Assembly (NCBI GenBank): GCA_028753945.1
Contig: JAPNXP010000002.1
Span: forward strand, 3,720,001-3,784,000
Reading direction: 5' to 3'
Length of the DNA: 64,000 bases
From: Hexactinellida sp. DTS-2022
Taxonomy: Eukaryota; Porifera; Hexactinellida
Shown here: piece by piece, positions 1-64,000 of the stretch
Position numbering within the stretch: position 1 is the stretch's first letter
Layout: each line of letters opens with the position of its first letter
Program-made: the position numbers and the translations under genes
The notes under the pieces: model-generated
Databases searched by the model: none
What the model saw: only the letters and a program-made list of their open reading frames with translations
What the model was told of the DNA's origin: nothing

Positions 1-1193
1 TTTTCGAATGGGGTAAGAATTTCGATCAGATCTTGGAGTATCTTACGATCATATGTAGTTAAGTATTGTTTTGTTTTTAAAGAATTCAATTTCTCCAAAG
101 GAATGTTCATTAACGAACGTATCATTGTAAGTTGGGAATTCCATCTAGTCGCATTTGCTGCTTGAAGACGCTTCTCAGTTTCCAAAAATTCAGAACTGTG
201 GATCGAGGTGCGTACATGGGATACAATTGAAGACGCTTTACTTAACACTTTACGAATGCCATGTGCTTCTTTAAATGCATCTTTTATGACCAGCTGGAGA
301 GTATGTGCAAAACATGGAATGTGATCAAAGTATAAATAATCATAAAGATTTTCTTTATCTTCACCATCATTTACTATGATTGAATCATCGGAATCCGATT
401 CATCTTCACTTGAATCATTATTGTATATGGAGGTTTGAGAAGTAGGATCACTCACTTCTTCAAAGCCGGGGAGTGAGAATGCTTTAATCATATTCGATGC
501 ATTGTCAGTTATGATATATGAGATTTTGTTTGTGATATCGAAGGTAGTTTTAATTCTTTCGAATTGCTCATAGATATACTCTGCAGTATGTGAACCATAG
601 AATCGTGAACAAGCAAGCATGAAGGAACAAAGAGTGAAGTCAACAATAAAATGACACGTAACTCCATAATAACTCCTCATCTGTCTGTTCGTCCATAGAT
701 CGATAGTAATACAAATCGCATCTGTTTTCTGAAGACGTACCATCAAATCACTCTTTATTTGAGCAGATTTATTAGGTAATAATTGAGAACTAAGGTGTTT
801 CCTGCTGGGAATTTGATATCTGGGTTCAGCTTTCAACATAAGCTTTTGGAAACGAGAGCTATCGACAGTACTTAGTGGCAACAGATCGCCGGCGATAAAA
901 TTAACTGTAGCATTAGTCAGTTCAACTTGGCGGGGATCCGTGCTAGTATACTTCTTAGGAGGTGAAAATAATGGCGTTAATGTGGTCTGAGAATCGATGT
1001 TAGTATTTGATTGTAACTTTTCATATTCAGAAGGGTGTTTCCTTTTGAGGTGAAGTAACAAATTTGACGTGGCTTTAGTAGAAGCAGAAATCATTGATTT
1101 GCAGATATTGCACATCGCTTTAAAATTACCTTCAGATTGAGCCTCGGGTATATCAAAATAATTGAATATCATAGATCTGTTAGAAGTCGCCAT
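1..1193 (-). CDS. hAT-family transposase with BED zinc finger (partial, open at left edge)
   Basis: The reading frame is open from the ATG at 1193-1191 to base 1, about 397 codons with no stop, so the C-terminal part is outside the window. Residues 28-53 form a BED-type zinc finger (C28, C31, H48, H53). The RNase H-like DDE domain follows: first aspartate in ITIDLWTNR (D165), second in YIITDNASNM (D230). An acidic low-complexity insert lies around residues 257-281, then the hAT signature CFAHTLQLVI and the ATRWNSQL segment. Architecture and order match ZBED1/ZBED4-like hAT transposases, which bind the terminal repeats and cut and paste the element. The start is the first ATG after the subterminal repeats. 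Since the visible part is undamaged, this may be a young or even functional copy; the catalytic glutamate and dimerisation domain cannot be checked. Confidence 0.88.
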   Translation of the reverse strand, partial: MATSNRSMIFNYFDIPEAQSEGNFKAMCNICKSMISASTKATSNLLLHLKRKHPSEYEKLQSNTNIDSQTTLTPLFSPPKKYTSTDPRQVELTNATVNFIAGDLLPLSTVDSSRFQKLMLKAEPRYQIPSRKHLSSQLLPNKSAQIKSDLMVRLQKTDAICITIDLWTNRQMRSYYGVTCHFIVDFTLCSFMLACSRFYGSHTAEYIYEQFERIKTTFDITNKISYIITDNASNMIKAFSLPGFEEVSDPTSQTSIYNNDSSEDESDSDDSIIVNDGEDKENLYDYLYFDHIPCFAHTLQLVIKDAFKEAHGIRKVLSKASSIVSHVRTSIHSSEFLETEKRLQAANATRWNSQLTMIRSLMNIPLEKLNSLKTKQYLTTYDRKILQDLIEILTPFE

Positions 1194-1431
1194 TTATAAA
1201 TTGAGAAGGTAAGAATTCCAAGTAGTAAACTTTGGTTACTATGTATTAAGGTTAAATTATAAAGTATTAGAATGTATTTGAACAAAATACAAATACATTT
1301 CAAAAGTATTTAATTACAATACAAATACTTTCACAAAAATATAAAAAGTATTTAAATACATCTCAAATACATGAGAAATGTATTTAAAATACATCAAATA
1401 CAAAATACATTTGTATTTGACCCCAACCCTG
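1..1431 (-). mobile_element. hAT transposon, 5' part, running off the left edge
   Basis: The minus-strand unit starts at 1431 with the terminal sequence CAGGGTTGGGGTCAAATAC, a typical hAT start. About 170 bp of subterminal DNA follow, made of repeated GTATTT/AAATAC words (roughly 1258-1425), then the transposase ORF. The other terminus and the target duplication lie outside the window. A second copy of this 5' terminal block, without transposase, is at 9517-9691. Confidence 0.8.
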
Positions 1432-1762
1432 CCGGTAGGAGCTTCACTACTGCCTTTTGGTATATCCCTGACACTGCTGAGATAAACAGCGGTTCCCATG
1501 TCGCTATTGTTTGCCGTTCTTGCAGAGGCGGAATAGCTATCGTGAGGAGAGTAGCATCGCGGAATACGTTCAGTATTTTTGTGGAAGTATACTGATACTT
1601 TAATAAGTAATGTAAAGTACGAAGAAATACTGAACAGTATGCGAATCATACTAATGCCTAACGCTATACTACTTAACTATTAACTGGGAATAAGTCCTGT
1701 GCCTAATACGTAATGGGTGTTCTACTGTTGCTATGCGACTAAGATAACAAGACTCATAACAG
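1432..1762. other. unassigned sequence
   Basis: Bases 1432-1570 are less AT-rich than the surroundings. An open frame of 74 codons crosses them, but it overlaps the hAT terminus and resembles no family I know. A short inverted repeat (GTTCAGTATTT and AAATACTGAAC) lies at about 1569-1630. No gene is supported. Confidence 0.4.
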
Positions 1763-2206
1763 CACCAACAACAAATATTCATATTATAAATTTATAAACG
1801 CGAAATTCGTGCTCAGCATACTTGTTTATCTATAATACCCGTTGAAAGCTAACTCCTAAGCTGATTTTGAATTTCATTAATTTGTTTAATTATTTTGTGT
1901 AAACATCAACAACAAAAATTCATATTATAAATTTATAAACGCGAAGTTCGTGTTCAACATACTTGTTTAGCTATAATACTCGTTGGAAGCTATTATCTAG
2001 GTCCATTTTGAATTTTCATTAATTTGTTTACCTATTTGTGTAAACAACAACAATAAATATTCATATTATAAATTTATAAACGCGAAATTCGTGCTCAGCA
2101 TACTTTTTACCTATAATACCTGTTGAAAGCTAACTCCTAGGTTGATTTTGAATTTCATTAATTTACTTATTTTGTGTAAACACCAACAAATAATATTCAT
2201 ATTACT
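1763..2206. repeat. 141-bp tandem repeat, three units
   Basis: The word CGCGAARTTCGTG recurs at 1799, 1940 and 2081, exactly 141 bp apart. Each unit also holds TTCATATTATAAATTTATAA and a GTTGAAAGCTAACTCC-like segment. A fourth unit breaks off at 2206, where an unrelated GC-rich stretch begins. Related units are at about 34565-35085 and 59310-59547, so this is a dispersed satellite or an internal repeat of a larger element. Confidence 0.85.
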
Positions 2207-3002
2207 AGCCGAGTACCCGCGTTTCGCCGCGGTATTCAAATTCACAGAATGTCTTATAATGAGTAAATAATCATATTTACATATGTTATTGATAGTATTA
2301 CTAATAGCCGAAGCGCCGCCCTCCGCCACAAAAAGGCTTCTTGGTAGTTCCTGCAAAATATCATTATGTTCAAAAGAACTTGTTATATATGTACCTCTTT
2401 AGTGGTATTAGCACTTGGGAAGTACAGAAGATAACTGTATATTCGAATTATAATTTGTCAGTACTGGGGCTTAGAGTGTTGTGAAAATGAAACTTGAAAT
2501 TTACGTGCTTCCTGACCTGAGAGTACCCAGAATTGTGCAGGGAAAATTAATCTGTCCTGTATAGTTAGATTATTTGTAAGCTGTGAATTCCAGTTGGTTA
2601 GTATGTTGTTATGTTTTCCCTCTGTATTATGTCATGGTGTACTAGTTCTGGCATGGATTACGATCTCTGATGAATCAGATATAGAAAGTGAATTCCAGTG
2701 GGTTAGTTAGTTTTCATTCGTTGCTACGAATAGCTGAGTAGTTGTTCTATTTCTTTCGAGGCGCAGTTCTCTCAGCTCGTCGCATTCGTTGTCTCGTTTT
2801 AGTCGCTTTCCTGCTGTATTGCATCTTGTTTTGGAATCATTGGACACATGCGAACGTTTCTTGAGTGGCATTTTTTATGATTTGAAATATGACGGATGTG
2901 TAATATGTAATATGACGGCTATGTAATATGACGGATGTGTAATATGACGGATGTGAAAAGTAAAATATCTGAAATGTGAAATATGTTAAAAATATTGTAA
3001 AC
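2207..3002. other. unassigned, with a short tandem repeat
   Basis: The stretch opens with a GC-rich segment (CCGAGTACCCGCGTTTCGCC at 2211). Bases 2879-2960 hold an imperfect short tandem repeat based on AATATGACGGATGTGT. No coding sequence is recognised. Confidence 0.5.
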
Positions 3003-3231
3003 AGTTCTGGGAATGATAGGTTCACGAACGAACTTATTGAACTTTAACTGAACGAACTGAACGCAGGGCTTTTAAAGGATTCACGGTGAACGAACTTTAC
3101 GAACGCCAACGCTTTCCGAACGGAAATTGAACGAATTGAACGAACTACGTATACTGAATAAAGATAAATTATAAATATGGATCCATAAATATAATAGGTG
3201 ACTGCAAAAATGCCAATCCCGGACATCCCTA
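3003..3231. mobile_element. possible MITE with GAACGAACT motifs
   Basis: The segment from GGTTCACGAACGAACT to CCAATCCCGGACATCCCT repeats the motif GAACGAAC or TGAACGAA several times within 140 bp, a pattern common in hAT-type MITEs. The ends are only weakly complementary and I see no convincing target duplication, so the boundaries are approximate. Confidence 0.35.
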
Positions 3232-3237
3232 GTTGAT

Positions 3238-3670
3238 TCATGTCCAGGCGCTGATCCAGGGAGGGGTGGATGGGGTGGCTAGCCACCCCCTTAGCTCTCT
3301 ATTAACAATATCAGAGTAAAGAAAAATTTAAGAATATTTTAAATAACAAATATTTTTCGAAATGGAATCCACTGGAGGGCAGAACAATGCACCCCCCAAA
3401 CCCAGGTAAGTCGCCACGGGGGGGCACAGGGGGACAATGGCCCCCTTATAAATCCTCGCACCGAGGCTATGCCACCCCTGGTAAAAATCCTCGCCACCGA
3501 AGAAATGCCCCCAACCTGGTAAAGATTTGTTAACTATTTCATTCCTCTGATCCATCCCTGTACACGAGGATCCAATTTTCCCTTGTACATTGGCAAAGAT
3601 CCTTGGACACCAAAATATTTTACTCGCTCCCTCCGCTCTCTCGTCTAAAATGTAGATCTACACTTATACC
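3238..3670. repeat. dispersed repeat fragments (GGGGTGGCTAGCCAC and related)
   Basis: The segment around TGGGGTGGCTAGCCAC at 3268 recurs at about 30609-30690 with the same following CTCTC-ATTA sequence. Bases 3563-3670 match the layout of 11497-11610 (CCCTGTACGAGG through GTACACTT). These are two different repeat families side by side. The open frame across 3328-3555 is low-complexity and not a gene. Confidence 0.55.
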
Positions 3671-4633
3671 GAAATGAATTACACAACCCAATTCTTTGTA
3701 TTATATCTTTCTACAAATACACGCGATCATGTTATTTAGACTTCCTCAGTTTGATATATATACAGTGAATCTCTGTACGCTTGAATAGGGTATTAAGACG
3801 TACTCTCGGATAATACACACTATTCTCTAATATCGATTTCCCCCTATCAAATGCATTATAAATAATTCGGTTCAACCGTTAATTAATACCTAATCGGATA
3901 TGAAGTTCCTCGGATAAGACCTACCAATTTTTATTCCCAAGTAAATAGATCTATTATATTTGGTTGGTATGTACTTAAAAACTGTCAGCTGGGCTCAGTT
4001 AGTATTTTGATTAAGTGTGTTCGTTACAACTATAATACTTTAATCTTATCATAAGATATGTTAGAGTCTTGTATTCCCTACATTGTGTTCATATCATCTA
4101 ACAAGTCCGTATTAGACTGATGGAATATGCAAAAGCGGATCCGGATCCGGTAAAATCCGGTTCCGGTTCGTTCTGTAGATCCAGGATCCGGCGAGATCCG
4201 GATCCGGCCGGAACCAAAAAAAGTGGATCCGGTGCACCTCTACGCAAGGTGGTGTAATTCCTAAAGTATCTGGAATTTCCGGATGAAAATTCCTGTGAGT
4301 ATACACCATATATAGAGCATGCGGAATATACAATAATATACATATAATTAAAGTTCTGGACCTCCATCCTGAAGGTGTGGGTCGAGCCTTGATAATGTAA
4401 AAATCAATCCAAACCTTGTCCACCTACATAGAAGTAAATGGTAGATTGATGGTGAAATTAATTTACCATCGCCTAAAGTCTCGAAAACTGACACTTTCCT
4501 TTCTCTACGGTCATCTACAGGGGCGTAGGAACCTATTACAGATTGGTCCGGCGTGTTTCTCCACTTCGTGCTTGGAGAACATGAAACATAGAAAAATTAA
4601 TTTCGGATGCATGATTTGCACCAAGTATAAATA
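3671..4633. other. unassigned, with a GGATCCGG-rich repeat
   Basis: Bases 4134-4230 contain several copies of GGATCCGG or close variants in both orientations, followed by GGTGCACCTCTACGC, resembling the terminal region of hAT-type MITEs. Bases 3766-3925 contain pogo-MITE-like words (TACGTACTCTCGGATAATAC type). No gene is seen. Confidence 0.4.
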
Positions 4634-4665
4634 TTAAGGTTAAAGATTATGGGATTAATCTAGCT
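4634..4665. repeat. left part of a split dispersed repeat (continues at 7307)
   Basis: The sequence from TTAAGGTTAAAGATTA to ATCTAGCT continues at 7307-7440 after the inserted hAT. The same repeat is uninterrupted at 26109-26235, which therefore gives the empty target site. Confidence 0.8.
4658..4665. repeat. 8-bp target site duplication, left copy
   Basis: ATCTAGCT here is repeated at 7307-7314, directly flanking the hAT ends. It fits the Buster-type target pattern nnnTAnnn, and the homologous locus at 26.1 kb carries one copy only. Confidence 0.9.
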
Positions 4666-4855
4666 CATTGGTTCTCAAAGTGTGGTACGCGTACCACTGG
4701 TGGTACGCGAGATTATTCTTGTGGTACGCGGAGGTATTTCATTTACGTATATATAGCACAATTTGAATATTATTAAATACCATGCCGTTCTACTTCAGTA
4801 CGTTAAACTGTATTTCGTAAAAGCCAGATAGCTTAGGTTATTAAAAGTTAAAGTA

Positions 4856-7060
4856 ATGGATGGTTGGCTCAATACGGGGACCGTAGGGAAGAGAAGTGGT
4901 GCTGGAAATGACAATATTTCCACTCAAACTGACGAAGAGGAGGACAGTGAAGCGATAGCAAGTGCCCCTGATAGGAGCGTGAGAGAAGTCTGCACGACTG
5001 CCAACGTAATCAGCAAACGTCGCAAAATTATAAGAAAATATGATTCTCGTTATCTCAGTTTTGGATTTAGTTGGAGCGTGACGGATCAAGAGCCCAGGCC
5101 GCAGTGTGTAGTGTGTAGTGATGTTCTCAGCAATGAAAGTATGAAGCCCGCACATCTCATACGGCACCTTACAACCCAACACGCTGTATTAAAAGACAAA
5201 CCGATTGAATTCTTTCAGAGAAAACTTGATGAACTGAAACTGTCAAAGGCAATGCTTCTGTCCTGTGTTACACCCGTAGTCAAAGCACAGGAAGCATCCT
5301 ACCGTGCCAGCCTACGCATAGCCAAAGCCGGTAAGCCACACACGATTGGTGAGGAGCTCTGCCTACCGTTAGCAAAAGAGATCACACACATTATGTGTGG
5401 AGAGAAGGCTGCCAGACAGTTAAACTTGGTTCCGCTTTCCAACGATACCGTCTCGCGTAGAATTGTCGACATGGCAGATGACGTTAAAAGAATACTGATT
5501 GAGCGTATCAACATGAGTCGGTATTATTCAATACAGCTCGATGAGACTACTGACGTAGCAGATTTAGCTAATTTGCTTGTTTATGTCAGATACGAATACG
5601 ATGGTGCTTCTCATGAGGAATTTTTGTTCTGTCAGACACTGGAAACGAGAACTACAGCAGAACACATACCGTATTTATTCGAATAGTAGCCTCTATTCGA
5701 ATAATCGCCTACCTCCAATAATCGCCCCCCTAAAGTAGCAAATAAAAATTTATTACTGCTACCCGGAGTAAACATTTACATCTAATATAACTCACAAAAC
5801 GATTATCAACCGATTATCATAATTAAATTGTAATAAAATGTGATATTATAGAAAATTGCTCAAAATTATTGGTCGAAAAATGGAGTAAAAACAATAATCG
5901 CCTAGGCTACTTACTATTCGAGTAAATACGGTATTTCAGTTATTGAATATGTTTTTTGAAAAGTATTGTCTCGATTGGAAAAAGTGCGTTGGAGTTTGTA
6001 CCGATGGCGCCAGGGCAATGACCGGTCGACACAGCGGTGTAGCAGCTCGAATTCGCGAGGTGGCCCCCGAGATGCAATGGATCCACTGCAGCATTCATCG
6101 CGAAGCCCTGGCAGTAAAGAAAATGCCCGAAGATTTAAAGTTAGTGTTGGATTCAGCTGTAAAAACGGTGAATTTCATCAAGGCACGACCAATGCATTCC
6201 CGTCTCTTTGGTGTGCTTTGTAATGAACTAGGCAGCGAGCATGTCCAACTCTTGCTCCATACCGAAGTAAGGTGGTTGTCAAGAGGAAAGGTACTAACGA
6301 GGCTGTTGGAATTGCACTGGGAGGTTCAGATTTCCTAAAAGACAAACAATTTCCCTTGTCACACCTTTTTGAAAATAGTAAGTGGCTGAGTCAACTGGCT
6401 TACTTGTCAGACATCTTCTCTCGCTTGAACGACCTAAATTTGGGACTACAAGGTCTCTCTATCACTGTATTTGACGTCAATGATAAAATCAACAGTATGA
6501 TAAAAAAGCTGCAGTTGTGTGAGAACAAAATCATGGCATGTGATGTTTCACCTTTCCCCGTTTTGGAGAGTTTTATCTCGGAGAATAACCTGACACTTGA
6601 TAATGATGTCGGAGACAACATTGTAGCGCACATTGTTTCACTGAGACAACAGTTCCGTAATTATTATCCAGTGTCAGCTGAAGTCAACAACTGGATGAGG
6701 AACCCGTTCACTGTCGAAGTCAACGACATGCCTGAGGATTTCAGCACTTGTGATCAGGAGAGTCTTTTGGAATTATCTTGTGCTGAAACGTTAAAGTCCG
6801 ATTTCAAAATAATTTCTTTGTTAGACTTTTGGATACAAAGACAAGGAGAATATCCAGTGCTTTCGGACAAGGCCACGCGGTTTCTTCTTCCATTCGCGAC
6901 TACATATCTGTGCGAGAAAGGCTTCACAAGTCTTGTTGCGATCAAGACAAAATATAGAAGCAGGATGGACGCAGAGCCAGATCAGAGATTGAAGCTAACC
7001 TCGATTGACCCAGACATAGCAATGCTTTGTTCACTGAAGAAGGCGCACCCTTCTCACTGA
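4856..7060 (+). pseudogene. Buster-type hAT transposase, interrupted by a MITE and one frameshift
   Basis: The start is the ATG at 4856, about 190 bp inside the left terminus. A BED zinc finger (CVVC ... HLTTQH) follows an acidic N-terminus. The RNase H-like domain shows LDETTDVADLANLL (first aspartate), then VCTDGARAMTGRHSG (second) and the CxxH-type segment IHCSIHREAL. EVRWLSRGKVLTRLLEL and the C-terminal dimerisation segment (LPFATTYLCEKGF, ending at 7060) follow. The frame ends early at 5686 because a TA-target MITE lies at 5669-5931; coding resumes at 5932. A one-base loss near 6334-6338 shifts the frame (coding moves to the frame of 6272-7060). Domain order and words match ZBED5/FAM200-like proteins and their transposon relatives. 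In this state it is not expected to make active transposase. Confidence 0.9.
5669..5931. mobile_element. 263-bp TA-target MITE inside the hAT transposase
   Basis: The ends are inverted: left CCGTATTTATTCGAATAGTA, right in reverse complement CCGTATTTACTCGAATAGTA. It is flanked by the dinucleotide TA (5667-5668 and 5932-5933). With one TA retained, the codons on both sides read in one frame, so this is a clean TA insertion of the Tc1/mariner/pogo kind. Inner sequence includes AATAATCGCC words and no ORF. A related end is at 14712. Confidence 0.9.
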
Positions 7061-7306
7061 TTAGGTCTGTAAGTAATGATATTGTAGATGTACACTGACA
7101 GTTATTTATGTGTCAACATTATTTGTATTTAACCTAATATCGATCATATTAACTAAGAATCTATGTATTGAAATTTTGATTATTCAACAAGTGTTTTTCA
7201 TAAAGTGTATTTGCAGGTGGAATTTATATATCGGTCATTATGGAGGTACGAGGAGGAATAATATTTGTGGAAGTGGTACGCGCTGTAAAATGTTTGAGAA
7301 CCAATG

Positions 7307-7440
7307 ATCTAGCTTATACCCACTAATGAAAGTTGTATTATATAATAGTATCCTTAGTATATACTAATTTAATACTCGACGATAGTTTTCAACATTGTAT
7401 TTTGATTAAATATAATAAAATTACTTTGGAAATAATTATA
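7307..7440. repeat. right part of the split dispersed repeat
   Basis: This begins with the second ATCTAGCT and contains AATACTCGACGATAGTTTTC (7371), also present at about 26190. Bases 7437-7510 beyond it hold AAAGTATTTAAATAC-type words like those in the terminal region of the hAT at 1-1431. Confidence 0.75.
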
Positions 7441-7719
7441 AAAGTATTTAAATACTTACAAATATTTTACGAAAGTATTTAATACTTTTCAAATACTACT
7501 ACAAACAATCAAGTTCTAACTACTAAATGCAGTAAAAATTAAATAAGGAACGCAATATGTAGTTTACCTACACCAGGCGTGCCCAAATCGATTTTAATTT
7601 GGGCCACACTGGCTTCCTCAAATATTAGGTCGTCTAAAAAGGCCAATTGATAAATTTCAGATATATTTAGGGAGATTTAGGTTGGGGTATCCGAACGAAA
7701 ATCGAACAGGAATGGTTAA

Positions 7720-9281
7720 GGCCAAACTATACTCAAGAATGATATTGAGATTATGATCTTTTTGGATAGTACCCTATAAAATAAACCAGCATTTAAAATT
7801 TCAGCTGTTTCTGACTCATACTTTCGAAGTTGCGACCTTTTTAGAGCTTAGGAATGTATGCATCATCATCAAAAGCTCAGTTTTCAAATGGACGATCATA
7901 ACTTTTGGTCTAGATTTCACAGATTTGGTTCAATATGCTTGAAACCAAGTTTAAATGAATGAATACATATGTTCCTTTATAGAAATACGTTTTTTAACAC
8001 TTCCGAAAAAAACTTTCAGTGTTACAGCACTTTGAAGTCAGATTTCTACCGCCAACCTATAACATTTCGATGTTTGGCAGTCAAAGACTGACTTCAATGG
8101 GCTGTTACTCTGAAAGTTTTTGTCGGAAGTGTTAAAAAACGTATTTCTATAATGGGACATATGTATTCATTCATTCAAAATTGGTTTCGAACATATTGAA
8201 CCAAATTTGTGGAATCTAGACCAAAAGTTATAATGGTAGGTTTTTACATACACCACTATTTTGATTCAAATCAAGTGAATTTATATGTTTATAACTATTT
8301 TGCAAATGCTTTCATCCGTTTTTCATATTAGTTGGTAATAGTACATAGATGTGAATACAAAGTTAGTGCTAAGCTCTAGAGTTTATAGTTTTCGAGAAAA
8401 ATATTTGAAAATCATCAAAAATGGGCACACTTTATGCCCATATATGGTCATTTGGAAAAATTGTGCGAGTTAGGGTCTCAAAATGTATTATTGAGGGATA
8501 GTAAATCGGGTATTGGGATCATTTTGCACTCAAAATTTTATTTATTGATCTACGGGTTACTGAGATTCAAAATAGAAAAGTGAAAGGACCACCCAATGAG
8601 TTGAAAGGTCAGAAAGTTTCAATTGCTTGAGCGTTCACAGTTTTTATCCTAATTGTTTGAAACCAAGTGTAAACTAATGAATATATATTCAATTTGGGAA
8701 TGACCCTTGATCTAAACTCTACAATGCGAACTTTCAGAGTTCCAGCCCTTTGAAGTCTGACTTGGCACATTGTTAATCCAAATCTGACTTTAAATGACTA
8801 TAAATCAGAATTTTTCGATTAGAATGTTGAAAATTTTGGTTTAGATCCTAGGTATATATGCAAAGATACTATTGGATGAATAACAACGAAATTGATAGTA
8901 AATTATGGCAGTGCGAGCCTACAAACTTTTTAACCCATTTGAAAAAGTCACCATCCATGATGTCCATCACATTCCAGGATCTTATAAAGGTCGCTACAGA
9001 AAAACTATGGGTCAGATTCACCTGAAATTTGAAATGTATATATCCTTTACAGGGTACTATCCAAAAACAATCGAATCTCAATTTATCTGACGAGCATTGT
9101 GGGGCAGTAATTTAAATTTTCGTCCGAAATTGGCTATATAACAGGGAATTCCTGGGTCACAGAGCCCTACTGAATTCAAATCTACTCAGAATTCAAAAAA
9201 AATTTGCCAGATTATTTACCAGTGTGAAACAAACAGGAAAACGAATCAAACTCATTTTCCCATTTGCAGTATAGTTTGGCC
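7720..9281. mobile_element. TTAA-target element, family A, copy 1, 1562 bp
   Basis: The ends are inverted: GGCCAAACTATACTCAAG on the left, GGCCAAACTATACTGCAA on the right in reverse complement, both bordered by TTAA (7716-7719 and 9282-9285). TTAA duplication is the mark of piggyBac and Kolobok transposons; the GG termini fit Kolobok (5'-RR) better. No transposase is encoded, and the 60-70 codon open frames near 8869-9090 on both strands look accidental. A copy of identical length is at 16035-17596, differing at scattered positions only. It contains a long hairpin (7900-8230) and a CCATATATGG motif (8438-8447). Confidence 0.92.
7900..8230. repeat. long inverted repeat (hairpin) inside family A element
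   Basis: Arms of about 150 nt pair with few mismatches: the left runs from CTTTTGGTCTAGATTTCAC through GAAATACGTTTTTTAACAC; the right is its reverse complement ending ATCTAGACCAAAAG-like at about 8230. The equivalent hairpins are at 16215-16545 and, with different arm sequence, at 27656-27990. Confidence 0.88.
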
Positions 9282-9516
9282 TTAAGAAACACATCTAAAA
9301 TCATGACAGACTACATAAAATTCTCAAGATATTAAACGGATAATATTTACGCGGGTCGGAACGGGCCGAGGGTCGTAATGTTGGGCACCCCTTACCTACA
9401 CGGTATAATTGATGGAAGTGAATATATGACATATATTCGACACACTGCAAGTAACTACGTGATAAAAGTTCAATATTAATCCCTAATAGATACCATGCCG
9501 ACTGCCTAGTGTTGTT

Positions 9517-9691
9517 GAATATAAAGTATTTGATTGTATTTGAACAAAATACAAAGACATTTCAAAATTATTTTATTACAATAAAAATACTTTCAAAAAA
9601 TATAAAAAGTATTTAATACATCTCAAATAAATGGGAAATGTATTTAAAATACATCAAATACAAAATACATTTGTATTTGACCCCAACCCTG
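9517..9691 (-). mobile_element. solo 5' end of a hAT transposon
   Basis: This matches the terminal and subterminal block of the hAT at the left edge (compare 1255-1431), including the end CAGGGTTGGGGTCAAATAC in reverse complement at 9691. No transposase follows, so it is a solo end or short derivative. Confidence 0.75.
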
Positions 9692-9791
9692 GCTTCGATA
9701 GTTTTCATATGTTAGAGAGTTTTATCCGGCGTTCGCTTTCAAGAATTTGGCAAATGGATATATTGTAATTACCACCAGACATTAGCCTGTA

Positions 9792-10299
9792 CAGTGGAAC
9801 CCCGCGTAATGGGGCACCTCCGTCCTAGCGCTCAGCGCCCCGTTACGAGGGAGTGCCCAATACGCGGGGTTATAAGAGAACTCCATTATGTTTGGTTAAA
9901 ACAATTAAGTTAGCACCTAAACAACAATCGTTCACATATAGTCAATTCCTAGAGATAAGGCTGATATTTAAGCATAACTGCACATTACAAATTCACATTT
10001 TACTTTACCTACACCTGGAGTCACAAATCTATTATATTCACGGATTTTTCTTTTTAAGCTCCCTCGATGACCTCAGTACGGGTCTCTAGCATGAGTGGGT
10101 GACGCTTAGTGGCCATTACAAGGAATACTAAGCTGCTTAAAATAAAAAGTATGTTACTCAAGAGAAAATAATCTTCGATAATTGAATGGCGCCCCGATAC
10201 GCGTGGTTATTTGTAATGGGAAAGAGCAAATTCCCAACCTACTGTCCCGCTACGAGGGGTCCCCGAAACGCGCATTACCCGATATGCGGGGTTCTACTG
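9792..10299. mobile_element. pogo-type MITE, 508 bp, copy 1
   Basis: The left end is CAGTGGAACCCCGCGTAATG; the right in reverse complement is CAGTAGAACCCCGCATATCG. TA flanks both sides (9790-9791, 10300-10301). Subterminal GATACGCGGGG and GAGGGAGTGCC words are repeated near both ends. A copy of exactly the same length is at 45359-45866 and a truncated one at 34176-34355. Ends of this form are known from pogo/Tigger elements. Confidence 0.9.
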
Positions 10300-10389
10300 T
10301 ATGCCCCAAAGTGTTTTTCAGGAGAATCGTTTTGTAAGAAACCTGTCAAGACATATATGTAAGACCACAAGCGTCACTGGTTAAGTTGT

Positions 10390-11090
10390 TAAAATTCTTG
10401 GTAAACTCGGCATGTATGAATTAATCTTGTAAATATATGTGAACTAAGTTTTCCATCTCTACCGATAAAGTTTAGTATCTTTCAAACCTGAGGCCATGAA
10501 ACAAATATAGAAAAGAACTCAAAACGTTCATCCTGTAATGTGAAAACCCTTGAATCAGGATATTTCCCTGGGTTTTGTATGTTACACATTTTCCAAACCC
10601 GGGTTCTAAGTGAAATAATTTGAGAAGTTTGAATTGAATTGCTATTCTTTTGATTGTTTAACAAAGCAGCATTGTATGTTGACTCATCCCATTCCGCAAG
10701 AGAAAAAGGTACACGTTGCCTTTCATGTGTGGATGGCAAAACGACTCTAGATGTTAATTTATGAGCTATCTTGGCAATTGAAAATTGTTCAAGATTATAA
10801 ATATTTCTGAGATCGATGAAAGAAGCAGTTGAAATCTCATAATGAAAAGATCCACCAGAATAATGATCAATAGAAGGAAAAATATTGTCGTATTGGAATC
10901 CTTTTGATTAATCCAGTTATTCCGGGTGCACCTATATGTGCACCGGATCAAACATCAAAAAATAAATGGATCTTGTAGGGTCTGAAGGGTTAGGACAAGT
11001 TAATTCTAAATTAGATGAATAGTCAGCTACTAATTTGAATAATCTAACGTTAAGTTGGTAATCGTCTGTGCAAATCGCCATTCCACTAAG
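10390..11090 (-). pseudogene. P-element (THAP9-like) transposase relic
   Basis: Minus-strand fragments occur in family order. From about 11088 to 10932 one frame reads an RFAQTITNLT stretch through FLMFDPVHI. CTRNNWINQKDSNTT follows in another frame; then SFIDLRNIYNLEQFSIAKIA, HKLTSRVVLPSTHERQRVPF, and TRVWKMCNIQNPGKYPDSRV with DERFEFFSIF. The FDPVH...RNNW, VLPSTHERQRV and RVWKM-like blocks are what I know of P-element/THAP9 transposases (RNase H-like domain with GTP-binding insertion). There are at least two frame changes and several stops; no N-terminal THAP zinc finger or terminal repeat was found. An old, 5'- and 3'-truncated copy. Confidence 0.7.
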
Positions 11091-11214
11091 ATCAGTGATG
11101 TTTTCCAAGGGAACGCGGGGAAACTCCGTTCCCCCGATTTTTTGCTGGGGGAACGGCGTTCGCCCATGAGAAAATTCAAGCCCGGATAGAACGGCGTTCT
11201 CCCTAATAGATCAC
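11091..11214. mobile_element. possible short hAT-type MITE
   Basis: The segment begins CAGTGATGTTTTCC and ends in TAGATCACTAG, inverted to one another over a short stretch. It contains several GGGAACG/CGTTC words in both orientations. The start resembles the 8-bp-duplicating MITE at 51137. Boundaries are uncertain. Confidence 0.35.
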
Positions 11215-12725
11215 TAGTTGTACAACTGTTTGTTTACGTGTTGATTGATGTCTTCTTAATCAGACGAGACCTTCAATCACGGGCTCAACGGTGATTTGTT
11301 AATAACATGCTTAACAAGAATGAAATATTTTAGTTTTAAAAATTTAGTATAATCAATTGTTAACCAGACAATTCAGATCACCCACATAATTTTAAAAACA
11401 ATGTACAAACAAGTGAGCGCTAAATTTTGTGACGTGTTTATAAATACCATGAGTCCCTGACCATTGCCATACCTACCAACCTATTTGTGTCATATCCCTG
11501 TACGAGGCTCCATTTCCTCATGTATATTGGCCAAAATTAATGGACACCCCAGAAATTTTCTCGAACGCTGAAATCGCTCGTATGAGGAATCCATGTACAC
11601 TTTTATGTAAGGATTTAATCTATCTATATAGTAAAAGAGGAATTGTTGTCTGTTTGTTTGTGTGTTTGTCCAGAATTAATTGGGAAGACACGAGTCCCAG
11701 AATGCTGGAAATTTGTATACAGGGGAAACTTTGTACTGCGACAACGATCTATTAGTTTTCTAAACGAAATAATGGGATTATGACGTCATAAACGTACATA
11801 TTTGGGATTAACTCTTTCAGTTTTTATCCGATTCGCCCACAATTTTAAATGGCAAGACACCATGAAAGGAAACACACGTATACCGATTTATGGGATTGTG
11901 ACGTCACATAGGAACTAATTTGGATCCAGCTCTTACAATTTTGATTCGATCGTCAATCAATTTTGTCACATTATAAAACAGAACGTATTGCATGTCTCTA
12001 GAAATTTTATAATTTTGCATTTAATCTGAGCCAGCCAATAACAAAAATGTCACTTCCTATTGCTGCGTCATTGCACATATTGAAGTTTGATGATTTAATC
12101 TTCACCTACATTGTTTCCGAAATTGCATACTTGATTAAACCCGTTTGGCTTCCATGAGTTTATTTCTATTTGTGATGAATTTAGCTACGTCAATCACATA
12201 AGTATGCATAATATTACTATCAATGATTTGTTTGGTTAACAAGAATGCGCTTAGAGGCTCTAATTCATTGTTTATCTATTACATCAACTTATATTGGCTT
12301 TTATAAATAAGACTATCAATGGAAGCCAGGATTTCTACTAGAAATGATTAAGTTAAGTAACTAGGATATTGGTTCTGCCTAACGATGAGATTTGTTATAT
12401 TAATTATTGGTAGCAAATAAATTAAATAATTCAGTAACCCAGCTCCTGCAAAATGAATTGTTTATGGTGAGATGTATAAATGTTTCTTACTATTAAATAA
12501 AGATTTTTGCAACACTGAAATTACTTCTCCATAATAATGGTTTAAGGGCCTAAAGATACACATGATAACACGAATTGACTCAATTGAGTAATAGAATAGA
12601 TAAGTAGCATGTTATCAGACTATAAGCCTAAATATGTGGATAATTAGTTCTGGGGTAAATACTGGATAATGATAGATATTATTGAGCGAAGAAAGGCAAG
12701 TTAGCAGGCAATATAAGTTAAGCAA
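11215..12725. other. unassigned AT-rich stretch with repeat fragments
   Basis: Bases 11497-11610 are related to 3563-3670. Around 11640 a low-complexity TTGTCTGTTTGTTTGTGTG tract occurs, followed by two GACGTCA-containing segments (about 11780 and 11890). I see no coding sequence. Confidence 0.4.
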
Positions 12726-12934
12726 TTAGATCAGGAGTGACGCACATCCACTTGGCATGGGAAATATCCTTCTTACATTGCTCATGCTAAATCTGCGAAT
12801 ATCATCTATTCCATTATCTCTAATCCTCTCGTTAATCTCACTAGGAGTAAGCTTCTTTTGACCTCTTTACATGAGTGCAGCTAATCCGGCCACATGAGGA
12901 CAAGCAATAGAAGTTCCATCCTTTTTAGTGAAAC
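12726..12934 (-). pseudogene. orphan 3' exon of a subtilisin-like (S8) serine protease
   Basis: Read on the minus strand, a splice acceptor (TTCTAG) at 12936-12935 opens an exon that begins with the last two bases of a codon and reads FTKKDGTSIACPHVAGLAAL. This is the block around the catalytic serine of S8 proteases (GTSMACPHVAG in most members). The frame goes on through KKLTPSEINERIRDNGID, the usual helix after the serine, and stops with TAA at 12728-12726. One in-frame stop lies just after GLAALM. The upstream exons for the Asp and His motifs were not found in the next several kilobases, where a hAT relic and TTAA elements lie. Either this is the last exon of a dead gene or a duplicated piece. 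It is the only host-type coding sequence I recognise here. Confidence 0.72.
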
Positions 12935-13131
12935 CTAGAAATGAGTGGAATGTAGTGGCTACCCGTAAATATACACATAAATATTTATCCAAGATAACAT
13001 AAATGCAGATTCAATTTTCCGGATTGGGAAAGATCAATGTGTGATGTTAATAAATAATGACACTGTCCGAAAATTACATTAGAAAAGGTATTTCCAAAAT
13101 ATAATATACACTCGTAAATATGAACACGGAT
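12935..13131. other. short unassigned gap
   Basis: The acceptor region of the S8 exon borders this AT-rich stretch. Nothing else is recognised. Confidence 0.4.
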
Positions 13132-14508
13132 AAAGCGCAAACCTAGCGAATGATGTGAAAGTACAACTTGACAATGACTTGTCTGCTGCTCAGTTTATTA
13201 GCATTGCACTTGATGAGTCAACAGATGTCACTGGTTCAGCTCAACTATGCGTCTTCGTTCGATTCATAACAGCTGATTCAATGATTTCTGAAGAGATGTT
13301 GCAACTTATATCGTTGACCACAACTACCACTGGAGTAGATATCACGAGAGCTCTAATAAATTGCCTTAAAGTAAAGAAAATTTCCTTTGACACTTCTTAT
13401 ATTGCTACTGATGGGGCACCATCTATGGTTGGTAGCCATAAGGGACTAGTCTCATTACTACGTCAAAGTGGATTATTCCCTCATTTTGTAGCTTACCATT
13501 GTATTATTCATCAGGAAGCGCTCTGTGCAAAGTATGCCAATATTGAGGATGTAATGTTGACAATTGTCAGAGTCATCAATTTCATTCGTGGACGAGCCAG
13601 GAACAGGAGGGAATTTCAAATCTTGATGCATGAAATGAATTCAGAGTATGGTGATCTGCTGTTACTTTCAGAGGTTAGATGGCTCTCACGTGGACGGATT
13701 CAGGAGAGATTCCGTGTTTGCCTACCACATCCTTGTATTCTTAGAGAACAAAAACAAATATTTTCCTCAGATATACCCATTGAAAACCTTCAAATATAAA
13801 TTGGGGTGCCTCACAGATATCACAGCAAAATTCAATGAGTTGAATTTACGAATTCAAGGAAATGAGCTCCTGTTTGTGATTTAATGTTTGAAATAAATAT
13901 AATGCATAGTAAGTTGAAAGTATTCAAAGATCATTTAGAAAAGTGCAATGTTACTCACTTTCCCAACGAAAGAATACGACAGAAAATGAAGAAGTTGCTG
14001 CTGCTGAGTTGCCTAATTTGCGAAGAATATAGAATATATTATTGAACAATTCGACAGTCGTTTTTCAGAATTTCGTGAAATGAAAAAGAATGTTAAATTA
14101 TTGTGCTATCCATTTGAATTTGAAATTGAAGACCTATCCGATTTGGACCCCCAACTTGACAACGCTGCTGCCGAAATGGAATTATTAACCATTCATTGTG
14201 ATGAGGATCTGAGGAAATTTTGTCCCAAGAAAGATTTGCAAAACAGGTATAGCGATTCTGCAAAGGCATTTTGGGGAAGTGTTAATAAAGAATGCCACCC
14301 TAACATAAAAAAACTAGTAAACAGAATTATGTCAATGATCAGTACGACCTACGTTTGTTAGCATTCATTTTCCAGCATGAAGAATTTAAAAAGTTCTATT
14401 AGAAACCGTCTTTTTAATTCTAACTTAAACAATTTGATGATTGCAGCAACAACACAATATACACCCAATTTCACTAGCTCTGCAGGAAATGAACAAATTT
14501 CACACTAG
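13132..14508 (+). pseudogene. hAT transposase relic (GTF2IRD2/EPM2AIP1-like group)
   Basis: The first part (to 13799) starts just before the catalytic segment: FISIALDESTDVTGSAQL holds the first aspartate, SYIATDGAPSMVGSHKG the second, and YHCIIHQEALCAK the conserved Cys/His motif; SEVRWLSRGRIQERF follows. After a frame change, KLGCLTDITAKFNELNLRIQ continues near 13800-13860. A later part at 14080-14361 reads through DEDLRKFCPKKD-like sequence. An in-frame TAG at 14359 interrupts the C-terminal dimerisation block (HSFSSMKNLKSSIRNRLF continues after it, ending about 14508). At least two frame changes and one stop; the BED finger half is missing. Confidence 0.82.
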
Positions 14509-14682
14509 AAATATTAGTTTCTGTACAAGTTTCTGTACAAACCGATTTTCCGGTAATTGTGCTATAATATATTAGTAGATATACTATATTATGTTCAACT
14601 ACCCTTGATAAATTAAATCTGGGCCTTATGACATTTTGCTTTTGTAAAGTGGGCCACCGAGAAACCAAGTTGCCGACCACTG
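13132..14682 (+). mobile_element. hAT transposon relic, 5'-truncated, with right terminus
   Basis: The right end in reverse complement reads CAGTGGTCGGCAACTTGG, a classic hAT terminus (ending at 14682). The matching left end is absent and coding starts in the middle of the transposase, so the copy lost its 5' half. Confidence 0.8.
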
Positions 14683-15299
14683 ATCTAGGTGGTCTTATTA
14701 AGCTAAATAAACACCGTATTTCCCCGAATAAGCGCCGGTAGCTTGAATAAGCGCCGGGTCAATAAAAATTAGATTGGCATGATAAAATGTATACACATTA
14801 GTTGATCACTGAAATCAGTGGCGTAGCAGCTCTAGACTTGTAGTGGTGCGTCGCTGGTACTTTGGTTAATCTCGGAGGTGCATGAGATCATCGCAGTGGT
14901 GCATGGGATCCTCGCGGTGGTGCGTCGGTGGTGATGTGCTCATATCGGTTGTGCACGGGTTGTCTTTTCTGCCCTCCCCTCTGCCTATATCCCAAACAAT
15001 CCTTGGCAATTCACAAAGTGCAAAACAATTTGTGAACGAAGTATAATCGAACCGGTAATAGTGGAATTAACTACTGCAGAAACATCGAGGGGATTTTCCA
15101 AAAGTTCATGTAACAGTCCACCAAAAAGTATTTCCGAGATGTATTCCATTTCAAACATAATGTATACAACACAAGTATCGAAGATGATTGGGAATGCCGT
15201 TGTGCATTTCTTATAAATTGAAGTATCTCCTTTGAAATTTCGAATTTCTGGTCCGATCAAAGGGGTTATCATCTTAACTCTGGAAGGTAAAAAATGCTA
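14683..15299. other. unassigned, with a MITE end and GGTGCGT repeats
   Basis: CCGTATTTCCCCGAATAAGC at 14714 resembles the end of the TA-target MITE at 5669; no partner end was found. A short imperfect repeat of GTGGTGCATGGGATCCTCGC and GGTGCGTCG words lies at 14850-14935. An open frame of 95 codons at 14985-15272 (minus) has no recognisable motif. Confidence 0.4.
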
Positions 15300-15463
15300 A
15301 ATTGGGAGGACTAGGTTTCAGATTTCGGGCATACTTTTTCGAATTTGGGAATGTCTCCAGATCAATCTAACGTAGAATCTATTATTTAATGGCCTCATCC
15401 TCAAGTCAAAAAAATTAAACATTTCTTGGGACAAGCAGGATATTATCGTAAATATGTTGCAGC
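15300..15463 (+). mobile_element. fossil fragment of a gypsy-type LTR retrotransposon
   Basis: A short stretch matches the region just after the reverse transcriptase palm in gypsy polyproteins: words such as SPDQSNVESII and IKHFLGQAGYYRKYV (FLGLAGYYR is a family landmark). It is an old, broken, isolated piece on the plus strand. It is cut at its downstream side by a hAT-type MITE (15464-15748), beyond which the target duplication recurs. Confidence 0.75.
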
Positions 15464-15748
15464 CAGGGACGTAGCCAGGATTCTTGATAGGGAGAGGTCC
15501 TGAGCGAGTGAAGCGAGCCAATAAGGGTGTCTGGGCATTGCCTCCCCCCGACTTTTCAAAATTACTTTTAAAGAAGACCAATTTTCGGTACAGGAAACTC
15601 TACTGCAGTAATCTCTACCAATTAACAATGAAAAATCACTAAATATATCACTTCCATAAACTTAGTAGGCTACCGCTTGGCCTATTTTCAGTCTGACAGA
15701 TTGGGAGGCTCCTAGGACCCCCAGGACACCCCCATCCCTACGCCACTT
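15464..15748. mobile_element. hAT-type MITE, 285 bp
   Basis: The left end is CAGGGACGTAGCCAGG; the right in reverse complement is CAAGTGGCGTAGGG-like. The 8-bp duplication GTTGCAGC flanks it (15456-15463 and 15749-15756). The ends resemble those of the MITE at 56640-57086 (CAGTGGCGTAGCCA). It has no ORF. Confidence 0.82.
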
Positions 15749-15756
15749 GTTGCAGC

Positions 15757-16030
15757 GTATATGTAATATTAACGTGCATGCATGCACACTAGTGCACATG
15801 CATACACGCTAAGTTACTAGAGTGCATGGCAGGGTGGAGTGAGAAATGTGAATTTTATATTTAAGCTTAGCTAGACTGCGCAATTTTTGTTATTAGGTTA
15901 GGTTAATACCTCTGTGAAATTTGGGCAATGTGCTATAAGCCCTACTACCTGCACATGAATCTCATTTTTTTCATTTTTTGTAAAATCCGCCGATTTCTGT
16001 AAATATGGAATATTTTATGTGTGTAACCAT
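15757..16030. other. unassigned stretch before the TTAA element
   Basis: This contains an alternating CATGCATGCACACTAGTGCA-like segment (about 15775-15815). No coding sequence is seen. Confidence 0.35.
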
Positions 16031-16034
16031 TTAA

Positions 16035-17596
16035 GGCCAAACTATACTCAAGAATGATATTGAGATTATGATCTTTTTGGATAGTACCCTATAAAATAAA
16101 CCAGCATTTAAAATTTCAGCTGTTTCTGACTCATACTTTCGAAGTTGCGACCTTTTTAGAGCTTAGGAATGTATGCATCATCATCAAAAGCTCAGTTTTC
16201 AAATGGACGATCATAACTTTTGGTCTAGATTTCACAGATTTGGTTCAATATGCTTGAAACCAAGTTTAAATGAATGAATACATATGTTCCTTTATAGAAA
16301 TACGTTTTTTAACACTTCGGAAAAAAACTTTCAGAGTTACAGCACTTTGAAGTCAGATTTCTACCGCCAACCTATAACATTTCGATGTTTGGCAGTCAAA
16401 GACTGACTTCAATGGGCTGTTACTCTGAAAGTTTTTGTCGGAAGTGTTAAAAAACGTATTTCTATAATGGAACATATGTATTCATTCATTCAAACTTGGT
16501 TTCGAACATATTGAACCAAATTTGTGGAATCTAGACCAAAAGTTATAATGGTAGGTTTTTACATACACCACTATTTTGACTCAAATCAAGTGAATTTATA
16601 TGTTTATAACTATTTTGCAAATGCTTTCATCCGTTTTTCATATGAGTTGGTAATAGTACATAGATGTGAATACAAAGTTAGTGCTAAGCTCTAGAGTTTA
16701 TAGTTTTCGAGAAAAATATTTTAAAATCATCAAAAATGGGCGCACTTTATGCCCATATATGGTCATTTGGAAAAATTGTGCGAGTTAGGGTCTCAAAATG
16801 TATTATTGAGGGATAGTAAACCGGGTATTGGGATCATTTTGCACTCAAAATTTTATTTATTGGTCTACGGGTTACTGAGATTCAAAATAGAAAAGTGAAA
16901 GGACCACCCAATGAGTTGAAAGGTCAGAAAGTTTCAATTGCTTGAGCGTTCACAGTTTTTATCCTAATTGTTTGAAACCTTTTGTATACTAATGAATATA
17001 TATTCAATTTGGGAATGACCCTTGATCTAAACTCTACAATGCGAACTTTCAGAGTTCCAGCCCTTTGAAGTCTGACTTGGCACATTGACAATCCAAATCT
17101 GACTTTAAATGACTATAAATCAGAATTTTTTGATTAGAATGTTGAAAATTTTGGTTTAGATCCTAAGTATATATGCAAAGAAACTATTGGATGTATAACA
17201 ACGAAATTGATAGTAAATTATGGCAGTGCGAGCCTACAAACTTTTTAACCCATTTGAAAAAGTCACCCTCCATGATGTCCATCACATTCCAGGATCTTAT
17301 AAAGGTCGCTACAGCAAAACTATGGGTCAGATTCACCTGAAATTTGAAATGTATGTATACTTTACAGGGTACTATCCAAAAACAATCGAATCTCAATTTA
17401 TCTGACGAGCATTGTGGGGCCGTAATTTAAATTTTCGTCCGAAATTGGCTATATAACAGGGAATTCCTGGGTCACAGAGCCCTACTGACTTCAAATCTAC
17501 TCAGAATTCAAAAAAAATTTGTCAGATTATTTACCAGTGTGAAACAAACAGGAAAACGAATTAAACTCATTTTCCCATTTGCAGTATAGTTTGGCC
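16035..17596. mobile_element. TTAA-target element, family A, copy 2, 1562 bp
   Basis: Ends, length and interior are the same as 7720-9281, with TTAA at 16031-16034 and 17597-17600. The hairpin is at 16215-16545 and CCATATATGG at 16753-16762. Two copies of equal length about 8.3 kb apart, in the same orientation and with few differences, point to recent mobilisation by a transposase encoded elsewhere. Confidence 0.92.
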
Positions 17597-17600
17597 TTAA

Positions 17601-18592
17601 TAATCCTGTCACGCTTATGTGACTCAATATAATTAGTTTATTCATTATATTTACTCATGCATTATTAGCAATTATAATTCTATGGATTGTAAATCTTAAT
17701 GTATTGTGTTTTATACTATATTGTTAGATAATTATAATTTAACACTTGATGAACTTCAATTGACAAACTTCACGGAGTTGAATATCAATTGTTCAGATAA
17801 TCTATAAATGATTACTTAATTTCTCAAATTTAACACGATTACTTTCAGAGGCTTAACCTGTTATGATTGCTATTATAGTATGCTCATTAAGGGTGCTTAG
17901 GGTGAAAAATGTATTGGCGGTATGGGTGGTTTTAGCGTCTTTGTAGATATTGAAGTGTAATTCTCCAATCTGCTCTGTAATTGCATAACTAAGCTTAAAA
18001 TGTATACAGCATATCTAAGTCCAAACTATTTTTCGAGTAGCATTTAATTCTTTAGGAAATGCCTCCCCATAGGGGTAATACTGTTTTATTAGATTTCACT
18101 GAATTAATTCTTATAAAGTATATTCGATATAGCTCCAAAAATTTGTATGATTGATCAGTACCATTAGCACGACATTTGCTTAGCTCACCAGAAGCCTATC
18201 CCAAGTTTAACCAATTCTTAACTTACGAATCCTAAAATTCGTCAAAAAAGAGGCCAGAAAGTGGTATTTTTGCTCCTTGCTTGGATCCGACTCAGACATT
18301 AATTGTTAGTTTGCTTCAATGAGCTTGCAAAATGACCATTATACTATTAAGAACTATATCTGAATTTTTGAAAGCAGTCCCTTATGAACTTTATTAGATA
18401 AAATTCGGGATATGTCAAAAAACTACAATTGAGTTATTGAAGGCTGAAGATATTTGATTGTGAAATGCATATGTGCTATTAAATTTGTCAGTATAACAAC
18501 CGGATTAGTTTCAATATACTAGATAAGTTTCATACTATATACAAAATATGTATTGAAACATCATAGTGAACAAATGACTTGATTAAGGGTGA
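17601..18592. repeat. dispersed repeat, inverted copy at 63.06-63.64 kb
   Basis: Bases 17995-18592 match the reverse complement of about 63060-63636 (for example CGGGATATGTCAAAAAACTA at about 18407, and CCTCCCCATAGGGGTAATAC at 18062). Here it continues through AAGCTTAAAATG, where the other copy is interrupted by a TTAA element, so this is the empty site. Bases 17601-17994 are unassigned. Confidence 0.8.
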
Positions 18593-18639
18593 TTCCAATC
18601 GCGATTTGTAATTCAATATAGTAACTTTTTATTGCTTAA

Positions 18640-19359
18640 GGTTAAATTACCCCACGGGAATGAAATCTCTTGTATTAATCTGTAATTGTTAGAAATAGAT
18701 CAAGGTACGATACAAAGCAATAAACAAAAAAGAAAATGTCTCAATATATTATACTTTTTATTTTTTGTCGGTTTCAATATTTGGCTAATACAAATCTCCC
18801 ATAGGGCGATTTCAAAAAGTGGTGGTCGATATTATAGTGTAATTTGGCAATGCGGCCATCAATGTTTGTTATCAGAATCAATATTGAAAGATTATAAGCG
18901 TACGGAGTTGGTAGTCGGTTTACATTTTTGAATTATGACTCTGAAATTATTTTTCAAACATTTTATCAAATATCTCATAAAAAACATGACCTTTTTAATG
19001 ATTTCTGTAGTTCAAAAGGTCGCAACTTTTTTTATTTAGGTCAAATCAAAATTCTAAACCAGTCACCTACAGCATATAACGATGATCTATGTGATATATC
19101 GCACATAATATGTCTTTAGCTAATAATGATCTTGAGATCGACACACTTATCAGGTGGAGTCTGAAGAAATCCCCCTATGGGACTTTTGTATTACCATAAA
19201 ACTGCACGCCCCATAAAATCGAATTTATTCAAAATAATTCGATTTCGTTTTCAGTTTCGATATAGCTATAATGTCTTCTATTATATATGTGAAAATTAAA
19301 CATCTTACTTCAAAACGAAATTTATGTGTTTTTTTACATGAATCTGCCGTAATTTAACC
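18640..19359. mobile_element. TTAA-target MITE, family E, 720 bp
   Basis: Both ends read GGTTAAATTAC inward, bordered by TTAA (18636-18639 and 19360-19363). Internally, CTTCTATTATATATGTGA and ATTTATGTGTTTTTTT near the right end recur at about 38625-38700, and a GTGGGGTAATTTAACC end recurs at 31180. There is no meaningful ORF. Confidence 0.82.
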
Positions 19360-19905
19360 TTAAGCGTAACAGTCTAAGATTTTAAACAGCATCTTTATAT
19401 GCATTTCTAAGAATAACTAGATTTTAAAAAATTCAATTTTCATTATGAAACAAAAATAATATCAGGATTCTATAAATGGCTTCCCATTGACTATAACACA
19501 GTATAATATGCTTAAGTTAACTTAGTAGGAGTTCTTCACAACTTCTATCTAATGGTTATTTATCAAATTGAATTACTTTTGAATATTCTATTCTAGCGAT
19601 AACATTGAAATTAAATTTTTCTCTTCGCTTGTTATACATTTTACAAATTATGTCCAGTTTTCTTCAATAAAGTGCATTTTTTCTCTAATTTTCAATCATA
19701 TAATTTTATCAAATCCCTAATTGCATATTCTACTTCCGATTTTTTGTTCCTCTAAGTATATTGAATAGAATGCCGTTCCAATTTTTCATGTTTATTATTT
19801 TGAAATCCCAAAACTAAGGTTTCTGTATGACCAAAATGTCTGTTTTTTTATTTTGAGATACAACCATTTGAATGTTAGGTTAATATTTGTCGTGATACTC
19901 CACTA
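19360..19905. repeat. segment related to the interior of TTAA family C
   Basis: Bases 19395-19760 parallel 42600-42960 (GCATTTCTAAGAATAACT, AAATGGCTTCCCATTGAC, CTAGCGATAACATTGAA). TTAA followed by GGGTGATTCCAATCGC at about 18590 may be the diverged left end of this element; the right end was not found, probably because the 3.2-kb element begins here. Confidence 0.55.
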
Positions 19906-20308
19906 GACTGTTCAATTTATATTTCTGAAAGAAAAAAATTCCTATTTTAAGGTTGCATACCCTTTTATTTTGTGATATCCATTCAGATTTGATAACTTGA
20001 AAAGTTTTAGAACGATCCGATTAGTCTATCAGACCCCTCAATGAAGTTATATATTTTTAATTTTAGGCCCGTGATACGATAGGCATATTATACTAAAATC
20101 AAATATCGACCATTGTCTCAGCTAGAAGTTGAGTTGTATACCTTTTAGTTTAATTATCAGCGGTCAATTTATTCCAAATTCGAAGCCATTTCTGTTTGTA
20201 CTGAAATGGAAACCTCAATTTCACATATGTATTCATGTGGTTTTCTATTTTCTTTAAACACCTTTAGTGATTTCATGTCAATACATATAAGGATTCGAGC
20301 AATATATG

Positions 20309-20316
20309 TATAAATA
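20309..20316 (+). promoter_or_regulatory. TATA box of the 780-aa gene
   Basis: TATAAATA lies 59 bp before the ATG, and a TCAATACAC segment about 25-30 bp downstream could serve as initiator. Spacing suits a TATA promoter with a short leader. Confidence 0.55.
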
Positions 20317-20374
20317 GTGGAGAACTACAACTCAATACACTAACAAACAATAAGTATTTCTCAAAATCATTTCT

Positions 20375-22717
20375 ATGGCGAAAAAGATTGCTACTCGAGC
20401 TGAAACTAATGTGTGGTTGGTTGGACAGTTATTACCTAATATATCAGATGTTAATGCCACCCAGCTACCCACAGCTGGAATTGTTTTGAGACGGCTGTAT
20501 CATAGCATCAAAATCAAGAAGCTCAATCTATCCCAGAGCTGCAACGAGGTTTCAGTTGAAGTAATGGAGTTTTGGATACTCGCGAACATAGCAACTACAC
20601 AACTTCCCAATGTAGTATCAAGGCTAAAAGCACTTTATAATAAACACGTTTCACTCAGCAGAAACAAACTTCGGCGCAACGAGAGACAGCAACTCCTTGA
20701 AAGTGCATTCACTGCTTCTCTAGCGATGTTATTTGACATCGCCCATTCTAATTGCTCACAGCTCATTCGAATCCCACAGGATCTTGATTTTCTTGAAGAT
20801 CAGCGTTCAGTAAGGAAAATGTCAATGGGAAGTGAGGATAGAGAATTCAAAGTCAAGAATGAAAAACGTATGAAGCGCCTTCAAGACAATTTGAATAGGA
20901 GCCAGCTAGAGGAATCTCGAAAAGTATCCCTTACAGATAATCGTACTGAAGCACCGAGCGATGATGGCCGCGAGCCCGATATTGACGATGCCTCTACCTA
21001 CTCTTCTGATGAGGATGACGTGTTCGCGCTCAGTTCATACCATCGAAAACGCATTATGCTAGAACCCGCTGTGATCCCGCCAGACCCGCCTCTTAAGACA
21101 TTGGAATTGTCTTGTCCCATTCTTGACAAACGCTGCATTATTGATAATGCATTATTCAATGCCAGCCTTGATCGGACAAACACAACTCCTCGCCAGGCAA
21201 TGCATATAGTTGCCCCTGCTTTGGTTGCGGCGGGTGTTGACCTGCAGTCAATCACGTTATCGACCACATCGCTGTATGAAGCTCGAAAGGACACACGAGA
21301 GGCTATTGGAAGCAGTGTGAGGGAGAGCTTTAGCCCGAAAGTCCCACTCATTGTTCACTTTGACGGGAAAATGCTGCCGGATTGCGACGGTGTAAAGGGC
21401 GATCGCATGCCAGTAGTTGTATCGGGTAAATGTGTGGAGAAGTTATTAGGTATCCCCCGCCTGCCTAATACTTCTGGAGAACAGATGGGAAGGAAAATAG
21501 TTCAGTTGTTGCATGAGTGGACGGGAGTCGCTCCACATCTTGCCGGTCTCTGCTTTGATACTACTGCCAGCAATACTGGTATTCATAGTGGGGCAATAAC
21601 GGTCGTCCAAGCAGCTTTCAACCGAAGGCTTCTGTACTTTGCCTGCCGCCATCACATCCTGGAGTTACTAGCGGCTGTAGTGTTTGATTTATTTTTCGTA
21701 TCCTCAGGTCCAGAGATCGCTCTTTTTAAACGATTTAAGGAACAGTGGTCATTCATCGATCAAGATGCCGCTTGTCCTCTGGATGGTGATGCATCTGGAA
21801 ATAGTGCACTTTCTGATCGAGAGTATTCCTGGCTTTTAGAGCACCGGCTTACAGTAATCAAGCTGCTTCAACACCAGATTCTGAACATTCAGCCAAGAGA
21901 GGACTATCGCGAGTTCATCACATTATCTCTTTTTATGCTTGGTGATAAGAGTAATAAACTCCATTTCAGATCACCTGGTGCATATCACCAAGCACGTTGG
22001 ATGGCAAAGGGTATATATTGCCTTAAAATATTTGCCTTACGCCACCAGTTTAAGCTCTCCAAACACGAGTTGCAAGGCCTAAGAAGGATTGCACTTTTTA
22101 CAGTGACAATCTACATCAGAATGTGGGTAACCGCACATGTGAGTATGTTGGCCCCGAGCAGCGACCTTCTCCTTTTGCAGATCCTTGAACAGTATGCTGA
22201 AGTTGACAACCAAATTTCGCAGGAGGGAACCCATAAGATGCGAGGTCATCTTTGGTATTTGAGCGAAGACCTTGTATGTCTTGCTCTTTTTAACGACCAT
22301 CTTGCCATCGAATTAAAGCGCAAGCTAGTATCAGGACTATCTAAGCCTGCAAAACCTAATGACGTTCGACGAGTCGTCCCAACAGCAGTTGCTACATTCC
22401 TAGCAGTGGAGTTGACCGATTTTGTTACATCGCGCTCTCTAAATTTATTTCAAGCCCTCAAACTTCCTAAAGAGTTCCTATCAGTCGATCCGGAAATGTG
22501 GGAAAAACGTGCGGATTACCGAGAAGCAAAGGAAGTAATTCAACATTTGCTAGTTGTTAATGACTGTGCTGAACGTGCCGTTAAGCTCGCAACAGATTTC
22601 AATTTGGCGCTTACCAATGATGAGGAGCAGCGACAATTGTTATTTCAAGTAATTGAATACCACAGAAAACTTGTGCCAACAACTGCTTCGAAACGAATAA
22701 TCACATCCTTAACATAA
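20375..22717 (+). CDS. 780-aa putative DDE/RNase H-fold transposase, uncharacterised invertebrate family
   Basis: A single uninterrupted frame of 780 codons, the longest ORF in the window. I recognise the layout from many unannotated invertebrate proteins but know no official family name. Residues 1-150: helical N-terminus; 150-230: charged, D/S/E-rich linker. The core has VHFDGKML (D330), LCFDTTASNTGIHSG (D395), ACRHHILELL (C424, H427), GPEIALFKRFKEQW, GAYHQARWMAKGIYCLK, HLWYLSEDLVCLALF, VDPEMW and NDCAERAVKL (E733). A D-D-E set with a Cys-x-x-His motif after the second Asp and a long helical insertion before the Glu recalls hAT transposases, but no BED finger or hAT dimerisation domain is seen. 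The start is the ATG after the TATA box. No stop, frameshift or intron is needed. Alternative: a domesticated gene, but long inverted ends favour a mobile element. Confidence 0.82.
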   Translation: MAKKIATRAETNVWLVGQLLPNISDVNATQLPTAGIVLRRLYHSIKIKKLNLSQSCNEVSVEVMEFWILANIATTQLPNVVSRLKALYNKHVSLSRNKLRRNERQQLLESAFTASLAMLFDIAHSNCSQLIRIPQDLDFLEDQRSVRKMSMGSEDREFKVKNEKRMKRLQDNLNRSQLEESRKVSLTDNRTEAPSDDGREPDIDDASTYSSDEDDVFALSSYHRKRIMLEPAVIPPDPPLKTLELSCPILDKRCIIDNALFNASLDRTNTTPRQAMHIVAPALVAAGVDLQSITLSTTSLYEARKDTREAIGSSVRESFSPKVPLIVHFDGKMLPDCDGVKGDRMPVVVSGKCVEKLLGIPRLPNTSGEQMGRKIVQLLHEWTGVAPHLAGLCFDTTASNTGIHSGAITVVQAAFNRRLLYFACRHHILELLAAVVFDLFFVSSGPEIALFKRFKEQWSFIDQDAACPLDGDASGNSALSDREYSWLLEHRLTVIKLLQHQILNIQPREDYREFITLSLFMLGDKSNKLHFRSPGAYHQARWMAKGIYCLKIFALRHQFKLSKHELQGLRRIALFTVTIYIRMWVTAHVSMLAPSSDLLLLQILEQYAEVDNQISQEGTHKMRGHLWYLSEDLVCLALFNDHLAIELKRKLVSGLSKPAKPNDVRRVVPTAVATFLAVELTDFVTSRSLNLFQALKLPKEFLSVDPEMWEKRADYREAKEVIQHLLVVNDCAERAVKLATDFNLALTNDEEQRQLLFQVIEYHRKLVPTTASKRIITSLT

Positions 22718-23062
22718 AAATTTACTAACTATTAATACTATAATTTGGATATTGAAATTGCACATGATATCACTCTAAACAATCTTGATTTAATATTATA
22801 AAGGTTGGGTGTATACTTGAAAGAGAAATCAATACCTTAGTGGAAGAGTCTTGAATAGTTTAAAAACAAATACAGAATATGTGGCAGGAAATAACTGTAT
22901 GTGTCCGAATGTATAAACAATTTAGAAATATTACAGTCTTGAGGGGTCTCTAAATCTTATCGGATCGGCCTAAAAATTAACAACCTAATATATTTCGATG
23001 AGTTTAACAAATTGTGAAGGTATGCGATGTCAAAATCGGAATTTTTTTTTTTCGGAACACCC

Positions 23063-25482
23063 TACTGCTCCTATTCCCGTTCCACAAGCGTCTGTTCCAA
23101 TATGGCAAGCCTGTCTCCAGTCTGGGAAGGCCAATGTGACCGGGTCCCCAGATGACACCCGGCGTAGATGTTGGAATGCCTCCTCGCATCCAGCGTCCCA
23201 ATCCCATTTTACCCCTTTACGCGTGAGAGAATATAACGGCCCAGCTATACTAGCAATGTTCTGGATGTATCAACGATAGTAGTTCACCGTGCAGAGGAAG
23301 CGTTGCAATTGGGAAACTGTTTGCGGCCTAGAGAAGTTTCGCACTCTTTCTACATAGCCATTCAGTGGGCTTCTCCCCCCTCGTGATAGCCAGTGCCTTA
23401 GGAATTCAACGGATTCGAAGCCTAGCTGGCACTTGTCCATCCTCAGTTGCAGCCCCGCCTCGTCCAACCTCTCGAACACCCGAGTAAGGTGGTCAAGATG
23501 TTCCGTAAATGTTTGTGAATACACCAAAATGTCATCCACGTAACTCTCTACGTTGTTAAGCCAATTTAATGCTTGGTCCATTACCCTCTGAAAAGTAGCC
23601 TGGCTGTTGCAAAGTCCAAATGGCATAGCCAACATCTCAAACAACCCACGTGGTGTGTGGAACGCTGTCTTTTCTGTGTCTTTTGGGCGAATTGGAATAG
23701 TCCAGTAAGCAGAAGCCATATCTAACTTGGAGAAATAGTGACTCCCGCGAAGCTTATCAAATATGCTTTGTGGATTCGGTAAGCTGTATTCATCCCTTTT
23801 AGTAATCTTATTCAGACGTCTGTAATCCACTGCGAACCGCAGGCTACCGTCCTTCTTTCTAACAAGGACCACGTCTGAAGCCCAAGGCGACGAGCTGGGT
23901 TTCACTATCGGTGGGCGAGCTGCTAGCATATCCTCTAATTGTCTGTTTATCTCCTCTTCCCACTTCGGGGGAACTCTTCTCGGGCGGCTCTTCTGAGGTA
24001 ACGCGTCCCCAGTCACAATAGCGTGATAAGTTGATAGCTTGGTACGTGACGGTTTCTTGTGATTCAGTGCAAATCCATGATGGAACTTCTCGATAATTTT
24101 CTCGAGCTTAGAGTGTTCCTCACGCGGTAACTTTTGATTAATCAGATTGGGATGCTTTCTTCTGCTAGGATTTTCAACTTCTTCGTCTTGCTTTGCTACT
24201 TGAGCCCTGGCCAGCGGAGTTCCGCCACATATCTCTGTCTCATAGGACTCCCAAGTATCCCCAATCTTGATCCTGCTATTCTGAAAGTCGAATGAAACCG
24301 TACCCAGCTTTTGCATTAGCTGACGGCCGAGAAGCACCGTGGGTTCTTCAGTGTCGAGTACGTGTATTTTCTGCACTACCGGTCTGTGCGAACCAACTTT
24401 TACCTTGGCCATCTTGTACCCCAAGACCTGCACGGGACTGTGCACAGCCCATACACCTTACTAGGCTCGTGTTCTATTATTTGAGTTAGGTTCAGTCTCT
24501 CTACTGTACCCCTGTCAATTATACAAGGTGTTGCTCCAGTATTCAACATTGCTGCTACTTCCTTACCTTGGATTCGTACTATGAGCGTGACTGCGTTCTC
24601 ACTAGTTGACACTTGGTAAACGTTTCCCCTGTCTATCACTTACTTCTTTCCGTAGTTTAAATTACTCTTGGATGGACGGTAGCTGGTGCGGAGTCAGCTC
24701 TGCTTGCATACTGCGCATCTTTTGTGTGGACATTCACGTATGAAATAGCCAGGTTGACCGCAGCCGAAGCACTTCCGTTCTGAGGGCGTTGCCTTCTTAC
24801 TCTTCGGAAACCTAGTATCTGATCCGCGTACGCGAACCGTTTGGACCGTATCCTCATCATCTTCGCTTGACACTGCGTTCTGGTCAGCGCCCGACGTTAC
24901 TTCGATAGTCTTCGCGTAACACACCTTGGGGGAGTTCACACCGCGCCATCCTTTGTGGAGAGGTATCCCTTTACTCTGCAGCACTTGCCGAATCTCCGCT
25001 GCGAATTTGACAGCCCCGTCCTCAGAGAGGTCTGCTATTTGCGGAGTTACCCATTCCTTGAGTTTCGGCTGCACTTCTTGAGGAAGTTGAGTTAACTTAA
25101 ATCTGCAAGCTTGTTTGGGGGTGATCTGTGCTATATTTGCCTCTTCTAAGTACCTCGCGAAGAAATCCATAGCGGTTTCACCAGGTGGCCACGTCATGAG
25201 TCGGAATCTCTCAGTGGCAGCAAATTCGTATGTTTTGGGGTCTAGTCGCTCTATTAGGTATTCGAACGCGGCTTGGAGTGATTCTGTTTCTAGTGCACCT
25301 ATTACCACTTTGCACTCCATTTTCCCTCGATTGATATAAGCTGGCAGTAGTCTGATCGCTGCTTTGGCACCTCCTTCCCCCTGTATTATGGTGGATACCG
25401 CTGCTTCGAAATGTGGTCGCCACGAGGTAATTGTCTGTCCTTCACGCAACGGTGGAATTCCAATGGAGATCGGCGTTGCCAT
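23063..25482 (-). mobile_element. gypsy-type LTR retrotransposon fossil, 3'-truncated
   Basis: On the minus strand, parts occur in gypsy order: gag with a CCHC-like zinc knuckle (25482-24694), an aspartic protease region (about 24639-24400), reverse transcriptase (24445-23270, with the YVDDILVYS active-site block and an FDKL...SKLDMASAYWTI region), then the start of RNase H (words such as GTDACGTGIGAV near 23080). Integrase, the rest of RNase H and the LTRs are not seen. The fossil ends at the inverted end of the 3.2-kb DNA transposon. It is broken, with roughly three interruptions besides the truncation, and looks moderately old. Confidence 0.88.
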
Positions 25483-26108
25483 TTTGTCTGATAGTATTTG
25501 TATTTATGTTGAGAACTTGTAAACAAATGAATAATAAGTTGATTAATAAAATACAAATAAATATAGACATTAGTGAAGTCTAACTAAACACACAATAACT
25601 AGTGCGAGCTAAGAGCAACTACTAAGGTTGGTTAACAATCGACTAAACTATAACACAACTATGATTATATGCATACTTCAATAACTTGCTTATATCTATT
25701 TTTGGCATGTGATTGAATAACTTAAATTTTGGCTTCCTATGTCAGTAACACTGAGGTATCAGAATAAAACGATATTTCAATCCGAAGAAAATGATTCGTA
25801 TAACTCCAAGAAACACAGTGATTAATCATTACCACGAGTACTAAATATTGCAAGTACTTCAGACTTGTAAAATGTTAGGAACATATTCTTTTATTTGATC
25901 CATTAGAAATTGTTAAAAAAGGTCAAAAATGACATTTTTCACCTTCTTCCCCATGTAGTAAATACATAAATTGTTCTTTATGCCCAAAGTGCTTGCAAAA
26001 TAAAGTCTATTTCATATATATATAAGCCTGGAATTTTTGGAGTGTTTGCTTCAGTACTTCAACATAAAATAAGTCAAGGTTTGTCAAAAAATCCCGTTTT
26101 GAGTAAAT
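25483..26108. other. unassigned stretch upstream of the gypsy fossil
   Basis: This is where leader and LTR would be expected, but I could not identify LTR ends or a primer site. AT-rich, no ORF of interest. Confidence 0.4.
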
Positions 26109-26235
26109 TAAGGTTAAAGATTATTTGAAATAATCTAGCTTATACGCACGAATCATAGGTGTATTATGTAATAATATACTTAGTATATACAAATATAATA
26201 CTCGACGATAGTTTTCAACATTGTATTTTGAATAA
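26109..26235. repeat. dispersed repeat holding the empty site of the Buster hAT
   Basis: TTAAGGTTAAAGATTATTTG through AATAATCTAGCTTATACGC and AATACTCGACGATAGTTTTC is continuous here, while the homologous copy at 4634/7307 is split by the hAT. ATCTAGCT occurs once. Confidence 0.85.
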
Positions 26236-27466
26236 TTTGTAAGTTTTGGCATGAATTGGAACAGTTTATGGCATTCCACGTTCTTTTTGGACACTTTTTA
26301 GAGCAAAATGTAATTAAATAATTATCTGAAATTGTTATTGTTGTCATTATACATGTCAGTTTACCGTCCATATTGTATAAGATTATATGAATATAGCTTA
26401 TGAGTTTGTCTTATTATAGTTGATTGACAAAAAGATATGCCTGGTTTGGGGTTCGAATCCTGGAACACTTGCATATTGTTCCGATATGCTACCAACTGAT
26501 CTACTGGTACATCTAAATATTATAAAATGTATTCTATTCCATATAAATGGAATATATAATATAATACACGTAAATAATGTGAATAATTATGAATATATGT
26601 ATATATACATTCATTTAATTGCCAAAACATCAATAAGGACGTCACTAAAATGCCCCCTGTAGGGGATAGAAGACTGATTTTTGAAAATTACAATTCCAGC
26701 ATAATTCCATGATATAGTGGAAATATATTTCACACTAATGTCGAAATTTCACTTTGTTGATAAATTCCCCAGAATTCCGAATCCTTATCCACAAATTTTC
26801 ATTTGGTAATGAATCAAGGTATATATATTTGGACTCGATTTAATTTCTATTATATGGAACAAAACATTATATACATTATTTTTCCATTTCCGACAAATCT
26901 TTAGTCAGAAATTTCAAAATCTCGCACGTTCAGTTTTATGTTAAGATAGTCCAGTGTTTTTTCCCGGAAAATCAGAAAATGTCCAGTTTTGGTAAAATAC
27001 GTCTGGTCAAACTACACAAGGGGCAGTAGATTTTAGAGAAATTTACACTGCGTAACGTTTTGACGATCTGTCATATTATACACTTCATTTGTAATATTTC
27101 CTTGTACTAACTTATTGCCTCTTGGTTACCCATTTCATGGTACGGTTACACACTACGATTCTTATATGAAATTTCCTGACTCGTAGAAATACCTCATTTA
27201 TGCAATCCAGATTCTCAAACTGGGCACGTAACCAATATGTCGCGACAGCAGATTATTTGTTTTGGGCGCTAGAACTGTTCTACCTCGACTATTATCCCCC
27301 ATCCTTGAATAATCGTCCCCCCCTGGGTGTTCGATAAAACCATTATTTTCTCCTGGGCTCCTCCAAATTGTATTTATTTTAGAGATTATCAGAAACAAGG
27401 ATAGTTGAAAGTAATTGATGGAGTATTATATTATTTTTCCCGATAAACTAGCTCAATGAAAATACG
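26236..27466. other. unassigned AT-rich stretch
   Basis: This holds a tRNA-like segment with a B-box word GGTTCGAATCC (about 26449), not foldable into a proper tRNA, and a CCCCCC-containing segment at 27296-27335 resembling the interior of the MITE at 5669. No gene is supported. Confidence 0.4.
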
Positions 27467-27470
27467 TTAA

Positions 27471-29055
27471 GGCCCCTCTTTGGTTAATTTGGTAATTGAG
27501 ATTAGACTGTTTTCGTATAGTACACAGTAAAGTATTGATACATTGAAAATTTCAAGTGAATCTGAGCTCTACTTTTGCTGTTAATACCAGTTTAGTGCTC
27601 AGGAATGTGTGTATCATCATGAAAATGTCAATTTTCAATTGAAAATATATTTACATTTGGTTCAACTATTGCAAATTTGGTCTAAATAGTTTGAAACCAA
27701 GTCTAAACTGATGAAGACATATGTAATTCGGGGGGATTTTTCAAACTAACCACTAACATACAAACTTTGTGAGTTATAGCCCTTTGAAGTCACATTTTGA
27801 CTGCCAATTTTTGCATTATTCGATGTTTTATGTAAATATGCGGTCCAAGTCGAACTTCAAAGATATAGAATTCTGAATTTTTTTATGCTAGAGGTTAGTT
27901 TGAAAAGTCCCCCCGAATTACATATGTCCTCGTTAGTTTAGACTTGGTTTCAAACAATTTGGACCAAATTTGCAATAGTTGAACCAAAAATAAATGGAAT
28001 TTTAAATTTACTTTTCACACTATTATGAGGGTATTCCGGTCAATATATAGGACAGCAATCTTTAGGAAAATGGTTTCAATTGTGATTCTAATGGGTTTGC
28101 AATATTATATGGATGTGATGGGAAATTTAGTGCTAAGCTCTAGAGTTTATAGTTTTGAAGAAATAAATATGCTAAATCATCAAAAAGGGCACATTTTATG
28201 CCCATATATGGTCATTTGGAAGATTTTTGCAAGTTAGGGTCATAAAATGTATTATGGACGAATAGGAAACCGGGTATTGCGAGCATTTTGCACTCAAATA
28301 TTTCATTATTGGTCGACGGGTTTCTGAGATTCAATGTAGAGATGTGAAAGGACCACCCAATGAGTTGAAAGGTCAGAAAGTTTAAAATGCTAAAGCCTTC
28401 ACAGTTTTCATCCAAATTGTTTGAAACCAAGTGTAAACGATTGAATATATATTTAATATGGGAATGACCCTTGATCTAAACTTTACAATACAATCTTTCA
28501 AAGTTAATGCCATTTGAAGTCAGACTAGGGACCTTGACAGTCCAAATCTGACTTCAAATGACTATAACTCGGAACTAAATTTTTGGAATGTTGAAAATTT
28601 TGCTTTACAACCTAAGTAGATATGCAAATATACTTTTGTATGAATAACAACTATATTGAAAACAAATTCTGGCAGTGCCAGCCTACTAAACTTTCATTCC
28701 ATTTGAAAAAGTCACCCTCCATGATGTCCTTCACATTCCTGGATCTTATAATGGTCGCTACAGCAAAACTATTAGTCAGATTCACCTGAAATTTTCAATG
28801 TGGCTTTACTTTCTGGTGTACTATCCAAAAACAATCGAATCTCAATTTATCTGACCAGCATTGTGTGGCCGTAATTTATATTACTCTCAATTTGGCCATA
28901 TAACAGACATTCCCCAATTTCAAATTGCTCTAGTGAGTTCAATTGTCCTCAGAATTAAGCCAAATTTTCCTATATTATCCTCCCGGGTATTATAACTAAT
29001 AAAAACGAAATAAACTCAATTATTTAAATAATTCAAAATTAACCCGAGAGGGGCC
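27471..29055. mobile_element. TTAA-target element, family A' (diverged relative of A), 1585 bp
   Basis: Ends read GGCCCCTCTTTGG (left) and GGCCCCTCTCGGG (right in reverse complement), bordered by TTAA (27467-27470, 29056-29059). The interior parallels family A along its length (AAAGGACCACCCAATGAGTT, CCATATATGG at 28202-28211, CCATGATGTCC), but termini and hairpin arms differ. It is non-coding; ORFs of about 70 codons are chance. Confidence 0.88.
27656..27990. repeat. long inverted repeat (hairpin) inside family A' element
   Basis: Arms of about 110 nt pair well: TTGGTTCAACTATTGCAAAT on the left against ATTTGCAATAGTTGAACCAA on the right, then AAGTCTAAACT, ACATATGTAATTCGGGGGGA and TTTTCAAACTAACC with their complements. 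It occupies the same place as the family A hairpins but has different inner arm sequence. Confidence 0.85.
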
Positions 29056-29062
29056 TTAAAAC

Positions 29063-29215
29063 CAAGGTTGCCAATCCAATCGAATCCAATCGATAATCCA
29101 ATCCAATCGATGTAAATTTTTGCAATCGATATCGATAACCAATCCAATCGATGATATGATCTGACAATACAATACAATCGATAATCGATCAAAATCAACA
29201 ATTATTTATCGATTA
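29063..29215. repeat. ATCGAT-rich repeat, possible hAT-type MITE
   Basis: It begins CAAGGTTGCCAATCC and consists largely of CCAATCGAT/ATCGATAA words for about 150 bp. Such arrays occur at the ends of some hAT MITEs. No clear second terminus. Confidence 0.45.
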
Positions 29216-29735
29216 TTTAATACTTCAATTTGATGAATTGATCTTATATGCATGTGTAGCCCTTTCGTAGAACGGCCTCACTCTTAAGTGTTTTTTTACA
29301 TAATTTGCATTGCGCAAATTTACCACAAGTAGATCGCCTAAAATGTTCCCATATCTTGGTTCCCACAAAATCTTGGTAAATGAGTTTAATCTCAGCGAAG
29401 ACCTTAGCGATGCCTTAGATAGGTATATTTAGCTGTCCACACGATCGACATGCTCACCTGAGAGCCAGTGGTTTCCGTTGGAGTGTCCTCACTATCGTCC
29501 TGGAAGGCGGACTATACGCTGGATCATTGTCAGCCATTGTCAAATCATAATATTCAAGTTCTAATTAACAGTTGGCAAATGATTAAAATATATAAAAGTC
29601 AAGAAGTATTTCAGTGGTGGCGGTTTTATACGGAACACAAATTATTCTAACCAGTGGATAATCTTGGTCGGTCCAGCAACAATACAAATTGGTCGGTCAA
29701 GCAAGAGCAGTAATTTAACAAGAAAATAGCTCATA
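29216..29735. other. unassigned stretch
   Basis: No repeats with a partner in the window and no coding sequence recognised. Confidence 0.4.
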
Positions 29736-30215
29736 CAGTACCCGGACAAAAGTATTCGACCACCCTACATTTTCCCATTGAAAATAGTACTATAGTGGGA
29801 TTAACAATGGAAGATAGTGTATTCTATTTACATGAGATATTGCTATTTCGATTACAAATTTGTATTCTGCACATTCGAATTAACAATTGTAGAAGCTTTC
29901 AATTCGATCCCTTTTTGATTTTGCTAAAAATTACCATCCTGTGCCACTATGCACCACTTTTCCCAAATTTCCACTATGGGAGAGATGGGAAAAGGTGGCA
30001 CATGTTGCCATTTGATGATGATTTTCCACCGAATTTATATGTATCCAATTTGAAAGCATACACAATGGGTAATTCGAATGCGTAGAATACGAATCTGAAA
30101 TCAAAATAGCAATATGTCATAAGGTTTACTACATTTAACATTATTATTAGGCTAACTATAGTACTATTTTCAATGCCAAAATGTTGTGTGGTCCAATACT
30201 TTTGTCCGGGTACTG
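29736..30215. mobile_element. Tc1-type MITE, 480 bp
   Basis: Ends read CAGTACCCGGACAAAAGTAT on both sides (right in reverse complement), flanked by TA (29734-29735, 30216-30217). The inverted repeat extends inward to ATTGAAAATAGTACTATAG, about 60-70 bp. GGACAAAAGTATT is a common Tc1-like end. The 96-codon frame inside (29795-30085) has no recognisable domain. Confidence 0.9.
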
Positions 30216-31412
30216 TATATTGTATAGAGATTAGACGTGAATAAGTTGAAATATTATAATGTGGTTCTGCGGTTTAATAAAAAGCGAAAAAATACAAAAC
30301 AAATAAAAATATTCGATGATGTAAAACTTACTAGCAGGTTTTTGGGTTGAGTGTTTAGAAATTCAATTCGTGATCAATCTATAAAGTTTGGATTCAAGGA
30401 CGTGCACTCGATTCTGCAAACTGGGCACTTCTTGTCTCAACGAGATATTCTCGTTTGTCAGTCTAGCTGTGTTTATTTATTGATTCCATGGCAATGTTTC
30501 CAGTGCATTTCTTGGACAATTCAACCTATGCGTTCCCGGAACTCTTCGCTGAAAGGTTTTCTTGGACGATTTCTTTGAGAAATAAAGCAACGTACCGCTA
30601 ATCCTTAGATCAGTCGCTGTTCCAGGGGAGGTTGATGGGGTGGCTAGCCACTCCCCTTTGCTCTCCATTATTATAATCCGAGTAATTAAAAATTAAGAAA
30701 AAATAAAATAGATCAAATTAATCCATTTTGAATCCATTAATATCATAAACTAATAATAATAATAATTAATATTAAAATTATAATTTGACACAAAGTTAGT
30801 TTTAGAGAATTCAAGGACTACGCATTTTCGATGATATTTTTAAAATAATATATCACAATTGGTAGCTCGAGAGGAATATCAAAACCATGCAATGCCAAAA
30901 TTACAAGGTTTCCTAATCTCTCATCAGTCATCATGGTTTGAAGCCATGAATGTACGACTTGCCTTAAGATTGTGCTTTATAATACTTTTGATGTATTATT
31001 TTTACTTAGAAACATTTCCCTACCTATAGAATTATAGAAAACCCATAATTAAATAAATAAATATAAAAATCATACCATACTCCAAGATCATATTTAAAAT
31101 TTTTGGTTATCATATTATAGGAAATTTACGTGCCATGAAATTAACGCGAATTTCACCAAATCGCGTTGATTTCCATCGCGTTAAGTGGGGTAATTTAACC
31201 TTAATTTCCACACTCTTACTAGATATTGCCAGTGTACTGGATTATATATCGAATAATCGAAATGATTGTAATTTTAATATCACCAAATAGAGGACATAAG
31301 TAGAAATCTATGGAGATGGGGCAGAAATTATTGTAATGAGGCAGAACTCTATGGGGATGGTGCAGTTCAATCAGATTTATTGGGACGAGTCTCTAGGGCC
31401 GTGTCCTCCTAG
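30216..31412. other. unassigned, with repeat pieces and a coiled-coil-like remnant
   Basis: On the minus strand about 30360-30470, one frame reads RLTNENISLRQEVPSLQNRV, heptad-like, followed by a stop; this may be a decayed coiled-coil coding piece. Bases 30609-30690 repeat the segment at 3255-3320. At 31180 the end of a TTAA family E element (GGGGTAATTTAACCTTAA) is recognised. Confidence 0.4.
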
Positions 31413-31452
31413 ACCAAGGATTTCCTTCATCTTCTTGAAGGAAATCCTTGGT
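31413..31452. repeat. perfect 17-bp-arm hairpin
   Basis: ACCAAGGATTTCCTTCA and its exact complement are separated by six bases (TCTTCT). No T-run follows and the context is repetitive, so this is a structural palindrome rather than a terminator. Confidence 0.8.
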
Positions 31453-31560
31453 CGAGGAGTGTATAGTGAGCCGAGGAGTGTATTGTTAAGTCGAGGATAG
31501 ATAGTTAGCCTAGGAGTGTATAGTTAAGTCGAGGAGTGTAAGTTGGCCCGAAAGAGGTGG
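31453..31560. repeat. degenerate tandem repeat, GAGGAGTGTATAGTTAAGTC type
   Basis: Four to five irregular units of about 20-22 bp (GAGGAGTGTATAGT..., GAGGAGTGTATTGTTAAGTC, TAGGAGTGTATAGTTAAGTC) directly follow the hairpin. Confidence 0.7.
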
Positions 31561-31795
31561 ACTTATTCTTTTAGCATGCAGTTAGCTTCATTGAGAAGGT
31601 AGTATAGCCGTGTTCTAAGTGCTACAAGCTCCCGATTGAAGTCAACACTCTCTGCTCACGAAACTGTCAATTCTTGGATGTTAGCATTCATTAGAATTTG
31701 ATTCATTAGTTTGTGTTTTTGAAAGTTGTCAATTGGCCTGAAAAGTGATCGAAAAGTGTGTTCTGAATAGTGTGTTCTGAATAGGAATTTGCGGA

Positions 31796-31871
31796 CACTT
31801 CGTCGCTTGGACACTTCGTCGCAGGACATTTCGTCCCGGACATTTCGTCGCTTGAACACTTCGTCGCTCGG
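31796..31871. repeat. minisatellite, GGACACTTCGTCGC type, five units
   Basis: Units of 14-16 bp (GGACACTTCGTCGCTT, GGACACTTCGTCGCA, GGACATTTCGTCCC, GGACATTTCGTCGCTT, GAACACTTCGTCGCTC). The open frame across it on the minus strand results from the repeat. Confidence 0.85.
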
Positions 31872-32229
31872 AAACCTTAGTTTCAAATATTTGATTTTCC
31901 ATTCACTGGATATATCAGGTGTCAATCTACAACTTTGTTGAATCATACACCTCAAATCACATTTTTGTTTTTGTTTACTCTTGTCATTAGTTACTTTAAT
32001 GACTATATAGGATCGACTTTTAAAATGTCCGTAACTTGAAAACTAATGATGCGTTACTCCTGAAACTTGATATACAACAAAATATAGCATTTTAATAGAT
32101 AGAATAAAATACTCATGAGCAATCATTCAATTTTGGCCCGACGAGCTATGTAGAGCCTTAAATGAGAGTATAAATATGAACAAAAACTTATCAATTATAT
32201 TTTCATTACCACAAGTTTCCGATGACTAC
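31872..32229. other. unassigned stretch
   Basis: AT-rich, no recognisable coding or repeat signal until the FLYWCH/MULE relic begins. Confidence 0.4.
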
Positions 32230-33445
32230 ACCTTTAGTAATTCAGATTCAAGTCAAGAAAAATAAAGAGAAAGCTTGTATCGAAGGGTTTTCGATACAAG
32301 CGTTTGTATACTCTTAAAAATGTTCTCCCCAACTATCACATTGGGTTTGCGAAAAACGTGGCACATGTAAAGCCCGTCTAACTACTAACGATCGAATTGT
32401 TGTTAAACCCTGCAAATTAGCTGATATCTACTCATCCCATTCACATGGACCAGATCCTACTAGATTGGAAATTATTCAAAGCATTACTAAATGAAAAATC
32501 GAGCAACAAATTCTGTAGACAGTACAAGATCAATTTTCGCTAGTGGAGTGGGAACATTGAGTAACTCAGTAATCTCTGCGCTACCAAAATTTGATTCTGT
32601 GAAACGTACAATACGTCGCATAAAATCTTCTACAACAGATAATGTCAGTAAACTACAATGGCCGAGGAAATCTTAATAGCAGAAAAATACAAATATACTC
32701 TAAAAGGACAGCCATTTTTGTTATTTGACTCAGGTATATTGGCGATATAAATAGGTTAATGATCTTTGGGAGTCCTAAAATGCTCTCACTATTGCGTGAT
32801 GCAAGCAATTGGTTTGCTGATGGAACTTCTAAAGTTGTACCCAGCCAATTATTCCAAATTTATACAATTCATTTCGAAAAAGATGGATATACTATCCATC
32901 TGCATATATGCGCTACTGAAACACAAGCGTGTAACTATATACAATAATCTCTTCTAACAACAAATCGAACTTGAAACCGGACTAAACCCATCACATATCA
33001 TGGTGGATTTTGAAAAGGCTACGCTCAATGCTTTAAAAGAAAATTTCATTGCAGTTATTTTGGGTGTTTTTTTCCATTTAGCGCAAAATGTTTTCCGCCA
33101 AATTCAATCAAATGGGTTGACATCACAATATTTAGAAGATGAAGAATTTTCAATCAAATGAAAATGCTACCGAGTCTTGCCTTTGTACCAGAACACGATG
33201 TAATCGATTCTTTCACCATGCTTATTGCGGATTTTCCAGAATCAGCTAAAGGTATAGCAGAATATTTTGAGACCAACTATATGGGCATGACTCCCTGACC
33301 AAAGCAGAAGGCTACCTCCCTTTCCTATAAGGCTATGGAACATGTATGAGCGAGCAACATCAAGATCAGCCAGAACCAACAATTCAGTTGAAGGATGGCA
33401 TAACGCATTCTCTTCAAGAATAAACTGTTATCATCCCAATTTTGG
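32230..33445 (+). pseudogene. Mutator-like (MULE) transposase relic with FLYWCH zinc finger
   Basis: Near 32250-32400 one frame reads AFVYS, HWVCEKRGTCKARLTTND and HSHGPDP: the FLYWCH zinc-finger pattern (aromatic, WxC, CKAR, HxH). Downstream, in other frames, the MULE core follows: WFADGTSKVVPSQLFQIYTI (about 32815-32875; first Asp region), IMVDFEKATLNALKENF (second Asp, about 33000) with a GVFFHLAQNV segment, and near 33370 ARTNNSVEGWHNAFSSR. Order and words fit FLYWCH-bearing MULEs. At least four frame changes or stops divide it, so it is long dead. No terminal repeats were recognised; 9-bp duplications would be expected. Confidence 0.8.
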
Positions 33446-33499
33446 TAATAATATTGAATAATAATAGCACGGAATTTAGTTCGAGATTCACATATTTGG

Positions 33500-33620
33500 C
33501 TGTAACTCCGTAGGTATATGAGTTAGGGAGTCTAACTTTGATTTGAATAATAGCTGATAGAATAGGATGATGGTGGGGATTCATATAACAATATAAATTT
33601 TGGTTTTAAATTGCAATGAC
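33500..33620. repeat. dispersed repeat, second copy at 60217-60340
   Basis: ATTCACATATTTGGCTGTAA, then GTATATGAGTTAGGGAGTC and AATAATAGCTGATAGAATAG are shared by both loci in the same order. Confidence 0.75.
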
Positions 33621-33739
33621 CGGGGCCATAATCGTATCATCTGTCAGAGTGATCCAGGACTTTTACTGTATAGAGAAAATGAGAAATTACACCCTAACAT
33701 TAACAAAGAAGAGATTAGTAAGCAAGATATTAAGGTTAA

Positions 33740-34174
33740 CCGTAGAATGCCGGAGTGATTTTCAGAAGAATAGCATACCCTGTAGTTCTTTGTATTTAAT
33801 ATTTAGAACCAATTAATTTGAAATCAACAAGAGCACAAGAATATATCAATATGCTAGAATTTTTGAAAAATTTACTTGAGGATTTCGACAAAAAGTGATT
33901 ACACATACTTTCTATTTAAACGGATATAACGCCGTTAACATGTATTTAATCATTTGTTTCTAAACTTAAATAATGACGACTATCTTATTGGTTATCAGAT
34001 CTAAAAAATTGAACAAATCGATTTACTAAACGAAAGTTACATGATTTTAAAAAAATCGACAAATTTGTTTTTGATGAACCATGGATTACGAAAATTACAT
34101 ATATTTGAGTGATATCTATCACAACTCAGTATTAGAAAAATCATTTATACTGAATAGATATTATTTATTCTAAT
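33740..34174. mobile_element. TTAA-target MITE, family D, copy 1 (truncated)
   Basis: The left end, TTAA (33736-33739) then CCGTAGAATGCCGGAGTGA, matches the end at 40283 (reversed) and resembles 58173. The interior shares AACAAGAGCACAA and ATATAACGCCGTTAA with the other copies. The right end is missing: a pogo-type MITE fragment starts at 34176. Bases around 34060 (TTTTAAAAAAATCGAC) are the unoccupied counterpart of the insertion site at 39093. Confidence 0.78.
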
Positions 34175-34175
34175 A

Positions 34176-34355
34176 CAGTGGAACCTCGCGTATCGGGGGA
34201 CCTCCGTCCAAGCGCTCAGCGCCCCGATACGAGGGAGTGCCCCGATACGCGGGGTTCTAAGAAAACTCCAATATGTTTGGTTAACACAATTAAGTTAGCA
34301 CCTACACAACAAATCATACACATATAGTCAAAACCTAGAGTTAAGGCTGATATTT
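34176..34355. mobile_element. truncated pogo-type MITE (508-bp family)
   Basis: This begins CAGTGGAACCTCGCGTATCG after TA and follows the first 180 bp of the copies at 9792 and 45359, then breaks off. Confidence 0.85.
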
Positions 34356-34564
34356 AAGTGATTGGTTTTCCTGGCAAGCTAATTACTGGTTGGGCAAATA
34401 TACATAACGAGCCTTTCGGTTTCGGTCCCTTTGCGACAGATAGGTGCAACGCACCTCAAGTTAACGGCCACTGTGCGGCCTTACTCCTCACCCTTTCTGC
34501 CATGGAAATTGTAGAAAGGGACGTTATATACATCTCTTTATAAGATTTCCATAGATATAACTAG
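34356..34564. other. GC-richer segment of unknown origin
   Basis: An open frame of 61 codons (34358-34543) covers a stretch with TTTCGGTTTCGGTCCCTTTG; a distant echo is GGTCTCGGTCGCTTCGCAAC at about 35449. It may be part of a repeat; no function is assigned. Confidence 0.35.
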
Positions 34565-35085
34565 TTTCTCATATTATATATTTATAAATTCGAAATTCAT
34601 GTCCAGCACACTAGTTTACCCATAATCCCTGTTGAGGGCAAAATTTAGGTTGATTTTGAATTTTCATTAATTTGTTTATCTATTTTTGTCAACAACAACA
34701 ATAAATATTTGTATATAAATTTACAAATGCGAAATTCGTGTTCAGCATACAGTCAGGTTCTTTTATTATGAATATTCAAGGGACCAAAAATTATGTTCAT
34801 AATAGAGAAACTTCATAATAAGCGAACTCAAATTAATACAAACCCTATGCAAGTTGCTAAATTGGGACCATAGGGCTTGTTTATAATAAAAAATCTTCAT
34901 ATTAAGCAGACGAAATCTTGTTCATAATAAGCAGACCTGACTGTACTTGTTTATCTATAATACCCGTTGAGAGCAAACGTTTAGGTTGATTTTGAATTTT
35001 CATTAATTTGTTTACTTAATTGTGTCAACAACAACAACAAATATTCATATTTGTAAACGAAATTCGAATTCAGCATACTTGTATA
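34565..35085. repeat. tandem repeat of the 141-bp type, split by a MITE
   Basis: About three units of the satellite seen at 1763-2206. The second unit is interrupted after CAGCATA by the TA-target MITE 34750-34943 and resumes with CTTGTTTATCTATAATACCC. The uninterrupted sequence is found at about 1815. Confidence 0.8.
34750..34943. mobile_element. pogo-type MITE, 194 bp, CAGTCAGG ends
   Basis: Ends CAGTCAGGTTC and CAGTCAGGTCTGC (reverse complement), flanked by TA (34748-34749, 34944-34945). TTCATAATA words recur inside. The empty site is visible in sister units of the satellite (CAGCATACTTGTTTAT). Confidence 0.9.
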
Positions 35086-35868
35086 CAAATTAGAACATTT
35101 AAAGTTAGTTCATATATCTTATAAATGCGGTTTCTATTCCCCCATCACTTTAATACAATCCGGACAAACTAACAAACAATCGAGATTTAATAATATTTAT
35201 TATTGATGAAATAAATGAGAAGATCAAGGAGGTATTTAGTAAGAAATCCGCGCTGTGTAATTCGGGAGTCATTACTATTTTTTCAAATACAAGTTAGCCT
35301 GGGAATATTGTTACAACTAGGCGGGTGCCAAATTATGTTTATATGTTAGCCGTTATAATTAGAATATATTAGAATGTTATCAGATATTTCTATTCAATTC
35401 TATTGAGAACCGCTTACCATTCTATATTAATCATTATGAAGCCATCGGTCTCGGTCGCTTCGCAACCGAGCAGCAAAGTGGGTTTCTCATGTTTTAAAAT
35501 TATGTCTTATATACAATACTTGTAATTTTATAGTTATTATCTGTTGACAATTCTCTAATGCCTGGATTAGAACCAACTCTGTACATGCACGTGTTTCTCT
35601 TTCCCTCTCTCCACCGCATGTATACATTCCTGAAGTGAGTCATTTATTTCCTTCCAATTACTTCATTCAGTCGGACACACGGGACAGTCTTTTCTGGTCT
35701 TAAAGAGAGTAATTTGTACTGTGCAGTGTGCATCCTTGCTATCCGAACCCCCGCTATACGAACAGGAGATACCAAATATTTTTTGTATAAAGTGGAAAAC
35801 ATCATTATTAATTGTATTTTACATTGCAATTATACAAGGATAAGTCTCAGACAAGTATTTGGGTAGTA
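35086..35868. other. unassigned stretch
   Basis: At 35735-35770 a pogo-MITE-like half end occurs (GCTATCCGAACCCCCGCTAT). No gene is seen. Confidence 0.4.
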
Positions 35869-36044
35869 CAGTTGAAACCGGATATTTTTAACACCGGATA
35901 TTTTTAACAATCGGATATTTTTAACACATTTTCTTGTAAATAATTAATTATTGTTGTTGTTATAAAATCGGTTATTTTTAACTATCGGATATTTTTAACA
36001 AATTTTCGTGTAAAGAATGTGTTAAAAATATCCGGTTTCAACTG
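35869..36044. mobile_element. TA-target MITE, 176 bp, CAGTTGAAACCGG ends
   Basis: Both ends read CAGTTGAAACCGGATATTTT inward, flanked by TA (35867-35868, 36045-36046). Five or more copies of GGATATTTTTAACA fill most of it. Confidence 0.92.
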
Positions 36045-36089
36045 TACGTACATAACATACCTAATGTTATGGTTGAAGTATTTTAGCTG

Positions 36090-36353
36090 TCACCTGCGTA
36101 CTTAAACCAAATAATAACCGAGTTCTTCTTGATAGTTTTCTAGATTACGTACTAACCGAATTAAAATACATACATTTTGTTTACTTGGGAATATAAATTG
36201 TTACGTCTTATCCGAGGTACGTCTTATTTGAGTACGTATTAACCGAATCATTTATTATGGATCAGATAGGAGATAAAAACGGTTATTAGCGAATAGTACG
36301 TTATATCCGAGGGTACGTCTTATGCCGAATACGTACTAAGCGACTTCCACTGT
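36090..36353. mobile_element. pogo-type MITE, right end only
   Basis: The right end in reverse complement reads CAGTGGAAGTCGCTTAGTAC. Internal words (GTACGTCTTATCCGAGG, ACGTACTAACCGAA) repeat. The left terminus is not recognisable. Confidence 0.6.
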
Positions 36354-38094
36354 ATCCTCTGTTGTAGCTTAATCAAATTTCTATACTATACTGATCCATA
36401 CTAGCCAGGAAAAGAGAATTAAATATGCAAAATTATTTTTTCGAATAGTAAACTTACATTATAAAATGTTACTTACTCTAGTTTAGATCTGTTTGTGTCG
36501 TAAGGTATTTTCATTTTAGGTTAAAAATTTCTTAAAAATTTTTGGGACCTTATTGTCGAAAACATTCTTCTTCGAAATAAAAAATTAAGGATGCTTCGAC
36601 CGAAATCACTATTAACTCTATGAGAGATTTCGAGTTTCTGATCTTTTGTAAACCTTTTGAATCGAAACATAAATGCTTTTTAACTACTAAGAGTATTTGC
36701 ATTTCAGTATAACTTACATTGTTCTATTTTCGGCATGCTGTTGAATGCTTTAGAAATAAGGCTTCCATAGCAATAACACTGTCGTGTTGAAATTTACTTA
36801 ATTAATTTGAGGGAACTATGGAAGCTACAGTTTCAAAAACTTCTGGGTTATTTCTTAATTCAGAAATCATATTCAAACCCCGCAGTTATTTTATTTATCT
36901 AATCTTGCCATTGATCGATCCACTACAGCAAAGAAACGTTACCATTACTAACTTTGACTTGTGAGTATTGACTCTTGAGGTTCGTGTCTTCTTATTACAT
37001 AAGATTTATGGTTTTGCATATATTATATCAGGGATTTCAACCTGGGAACGAAAAAGGCCTCCTTGGGAGGGCTCACGAAACGATTATCTTTATTGAAAGA
37101 ATGTAAAATTATTTAATTATTCATTAAATACAATATATACTGGTATCATCAATTGTGAAGTGAATAGATTGGATTTTTGGACCTGTTGTCTCTCAAAATC
37201 TTAGCCTAGGGTTACTCTAGTTCTTGAAAAAGCAGTTCCAACTCTACATCAAATATTTTGGTGATTATATTAGAGGTACGACAATAAAATCTATCCCATG
37301 AAGGTGTAGTGCGAATGTTCACAGATGCAAAAGTTAAAAGCCCCTCTGACTTTCTATTATATTGATTATTTGTTTCTACAATTTAGATTTCATTTACGTC
37401 TCCACGAAACATGGCTCGAAATTTCAACAAATCTTTCGCTGGAAGCAGCTTTTCTAAAGTAAATTTTTATTGATATGTTTATCTACGCTAACCGGCCAAA
37501 AGTATTTGAACATCAATTATTTGTATTTTTACATTCAGGCTCTTAGGAGCATAATAACAATGGTAGATTCTTCAAAACTGCAATTTACATAAAACAATAT
37601 GTAAAGTATTATAAAATAGCAAAGATTTTGAATTTAGAATTATGTGGAGGTGTTAAACTCATTAACTATTTAATTAGCTAATTAAATAGATAATTTCAGA
37701 TCATTAAAATGCAATGAGAATATAGAACTTCTGATTGCAGATTTGAATTCCACATGTTCGAATTACTCTAGGTGCATAATTTCAAATCATCACGATTATA
37801 TTCAACTGAGATACACCCACATTACCATTTGTGCCACTTGTGCCACAATTGGCACGTGGCAGAGATACTTATGCCACTTCATAGATATTTTCTAAATGAC
37901 TTGAAATCCCAATTTTTTATAATTTATTACTATAGTAAGATATTTATCGTCATTTCAGAGTTGTTTAAACAGTAGTTAAACTAATAGATGCGTTTATAAA
38001 TATTATCAACATCGAATAAAATTTTAAATACCTAATATTTAAACACTTAAACCTCCAACATCCGGACCTCTCAGATAGCCAAGGTTTCCAAGTG
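36354..38094. other. unassigned AT-rich stretch
   Basis: A fragment GGCCAAAAGTATTTGAACAT at 37495 resembles a Tc1-type end. No gene or complete element is recognised. Confidence 0.4.
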
Positions 38095-38285
38095 TATGTT
38101 AATCCCTTGGGAATTCCCATGGGATTTCCAATATGGGATTTGAATGGAAATTATTTTAACCCATGGGAATCCTGATAGAAACCAACTTGTGATAATACTT
38201 GGGAATTCCCACAGAAAGGGAATTGTGTTGTGTCGGGAATTAAAATTCCCTTCACACCGCAACCCTACATCTTCGGGTACCTCCC
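38095..38285. repeat. GGGAATTCCC-rich segment
   Basis: Several copies of TGGGAATTCCCA or GGAAT halves in about 160 bp give a weakly palindromic stretch, likely a decayed MITE. Confidence 0.45.
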
Positions 38286-38504
38286 ACAACCGGGTATCTC
38301 TAGTGTGAATAGTGAAGCAAATATGTATTCATTTGACCAATAATATATTTGGATGAACTTACTATACGACAAATACATATCCCTACTATCTACTATCTCT
38401 AAATCATCATTTTTGTTTTTTTGGAAATGTAGAACCGCTTTGTTACCACTAAATCTTAAAAATTATCGAAAATATCCATAAAAAAGAGAATTAATTGTAT
38501 GAAA

Positions 38505-38635
38505 ATCATAGATAAACCGCGTAAAACGAGTTGAGGATCGCGTAAAAAATTTTTGGACATAAAAAATTGTTCCGCGTAAAACGAAAACGCGTAAAAAAAC
38601 CGCGTAAAACGAGGATATTACTGTAATGTCTTCTA
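38505..38635. mobile_element. pogo-type MITE fragment, CCGCGTAAAACGA words
   Basis: Repeated CGCGTAAAACGA in the same orientation ends at CAGTAATATCCTCG (reverse complement). Immediately right, the sequence is the right part of TTAA family E (TAATGTCTTCTATTATAT), so this element entered a TA in an older family E copy. A similar fragment in the mirror context is at 40310-40384. Confidence 0.6.
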
Positions 38636-38717
38636 TTATATATGTGATAATCAAACACCTAACTTCATAACGAAATTTATGTGTTTTTTTGCCAGAATCT
38701 GTCGAAATTTAACCTAA
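38636..38717. mobile_element. right end of a TTAA family E element
   Basis: This matches 19275-19359 through GAAATTTATGTGTTTTTTT and ends AAATTTAACC, directly followed by family D (copy 2). Confidence 0.7.
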
Positions 38718-40283
38718 CTGTAGACTGCCTAACTGATACACGTTGTAACAGAAGGAAAAAAGGTCGGTTAAATAAATCAAATCGCAAGAAAATTCTGATT
38801 TTGAGATGGTTTCGTACTCTCTATCGATTTAATTCAAAAAATCATAATTTTCAGAAATTCTTATAATGACGTAGCATAAAAGTCAACTGCTCCACTTGCC
38901 TGCCACTAGCTTTTTGTTAATTCTAAATGCTATAATTTCACCGTAGATAAACCCGAAAGAGGATATTAGACTAAATAATATCTATTTAGTATAGTGTATT
39001 TGGTTTGACTAATATAGAGTTGTGATAGATATAACTCAAATATATGTATTTTTTCGTAATCCATGGTTCATCAAAAAATATTGTCGATTTTTTTAAGGTT
39101 CAGGGATACTCTAGAGCACTTCTACCAAATATATTTACCCGAATTGATAATTTTTTTACAGCGGATTTACTTCATCTTCTAGATGGCAAAAATGCAATAA
39201 TAATCGATCTAGGTAACTCAGTGAATTTTTTTTCTTTCTATAAAATCGTATTTTGGGTAACTGATAAGTTTTTTCATGTTAATGATTAAGAGAAGATTGT
39301 TGTTGCATTGAATTGAGAAACTTCTAAACTATCATATGAGTGCAAGAATTATTTTAATCACATATGAGTCAAATTTTTCATCAATAAATGTGGACATCAC
39401 TTTTTTCATCATCAATAAATTAAAGAATAAGAAAAAGAAAAGTTACAAATGAAATCGCTGCACTCATATGTTAGAACTAATTGAGAGCTGTCCAAAACCG
39501 TTGAGATTTTGTTTCTAGGTGGTATATGAGTCATATAATGACTTCCGCAATGGCAATAATTGTGTTTGGAGATAGCGGGGTTTGAAAAAAAGAATCCCCA
39601 GTGGCAGTGGCTTAGGTGGAGGACACTAAAAAGTTTGTATCATTGAAAGTTTTCAATATTTTCCATAAGATTTGAAATTAAGATACGATATATGCTGTTC
39701 TATCCAAATATAAGATAAAACCTATATGTGGCTATGTTCCGAAATTATCAAGTTTCTATGGTATACTGCAACCGGCAACCAACACCAGAACCCCAATATT
39801 TTTTCTAAACTCGAAGTGAGTCAAACTGGAGAAATAATTGGAATTTTTCTTCGAAATTTCGTGAGAGTCCACATGGGTATCCACACAATCCGAAAATGCA
39901 ATAAAAACGAGATTTACCATAGTTTGGGATTTTATCGAAATTTTGGGATTTTGTAGAGTATAACTGAAATCAAAATGATGTAACTTTCGTAATTGAATCG
40001 GATTTGTTCAATTTTTGAGATCTGATGACTAATTATATAGTCGTCATTGTTCAAGTTTAGAAACAAAGGATTACTTACATGTTAACTGCGTTATATCGAT
40101 TTAAAGAGAAAGGATGTGTCATCACTCTTTGTTGAAATCCTCTTGTAAATTTTTTCAAAAATTGTAGCATGTTGATACATTATTGTGCTCTTGTTGCAAT
40201 TTCAAATTAATAGGTTCTAAGCATTAAATACAAAGAACTACAGGGTATGTTATTTTCCTGAAAGTCACTCCGGCAGTATACGG
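38718..40283. mobile_element. TTAA-target MITE, family D, copy 2, carrying a nested family B element
   Basis: Ends CTGTAGACTGCC (left) and CCGTATACTGCCGGAGTGA (right in reverse complement), with TTAA at 40284-40287 and a degenerate CTAA at the left. It is interrupted at 39097-39966 by family B. The uninterrupted equivalent is at 34060 (copy 1). Confidence 0.82.
39097..39966. mobile_element. TTAA-target MITE, family B, copy 1, about 870 bp
   Basis: The left end GGTTCAGGGATACTCTAGAG follows TTAA (39093-39096); the right end (TTTTGTAGAGTATAACTGAA) is decayed. The interior is collinear with 42256-44884 without that copy's two insertions, so it supplies their empty sites (TTTTAATCACATATGAGTC at 39350). 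Confidence 0.85.
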
Positions 40284-40309
40284 TTAATATGTGCTACTAT
40301 GAGATTAGA

Positions 40310-40384
40310 ACGTTTTTTTACGCGATTTCGTTTACGCGGGCATTTCAAGGAACGCATCTACCGCGTAAAAGAGGGATACCTGCA
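40310..40384. mobile_element. pogo-type MITE fragment
   Basis: In reverse complement it starts GCAGGTATCCCTCTTTTACG, a Tigger/pogo-like end. To its right, 40385-40480 is the reverse complement of 19175-19275 (family E left part). Together with 38505-38717 this shows a split, rearranged family E copy. Confidence 0.55.
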
Positions 40385-40649
40385 TAGCTATATCGAAACT
40401 GAAAACGAAATAGAAATAAGTTCTATAAATTCGATTTTATGAGGCGTGCAGTTTTATGGTAATAAAAAAGTCCCATAGAAGTTTAGTGAGCTATAGAATC
40501 TCAAAATTATTGCTATCAACCTAATTCAACTGCTAATATGTATTTAGTTGCATAACAATATTTATAATAACAACTTTACATTTAATTATGTAATATTTAT
40601 ATATCTATCTCTTTAGGTTTCAACAATACTCGCCAGTCACAATAGGAAG

Positions 40650-40971
40650 AATTAAATTTACCGTCTCTGAAATGATCACGAAGGAATTTAAAATTTAATT
40701 TGAAGCTCTGGATCTGCGTATTCAACATATGGAGTCTAAGAATTGATTATTGGAGGCTAAAACATGCAAGTAGAGGCGTCCATGACCACCATTGTTTATG
40801 AAAGCCTTTGAAACACTTACAGCGGGAAGCCATCGAAACAATTACAGCGAAGAATGCTGTCCTTGAGGATGAGATTCGAGTGCTCAATGCTAGATTTAAC
40901 ACCATGAGCGATGAATACGATAATGTTTGCGCATTATTAATGACATTCATACATCAATTTCGTCTAATTTG
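40650..40971 (+). pseudogene. decayed coiled-coil protein fragment
   Basis: One frame reads FEALDLRIQHMESKN, stop, LLEAKT, and after a short gap REAIETITAKNAVLEDEIRV continues through NARFNTMSDEYDNVCALLMT to a stop at about 40971. The heptad-like spacing suggests a coiled coil. At least two stops. No family recognised; a fragment of similar character is at 50183-50617. Confidence 0.4.
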
Positions 40972-42251
40972 AATCATCTTAATGTTCATGCTAACGTTTC
41001 ACACAAAATTACTTTTATGTTTTATACTGAGTGCATATCATTAAAGAAATTAGTATTATACTTATTAAAGGAAATTATTTTTAAATGTATTACAGGATAA
41101 CTGTTTTCGCAAAAAATTCGTGGGTTCATAATGAGCGTATTCGTTTACAGTACATAATGGATTTAATCAATATGTGCCATCTTGAAAAGTGGCTTTCTTT
41201 TATCCGGCATTTTGCACGCAGTTGTTTGTCATTTGGAAATGAGTATAATATTGCTATGTTTACATATCAATAATTTTAGGAAATATAGTAGATATTTGAG
41301 AATGCAACAATTTCAATTTATTTTTATCCGACGAAAGTTTTCGATTGGCAATACTGACACTTGACAGTAAGTATAATTGTATAGGTTTAAAATATTTATA
41401 ACCATTATGTATTCTCACAAAACCCCAGAAAGGTGGCAATAGTATAATTGTTTTTGTGTTGATCTTGTTTCTTTGTTTATTAATTACTATATACTTAGTT
41501 ATTTTCTTTGAATTAATGAGAAAGAGTTGGAACAAGCTTAGTATAAGTAATACACGTACTAAGGAGATAGTAATGAACAGTGAGTCGTGTAATTATCATC
41601 AAAAACCAGATAATTATATTGCCCGAATGTGCTTCCTAGTTTTCTTTACTGTGACGAATGTACTATAGTATGTTGGCCTAGTTCTAATCTCACTGTGTAT
41701 ATTTGTTTATTTCCTCGTAGACGTAGCCCTGGCAAGGGCTATATGGTTGATGGGCTGAAGGTTGGCAAGAAGGTGTGGAGTAACTGTTTAGTTTAAACTG
41801 TGGTTAAAATTTTTTATTAACAAACTACTGACTCATCTTTTACACCTTTCAAGATAGTTTTTGGTCCTTAATTAACTCAAATGTTGTCATTCTGACCACA
41901 ATTTATATTTTACCATTGATTCATCATAGAATTCTGAATATTATGGGATAAGGAAAATTCTAATTAAAGGTTTAATTCAAACCAAAAATTGTGGTTAAAA
42001 TATGATTATTTACTCATACTTCAACTTCAGTAAACGGTTAAGAATATATATTGCTGTTGCTACAATAGTAACGGTGGTCAAATGAGATCGGTAACACCAA
42101 ATACGAACAAATAAAGTCAAGAAAACGGACCTTGTGAAGTGAACCCTCGCTAAGTTACCGAAACCGAAAGTCGTACTAAATAGCTGCAAATTTGAGGCTA
42201 GTTTGATTTCTAAATCTATCGAGTAAAGGTAAAAATTGAACAACTCACATA
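40972..42251. other. unassigned stretch; right part is probably 3' flank of the MULE
   Basis: No gene is recognised. Bases about 42000-42251 directly continue the Mutator-like relic on the minus strand across the family B insertion. Confidence 0.45.
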
Positions 42252-42511
42252 TTAAGGTTCAGGTATACTCGAGAGCACTTCTACCTAATATATTTAACGA
42301 ATTAATTAAATTTTTCAGCGGATTTACTTCATCTTCTAGATGGCAAAAATGCAATAATATACGATCTAGGTAACTCAGTGAATTTTTTTTCTTCTATAAA
42401 ATCCTATTTGCGGAACGGATAAGTTTTTCCTCTTAATGATTAATAATAGATTGTTGTTGCATTGCATGGAGAAACTTCTAATCTCTCATATGAGTGCAAG
42501 AATTCTTTTAA

Positions 42512-43407
42512 CGGTGTCCGGATAGGGATTCAGACAAATTACAATGGTAAATTTGTATTGCTTCTTCATAACTACTTGTGATTCATAACAAGTATCTTCG
42601 AAGGCATTTCTAAGAATAACTGCACTTTTAAAAATTCAAATTTCAAAATGTAGGAAATTATAAATAGAATTTCTAAAAATGGCTTCTAATTGACCGTAAC
42701 ATAGTCTAATAGTCTATAATCTTTTGTAGAAGCACTTCCCAACTTCTAACTAGTTGTTGTATAAGAAATTGAGTTTCTTAGAAACCTATCGAACTAGCGA
42801 TAACAATGAATTTAATTTTTTCTCCTCGATTTTTTTACAGTTTTCGATTCAAAGTCCACATTTCTTCAATTTATTGGGAAATTTCACACATTCTGTTCCT
42901 ATATTCAATCCCAAATCATAAATTACTCATTCTACTTCCTATTTCTTTTCGATATAGTTATGTTATTGACAATGCAGTTGAGTTTGTAAAGATAACTCAA
43001 TCCATTTCATCAAAACTAAGCTTTCTAAATCAATTTTATTATTCTTTGAAACAAGCATTTGAAAATTAAGTGTTTATTTGTTCTAATTTCTCAATATAGT
43101 CACTTACTAACATTTCATCTTGATTCTAAAGTGTCTTAGTATTCCCCCCCAATATATTACTTCTAGAAAAAACAAGATAATGTCTACTATTACTCATACT
43201 CTACTGTAAAATTTCAATGATATCGGCAAAATTTGTAATCTTTACCATATATGGAGGTGTTGCAACGTCATATTGTGACACTTATGAATGACAAAATCAA
43301 AATTAAGATTGGAGGACAAATATTTATGTCATTGAGTGTATATTTATTTTTAAAAAAAATTCCGGTGGAATAAAAGAATTTCTGTAATTAGCCCTGTCCG
43401 GACACCG
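42512..43407. mobile_element. TTAA-target MITE, family C, 896 bp, nested in family B
   Basis: Ends CGGTGTCCGGATAGGGATT and CGGTGTCCGGACAGGGCTA, TTAA at 42508-42511 and 43408-43411. The host sequence is uninterrupted in copy 1 (39350). It contains CCATATATGG at 43245-43254. No significant ORF. Confidence 0.92.
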
Positions 43408-43724
43408 TTAATCACTTATGAGTCCAATTTTTCAGCAATAAATGTGGCCATTACTTTTTTCATCATCAATAAATTAAATAAAAATAAAAATAAAAGTCAC
43501 AAATGAAATCGTTGCACTCATGCTATAGAACTAATTGAGAGCAGTCCAAATCCGTTGAGATTTTGTTTCTAGGTGGTATATGAGTCATAATACGACTTCC
43601 CCAATGGCAATAATTGTGTTTGGAGATAGCGGGTTTTGAAAAAATGTGTCCCCTATTGAAGTGGCTTAGGTGGATGACACTAAAAAGTGTGTATAATTGA
43701 AAGTTTTTCAATATTTGAATTTAC

Positions 43725-44592
43725 GGAGTCACAAAGTTAAATATGGCCAGTTTCTAAAGAACGTCTCCACATAGTTAATCAGAACACTCCAATTTTTTTA
43801 TCAGCATGACTCGAAGGACATAAAAAGTCTTCAAAAAAATTTCTAGAAGATTCTGAGGTATATTCTTGTCTGGATTGATCAAAACGTCATAATTCCAATA
43901 CCTGCAGGGCCTGCAGGGGGCAGAAAATGGGCCATCAGCTGTAATTCCGTCAAATTCAATCGTATTGTTTAGCAAATTTGGATTTAGGCATATTAGAATG
44001 GCTCTAAACAGTTGAGATAATAAAATTCACATTTATGCAAAAAAATCTCTTTACCATATATGGTCATATGTATGCGCCACTTTTGATGACGGAGCAATTT
44101 ATTATCTCACGAATGAGAAGTCGTTGCGACTAGCTCTAACCATGTAACGATGTCAATTAATCAATACAAATTCACTGGGCAACAAATTAGGTCTACATAA
44201 CATGTAGTTTACATTCCATGATTTTGTTTACCATATATGGATGTGTCATGTGGCACAATTTGATGACGTAAGGAAAAATACAATCTTCGTTAGTGCTTAG
44301 TTCTAACTTCCGGACACTATTAGCTCAGATTTTAGACATATTTACCAGGATTATAATTATATAACAAAGCTATTTTGACCTGAAGGGTACCACGTGGTTT
44401 AGTGTCCTTTTGTCCGAATTTCAGACGAACTTTGGGACTTTTTGTACTTTCCTGTCAAGAATATACATTTGAATCTTCTAGAATTTTTTTATGACTTTTT
44501 ATGTGCTTCCAGTCATGTTGATATATAAATTCGAGTGTTCTGAGTAACTTTGTAGAGATGTTCTATAGAAACTGGCCATATTTAACTTCTCC
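43725..44592. mobile_element. TTAA-target MITE with long inverted repeats, family H, nested in family B
   Basis: The ends pair over about 115 bp: AAGTTAAATATGGCCAGTTT, then AATCAGAACACTC, CATGACT and CATAAAAAGTC on the left, with complements on the right ending AACTTCTCC before TTAA (44593-44596). The left TTAA has decayed. It contains two CCATATATGG motifs (44054-44063, 44231-44240). Confidence 0.82.
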
Positions 44593-44884
44593 TTAAGATG
44601 CTATATATGCTGTTCTATCGAAATATGAGATCAAACCTATATGTGGCAATGTCCCAAAATTATCAAGTTTCTAGGGTATACTGCAACCGGCAACCAACAC
44701 CAGAACCCCTATTTTTTTTCAAAACTCGAGGAGAGTCAAACTGGAGAAATAATCGGAATTTCTCTTAGAAATTACGTGAGAGTCCACATGGGTATCCACA
44801 CAATCCGAAAATGCAATAAAAACGAGATTTACAATAGTTTGGGATTTTATCGAAATTTGGGATTTTGTAGAGTATTCCTGAACC

Positions 44885-47174
44885 TTAAGAACACTTGTCA
44901 CAGGTAAAAGATACAGTACAGACAGTCTCGAAGTCGACATCAGCGCTGTAGCAGTGGATCCAGTCTGAGGAGATATAACAGCATACCCATTGCGACTCGA
45001 TCTTCTTCCCGACTCGTCTGAGTGTTACTGGATCCGGCTCACGCTTATCGCATATGGCACTAAGGTTGGCCGACTCGTCTGAACTACTAAAAGCATCACT
45101 AGAATACGGACTAGGACAGAAGGAGTACAACGCTCTTTGGGTTTTCTCTTCACGCCTGTAGAAACCTTTCTCGCCTGTCTACCCCGTCCTCGGGTGCGCC
45201 CACGCATCTTAATTTGTGTGTTCTCAGCTCCAAACTGTCCTCCTCTATAGCTACCCCCGCATTCTGATTTCAGCAGTGCCTTCTCTCGGTGCTGCTTGAC
45301 TAACTTCATTCTTCTTCTTCGTCTTTGGAAATTAGATTTAATATTGGCATTGGGAATACAGTGGAACCCCGCGTATCGGAGGACCTCCGTCCAAGCGCTC
45401 AGCGCCCCGATACGAGGGAGTGCCCAGACACGCGGGGTTCTAATAAAACTCCAATATGTTTGGTTAAAACAATTAAGTTAGCACCTACACAACAAATCAT
45501 ACACATATAGTCAAAACCTAGAGTTAAAACTGATATTTAAGCAGTACTACACATTACAATTTCACATTATACTTTACATACACTAGGAGTCACAAATCTA
45601 TGATATTCACGGAATTTCCTTTTTGAAAAACTCCCCCGATTACCTCATCACGAGTCTCTAGCGTGAGTGGGTGACGCTTAGCGGTCATTGCAAAGAATAC
45701 TAAGCTGCTCAAAAGTAAAAAGCATGTCCTCAAGGGAAATAATCTTCGGTGGAGTGCCCCAATAAGTGAATGGCGCCCGATACGCGGGATTATTATTATT
45801 GGGGAAAAAGAAATTCCCAACCGACTGCCCCGATACGCGAGTGCCCCGATACGCGGGGTTCCACTGTATTGCAAATTATGAATACGGTCGATCATTGATT
45901 GAGGCATTTCGCGATGGAGACAGTCCAAGGTCGTACATAATCCCGAAGAGTGGCAGATCTCCCTCATTGAAATTCAGAACAGCGATGGCAGTGCTAATCC
46001 TGATAGATTGAGGAGAAACGTCTTTGTTCTTGGGGCAGGGGCACCATATCATGTTGTGGTGATTAGTTTGCATTCTGAGTTAGACCTAGCGTCAGATGGC
46101 TGCAAAATTCAGTCGTAGCATATGTATTGAGGCCTCTTGTACCTTCTGGATTTCAATAGGTGTAAAGGTGATCAAAGTAGCTGGTGTTGTGTAACTAGTC
46201 GAATTATTCCAACGACACCATGTGTTCTCTCCGGTAGCACAACCAGAATGTTTTCCTGCTGCATGATCGAGGAGAATATGTAGATCTCGTGACTGCTTAT
46301 CAGGTGTTGTCCCACGATTCTGTATGATAACAGTGTAATTGTTCTTAGGTTCTTCTTCAGATTGACACAAGTATGGTGGCTGGGTAGGTCCATAGAACTT
46401 GAGGAAGTGAAGGTTGCGTGTTTTGATTGGCACGTCTGGCACTTGACTCTAAAGAATGTCTGCCAGCCGTGCTGCCATCTTTCTTCGACCAAGACGGGAG
46501 GACCATTACATTTGTTGCATTGAAAGGTAGAGAATAACCTCAGCTGAAATGCCTACATCAAGAATCCACATTCCAGTTGGTTTAGAAGCTGTCCTTAAAG
46601 AACTATCCTGAGATGTTTTAAATTCGATTGGTCGAGAATGGGTATATGGTGGAACGCGGAATTTATATGCATATCTTCGAATCGGGTGGACTTTGAAGAA
46701 ATCGCGTTTCTTCAGTTTGCTTATCTTGGAAATTGGGTCTGCAATCTTGACTGATTGAAATTCTTTCGTATCAGGATTGCCAACAGTGTGTCTTCTGGCG
46801 TGGATTCGCTTGCGAGGGCGACCCCCACGTCTCCGGTTTCGAAAACTGTCTGTAGCCCGAGATGCTATATCAAGAAAAAAAGGACTCCGAAATCCCCGGT
46901 GTTAATGGAGGTATATATGTTTTGGATGATGTTGACGCAGGTGGAGGAAGTGCTTGTGAAGCCATGGTAGAAACGGGGGGGTCGGTATCTGAAGGAAGAT
47001 GTCCCGATCCGTTGAAATAGATTTGGGAATAAAATCATCAGGGTCATTGAAAATATGTCCATCGAAGCTAGACTCGCTCGACATTATTAGTATAGCCGTG
47101 ACCTTCGTTATATAAGGCCCTACTACTACTCCGAACCATGGAATTCTTAAAGGCCATTGATTATTAGCTGACAT
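44885..47174 (-). pseudogene. Mutator-like transposase relic (WC/H-motif group)
   Basis: On the minus strand an ATG at 47174 opens with MSANNQWPLRIPWFGVVVG; the same start recurs at 59175. SFRNRRRGGRPRKRIHARRH follows, then FRVKCQTCQSKHATF (a CxxC region after a decayed CNKC) and, near 46200, HSGCATGENTWCRWNN, the ...C...WC block I know from Mutator-like DDE proteins of invertebrates. A basic tail (RRRRRMKLVKQHREKALLK, near 45305) and a Cys/His-rich end (DWIHCYSADVDFETVC ... CDKCS) finish at 44885. The frame changes at least four times, and a 508-bp pogo-type MITE (45359-45866) lies inside. The 5' and 3' limits of the element itself are not resolved. Confidence 0.72.
45359..45866. mobile_element. 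pogo-type MITE, 508 bp, copy 2
   Basis: Ends CAGTGGAACCCCGCGTATCG on both sides, TA at 45357-45358 and 45867-45868, same length as 9792-10299. Inserted in the MULE relic; the flanking coding-like sequence continues on the other side. Confidence 0.93.
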
Positions 47175-47560
47175 AACTTTATCTCAATAGCTAGTAATGA
47201 CAGACCAGTAAAATGCATTATAATTGTATAGGAAGTTAGGAACATGATATCAAGGCATAAACAACACCCTTTAGAATTGTGATACATCACCATTTGATAA
47301 CGTAATCGCTATTTTTCGTGAGAATTATCGTGTTTTTATAGCCTCCTTTTAACATAGTTCAACAAATTATAAATGTTTTAAAATTGAACATGAGAATGTC
47401 CATAACTAGTTGAATGAAATAAATCGAAATTATAATTCGAATGTTTATACATTCCTCGGTTGCCAAGGAAATGCAGAATTCTTAAAATGAGCCATAACTA
47501 TGAAACTATATATTTTATGTAAACTAAGCTAGTACAGATTAATCAGAAATTGGTAACTTC
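47175..47560. repeat. 5' region of the MULE, second copy at 58861-59245
   Basis: Shared words in reverse orientation include ATTACGTAATCAAATGGTGA-like at 47290, TATATAATTATAATGCAT-like at 47215 and TTTCATTCAACTAGT at 47405. This is untranslated leader or terminal repeat of the same MULE family. Confidence 0.75.
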
Positions 47561-47734
47561 CTATTCATCGATAATACATTATCTAGTACTAAATTCAATA
47601 ATCTTTGAGATAATGAGTGTATTACCATATAAATAATTAAGTGCTAATAAAAAGTTTTCAAAATAATTTGGTCTTCGGTAACCATAAAAATTACAACCAT
47701 CAACCCAAAATTGAGCCTAGCTGTTGTTGTAATA

Positions 47735-47919
47735 CAGGTAAACCTCCCAAAGCGGCACCCATCGGGAGAATTTTTTTGTGCCGCTTCTCGGAGGTTGCCG
47801 CTACTCGGAGGTTGCTCATAAGGTAAAACTCCCAAAGCGGCACCCATCGGGAGAATGATTTTGTGCCGCTTCTCGGAGGTTGCCGCTACTCGGAGGTGCC
47901 GCTTTGGGAGGTTTACCTG
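47735..47919. mobile_element. TA-target MITE, 185 bp, with internal duplication
   Basis: Both ends read CAGGTAAACCTCCCAAAGCG, flanked by TA (47733-47734, 47920-47921). An inner segment of about 87 bp (AGCGGCACCCATCGGGAGAA ... CTACTCGGAGG) is present twice in tandem. Confidence 0.9.
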
Positions 47920-47921
47920 TA

Positions 47922-48219
47922 ATAGTATGCGTGTGTTTTGCTAATAGAAGTACTATTGCTAAGATCAAATAGAACATGCTCGTCCTTTTGCTTAAGTTCA
48001 TGGTAGGTAACCAAGTCAGATGCTGAGGGAGACCAAATTAACAATAATTTGTCATCCTGCTCATTGGATTCCCATTAAATTTCTTCACGAACTACTGGGC
48101 TAAGACTAGATAGGGACACATATAGAGATATTTCTCGCAGCATACAGAGGTCTGTAACGATGCTAACCCTTCAGGGCGGAGAGAGTCGAGACTTAAATAA
48201 CGAAAAATAACATATTTTG
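47922..48219. other. unassigned stretch
   Basis: No recognisable element or gene. Confidence 0.4.
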
Positions 48220-48560
48220 AGTGGTGTTAATATACGTCCCTAATACATTTTGGGACCCTCAGACGTACGGTTTAGAAAATGGCCATATATGGGCATTAAT
48301 ATGTGCCACATTTTGATGATGCAGCATTTTTGTATTTCATAAACTATAGACAGTAGAGCTTAGCTCTAAATGATTATTAACTTCCTTATACCATGCATAT
48401 ACCATTGGAATAACAAATGAGAGTATAATCCAAATATTTACCATGCTAAGAAGTCCAATACCATAAATGGAGGTGCTATGTGACCATCACAGAAAATAAT
48501 TAACTAAAATCAAAGTTGTACTAAAGCTTAGCTCTTTCTTGCTAAGACTACAAGTGATCG
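48220..48560. repeat. fragment related to TTAA family A/A'
   Basis: In reverse orientation this matches the interior of family A: CCATATATGG (48283-48292), then TTTTGATGA and AGAGCTTAGCTCTAA in the same spacing as 8347-8447. A second, weaker motif set begins at 48461 (CCATAAATGG ... AAGCTTAGCTCT). Confidence 0.7.
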
Positions 48561-49039
48561 TTTTCAAGGTATATGAACTACTTGAAATGGGTTCAAAAAC
48601 ATTTTCTGTTGGTATTAATGAAAGATAGTGCCACTATTGTGTCTATATATACCCATTTCTCCACATAAATATTTGGAATATAGGCTGAGGAAAAAGCTAG
48701 AGAACTCCGAAAATATTTATGATATAACCTAAAAATTTTTGGAACGAAGCTAAACATGAATAGAAATAATCGTACCTTTGCAATTCCCAAAATCTTTAAT
48801 TGTTCCAAAGTTATTCATGAAAGATTTCCAAAATCGGTCCAATTTAGGCAAAATCCTGATCAAAATTCGTAATTTGCAAATATTTTAAAACTAAGGTGTT
48901 TTAGAAAGGAAAACTTTCGTTGGAAATTAAGCAAATATATCGTTGATGACATATTGGATTAAGGATAAGTATTCCTTAAGTATGATAAGTCTGCAATCCA
49001 GAAAATGGATACGTCACGTTGCGACCTACCTAGAGACTT
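48561..49039. other. unassigned stretch
   Basis: AT-rich, no coding sequence recognised. Confidence 0.4.
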
Positions 49040-49961
49040 CAGTGGCGGTCCCAGGTGGGGAGGAACTGGGGCAAATGCCCCGGTTCTATAAGACTCTGCT
49101 CCGGCTCCGGGTACTGAGTTGTTTTTCGCTTCGGGTAGACATCGGGTTGAATTGCCATCCTAATCTTTTTGTAGAATTACTATTGTTACGTTAATCAATT
49201 AGAATATTCCTGTGATGGAATATTCTAATTGATTGATTCTTTTGATCTTGAACTTGCAAATTCAATTTATTGAACAAAAGCGACTATCAAAAATCTGTTC
49301 TTAGATGTTTTTATATTTACCAAACTTATACCAATTAACCATAGGCGTCGGAAATGGGCCCGCTAGACTTCGGACGCCGAAGTCTCCAGGGCCAATCCAA
49401 ACGATTTCCGGGCCGCTACGTTCACGGCATGCGTCTCGCTGCGAGTTCATGCAGGGTTTATGTGCATCAGTGCATGCGGTCGGGTGGTCGGCTTACCTGG
49501 ACGCTTCCTCAATCTACACAGTTCTAGGACTTTGGGAATGTGCCGGGTAGTTAGGGTGGATCCGATGCCTATGCAATTAACATTATTGAAAAAATGATTA
49601 TATGACAATCGTATCCAAACTACTAATACAGTGCAGTGGTTCCCAACCTAGGTTACATGGAAGCTAAAAAGGCTACATTACTGTTAATGGGAGGGGGTAC
49701 GTGTATCCCCTACATTTGTATATAAGGGGTACGCGCCTGAGAAAAGGTTGGGAACCCCTATACTAGTAGATATAATTTGAGTGGGGAATACGTAAGTTAC
49801 TTAGGGCGATCCATGGACCATAGTATTAAGGGTGGTTTCCATCCAGTTGGACGTTTGTTATGTAAAGCACTGTTCCTTAGAACATAAAGCAAAACATGCC
49901 CCGGGGGCTTAATCGTAGCCCGCCCCTGCCCCGGGCTGATCAGATCCTGCGACCGCCACTG
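49040..49961. mobile_element. possible non-autonomous hAT derivative, about 0.92 kb
   Basis: Left CAGTGGCGGTCCCAGG, right in reverse complement CAGTGGCGGTCGCAGGATCT. CCTAGAG occurs next to both ends, offset by a few bases on the left, so the duplication is imperfect. The right end resembles the end of the hAT relic at 52470-52997. A GC-rich block (49338-49552) and a small MITE (49634-49760) lie inside. Confidence 0.5.
49634..49760. mobile_element. short hAT MITE, 127 bp
   Basis: CAGTGGTTCCCAACCT at the left and TAGGGGTTCCCAACCT at the right (reverse complement). GGGTACG words lie inside, typical of Buster-type hAT ends such as that at 60988. Confidence 0.75.
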
Positions 49962-50182
49962 CCTAGAGTAGCGTGCTAGTGGTTGTGAAAATTGTATCAC
50001 CGTAACCGGGCGGCTGGCGAACCGGCAGGGATGGTTGTTACCATTGTAATTGTATAACTGAACCTTTTCTATTTACTACCTAATAACAAATGAAGAGGGA
50101 AAAATATAATAATACATATAATAATTAGGATGATAGAGTAATAGGGAACAATACGAAAATCAAAACATACAAAAAACTAGAA
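49962..50182. other. unassigned gap
   Basis: Nothing recognised. Confidence 0.35.
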
Positions 50183-50617
50183 ATCAGGGAATGTTTCTCG
50201 GCAGCTCCGCCAAAACGAGTCGAGGTCCCCATACAAGCTCCGGACTGCGGCCTCATGATTATTGAACGAGTCTTTCAGCTCCCACATCTCGCTTGTAAGA
50301 TTCTCCATCTCTTCCTGAAGGTTGGAATTCTGCTCCTCCTAATGATCTATGCGTTTTGACTGCATCTCGATCATTTGTGATTGATCCGTAATTTTACGGG
50401 TAAGATCTTGTATGGCAGTATCGTTCCGCTCTTTCAATCGCTTGGCAACGATCTCCTCGATCAATTCAACCGTGACCTCCCTCCCTCGCTTGCTGGGCCT
50501 GCTTGGGGTAATGAAGGCAAGTGAAGTGGAAGATGCAGGCGGAGCGTTCGAAGAGGAAGGTGGAGCGTTTGAAGAGGCAGGCGGAGCTGGACGGGAGTGA
50601 CGTCGAATAGCGACCAC
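50183..50617 (-). pseudogene. uncharacterised Ser/Pro-rich and coiled-coil ORF with one stop
   Basis: An ATG at 50617 opens a frame with a P/S/A-rich N-terminus (PPASSTSLAFITPSRPSKRG), then a charged helix (VELIEEIVAKRLKERND) and heptad-like Q/M/I sequence. An in-frame TAG at about 50341-50339 interrupts; the frame then continues EEQNSNLQEEMENLTSEMWE to SFWRSCREIFPDF and stops near 50183. Likely a coiled coil of some transposon or host protein; no family is recognised. GC content is higher than nearby, which supports former coding. Confidence 0.4.
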
Positions 50618-51128
50618 GACAGCGGCGTGATATCTAATAAATTTGTTATTCTAGACATGAGCTATAAGTGGAAATACTCCTGTTATGAAGTAGCTATCTT
50701 ATATAGCAAGTACGCTTGGCAAACTAACAACTGATCATCAATAAAGGAATGCAATATATGGATGACTTGTTGTCACCAAATATAGTCATCGCGTGATATA
50801 GTTTGTAAAGTAGACATAGGAATGCAGGATGTTGTATTTTTGCCAGACAACAGATATGTGTTTAAGATATGGTGAAGCATAGAAGTTTGTCATGTGCTAA
50901 TTAGACTTACACTATCAGTTTTCAAAAGCGATATTTCTATTGAGAAATGGATTCTAAACTTTTACGCTACGTAACCACGCTAGAAATAATGGTTACCAAA
51001 AAGGTGTCAAAAATTCATTATAGTAAAGATTCATACCCGGACCCAGCAGTGAAAATCTGTCCCCAAATATATTTCCCCCTATTGCATCTAAAGTGCGCTT
51101 AGTCAATAAACATGCATTCGAAACCTTG
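50618..51128. other. unassigned stretch
   Basis: No gene or element recognised. Confidence 0.4.
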
Positions 51129-51136
51129 ATCACTAC

Positions 51137-51678
51137 CAGTGATGTGCTCCGTTACTAGTAACGGAGTAACGGTAACGGTAACGGTAACGGAAAAAGTAAC
51201 GGTAACGGGCGTCGCGGAGTAACGGTAACGGAAAAAAGTAACGGTAACGGGCATCGCCGAGTAACTGTAACGGAAAAAAAGTAACGGTAACGGACATCCG
51301 TTACTTTTAACTAGTTACCATTATCTTCAATCAGTTACTCTTACCATTACATTACTGTAACACAGTAACCGTTACTACGTTAAACTTATTCCATTGCCAT
51401 TACAAAGTTATTTTAAATCAGTTACCGTTACATTAAGGTAACTGTACTGAATAAAGGTAAACGGATAAAATTAACAAAAGTAACGGAGTAACGGCAACGG
51501 AAGAAATAAAGTAACGGTAACGGAGTAAAGTAACGGGAGAAAAATATGTAACGGTAACGGAGTAACGGTAACGGAACAAATAAAGTAACGGTAACGGAGT
51601 AACGGTAACAGGAGATATAAAGTAACAGTAACGGAGTAACGGAGTAACGGAAGATTTAGTAACGGAGCACATCACTGA
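51137..51678. mobile_element. hAT MITE made of TAACGG hexamers, 542 bp
   Basis: Ends CAGTGATGTGCTCCGTTAC on both sides (right in reverse complement), flanked by the 8-bp duplication ATCACTAC (51129-51136, 51679-51686), which fits the Ac-type pattern nTnnnnAn. Most of the interior is (TAACGG)n and GTAACGGAG units. The 80-codon minus-strand frame is a by-product of the repeat. Confidence 0.92.
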
Positions 51679-51686
51679 TCACTACC

Positions 51687-51909
51687 CAGTTAAGGCTAAT
51701 CAATCTCAGAAAATAAAGTCAGAAACTACCACTGATTTTACAGTTTATTGCTTTAAACACTACTTCTATATGTGTAGTATATAGATCCAGAATTTCTTTT
51801 TACTAAAATCGGTCTAGAACAAAATTTTTTGGTATTTTTGCTTTTTTAATCAATATTAACCCCTATTATGACGAAATTTTTCAAAAAATCACTAAAACGG
51901 ACAATAGTG
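51687..51909. other. unassigned gap
   Basis: Nothing recognised. Confidence 0.35.
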
Positions 51910-52250
51910 AGTTTGCGCCAACATTCGCCCAGAAGTTTATGTACCAGACATCATGTTAAATCCTCTTCTCTCGTATAGTTTATGAGTAGATCTGTGATTT
52001 GTCGGGTTGTATAAGCTTTTCGATGCATTCTTCGCATTTTATGACCTAATCGTGACGAAATTTCATGAAAATCGAAGAAAAGAGGGCTTTTTTGACCGAT
52101 TTTTTTTTTTAACATAAAAAAAAAATACTTCTAACTTTGTTAGAGCTTATACAACCCGACAAATCACAGATCTATTCATGAACTATACGATAGATTAACA
52201 TTCAACTTGATATCTTGTATTTACACTTCTGTGGGAATGTTGGCGCAATC
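51910..52250. mobile_element. fold-back element with about 105-bp inverted arms
   Basis: The left arm starts TTTGCGCCAACATTC and includes AGATCTGTGATTTGTCGGG and TTGTATAAGCT; the right arm is its complement (AGCTTATACAACCCGAC ... GAATGTTGGCGCAA). Arms are separated by about 130 bp. No target duplication is evident. Confidence 0.75.
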
Positions 52251-52469
52251 CCTCTAGGGTATAGGAATTTAACATTAGCGAAATCTAAAAATCAATATCT
52301 CAAAAAATATTTGTAAAATCGAATTCACGAGACGATGTTATCATCATGTATGTATAAGTGTTCTACAGTGAAACAATGGATATGCTGAGACCATATTTTT
52401 TTGCTGCGGTTGATTAGACTTAAAGCCGACAAATGTATTAGGAGAGCCAAGAGAAGCATCGGATAATGA
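52251..52469. other. unassigned gap
   Basis: Nothing recognised. Confidence 0.35.
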
Positions 52470-52997
52470 AGCGTGAAGATCGGAACAAAGATGATGATAG
52501 CTAGTGATTCAATTAAAGATGTGAAATTTGGGACTATAATTCTAAGTTCTAATCGTCGAAATGTCAGTATCGATCCAGCTGCTACGATTGCAGCTGGATC
52601 TGTTCGAACGCATTATCCCTACCAGAAACTGATTGATGAAATTAGCGTTCTTTTCCTAATTATTGGCCCCAAATATGAATTTTGACTATGGTGATGGAGA
52701 GGTATGATCATTGTGCAATTGTTTCGGTCGTACAACAAATTCTACAGTGTCTGCGTTCCAAGACTACATTGACAATCAAGGGCGACGAGTTCCAGACGAT
52801 CTTCATCCTTTACTGAGATGCTGTTCCTGTATTCCTGTTTCATCAACTGAATGCGAGCGAGGATTTAGTCAATTGAACTTAAAATATTTTGGCTCGGAAG
52901 TCAGGCCAATTGGTAGTATTATTACATGGAGCATGCCCCGGAATTATACTAAAGCTGCTCTTTTGCCCCGGATTGGCCAGATCCTGCGACGCCCCTG
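52470..52997 (+). pseudogene. hAT transposase 3' relic (ZNF862/KIAA1586-like group)
   Basis: Part one (52473-52685) reads SIKDVKFGTIILSSNRRNVS and LPYQKLIDEI-like sequence. After a frame change part two (from about 52705) reads FQDYIDNQGRRVPDDLHPLL and IPVSSTECERGFSQLNLKYF, the hAT C-terminal dimerisation block. The right terminus in reverse complement is CAGGGGCGTCGCAGGATCTG. Within part one, a perfect 11-bp-stem hairpin (GATCCAGCTGC and complement, about 52573-52601) replaces conserved sequence and looks like a small insertion. The 5' part is missing. Confidence 0.75.
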
Positions 52998-53044
52998 CCT
53001 CCAAATAGCGTTAATTTCCTATAATAAGGTAGTTTGGAACAAAA

Positions 53045-53172
53045 ATGTTAATGCAAGCTAAATTGATTTTTATTATGGCAATATCTTTTGCAGGCCGCAG
53101 TTTGGGGACCCCTGTATTAGATAAAAAAGGTGCCACCCTCCCCACCCTGATATTGCCTCACGCCGCCACTGG
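53045..53172. mobile_element. two hAT-type ends
   Basis: In reverse complement, CAGGGGTCCCCAAACTGCGG ends at about 53122, a common hAT terminus, and CAGTGGCGGCGTGAGGC ends at about 53171. No transposase is attached. Confidence 0.6.
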
Positions 53173-53379
53173 AACTAAATCTCTGAAGATAATTTTCTAT
53201 TTTCACCAATTTTTTGCTAATTATGTTCCTTTTTCTAAAGTAAACTACTTTTTCTGAAAGTAGAAATATGATGATTTACCAGTGTTCTTTTAGCATTCGC
53301 TTAGAGGGCAAGCCAACAATTAGAAGACCGTATCAGCAACTAGAGGTCCCTCACCCCAATTTCTAAAAGCTTATGATGT

Positions 53380-53684
53380 TAGTATGTTGAAAATTAGAGG
53401 AAATTTTGGGCCATCTAATTTGGCTTAAGAGCCCAAATCAAGAAAAACCATTTTTTGGTGTAATGGCTGTAAAAAACTCCCAAAGTATAAATTCGTATTT
53501 TATGGACGTTGTCGGTTGTTTCTTTTGATGTTAAAAAATATCTTTCGACAGAATTGTTCAAATATTAGCCCTGAAATTCCACTTTGTTGATTTACATTAA
53601 TTTAAGATCCTAAAATCAAGAAAAACCATTTTTTTTGCAATGACCGTTAAAAATCCAAAATTGGTAAATTCGTCGTTTGAGGAC
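53380..53684. repeat. tandem repeat flanking the Ginger element (left)
   Basis: Units of roughly 185 bp contain TTCGTNTTTTGANGGACGTTG and CGGTTGTTTCTTTTGATGTT. The uninterrupted junction ATGGACGTTGTCGG at about 53506 is the empty-site equivalent of the Ginger insertion; the repeat resumes at 57900. Confidence 0.8.
53681..53684. repeat. 4-bp target site duplication GGAC, left copy
   Basis: GGAC here and at 57900-57903 directly flank the TGTTGC ends. Confidence 0.88.
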
Positions 53685-54450
53685 TGTTGCATAGGATTCT
53701 GACCCGCGTAGGATTCTGACCCGCAATACAAAATTGTAATAGCAAATCCATGGTGCGGGTCAAAATCCTACGATAGTCATCCGTAGGATTTTGACCCGCA
53801 TTGATTATATTATATCAATTATTATTGTATTATCGAGCCTATCTCGGTTTTCACAATAACATTATTGCATACTAGCTATGATTATTGAATTGCCATAGAC
53901 GTAGCTTATTTTACGATATTTTTAGCTTGTCTAACTTGGATAATTTGTAAAGTACTGAAGTCGATAATTATCCAACTTGGTTATGTGAACCAATGTTACT
54001 AAGATATTTCTAATTTTAGATCCATCCACTCTCTTTGTACGGAATACCTTTAGCAAAAGTAGTGATTCTATTCGCATTGTTAATCAGATTCAAATTAAGT
54101 TTAATTAATAAATAATAATACAAAATTGATTGACAAAGAAAATAGTAATAAATACATTACTTTATTAAGAATAAAGAAAATATAAGTTGGAGTAATAATT
54201 ATTAAACTGTGTTGAATAGGATGTAAAAGTAGAAGCTTGTCCTTTATGTTTCTGTAACCACAATCTATATTCATATACGTACGTCCAACTTTCTATTTGA
54301 GCAATTAATGAATTTGTGAGGTATATCTTCTACACTATTTACCAATAACTCCATGTGAAAGACATATATTCTAGAAAGAAAACAAGTAATGTGTGGCGTC
54401 CTCCTCCCCTACAGCCACAATCCAATTCTCTCCATTTATAATTTTATATA

Positions 54451-54637
54451 CAGTAGAACTAGGTTAGTTCGTACCTGGTTTAGTTCGTACTTCGGCTTAA
54501 TACGTCTAACTTGTATGAACAAAGTTTGTCAATTTATATGTATCTCTATGTAGTGTCAAATCTGTTCGTACGTACACTCCGATAATACGTACTAATTTCT
54601 CTTCTCCGAGGGGGTACGTACTATCCGAGTTCTACTG
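54451..54637. mobile_element. pogo-type MITE, 187 bp
   Basis: Ends CAGTAGAACTAGG and CAGTAGAACTCGGATAGTAC (reverse complement), flanked by TA. GTACGTAC and TTAGTTCGTAC words are inside. It inserted into the Ginger element. Confidence 0.88.
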
Positions 54638-54640
54638 TAT

Positions 54641-54915
54641 TATAAGAAAGTACTACTATACTAACAGACCGCACTGCTATATTAACAGACCGCACTGCTA
54701 TATTAACAGACCGCACTGCTATATTAACAGACCGCACTAGTACGTTAACAGACCGCACTGCTATATTAACAGACCGCACTGCTATATTAACAGACCGCAC
54801 TGCTATATTAACAGACCGCACTAGTACATTACAGACTGTACTACTATATTAACAGACCGCACTGTTATTCTAACAGACCGCACTGTTATTCTAACAGACC
54901 GCACTGTTATACTAA
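54641..54915. repeat. 21-bp minisatellite, about 13 units
   Basis: The unit is AACAGACCGCACTGCTATAT plus T; variants end in AGTACGTT or GTTATTCT. Because 21 is a multiple of three, it gives a repetitive open frame on the minus strand, which is not a gene. Confidence 0.92.
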
Positions 54916-55099
54916 TAATTAGAACCTGTAAATAACGGCTACCCTAGGGACTGTTCAAAAATGGCCATTATGACAGATGACAGCTATATACAGGATAATA
55001 ATAATATGGGAAGTCATGTGGGGACCTATTCTAAGTGGCCGTTATACTAGACAGTTTTAGAATATACTTTAATGTTATAGTCAATAAATTAGTCTAGAA

Positions 55100-55370
55100 A
55101 CTCACTTACTTCTGGTTCCAATTTGTGTTTCGTCCCGGCCCGGACTCGTCAGTTGCGTTGCCTGTCACGCAATACACTTGGGTTGGTTGAGTGGTGGAAG
55201 TGTTACGCTGTCAGTCGCCACTGGGGACATGCCGTTGCAGGTCGCGTTACCATTATCTGGGCTCACCATGATAGGGATTGCGTAGCCTGACTAGCCTCTA
55301 GCAGAGGTCCCCACAAGGTCGATGTACCTTGCCTTTGAGCGCTTTCGACTGAATAATAAGAAGAAGAATT
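55100..55370 (+). mobile_element. possible SINE with AATAATAAGAAG tail
   Basis: A GC-rich block of about 250 bp ends TTGAGCGCTTTCGACTGAAT and a tail of AATAATAAGAAGAAGAA, a tail type seen in invertebrate SINEs. No clear A/B boxes or flanking repeats were found. Confidence 0.35.
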
Positions 55371-55643
55371 AGTCAGAAGAGTGCAAGAGGTAGAATATAG
55401 TATTGAGTGATCCGTTGAATTGATTACAGTCCCATAGTTCGACAGTCGTGTTTCTCATGCCGTCATATTTATAAAATTGTCCGTTGTCACATAGGATAGA
55501 GTAAAAGTGGTTGCTAACGGAGATGGAAAAGCCAGCTAGTTTATAATGTAATGTCTGTTGTTGATGACTGATGGTAAATTGTTGGTCGATGTCAGATATT
55601 AATACTTGTTTGCTTTGTGTTATAATGTGTCCAATTTCAATTG

Positions 55644-57748
55644 TTAGCAGTATAGGAATGGATTGAAAAGGCCAGATAACCTCTCACAGATTGCATCACT
55701 TGATCCACAGGACTTACATTTAGTTGGAATTAGTTTTCGGTTTATAGAAGACTCCAGATTAGTGAATACGCTGCCAATATTTCCTATCATATTGGTGGTG
55801 TTAAAGATGTTGGTGCAGTGGTGGCATTTGAAATGGTAATGTATCTGTCGTTGCATAGGTCTTCTGTTCTTAGGAATTGAATGATGTTGCCTTCTGATCC
55901 AAAAAAATTGTATGATTGCATCAAACCAGTTGAATCATATTGAATATCCAGCCCGAGTTGTTTGGCGATATAATCTCGCAGTTCTTCGAATTTATTACTA
56001 GCAGCCAGTTTGAACAGATGGTAGAATTTGGTGTCAGTTGGTGAGGTTCCGATTAAGTTCAATGCATCGAGTATGTTTGCTTTCTTAGAACTTAGGATGG
56101 CTAGGATGTTGTCCACTGAGCAGGTATTGGATTGCATGATGTCATTGTGCTCTCCCCCCCAAATAGGATATACTATTGGTAGTGAAGCAATCTGTGAGAT
56201 GGTATTCAGATGGTTAGATGGTGATGGACTGGTATCGATGGTAATTATCTCTTCTAGTTGATGCTTAGGTGATATTAACTGAATCACAACAGGTAACAGA
56301 ACTGCGAGTGGATAATCATAGTCTTTTCTGATTTGTATTGGATCGTTACAGGGATGGCTATTGCGATATTCGTTGTACCAATTAGCGGTAGCGATGACGA
56401 TCGATTCTTTGGTCGTAAAATCTAGTTCAGTCGATGGATGGTAATCGTATAGTGATTTTAGTGATGTTAGTGATTCAGCTTTGGTGGGGAGCGTTTATGT
56501 AGTGGGGTTAGATAGGTACGGTTGTTAAGGGCTGTTAATACTTGAGGTTTTATGGTTGTTAGTGTAGCATCAATACTTTCTTCTGTTCCTCGTTGTTCAG
56601 GGATTTCATAGATTTCTTCAGTTGCTCCTAAAGTCAGGGCAGTGGCGTAGCCAGTTTTTACGGACTGGGCCTTCATAGTACCTGCGGCTTTGCCGTAGGG
56701 CCTGCAAATTATATTACGATCTCGTTTATTTATCACTTGCTGATTTCTTATTACGTAGTTTAAAACATGATTTATCTAAGAGGAAAAGCTAAATACCCCA
56801 CATGCACAAGTATAAATGAATGCAAGCTACAAGCAGAACTTAAGATAATGAAATCGTTTAAAGGTTTAAAGTAATAAAAAGACAACTGACACGTACCACC
56901 ATATTACTAATATTCCAAACCAAATATAATACAACATACCATTTGTAATTAGTCCAGCTCTAGATAATTAAGTGTTGTCGCATTTTCAGAAGAATAAATT
57001 CTGAAAATGCGCAGGCCCAGTTGGGCCTGCGGGAATTTAGTTTGGGCCTGCCGGCAGGCCCTGCAGGCCCATTGGCTACGCCCCTGAGTCAGGGTCTCCT
57101 CAAATGGTTCTAAATGAAATCAAATAAAGTGTGTTTAAAAATATGCTGAAATCCAAATGCTGTGCGGGACATATTGCAGACAAGATCTATCCCGCAATGA
57201 TACCACGGTTCCTCTGGAGGGGCGATGGGCTGGAGTTCGCGCTGAGGCTGAGGTAACAGAGCGGCAGAATTCTGGCAGGTGTGGCAAGTTTTGATCTAAA
57301 TGACGAACACTAATTATAAATGAATTCTCTTGAAATTAATGCGAAAAGATAGCTTACAAATTCCCCGATGTCGTTGTAAATGCCACTCCAATCGTATTTG
57401 TTTCGAATCCCGTCAAGAGTAGTATTGATTCCGGGGTGGGTGACATTGTGGTAGAAGCCAATAATGTCATTTATTTCTGTGTCAATTGGAATCTCGAGAT
57501 ATTTTAAGGTTCCGTTCTTCTTCCTCAGCCTCTAAATAAAATATTGATTAGAAATACCATCTGAAAATAGTTTGAGAAATTATCACCTTCATCAGTTTTT
57601 GGTCTTGAACGCAAATTCCCTTGCACTTCCTGATAAAATTCTTCTTCTTATAGCGATCATTCTTGATTTCGCTAGGAATCTCTTGAGTCTGGAGGTATCC
57701 AAGAACTGTCTGATACTCGCTCGCATCCATAATAATTGTCAATGTCAA
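55644..57748 (-). pseudogene. Ginger transposase gene: integrase start, introns, unknown C-terminal domain
   Basis: The ATG at 57748 (or 57730) starts exon 1, with YQTVLGYLQTQEIPSEIKND and QKLMK before a GT donor at 57586. Exon 2 (57531-57358) has the zinc-binding FYHNVTHPGINTTLDGIR; introns are 55 and about 61 bp with GT-AG ends. Exon 3 (from 57295) gives CHTCQ, completing HHCC, and WYHCGIDLVCN with the first catalytic Asp. The rest of the integrase core is missing. After a hAT MITE (56640-57086), a long frame (56287-55787) reads ATANWYNEY upstream, then IVYPIWGGEHNDIM, SNTCSVDNILAIL and LFKLAASNKFEELRDYI. Next come CHHCTN and CKSCGSSDAICERL (about 55830-55680), a possible zinc ribbon. A Cys followed by VDNIL recalls cysteine proteases (OTU/USP), a resemblance only. 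Broken; several interruptions. Confidence 0.68.
56640..57086. mobile_element. hAT-type MITE, 447 bp, inside the Ginger gene
   Basis: Ends CAGTGGCGTAGCCA and CAGGGGCGTAGCCAATGGGC (reverse complement), 8-bp duplication AGTCAGGG (56632-56639, 57087-57094). GGGCCTGC repeats occur at both inner ends. Ends match the MITE at 15464. Confidence 0.92.
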
Positions 57749-57899
57749 ATTTGAAGTTGAAAATCTAGAAACAATAATAAAATTAGGGTAAGTAAAATAT
57801 TAGAAAGTAGCTTTTTTATATGTAACCGAGATACTAGGGATAGAACACAAATTACACAAAAATGAAATTGCGACTTGAGGGTCAGAATCCTACGCAACA

Positions 57900-58172
57900 G
57901 GACGTTGCCGGTTGTTTCTTTTGATGTTATAAATTATTTAACCTCAAAGGTGTACAAACATTAGCCCAGAAATTACAATTTGTTGATTTACATTCATTTA
58001 AAAGCCTAATTGAAGAAAAGCCATTTTTTGTTGCAATCACTGTCAAAAAACTCCCAAATTGATAAATTCGTTGTTTAATGATGCAGACATGTTGTACACC
58101 AGATTACAAATATGCTTACTCATTTAAGCATGATGACGTAACCATTAAAATTTAGTTTTGTTATAAGGTTAA
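57900..58172. repeat. tandem repeat flanking the Ginger element (right)
   Basis: GGACGTTGCCGGTTGTTTCT continues the unit cut at 53684 and covers nearly one unit (to about 58085). Confidence 0.8.
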
Positions 58173-58856
58173 GCGTGACTACCGGTGTGATTTTCAGGAA
58201 AATAACTTAACCTGTTGTTCTTTGTATATAATATGTAGAACCTATAAATTTGAAATCCAACAAGAGCACAATGATATATTAATATTGGGAAATTTTTGAA
58301 AAGATTTATTCTAGGATTTAGACAAAAAGTGATGACAGATAATTTCTCTTTAAATCGATATAACGCCGTTAATATATAAGTAATCCTTTGTTTCTATACA
58401 GGAACAAATACGACTATCTTATTAGTTATCAGATCTCAAAATTTGAACAATTCTGCATCAGGAAACTATAGTCACGTTATTTTCATAAAAATGATAAATT
58501 TGTATTTGATGAACCATGGGTTACGAAAATAGACATATATTGGAGTTATATCTGTCACAACTCTATATTAGTCCACCCAAATATCCTAAAACAGATAAGA
58601 TTAGTCTAATATCTTCTTATGGATATTCCCACGCTGAGATTTTCACATTTCTTATCTGCAAAAGTTAGAGGCTGGCAAGTGGAGCAGTTCACTTTTATGC
58701 TACGTCATCATAACAAATTCTGAAATTTTTGATTTTTTCATTGAAAACGATTGAGAATACAAAACTATGTCTTAATCCGAATTTTCTCGAAATTTGAATG
58801 ATTAGATCGAAATGTTTCCCTCCTGACACAACGTGTATCAGTTAGGCAGTCTACAG
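58173..58856. mobile_element. TTAA-target MITE, family D, copy 3, 684 bp, complete
   Basis: TTAA at 58169-58172 and 58857-58860; ends GCGTGACTACCGGTGTGA (left) and CTGTAGACTGCC (right in reverse complement). The interior matches 33740-34174 and 38718-40283. Confidence 0.85.
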
Positions 58857-58860
58857 TTAA

Positions 58861-59250
58861 GGCTCATAAGAAATTTGCATTTCCCTGGCAACCCGGGAAT
58901 GTCGAACATTCCATTTATAATTTCGATATATTTCATTCAACTAGTCATGGACATCCTCATTTTCCAATTTTGAACATTTACAAAGCGTTTAACTATGTTA
59001 AAAGAAGGCTAAAAAACAGGATAATTCCCACGAAAAATAGCGATTACGTAATCAAATGGTGATATATCACAATTCTAAAGTGTGTTATGTATGCCTTGAT
59101 ATCATGTTCCTAACTTTCTATATAATTATAATGCATTTCTAAAGGCTGTCATTACTAGCTTTGAGATAAAGATATGACAGCTAATAATCAATGGACTTTA
59201 AGTAATCCATGGTTCGGAGTAGTAGTAAGGCCTTATATAACGTAGGTCAC
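58861..59250 (+). pseudogene. 5' fragment of a second Mutator-like element
   Basis: This is the reverse complement of 47110-47500. An ATG at about 59175 reads ANNQWTLSNPWFGVVV, homologous to the MULE N-terminus at 47174. It breaks off after about 25 codons, where an unrelated family D-like piece begins. Confidence 0.7.
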
Positions 59251-59309
59251 GTATAGTCTTAATTGTTCAAATTTAGAAACAAAGGATTACTTACATTTTA
59301 ACGGCGTTA

Positions 59310-59547
59310 TATCGAAGCTAACTTCTAGGTTGATTTTGAATTATATTAATTTGTTTGGCTATTTTGTGTAAACAACATCATCAAATATTCATATTATAAA
59401 TTAATAAATGCGAAATTCGAATTCAGTATACTTGTTTACCTATAACACCGTTGAAAGCTAACTTCTAGGTTGATTTTGAGTTTCACTAATTTGTTTACCT
59501 ATTTTTGTGTAAACAACAACAACAACAACAACAAATATTCATCTATA
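59310..59547. repeat. 141-bp-type satellite, about 1.7 units
   Basis: Same words as 1763-2206 (AGCTAACTTCTAGGTTGATT, GCGAAATTCGAATTCAG), ending in an (AAC)n tract. Confidence 0.8.
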
Positions 59548-59967
59548 TACTTAGGTTAAATACTTCTGCACCTGTAATTCTTCCTGTTACCTGCTTGCAA
59601 AATAGAATGTGCTCGTTAATCTCTAAATTGTCTTTATAACGCACAAACGCAATTAGTTGCGCTTTCCCACTTTCATCTGTTGATTCGTCAACTGTAAAGC
59701 GAAAGTACCAGATTCTATTAATTTATCCACCACTTGTTCAATAATATCGACCCCCATTTAATTGATCCGACCGCAGACAGTATTATTTGACAATGGAGCA
59801 GTCTTCAGACATGAGCTGCTTTCTTATCAATCATTATTTCTGCGAGAATAACAGCAGCGAGCAAGATAAGATCTTCTGCCATGGTGAATGGCTTTTTAGA
59901 TTTAGCTACAAGTAGCGACACAGCATATGATGCTTCCAAAGCTTTCGTTGAGATTGATGTTGCTCGC

Positions 59968-60034
59968 TTGGAGTGATGATTAGGAATTTTCTGGAATGTT
60001 CAACATTTCCAGAAATTCCTAATCATCACTCCAA
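59968..60034. repeat. near-perfect palindrome, about 33-nt arms, no spacer
   Basis: TTGGAGTGATGATTAGGAAT meets its reverse complement with only a one-base offset near the centre (AATGTTCAACATT). It lies inside the hAT relic. Confidence 0.85.
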
Positions 60035-60216
60035 TAGTGTGAAAAGTAAACATTATATCACTTAACGTGATTCATTGCCCCTTTCTATATAGTTAGTACT
60101 AACTTTAATATGCATTAACATTGCATTGATAACTTCCCAATCCTCTAATAAAATCCTGTTTATAGGAAAATTTCAATTAATGTTATACATTAATAGGTGG
60201 TCATAAAGTTCCATAT

Positions 60217-60340
60217 TCACATATTTGGCTGTAACTCGGTAAGTATATGAGTTAGAGAGTCAAACTTTGATTTGAATAATAGCTGATAGAATAGACTAGC
60301 GGGGATTCAACTAACAATAAAAACATTGGTTCTAAATTGC
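60217..60340. repeat. dispersed repeat, copy of 33500-33620
   Basis: ATTCACATATTTGGCTGTAA through AATAATAGCTGATAGAATAG, in the same orientation as the first copy. Confidence 0.75.
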
Positions 60341-60988
60341 AGGTACCCGGAGGCCTTAAATTCTTCTAGCTTTCGATGGAAAGACTCTGCGGGCTTACCC
60401 TCACAAGCGAGATGCCTGGTGCTTAGGTGGCGATGTAAATGGGAAGGTTTCACGCAATTATTAGAAAGCACCTCCCCAATGAGGAAACACAATGGATTGG
60501 GTGGCTCTGTGGCTATGCAGATAAATCTATAGAGGACATATTGTTTATCAAATTTACGATGTTTACCTTCTCAATTTTAATTTTCTTCAGGACGGGTTCT
60601 CCAGATTAGGAAGTACTAGCACCACTGTTTCTGCTGTTTCTGGATGAACCAGGGCTCAGCCATTTATCCATAGTTAGCAGAGAGAATTGGTAGTTAGCAA
60701 GCAAGCAATGAGAATTCAGTCCGATACTCACTCAAATGCGCTAGTAATTGGGGTACAACTGACAGAATCCCAAAGGAAAATGAAAGTCGCGATGCCAAAA
60801 AAGAATTAAAAATCCAAATAATATATTGTGTAATAACAGTACTGTGGTAATCTTTTTCATTTAGAGTCATAAATAGTTAGACTGAGAAATTCTATCAATT
60901 TTTTTTCAAATTTATAAAGATCTCACGGGCCCCCTGAGGGGCGCTCAAGTACCCCTGGGGGTACGTGTATCCCGGTTGGGAAACACTG

Positions 60989-61684
60989 CATTATACCATA
61001 TCACGATAAGGATTTTTTATACATTTGAGAATAATTTCCAAATTAATTAAAGTATCCGATTTACGGATTTGAACGGATTTGAGAATTATTCTAATTCCGT
61101 ACCAAGATTAGCAAATTACGGGTTTGACGGATATCATATCCGTAAATCCGTCAATGCGTAATCCATTCGGACCGTCTCTACACGAGTGTTCATAATTAGC
61201 GGACTCTGAGTATAATTAAAGTGACGGTTTTTCCATTAAAAACATCTAAAATTACCACTCATCCGACCATGTTTCTTATTTATGCAGGCAAAATATCCTG
61301 CCTCCATAATATAACTTTAGTATCACTTAGTCTGCACACTGCAATTTTTAATTTTATGTGCATGTCATTTTTTGCTTAAGGATGCTTCGGGTGAGATTTT
61401 TGGTCTTTTAGTGACAAAATTGAAATGCGAGTTTATTCTGTGAAATGAAGCTTATACCGTATATTCTAAAATTATGTGAGAAGTGAAATTTTTTGAAAAA
61501 ATATTCTACAAAGTCTTCAAAATGTCAATTTGGTGACGTCATTGTTGATAATGTAGCTTTTTTATTATCTCAATCAACATTCCTTGGTTTTAAATGTACC
61601 TTATCTGGCACTTATATACTTTATGTATATAAACTAACATTAATATGCACAAATATCTCAGTGATTAGCATATATTGCCAAAAC
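60989..61684. other. unassigned stretch
   Basis: Bases 61040-61170 hold several GGATTTGA/CCGTAAATCCG words in both orientations, possibly a decayed MITE. No gene is recognised. Confidence 0.4.
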
Positions 61685-61700
61685 TACTGTATTTCTCGGT

Positions 61701-61847
61701 CAATTATCCGATTCGGGCAACCAATTATCCGATTGGGTCAACCAATTATCCGATTGGGTCAACCAATTATCCGATTCGGGCAACCAATTATCCGATTGGG
61801 TCAACCAATTATCCGATTGGGTCAACCAATTATCCGATCGGAATTAC
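61701..61847. repeat. left terminal array, seven 21-bp units
   Basis: The unit starts CAATTATCCGATTSGG; two variants (CGGGCAAC and GGGTCAAC) occur in the order C-G-G-C-G-G, the seventh unit being degenerate. Confidence 0.93.
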
Positions 61848-61954
61848 TTTTGATTTTCATTGGTTTATCTATTTAGGATACTGGATTGATTAGTATAAAA
61901 CAAAGTAATACGAAATAAATATATTCCTAAATATTCAAATATTCATCATAAATT

Positions 61955-62563
61955 ATGGCTTCCAGTTCATACGATGCAGGACAACACTCTGCCACATCAT
62001 CTACAGTTGCTATTTCACGAGGTGGGAGAGCAATTTCAAATGAATTACGGCAAAGACTTATCGATGCCCATGAGTCGGGAGTAACCTATAAACAGATGAC
62101 CAGATTGTTTGGCGTTAAGAAGGATACCGCTTACAGAATTTGTAGCACCAGACAATATTCTACCAAACTTCGCGGTGGTCCAAGAGGAAAAAAGTTGGAC
62201 GAGGATTCGAAAAGTCTTCTCTTAATTTCCATTGAAGCCCGTCCCGATATCACTCTTGGCGAGATGAGAAATAAACTACTTCTCGAACGAGGGATAACTG
62301 TTTCGATATCTACGATCGCTCGGTTTCTTGAAGGATGCTTAATTACAGTAAAAAAACTTGAATTACTTCCGAGTGTACGTAATTCACCCGCAAACAAAGA
62401 TTGTAGAAGAACTCATGCTCTATGGTTGCAAGAACATAGAGATAAACTATTGCAATTATGCCCAAATACTTTGGCTCAAATTACTCCAGCAACTTGCCTG
62501 AATTCGTTCTACCATGTATTGACAGCAACAGTTCCGAGAGCAATACGCCTTGAAAATCTCTAA
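61955..62563 (+). CDS. 202-aa core-less IS630/Tc1-type transposase (DNA-binding part plus C-terminal tail)
   Basis: The ATG at 61955 opens an uninterrupted frame. Residues about 25-65 form a paired-like helix-turn-helix (AISNELRQRLIDAHESGVTY, then KQMTRLFGVKKDTAYRICS). A GGPRGKKLDEDSK linker (AT-hook-like basic patch) leads to a second helical domain (DITLGEMRNKLLLERGITVS, STIARFL). In full-length relatives of about 330 aa the DDE core follows. Here, after DCRRTHALWLQEHRDKL, the chain goes straight to a segment typical of the family's C-terminus (QITPATCLNSFYHVL). The catalytic aspartates and the third acidic residue are absent, yet the reading frame is kept. Such a protein could bind the terminal arrays without cutting. 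Whether it is expressed cannot be seen. Confidence 0.8.
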   Translation: MASSSYDAGQHSATSSTVAISRGGRAISNELRQRLIDAHESGVTYKQMTRLFGVKKDTAYRICSTRQYSTKLRGGPRGKKLDEDSKSLLLISIEARPDITLGEMRNKLLLERGITVSISTIARFLEGCLITVKKLELLPSVRNSPANKDCRRTHALWLQEHRDKLLQLCPNTLAQITPATCLNSFYHVLTATVPRAIRLENL

Positions 62564-62688
62564 CAGCTACATTATTCCAATATATATATCCAATAAATCA
62601 CTTTATCCTATATTAATTAACTGTATTCATTATCACTATTATATCAAATATATCACTATAATTGTTGATTGCTCGAATAGGATGATTG

Positions 62689-62793
62689 GTTGCCCGAATC
62701 GGATAATTGGTTGACCCAATCGGATAATTGGTTGCCCGAATCGGATAATTGGTTGACCCAATCGGATAATTGGTTGCCCGAATCGGATAATTG
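62689..62793. repeat. right terminal array, five clear 21-bp units
   Basis: Units starting at 62689, 62710, 62731, 62752 and 62773 alternate the two variants strictly; a sixth, degenerate unit lies at 62668. The unit order differs from the left array. Confidence 0.92.
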
Positions 62794-62809
62794 ACCGAGA
62801 AATACAGTA

Positions 62810-63636
62810 GTTGATAATTGGCTAGAAATTCTGATCTGAATTTTTTTTTAATTTTGTATGCATCATCAACAGATTAATTGACTATATTATATTATTCAAC
62901 TCAATTGTCATATATATTAGTATATTCATACTGTATCCCAACTAGTATAGACTTATTATATACATATTAGAGCTTTAATCACTATGTAAGCCATGATTTA
63001 ATCACTGATAATGATGTCCCAAAAGAAAGCGGACTCCATTAATACGACAGAAACTGGCATAGAATTCGATTTAATCAAGTAGTTTGTTTACTATGATGTT
63101 TGAAACTTATCTAGTATATTTAAACTAAATCCGGTTGTAATACTGACAAATTTAATAGACATATACATTTCACAATCAAAAAACTTCAGCCTACAATTAC
63201 TCAATTGTAGTTTTTTTGACATATCCCGAATTTTATCTAATAAAGTTCATAATGGATTGCTTTCAAAAATTCAGACATAGTTATTAATAGTATAATGATC
63301 ATTTTGCAAGCTCATTGAAGCAAACTAACGATTAGTGTCTGAGTAGAGTCCAAGCATTGAGCAAAAATACCACTTTCTGGCCTCTTTTTTGACAAATTTT
63401 AGGATTCATAGGTTAAGAATTGGTAAACTTGGGATAGGCGTCTGGAGAGCTAAGCTAATCTAGTGCTAATTGTACTGATCAATCATACCAATTTTTGGAG
63501 CTATATCGAATATACTTTACAAGAAATAATTCAGTGAAATCTAATAAAACAGTATTACCCCTATGGGGAGGCATTTCCTAAAGAATTTAATGCTACTCGA
63601 AAAATAGTTTGGACTTAGATAAGCTGTATACATTTT
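62810..63636. repeat. dispersed repeat, inverted copy of 17995-18592
   Basis: Bases 63060-63636 match the other copy in reverse complement. Bases 62810-63059 are unassigned. Confidence 0.75.
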
Positions 63637-63638
63637 AA

Positions 63639-64000
63639 GGTCCAGGTATACTCTACAAATTTCGAATATTTTGATAAAATCCAAATCATTGTCTATTTCT
63701 CTTTTATCGCATTTTGGGATTGTATTGATACCAATGAGGACTCTCAAGAGATTTCTAAGAAAAATTCCTATTATTTTTCCAGTTTGACACACTTTGGTCA
63801 CCTCAATTTAGGAATAATTGCTGTAATTTTTTTTTTCAAAAGCCGCTATCTCAAAACTAACATTTTCAGTTTTGTGTAATAGGTCATTTTGTCAATTTTG
63901 GTCGTGGAATCAAAAGCTCAACGGTTTCGGATAGATCTCGTGAAGATACAACTATTGAGTGCAGCGATTTATTCTATTATGGATAGTTCATGTGCTTTTT
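63639..64000. mobile_element. TTAA-target MITE, family B, copy 3 (runs off the right edge)
   Basis: TTAA (63635-63638) then GGTCCAGGTATACTCTAC matches the right end of copy 2 in reverse complement, with CTCTCAAGAGATTTCTAAGA-like interior. The empty site is visible at about 17998 (AAGCTTAAAATG). Confidence 0.82.

Follow-up and report, generated by a model that had tools for sequence, protein, structure and literature searches.

A probable hATm-type DNA transposon encoding a divergent transposase in a glass sponge genome

To which group of mobile elements does a transposase belong when domain libraries do not recognize it? This question is raised by a 780-amino-acid protein encoded in a single frame (positions 20375 to 22717, + strand) of a 64,000-nucleotide stretch of the Hexactinellida sp. 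DTS-2022 genome (contig JAPNXP010000002.1, positions 3,720,001 to 3,784,000; hereafter, the window). A preliminary description had proposed a DDE-type transposase with a hAT-like layout, without the hAT zinc finger or dimerization domain and with no accepted superfamily name. Searches of Pfam, NCBIfam, PHROGs, and PDB sequences with the transposase returned nothing usable. Using hmmscan with E values up to 10, we found no Pfam transposase family, PF05699 included, in seven of seven members of the family or in the distant relative L080, a negative that should be read knowing that HMMER filters discard most weak matches. A BED finger had no Pfam match in any member scanned, nor did the MULE, KDZ, or P-type Pfam domains match the family; the hAT zinc finger and dimerization domain thus both go unrecognized by Pfam, as had been described. 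The weak matches listed, GumK_N and DYW_deaminase among them, fell below the curated cutoffs (best E, 0.024), and the single match in the PDB sequence search (E, 2.2) was judged to be due to chance. No relatives were found in viral contigs or prokaryote genomes, and the one eukaryote genome searched was the element's own.

The length of the target duplication and the terminal sequence can classify a transposon where Pfam cannot. As set out below, the element is quite probably an autonomous hAT-type DNA transposon that moves by cut and paste; within hAT, it most probably falls in the published hATm group. The transposase is a very divergent hAT relative, so the element adds to a known kind and does not found a new superfamily. 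A type of protein that the domain libraries searched do not recognize thereby receives a probable name and exact ends.

Ends, copies, and target duplications

The element had originally been placed at positions 19906 to 23062. It is real, and comparison of copies moved each of its ends two bases further out: the copies in the window and on contigs C1 and C5 all start with TAGACTG and finish with CACCCTA, and their break points are identical, so we set the transposon at 19904 to 23064 (+ strand, 3161 bp). Its left terminal inverted repeat, starting with TAGACTG, spans 19904 to 20063 (+ strand), and the right one, ending with CACCCTA, spans 22919 to 23064 (− strand). The two arms are imperfect, with 70% identity across 141 bp (19923 to 20063 versus 22919 to 23057). 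The description of one 780-codon frame between imperfect inverted repeats therefore holds, with repeats of about 140 bp. A possible TATA box, TATAAATA, can be read from the sequence at 20309 to 20316 (+ strand), 58 bp upstream of the start codon.

We searched the genome (112.4 Mb in 18 contigs) for further copies and scored 58 of 162 candidates, so that the copy count is a lower bound. At least 84 stretches match the transposase, two of which are full length and stop free, namely, the window's own and the one on C1; the element is thus more than a chance arrangement. The C1 copy (C1:2445013-2448173) differs from the window copy at 14 positions over 3161 bp (99.6% identity), and 10 of these differences lie inside the gene, where they alter five amino acids. 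The copy on C5, 3134 bp long, has 12 mismatches and gaps that include a run of 25 missing bases, and its transposase match is broken into two parts.

Comparison of loci divided the family into subfamilies A (the window element), B (L033 and L008), C (L034 and L024), and D (L035 and L036). Subfamily E came from a search with the C protein and is represented by L080 (C11:7196171-7198216), which is 22% identical to the C protein and intact, with a frame open for 751 codons. Together with L081 and L082 it makes up C11:7195629-7198902, where the inverted repeats, about 360 bp long, are 99.4% identical and the target duplication is 8 bp. The ratio of dN to dS between subfamilies was uninformative because dS is saturated.

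Both ends could be placed in 10 copies (this excludes L005, L013, and L014), and eight of these, drawn from all five subfamilies, are flanked by a perfect 8-bp target duplication. These are ATACAGCT (C1 copy) and ATGCAAGG (C5 copy) in subfamily A, AGCTTCAC in B, TGGGGTAA and ATGCATGC in C, CTCTTTAG and ACAACTAT in D, and ATGCCCAC in E. A ninth copy, L008 of subfamily B, carries a 9-bp duplication, ATGTTCTAT; no duplication flanks the window copy. Comparison of copies with their flanks, which the preliminary description had suggested, thus yielded both common ends, with three copies ending at the same bases, and target duplications in 9 of 10 copies.

The termini of the subfamilies are also alike. 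The heptamer TAGGGTG occurs at 8 of the 10 subfamily termini (both ends of B, C, and E, the right end of A, and the left end of D), the exceptions being the left end of A (TAGACTG) and the right end of D (TAGTGTG). The window element itself therefore has the TAGGGTG/CACCCTA type at its right end only. The hAT terminal consensus, Y-A-R-N-G, has an A at position 2 and a G at position 5. Among our 10 subfamily termini, the A is present in all 10 and the G in 9; only TAGACTG, at the left of the window element, lacks the G.

We also looked for insertion sites that lack the element. When the flanks of the C1 copy were fused so as to keep the duplication once, five places, among the 24 matches listed, matched from position 1 or 2 to position 200 at 90 to 99% identity. 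These places are paralogous empty sites: the C1 insertion site occurs elsewhere without the element. The other site tried, that of the D copy L035, gave a best match of 78% across positions 46 to 198. A search with the left end for nonautonomous derivatives gave nine matches, three of them known full copies, and among eight loci set against the element (five from the left-end search and three older ones), we saw no short two-ended derivatives of MITE type.

The window copy and its neighborhood

The window copy had been called intact, which is correct for the element itself and not for its flanks, given that they lack a target duplication. The 8 bases at its left (TACTCCAC, 19896 to 19903) have no counterpart at the right, and the 8 bases at its right (CTGCTCCT, 23065 to 23072), which lie within a Gypsy-like repeat, have no counterpart at the left. 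The left flank is part of an AT-rich repeat that has 32 matches, and the Gypsy-like repeat at the right has 7 (both counts include the window). We read one other copy of each repeat; different sequence follows the left repeat there and precedes the right one, so the two flanks seem to come from two insertion contexts. Given that these flanks derive from different repeats, the most likely history of the window copy is recombination between two insertions or loss of one flank since insertion.

A wider reading, limited to this copy, adds a misassembled composite to these two histories and holds that the copy does not stem from an insertion at this spot. We regard this reading as tentative. The missing duplication speaks for it, as do flanks belonging to two unrelated repeats that each continue differently in the other copy read. 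Misassembly in particular is opposed by the intact ends and frame and the near identity to the C1 copy, which itself has a perfect duplication and empty sites, although these leave room for a misjoin. Nothing that we found argues against the recombinant or flank-loss versions.

Several other repeats surround the element. A MITE-like repeat of about 720 bp (18636 to 19364) has inverted ends, GGTTAAATTAC...GTAATTTAACC, and carries TTAA at either end. It also occurs within a broken A copy (L004, positions 546 to 1273) and served as the target of the C-subfamily insertion L034. We examined frames of at least 220 codons for neighboring transposase genes. Broken hAT-like genes are present at 4832 to 7060 and 13134 to 13799 (+ strand); within these, the frame at 6227 to 7057 matches PF05699 (E, 1.6e-7), and those at 4832 to 5683 and 13134 to 13796, which have no Pfam match at an E value of 0.001, look hAT-like by eye. 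Gypsy-like frames adjoin the right end of the element (23270 to 24457 and 24694 to 25503, − strand) and by eye are reverse-transcriptase-like and zinc-knuckle-like. A further frame of 235 codons (55787 to 56494, − strand) has no Pfam match at an E value of 0.001. The genome as a whole holds diverse DNA transposons within its 112 Mb, with at least 150 scored matches each to the Dimer_Tnp_hAT, MULE, and P-type RNase H domains and seven to KDZ.

Conserved residues and profile comparisons

The transposase gene was defined by its open frame and by its copies and relatives in the genome, from which we compiled 36 locus rows. Several rows cover the same copy, and the denominators below are the rows that reach a given position. 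The putative first catalytic Asp, D330 (HFDGKML; codon at 21362 to 21364, + strand), is kept in 32 of 33 rows, and the putative second, D395 (FDTTASNTG; 21557 to 21559, + strand), in 32 of 34. In the CxxH motif, CRHH (21644 to 21655, + strand), C424 is kept in 32 of 34 rows and H427 in all 33, and the putative catalytic Glu, E733 (NDCAER; 22571 to 22573, + strand), is kept in 30 of 30. These five residues lie where the preliminary description had put them, and each is conserved across the genome's locus rows. An additional pair, R541-W542 (21995 to 22000, + strand), absent from that description, corresponds to the hAT "RW" motif and is kept in 29 of 32 and 31 of 34 rows. The N-terminal part of the window protein contains no CxxC pair; in the same part of L080, a CKC...CRC cysteine cluster stands at the place of the window family's LFDIAH. 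Single-sequence structure models of the full protein and of residues 316 to 445 (pLDDT, 37.1 and 41.9) were too poor to use.

To relate the family to hAT transposases, we built a hAT profile from eight open reading frames chosen from 18 hAT loci of the same genome (L037 to L046 and L047 to L054). L051, a near copy of L049, and L037, which is partial, were excluded, and L038 to L040, L042 to L044, and L046 were outside the selection. The family profile matched these eight hATs weakly (probability, 7.3%), with D395, C424, and H427 falling on invariant hAT residues. A 20-row family profile scored 40.05 against them, a value reached by none of 100 column shuffles (mean, 15.5; maximum, 23.5), and again placed D395, C424, and H427 in register. 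In the long alignment of this profile, which lacks L080, D330, R541/W542, and E733 fell off the corresponding hAT residues.

L080 supplied the connection for the first Asp and the RW pair. It is homologous to the family across 686 columns (probability, 99.4%), and when compared alone with the hATs it scored 36.97 (0 of 100 shuffles). Its D313, D392, C421, H424, R523, and W524 align to hAT D118, D183, C235, H238, R291, and W292, the last two being residues of L045, and the family's D330 and R541-W542 align to the D and RW of L080. Because L080 registers all six residues and is homologous to the window family, we consider that the family's first Asp and RW match those of hAT. The position of the Glu is less consistent: a C-terminal comparison with the 20-row profile placed the ER pair on the hAT ER, although 9 of 100 shuffles reached its score, and once L080 was added, the pair was out of register with hAT.

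The strength of the match depended on the hAT set used. When the hAT set consisted of three DUF4371-type hATs and a hAT-like piece from the window, the family scored 44.1 (0 of 60 shuffles), and the family with L080 scored 49.5 (E, 6.5e-5; probability, 64%), compared with a probability of 3.6% for L080 alone. Against a nine-sequence hAT set, the scores were 42.0 for the family and 45.7 with L080 (0 of 60 shuffles each). The three DUF4371-type hATs alone gave a probability of 11.4%, and five Ac/Buster-like hATs alone gave 0.3% (score, 21.1). Two subsets of the genome's canonical hATs matched each other at 97.4%. Control comparisons with the genome's own MULE and P proteins, for which the profiles were shallow, gave scores of 15.8 and 16.2 for the family, 17.0 and 19.0 for the family with L080, and 19.1 and 15.4 for L080 alone, next to the average of 15.5 for the hAT column shuffles. 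The block from the second Asp to CxxH is not unique to hAT, however, because hAT versus MULE itself scored 33.6.

Taken with the duplications and termini, these results support the earlier proposal of a DDE-type transposase with a hAT-like layout, carried by a DNA transposon. They do not support the statement that it has no accepted superfamily name, given the hAT-type duplications, the published hATm termini, and the alignment to the hAT profile, in which invariant residues coincide. A named superfamily could thus largely be matched, an outcome that the preliminary description had listed as refuting it, though the confidence of the match is not high (best probability, 64%).

The low probabilities leave some weight to a separate DDE superfamily, sister to hAT, with DNA-binding and multimerization parts of its own but with a CxxH core, RW motif, and 8-bp stagger like those of hAT. 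We consider this unlikely. It would account for the lack of a BED finger and PF05699 in every member scanned and for profile probabilities that range from 0.3% to 64% by hAT set, versus 97.4% between canonical subsets; the six hAT invariants that precede the Glu are, however, all in register in L080, and the termini and duplications equal those of hATm, which the paper describing it assigns to hAT (PMC6004678). A related and slightly more probable view, still doubtful, concerns the lineage that includes L080: it may combine a hAT core and hAT ends with the absence of the BED finger and the intertwined dimerization domain, as either a sister superfamily or a basal branch. Its transpososome would then be built differently from that of hAT.

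MULE, P element, and KDZ transposases are RNase H-type DDE enzymes. Membership in one of these other CxxH superfamilies (MULE, P, or KDZ/Zisupton) is very improbable, because, although CxxH is common to several superfamilies (PMC4763223) and the hAT and MULE profiles resemble each other, the family compares with MULE and P at noise level (shallow profiles) and lacks Pfam matches to domains of MULE, KDZ, or P type, all three of which occur in the genome.

Comparison with known hAT systems

Our preferred reading therefore remains that of a hAT-type element, and its mechanism is, by analogy, ordinary for hAT. What we observed for the family are exact ends, the length of the stagger, and clean empty sites for one copy. 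If the biochemistry of the hAT transposases Hermes and Kat1 applies, the transposase would bind the terminal repeats and nick at the 5′ ends, the flanking DNA would close as hairpins, the element would be released, its 3′ ends would be joined to target DNA with an 8-bp stagger, and repair would convert this stagger into the target duplication. For Kat1, hairpins are reported to require the CxxH motif (PMC4763223).

Relative to canonical hATs (Hermes, Kat1, and the Ac/Buster/Tip elements), the family has the same 8-bp duplication, Y-A-R-N-G-type ends, and order of D, D, CxxH, RW, and a putative catalytic Glu, whereas its sequence similarity to them is very low and it has no recognizable BED finger or Dimer_Tnp_hAT domain. 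An N-terminal BED zinc finger is common, though not universal, in hAT. The unrecognized dimerization domain is the one point of interest; if it is truly missing, the family would offer a naturally occurring way to ask which components of the hAT transpososome can be done without. In Hermes, W182 stands two residues after the first catalytic Asp. Its equivalent in Kat1, W312 (PMC4763223), has no Trp counterpart in the family. Closer likeness is found among the DUF4371/Dimer_Tnp_hAT hATs of the same genome (L049, L052, and L054), whose profile match is clearer than that of the Ac/Buster-like set; it covers 83 columns, taking in the second Asp and CxxH, and has a one-residue gap between these two motifs. 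These hATs carry DUF4371 and PF05699, in contrast to our family, in which Pfam matches neither.

Proteins like the window transposase may occur in Daphnia, aphids, and Hydra. The name hATm is used in work on Hydra and Daphnia as well as on an isopod, a sea louse, a siphonophore, and a fungus. hATm itself is a proposed fourth hAT family with more than 74 Repbase entries (PMC6004678, Mob DNA 2018). The same paper states that hATm-6 carries PF05699 at its C terminus, a domain unrecognized by Pfam in our family, and the left end of A (TAGACTG) and the right end of D (TAGTGTG) depart from the hATm heptamer. We say "probably hATm" rather than assign the family firmly because PF05699 was not found and because the likeness comes from termini and duplications, not from protein comparison. 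As published, hATm elements have 5′-TAGGGTG/CACCCTA-3′ ends, as do 8 of our 10 subfamily termini, duplications of 8 or 9 bp, as in 9 of our 10 copies, and, in two elements, terminal inverted repeats of 417 and 575 bp, next to about 360 bp in subfamily E (PMC6004678).
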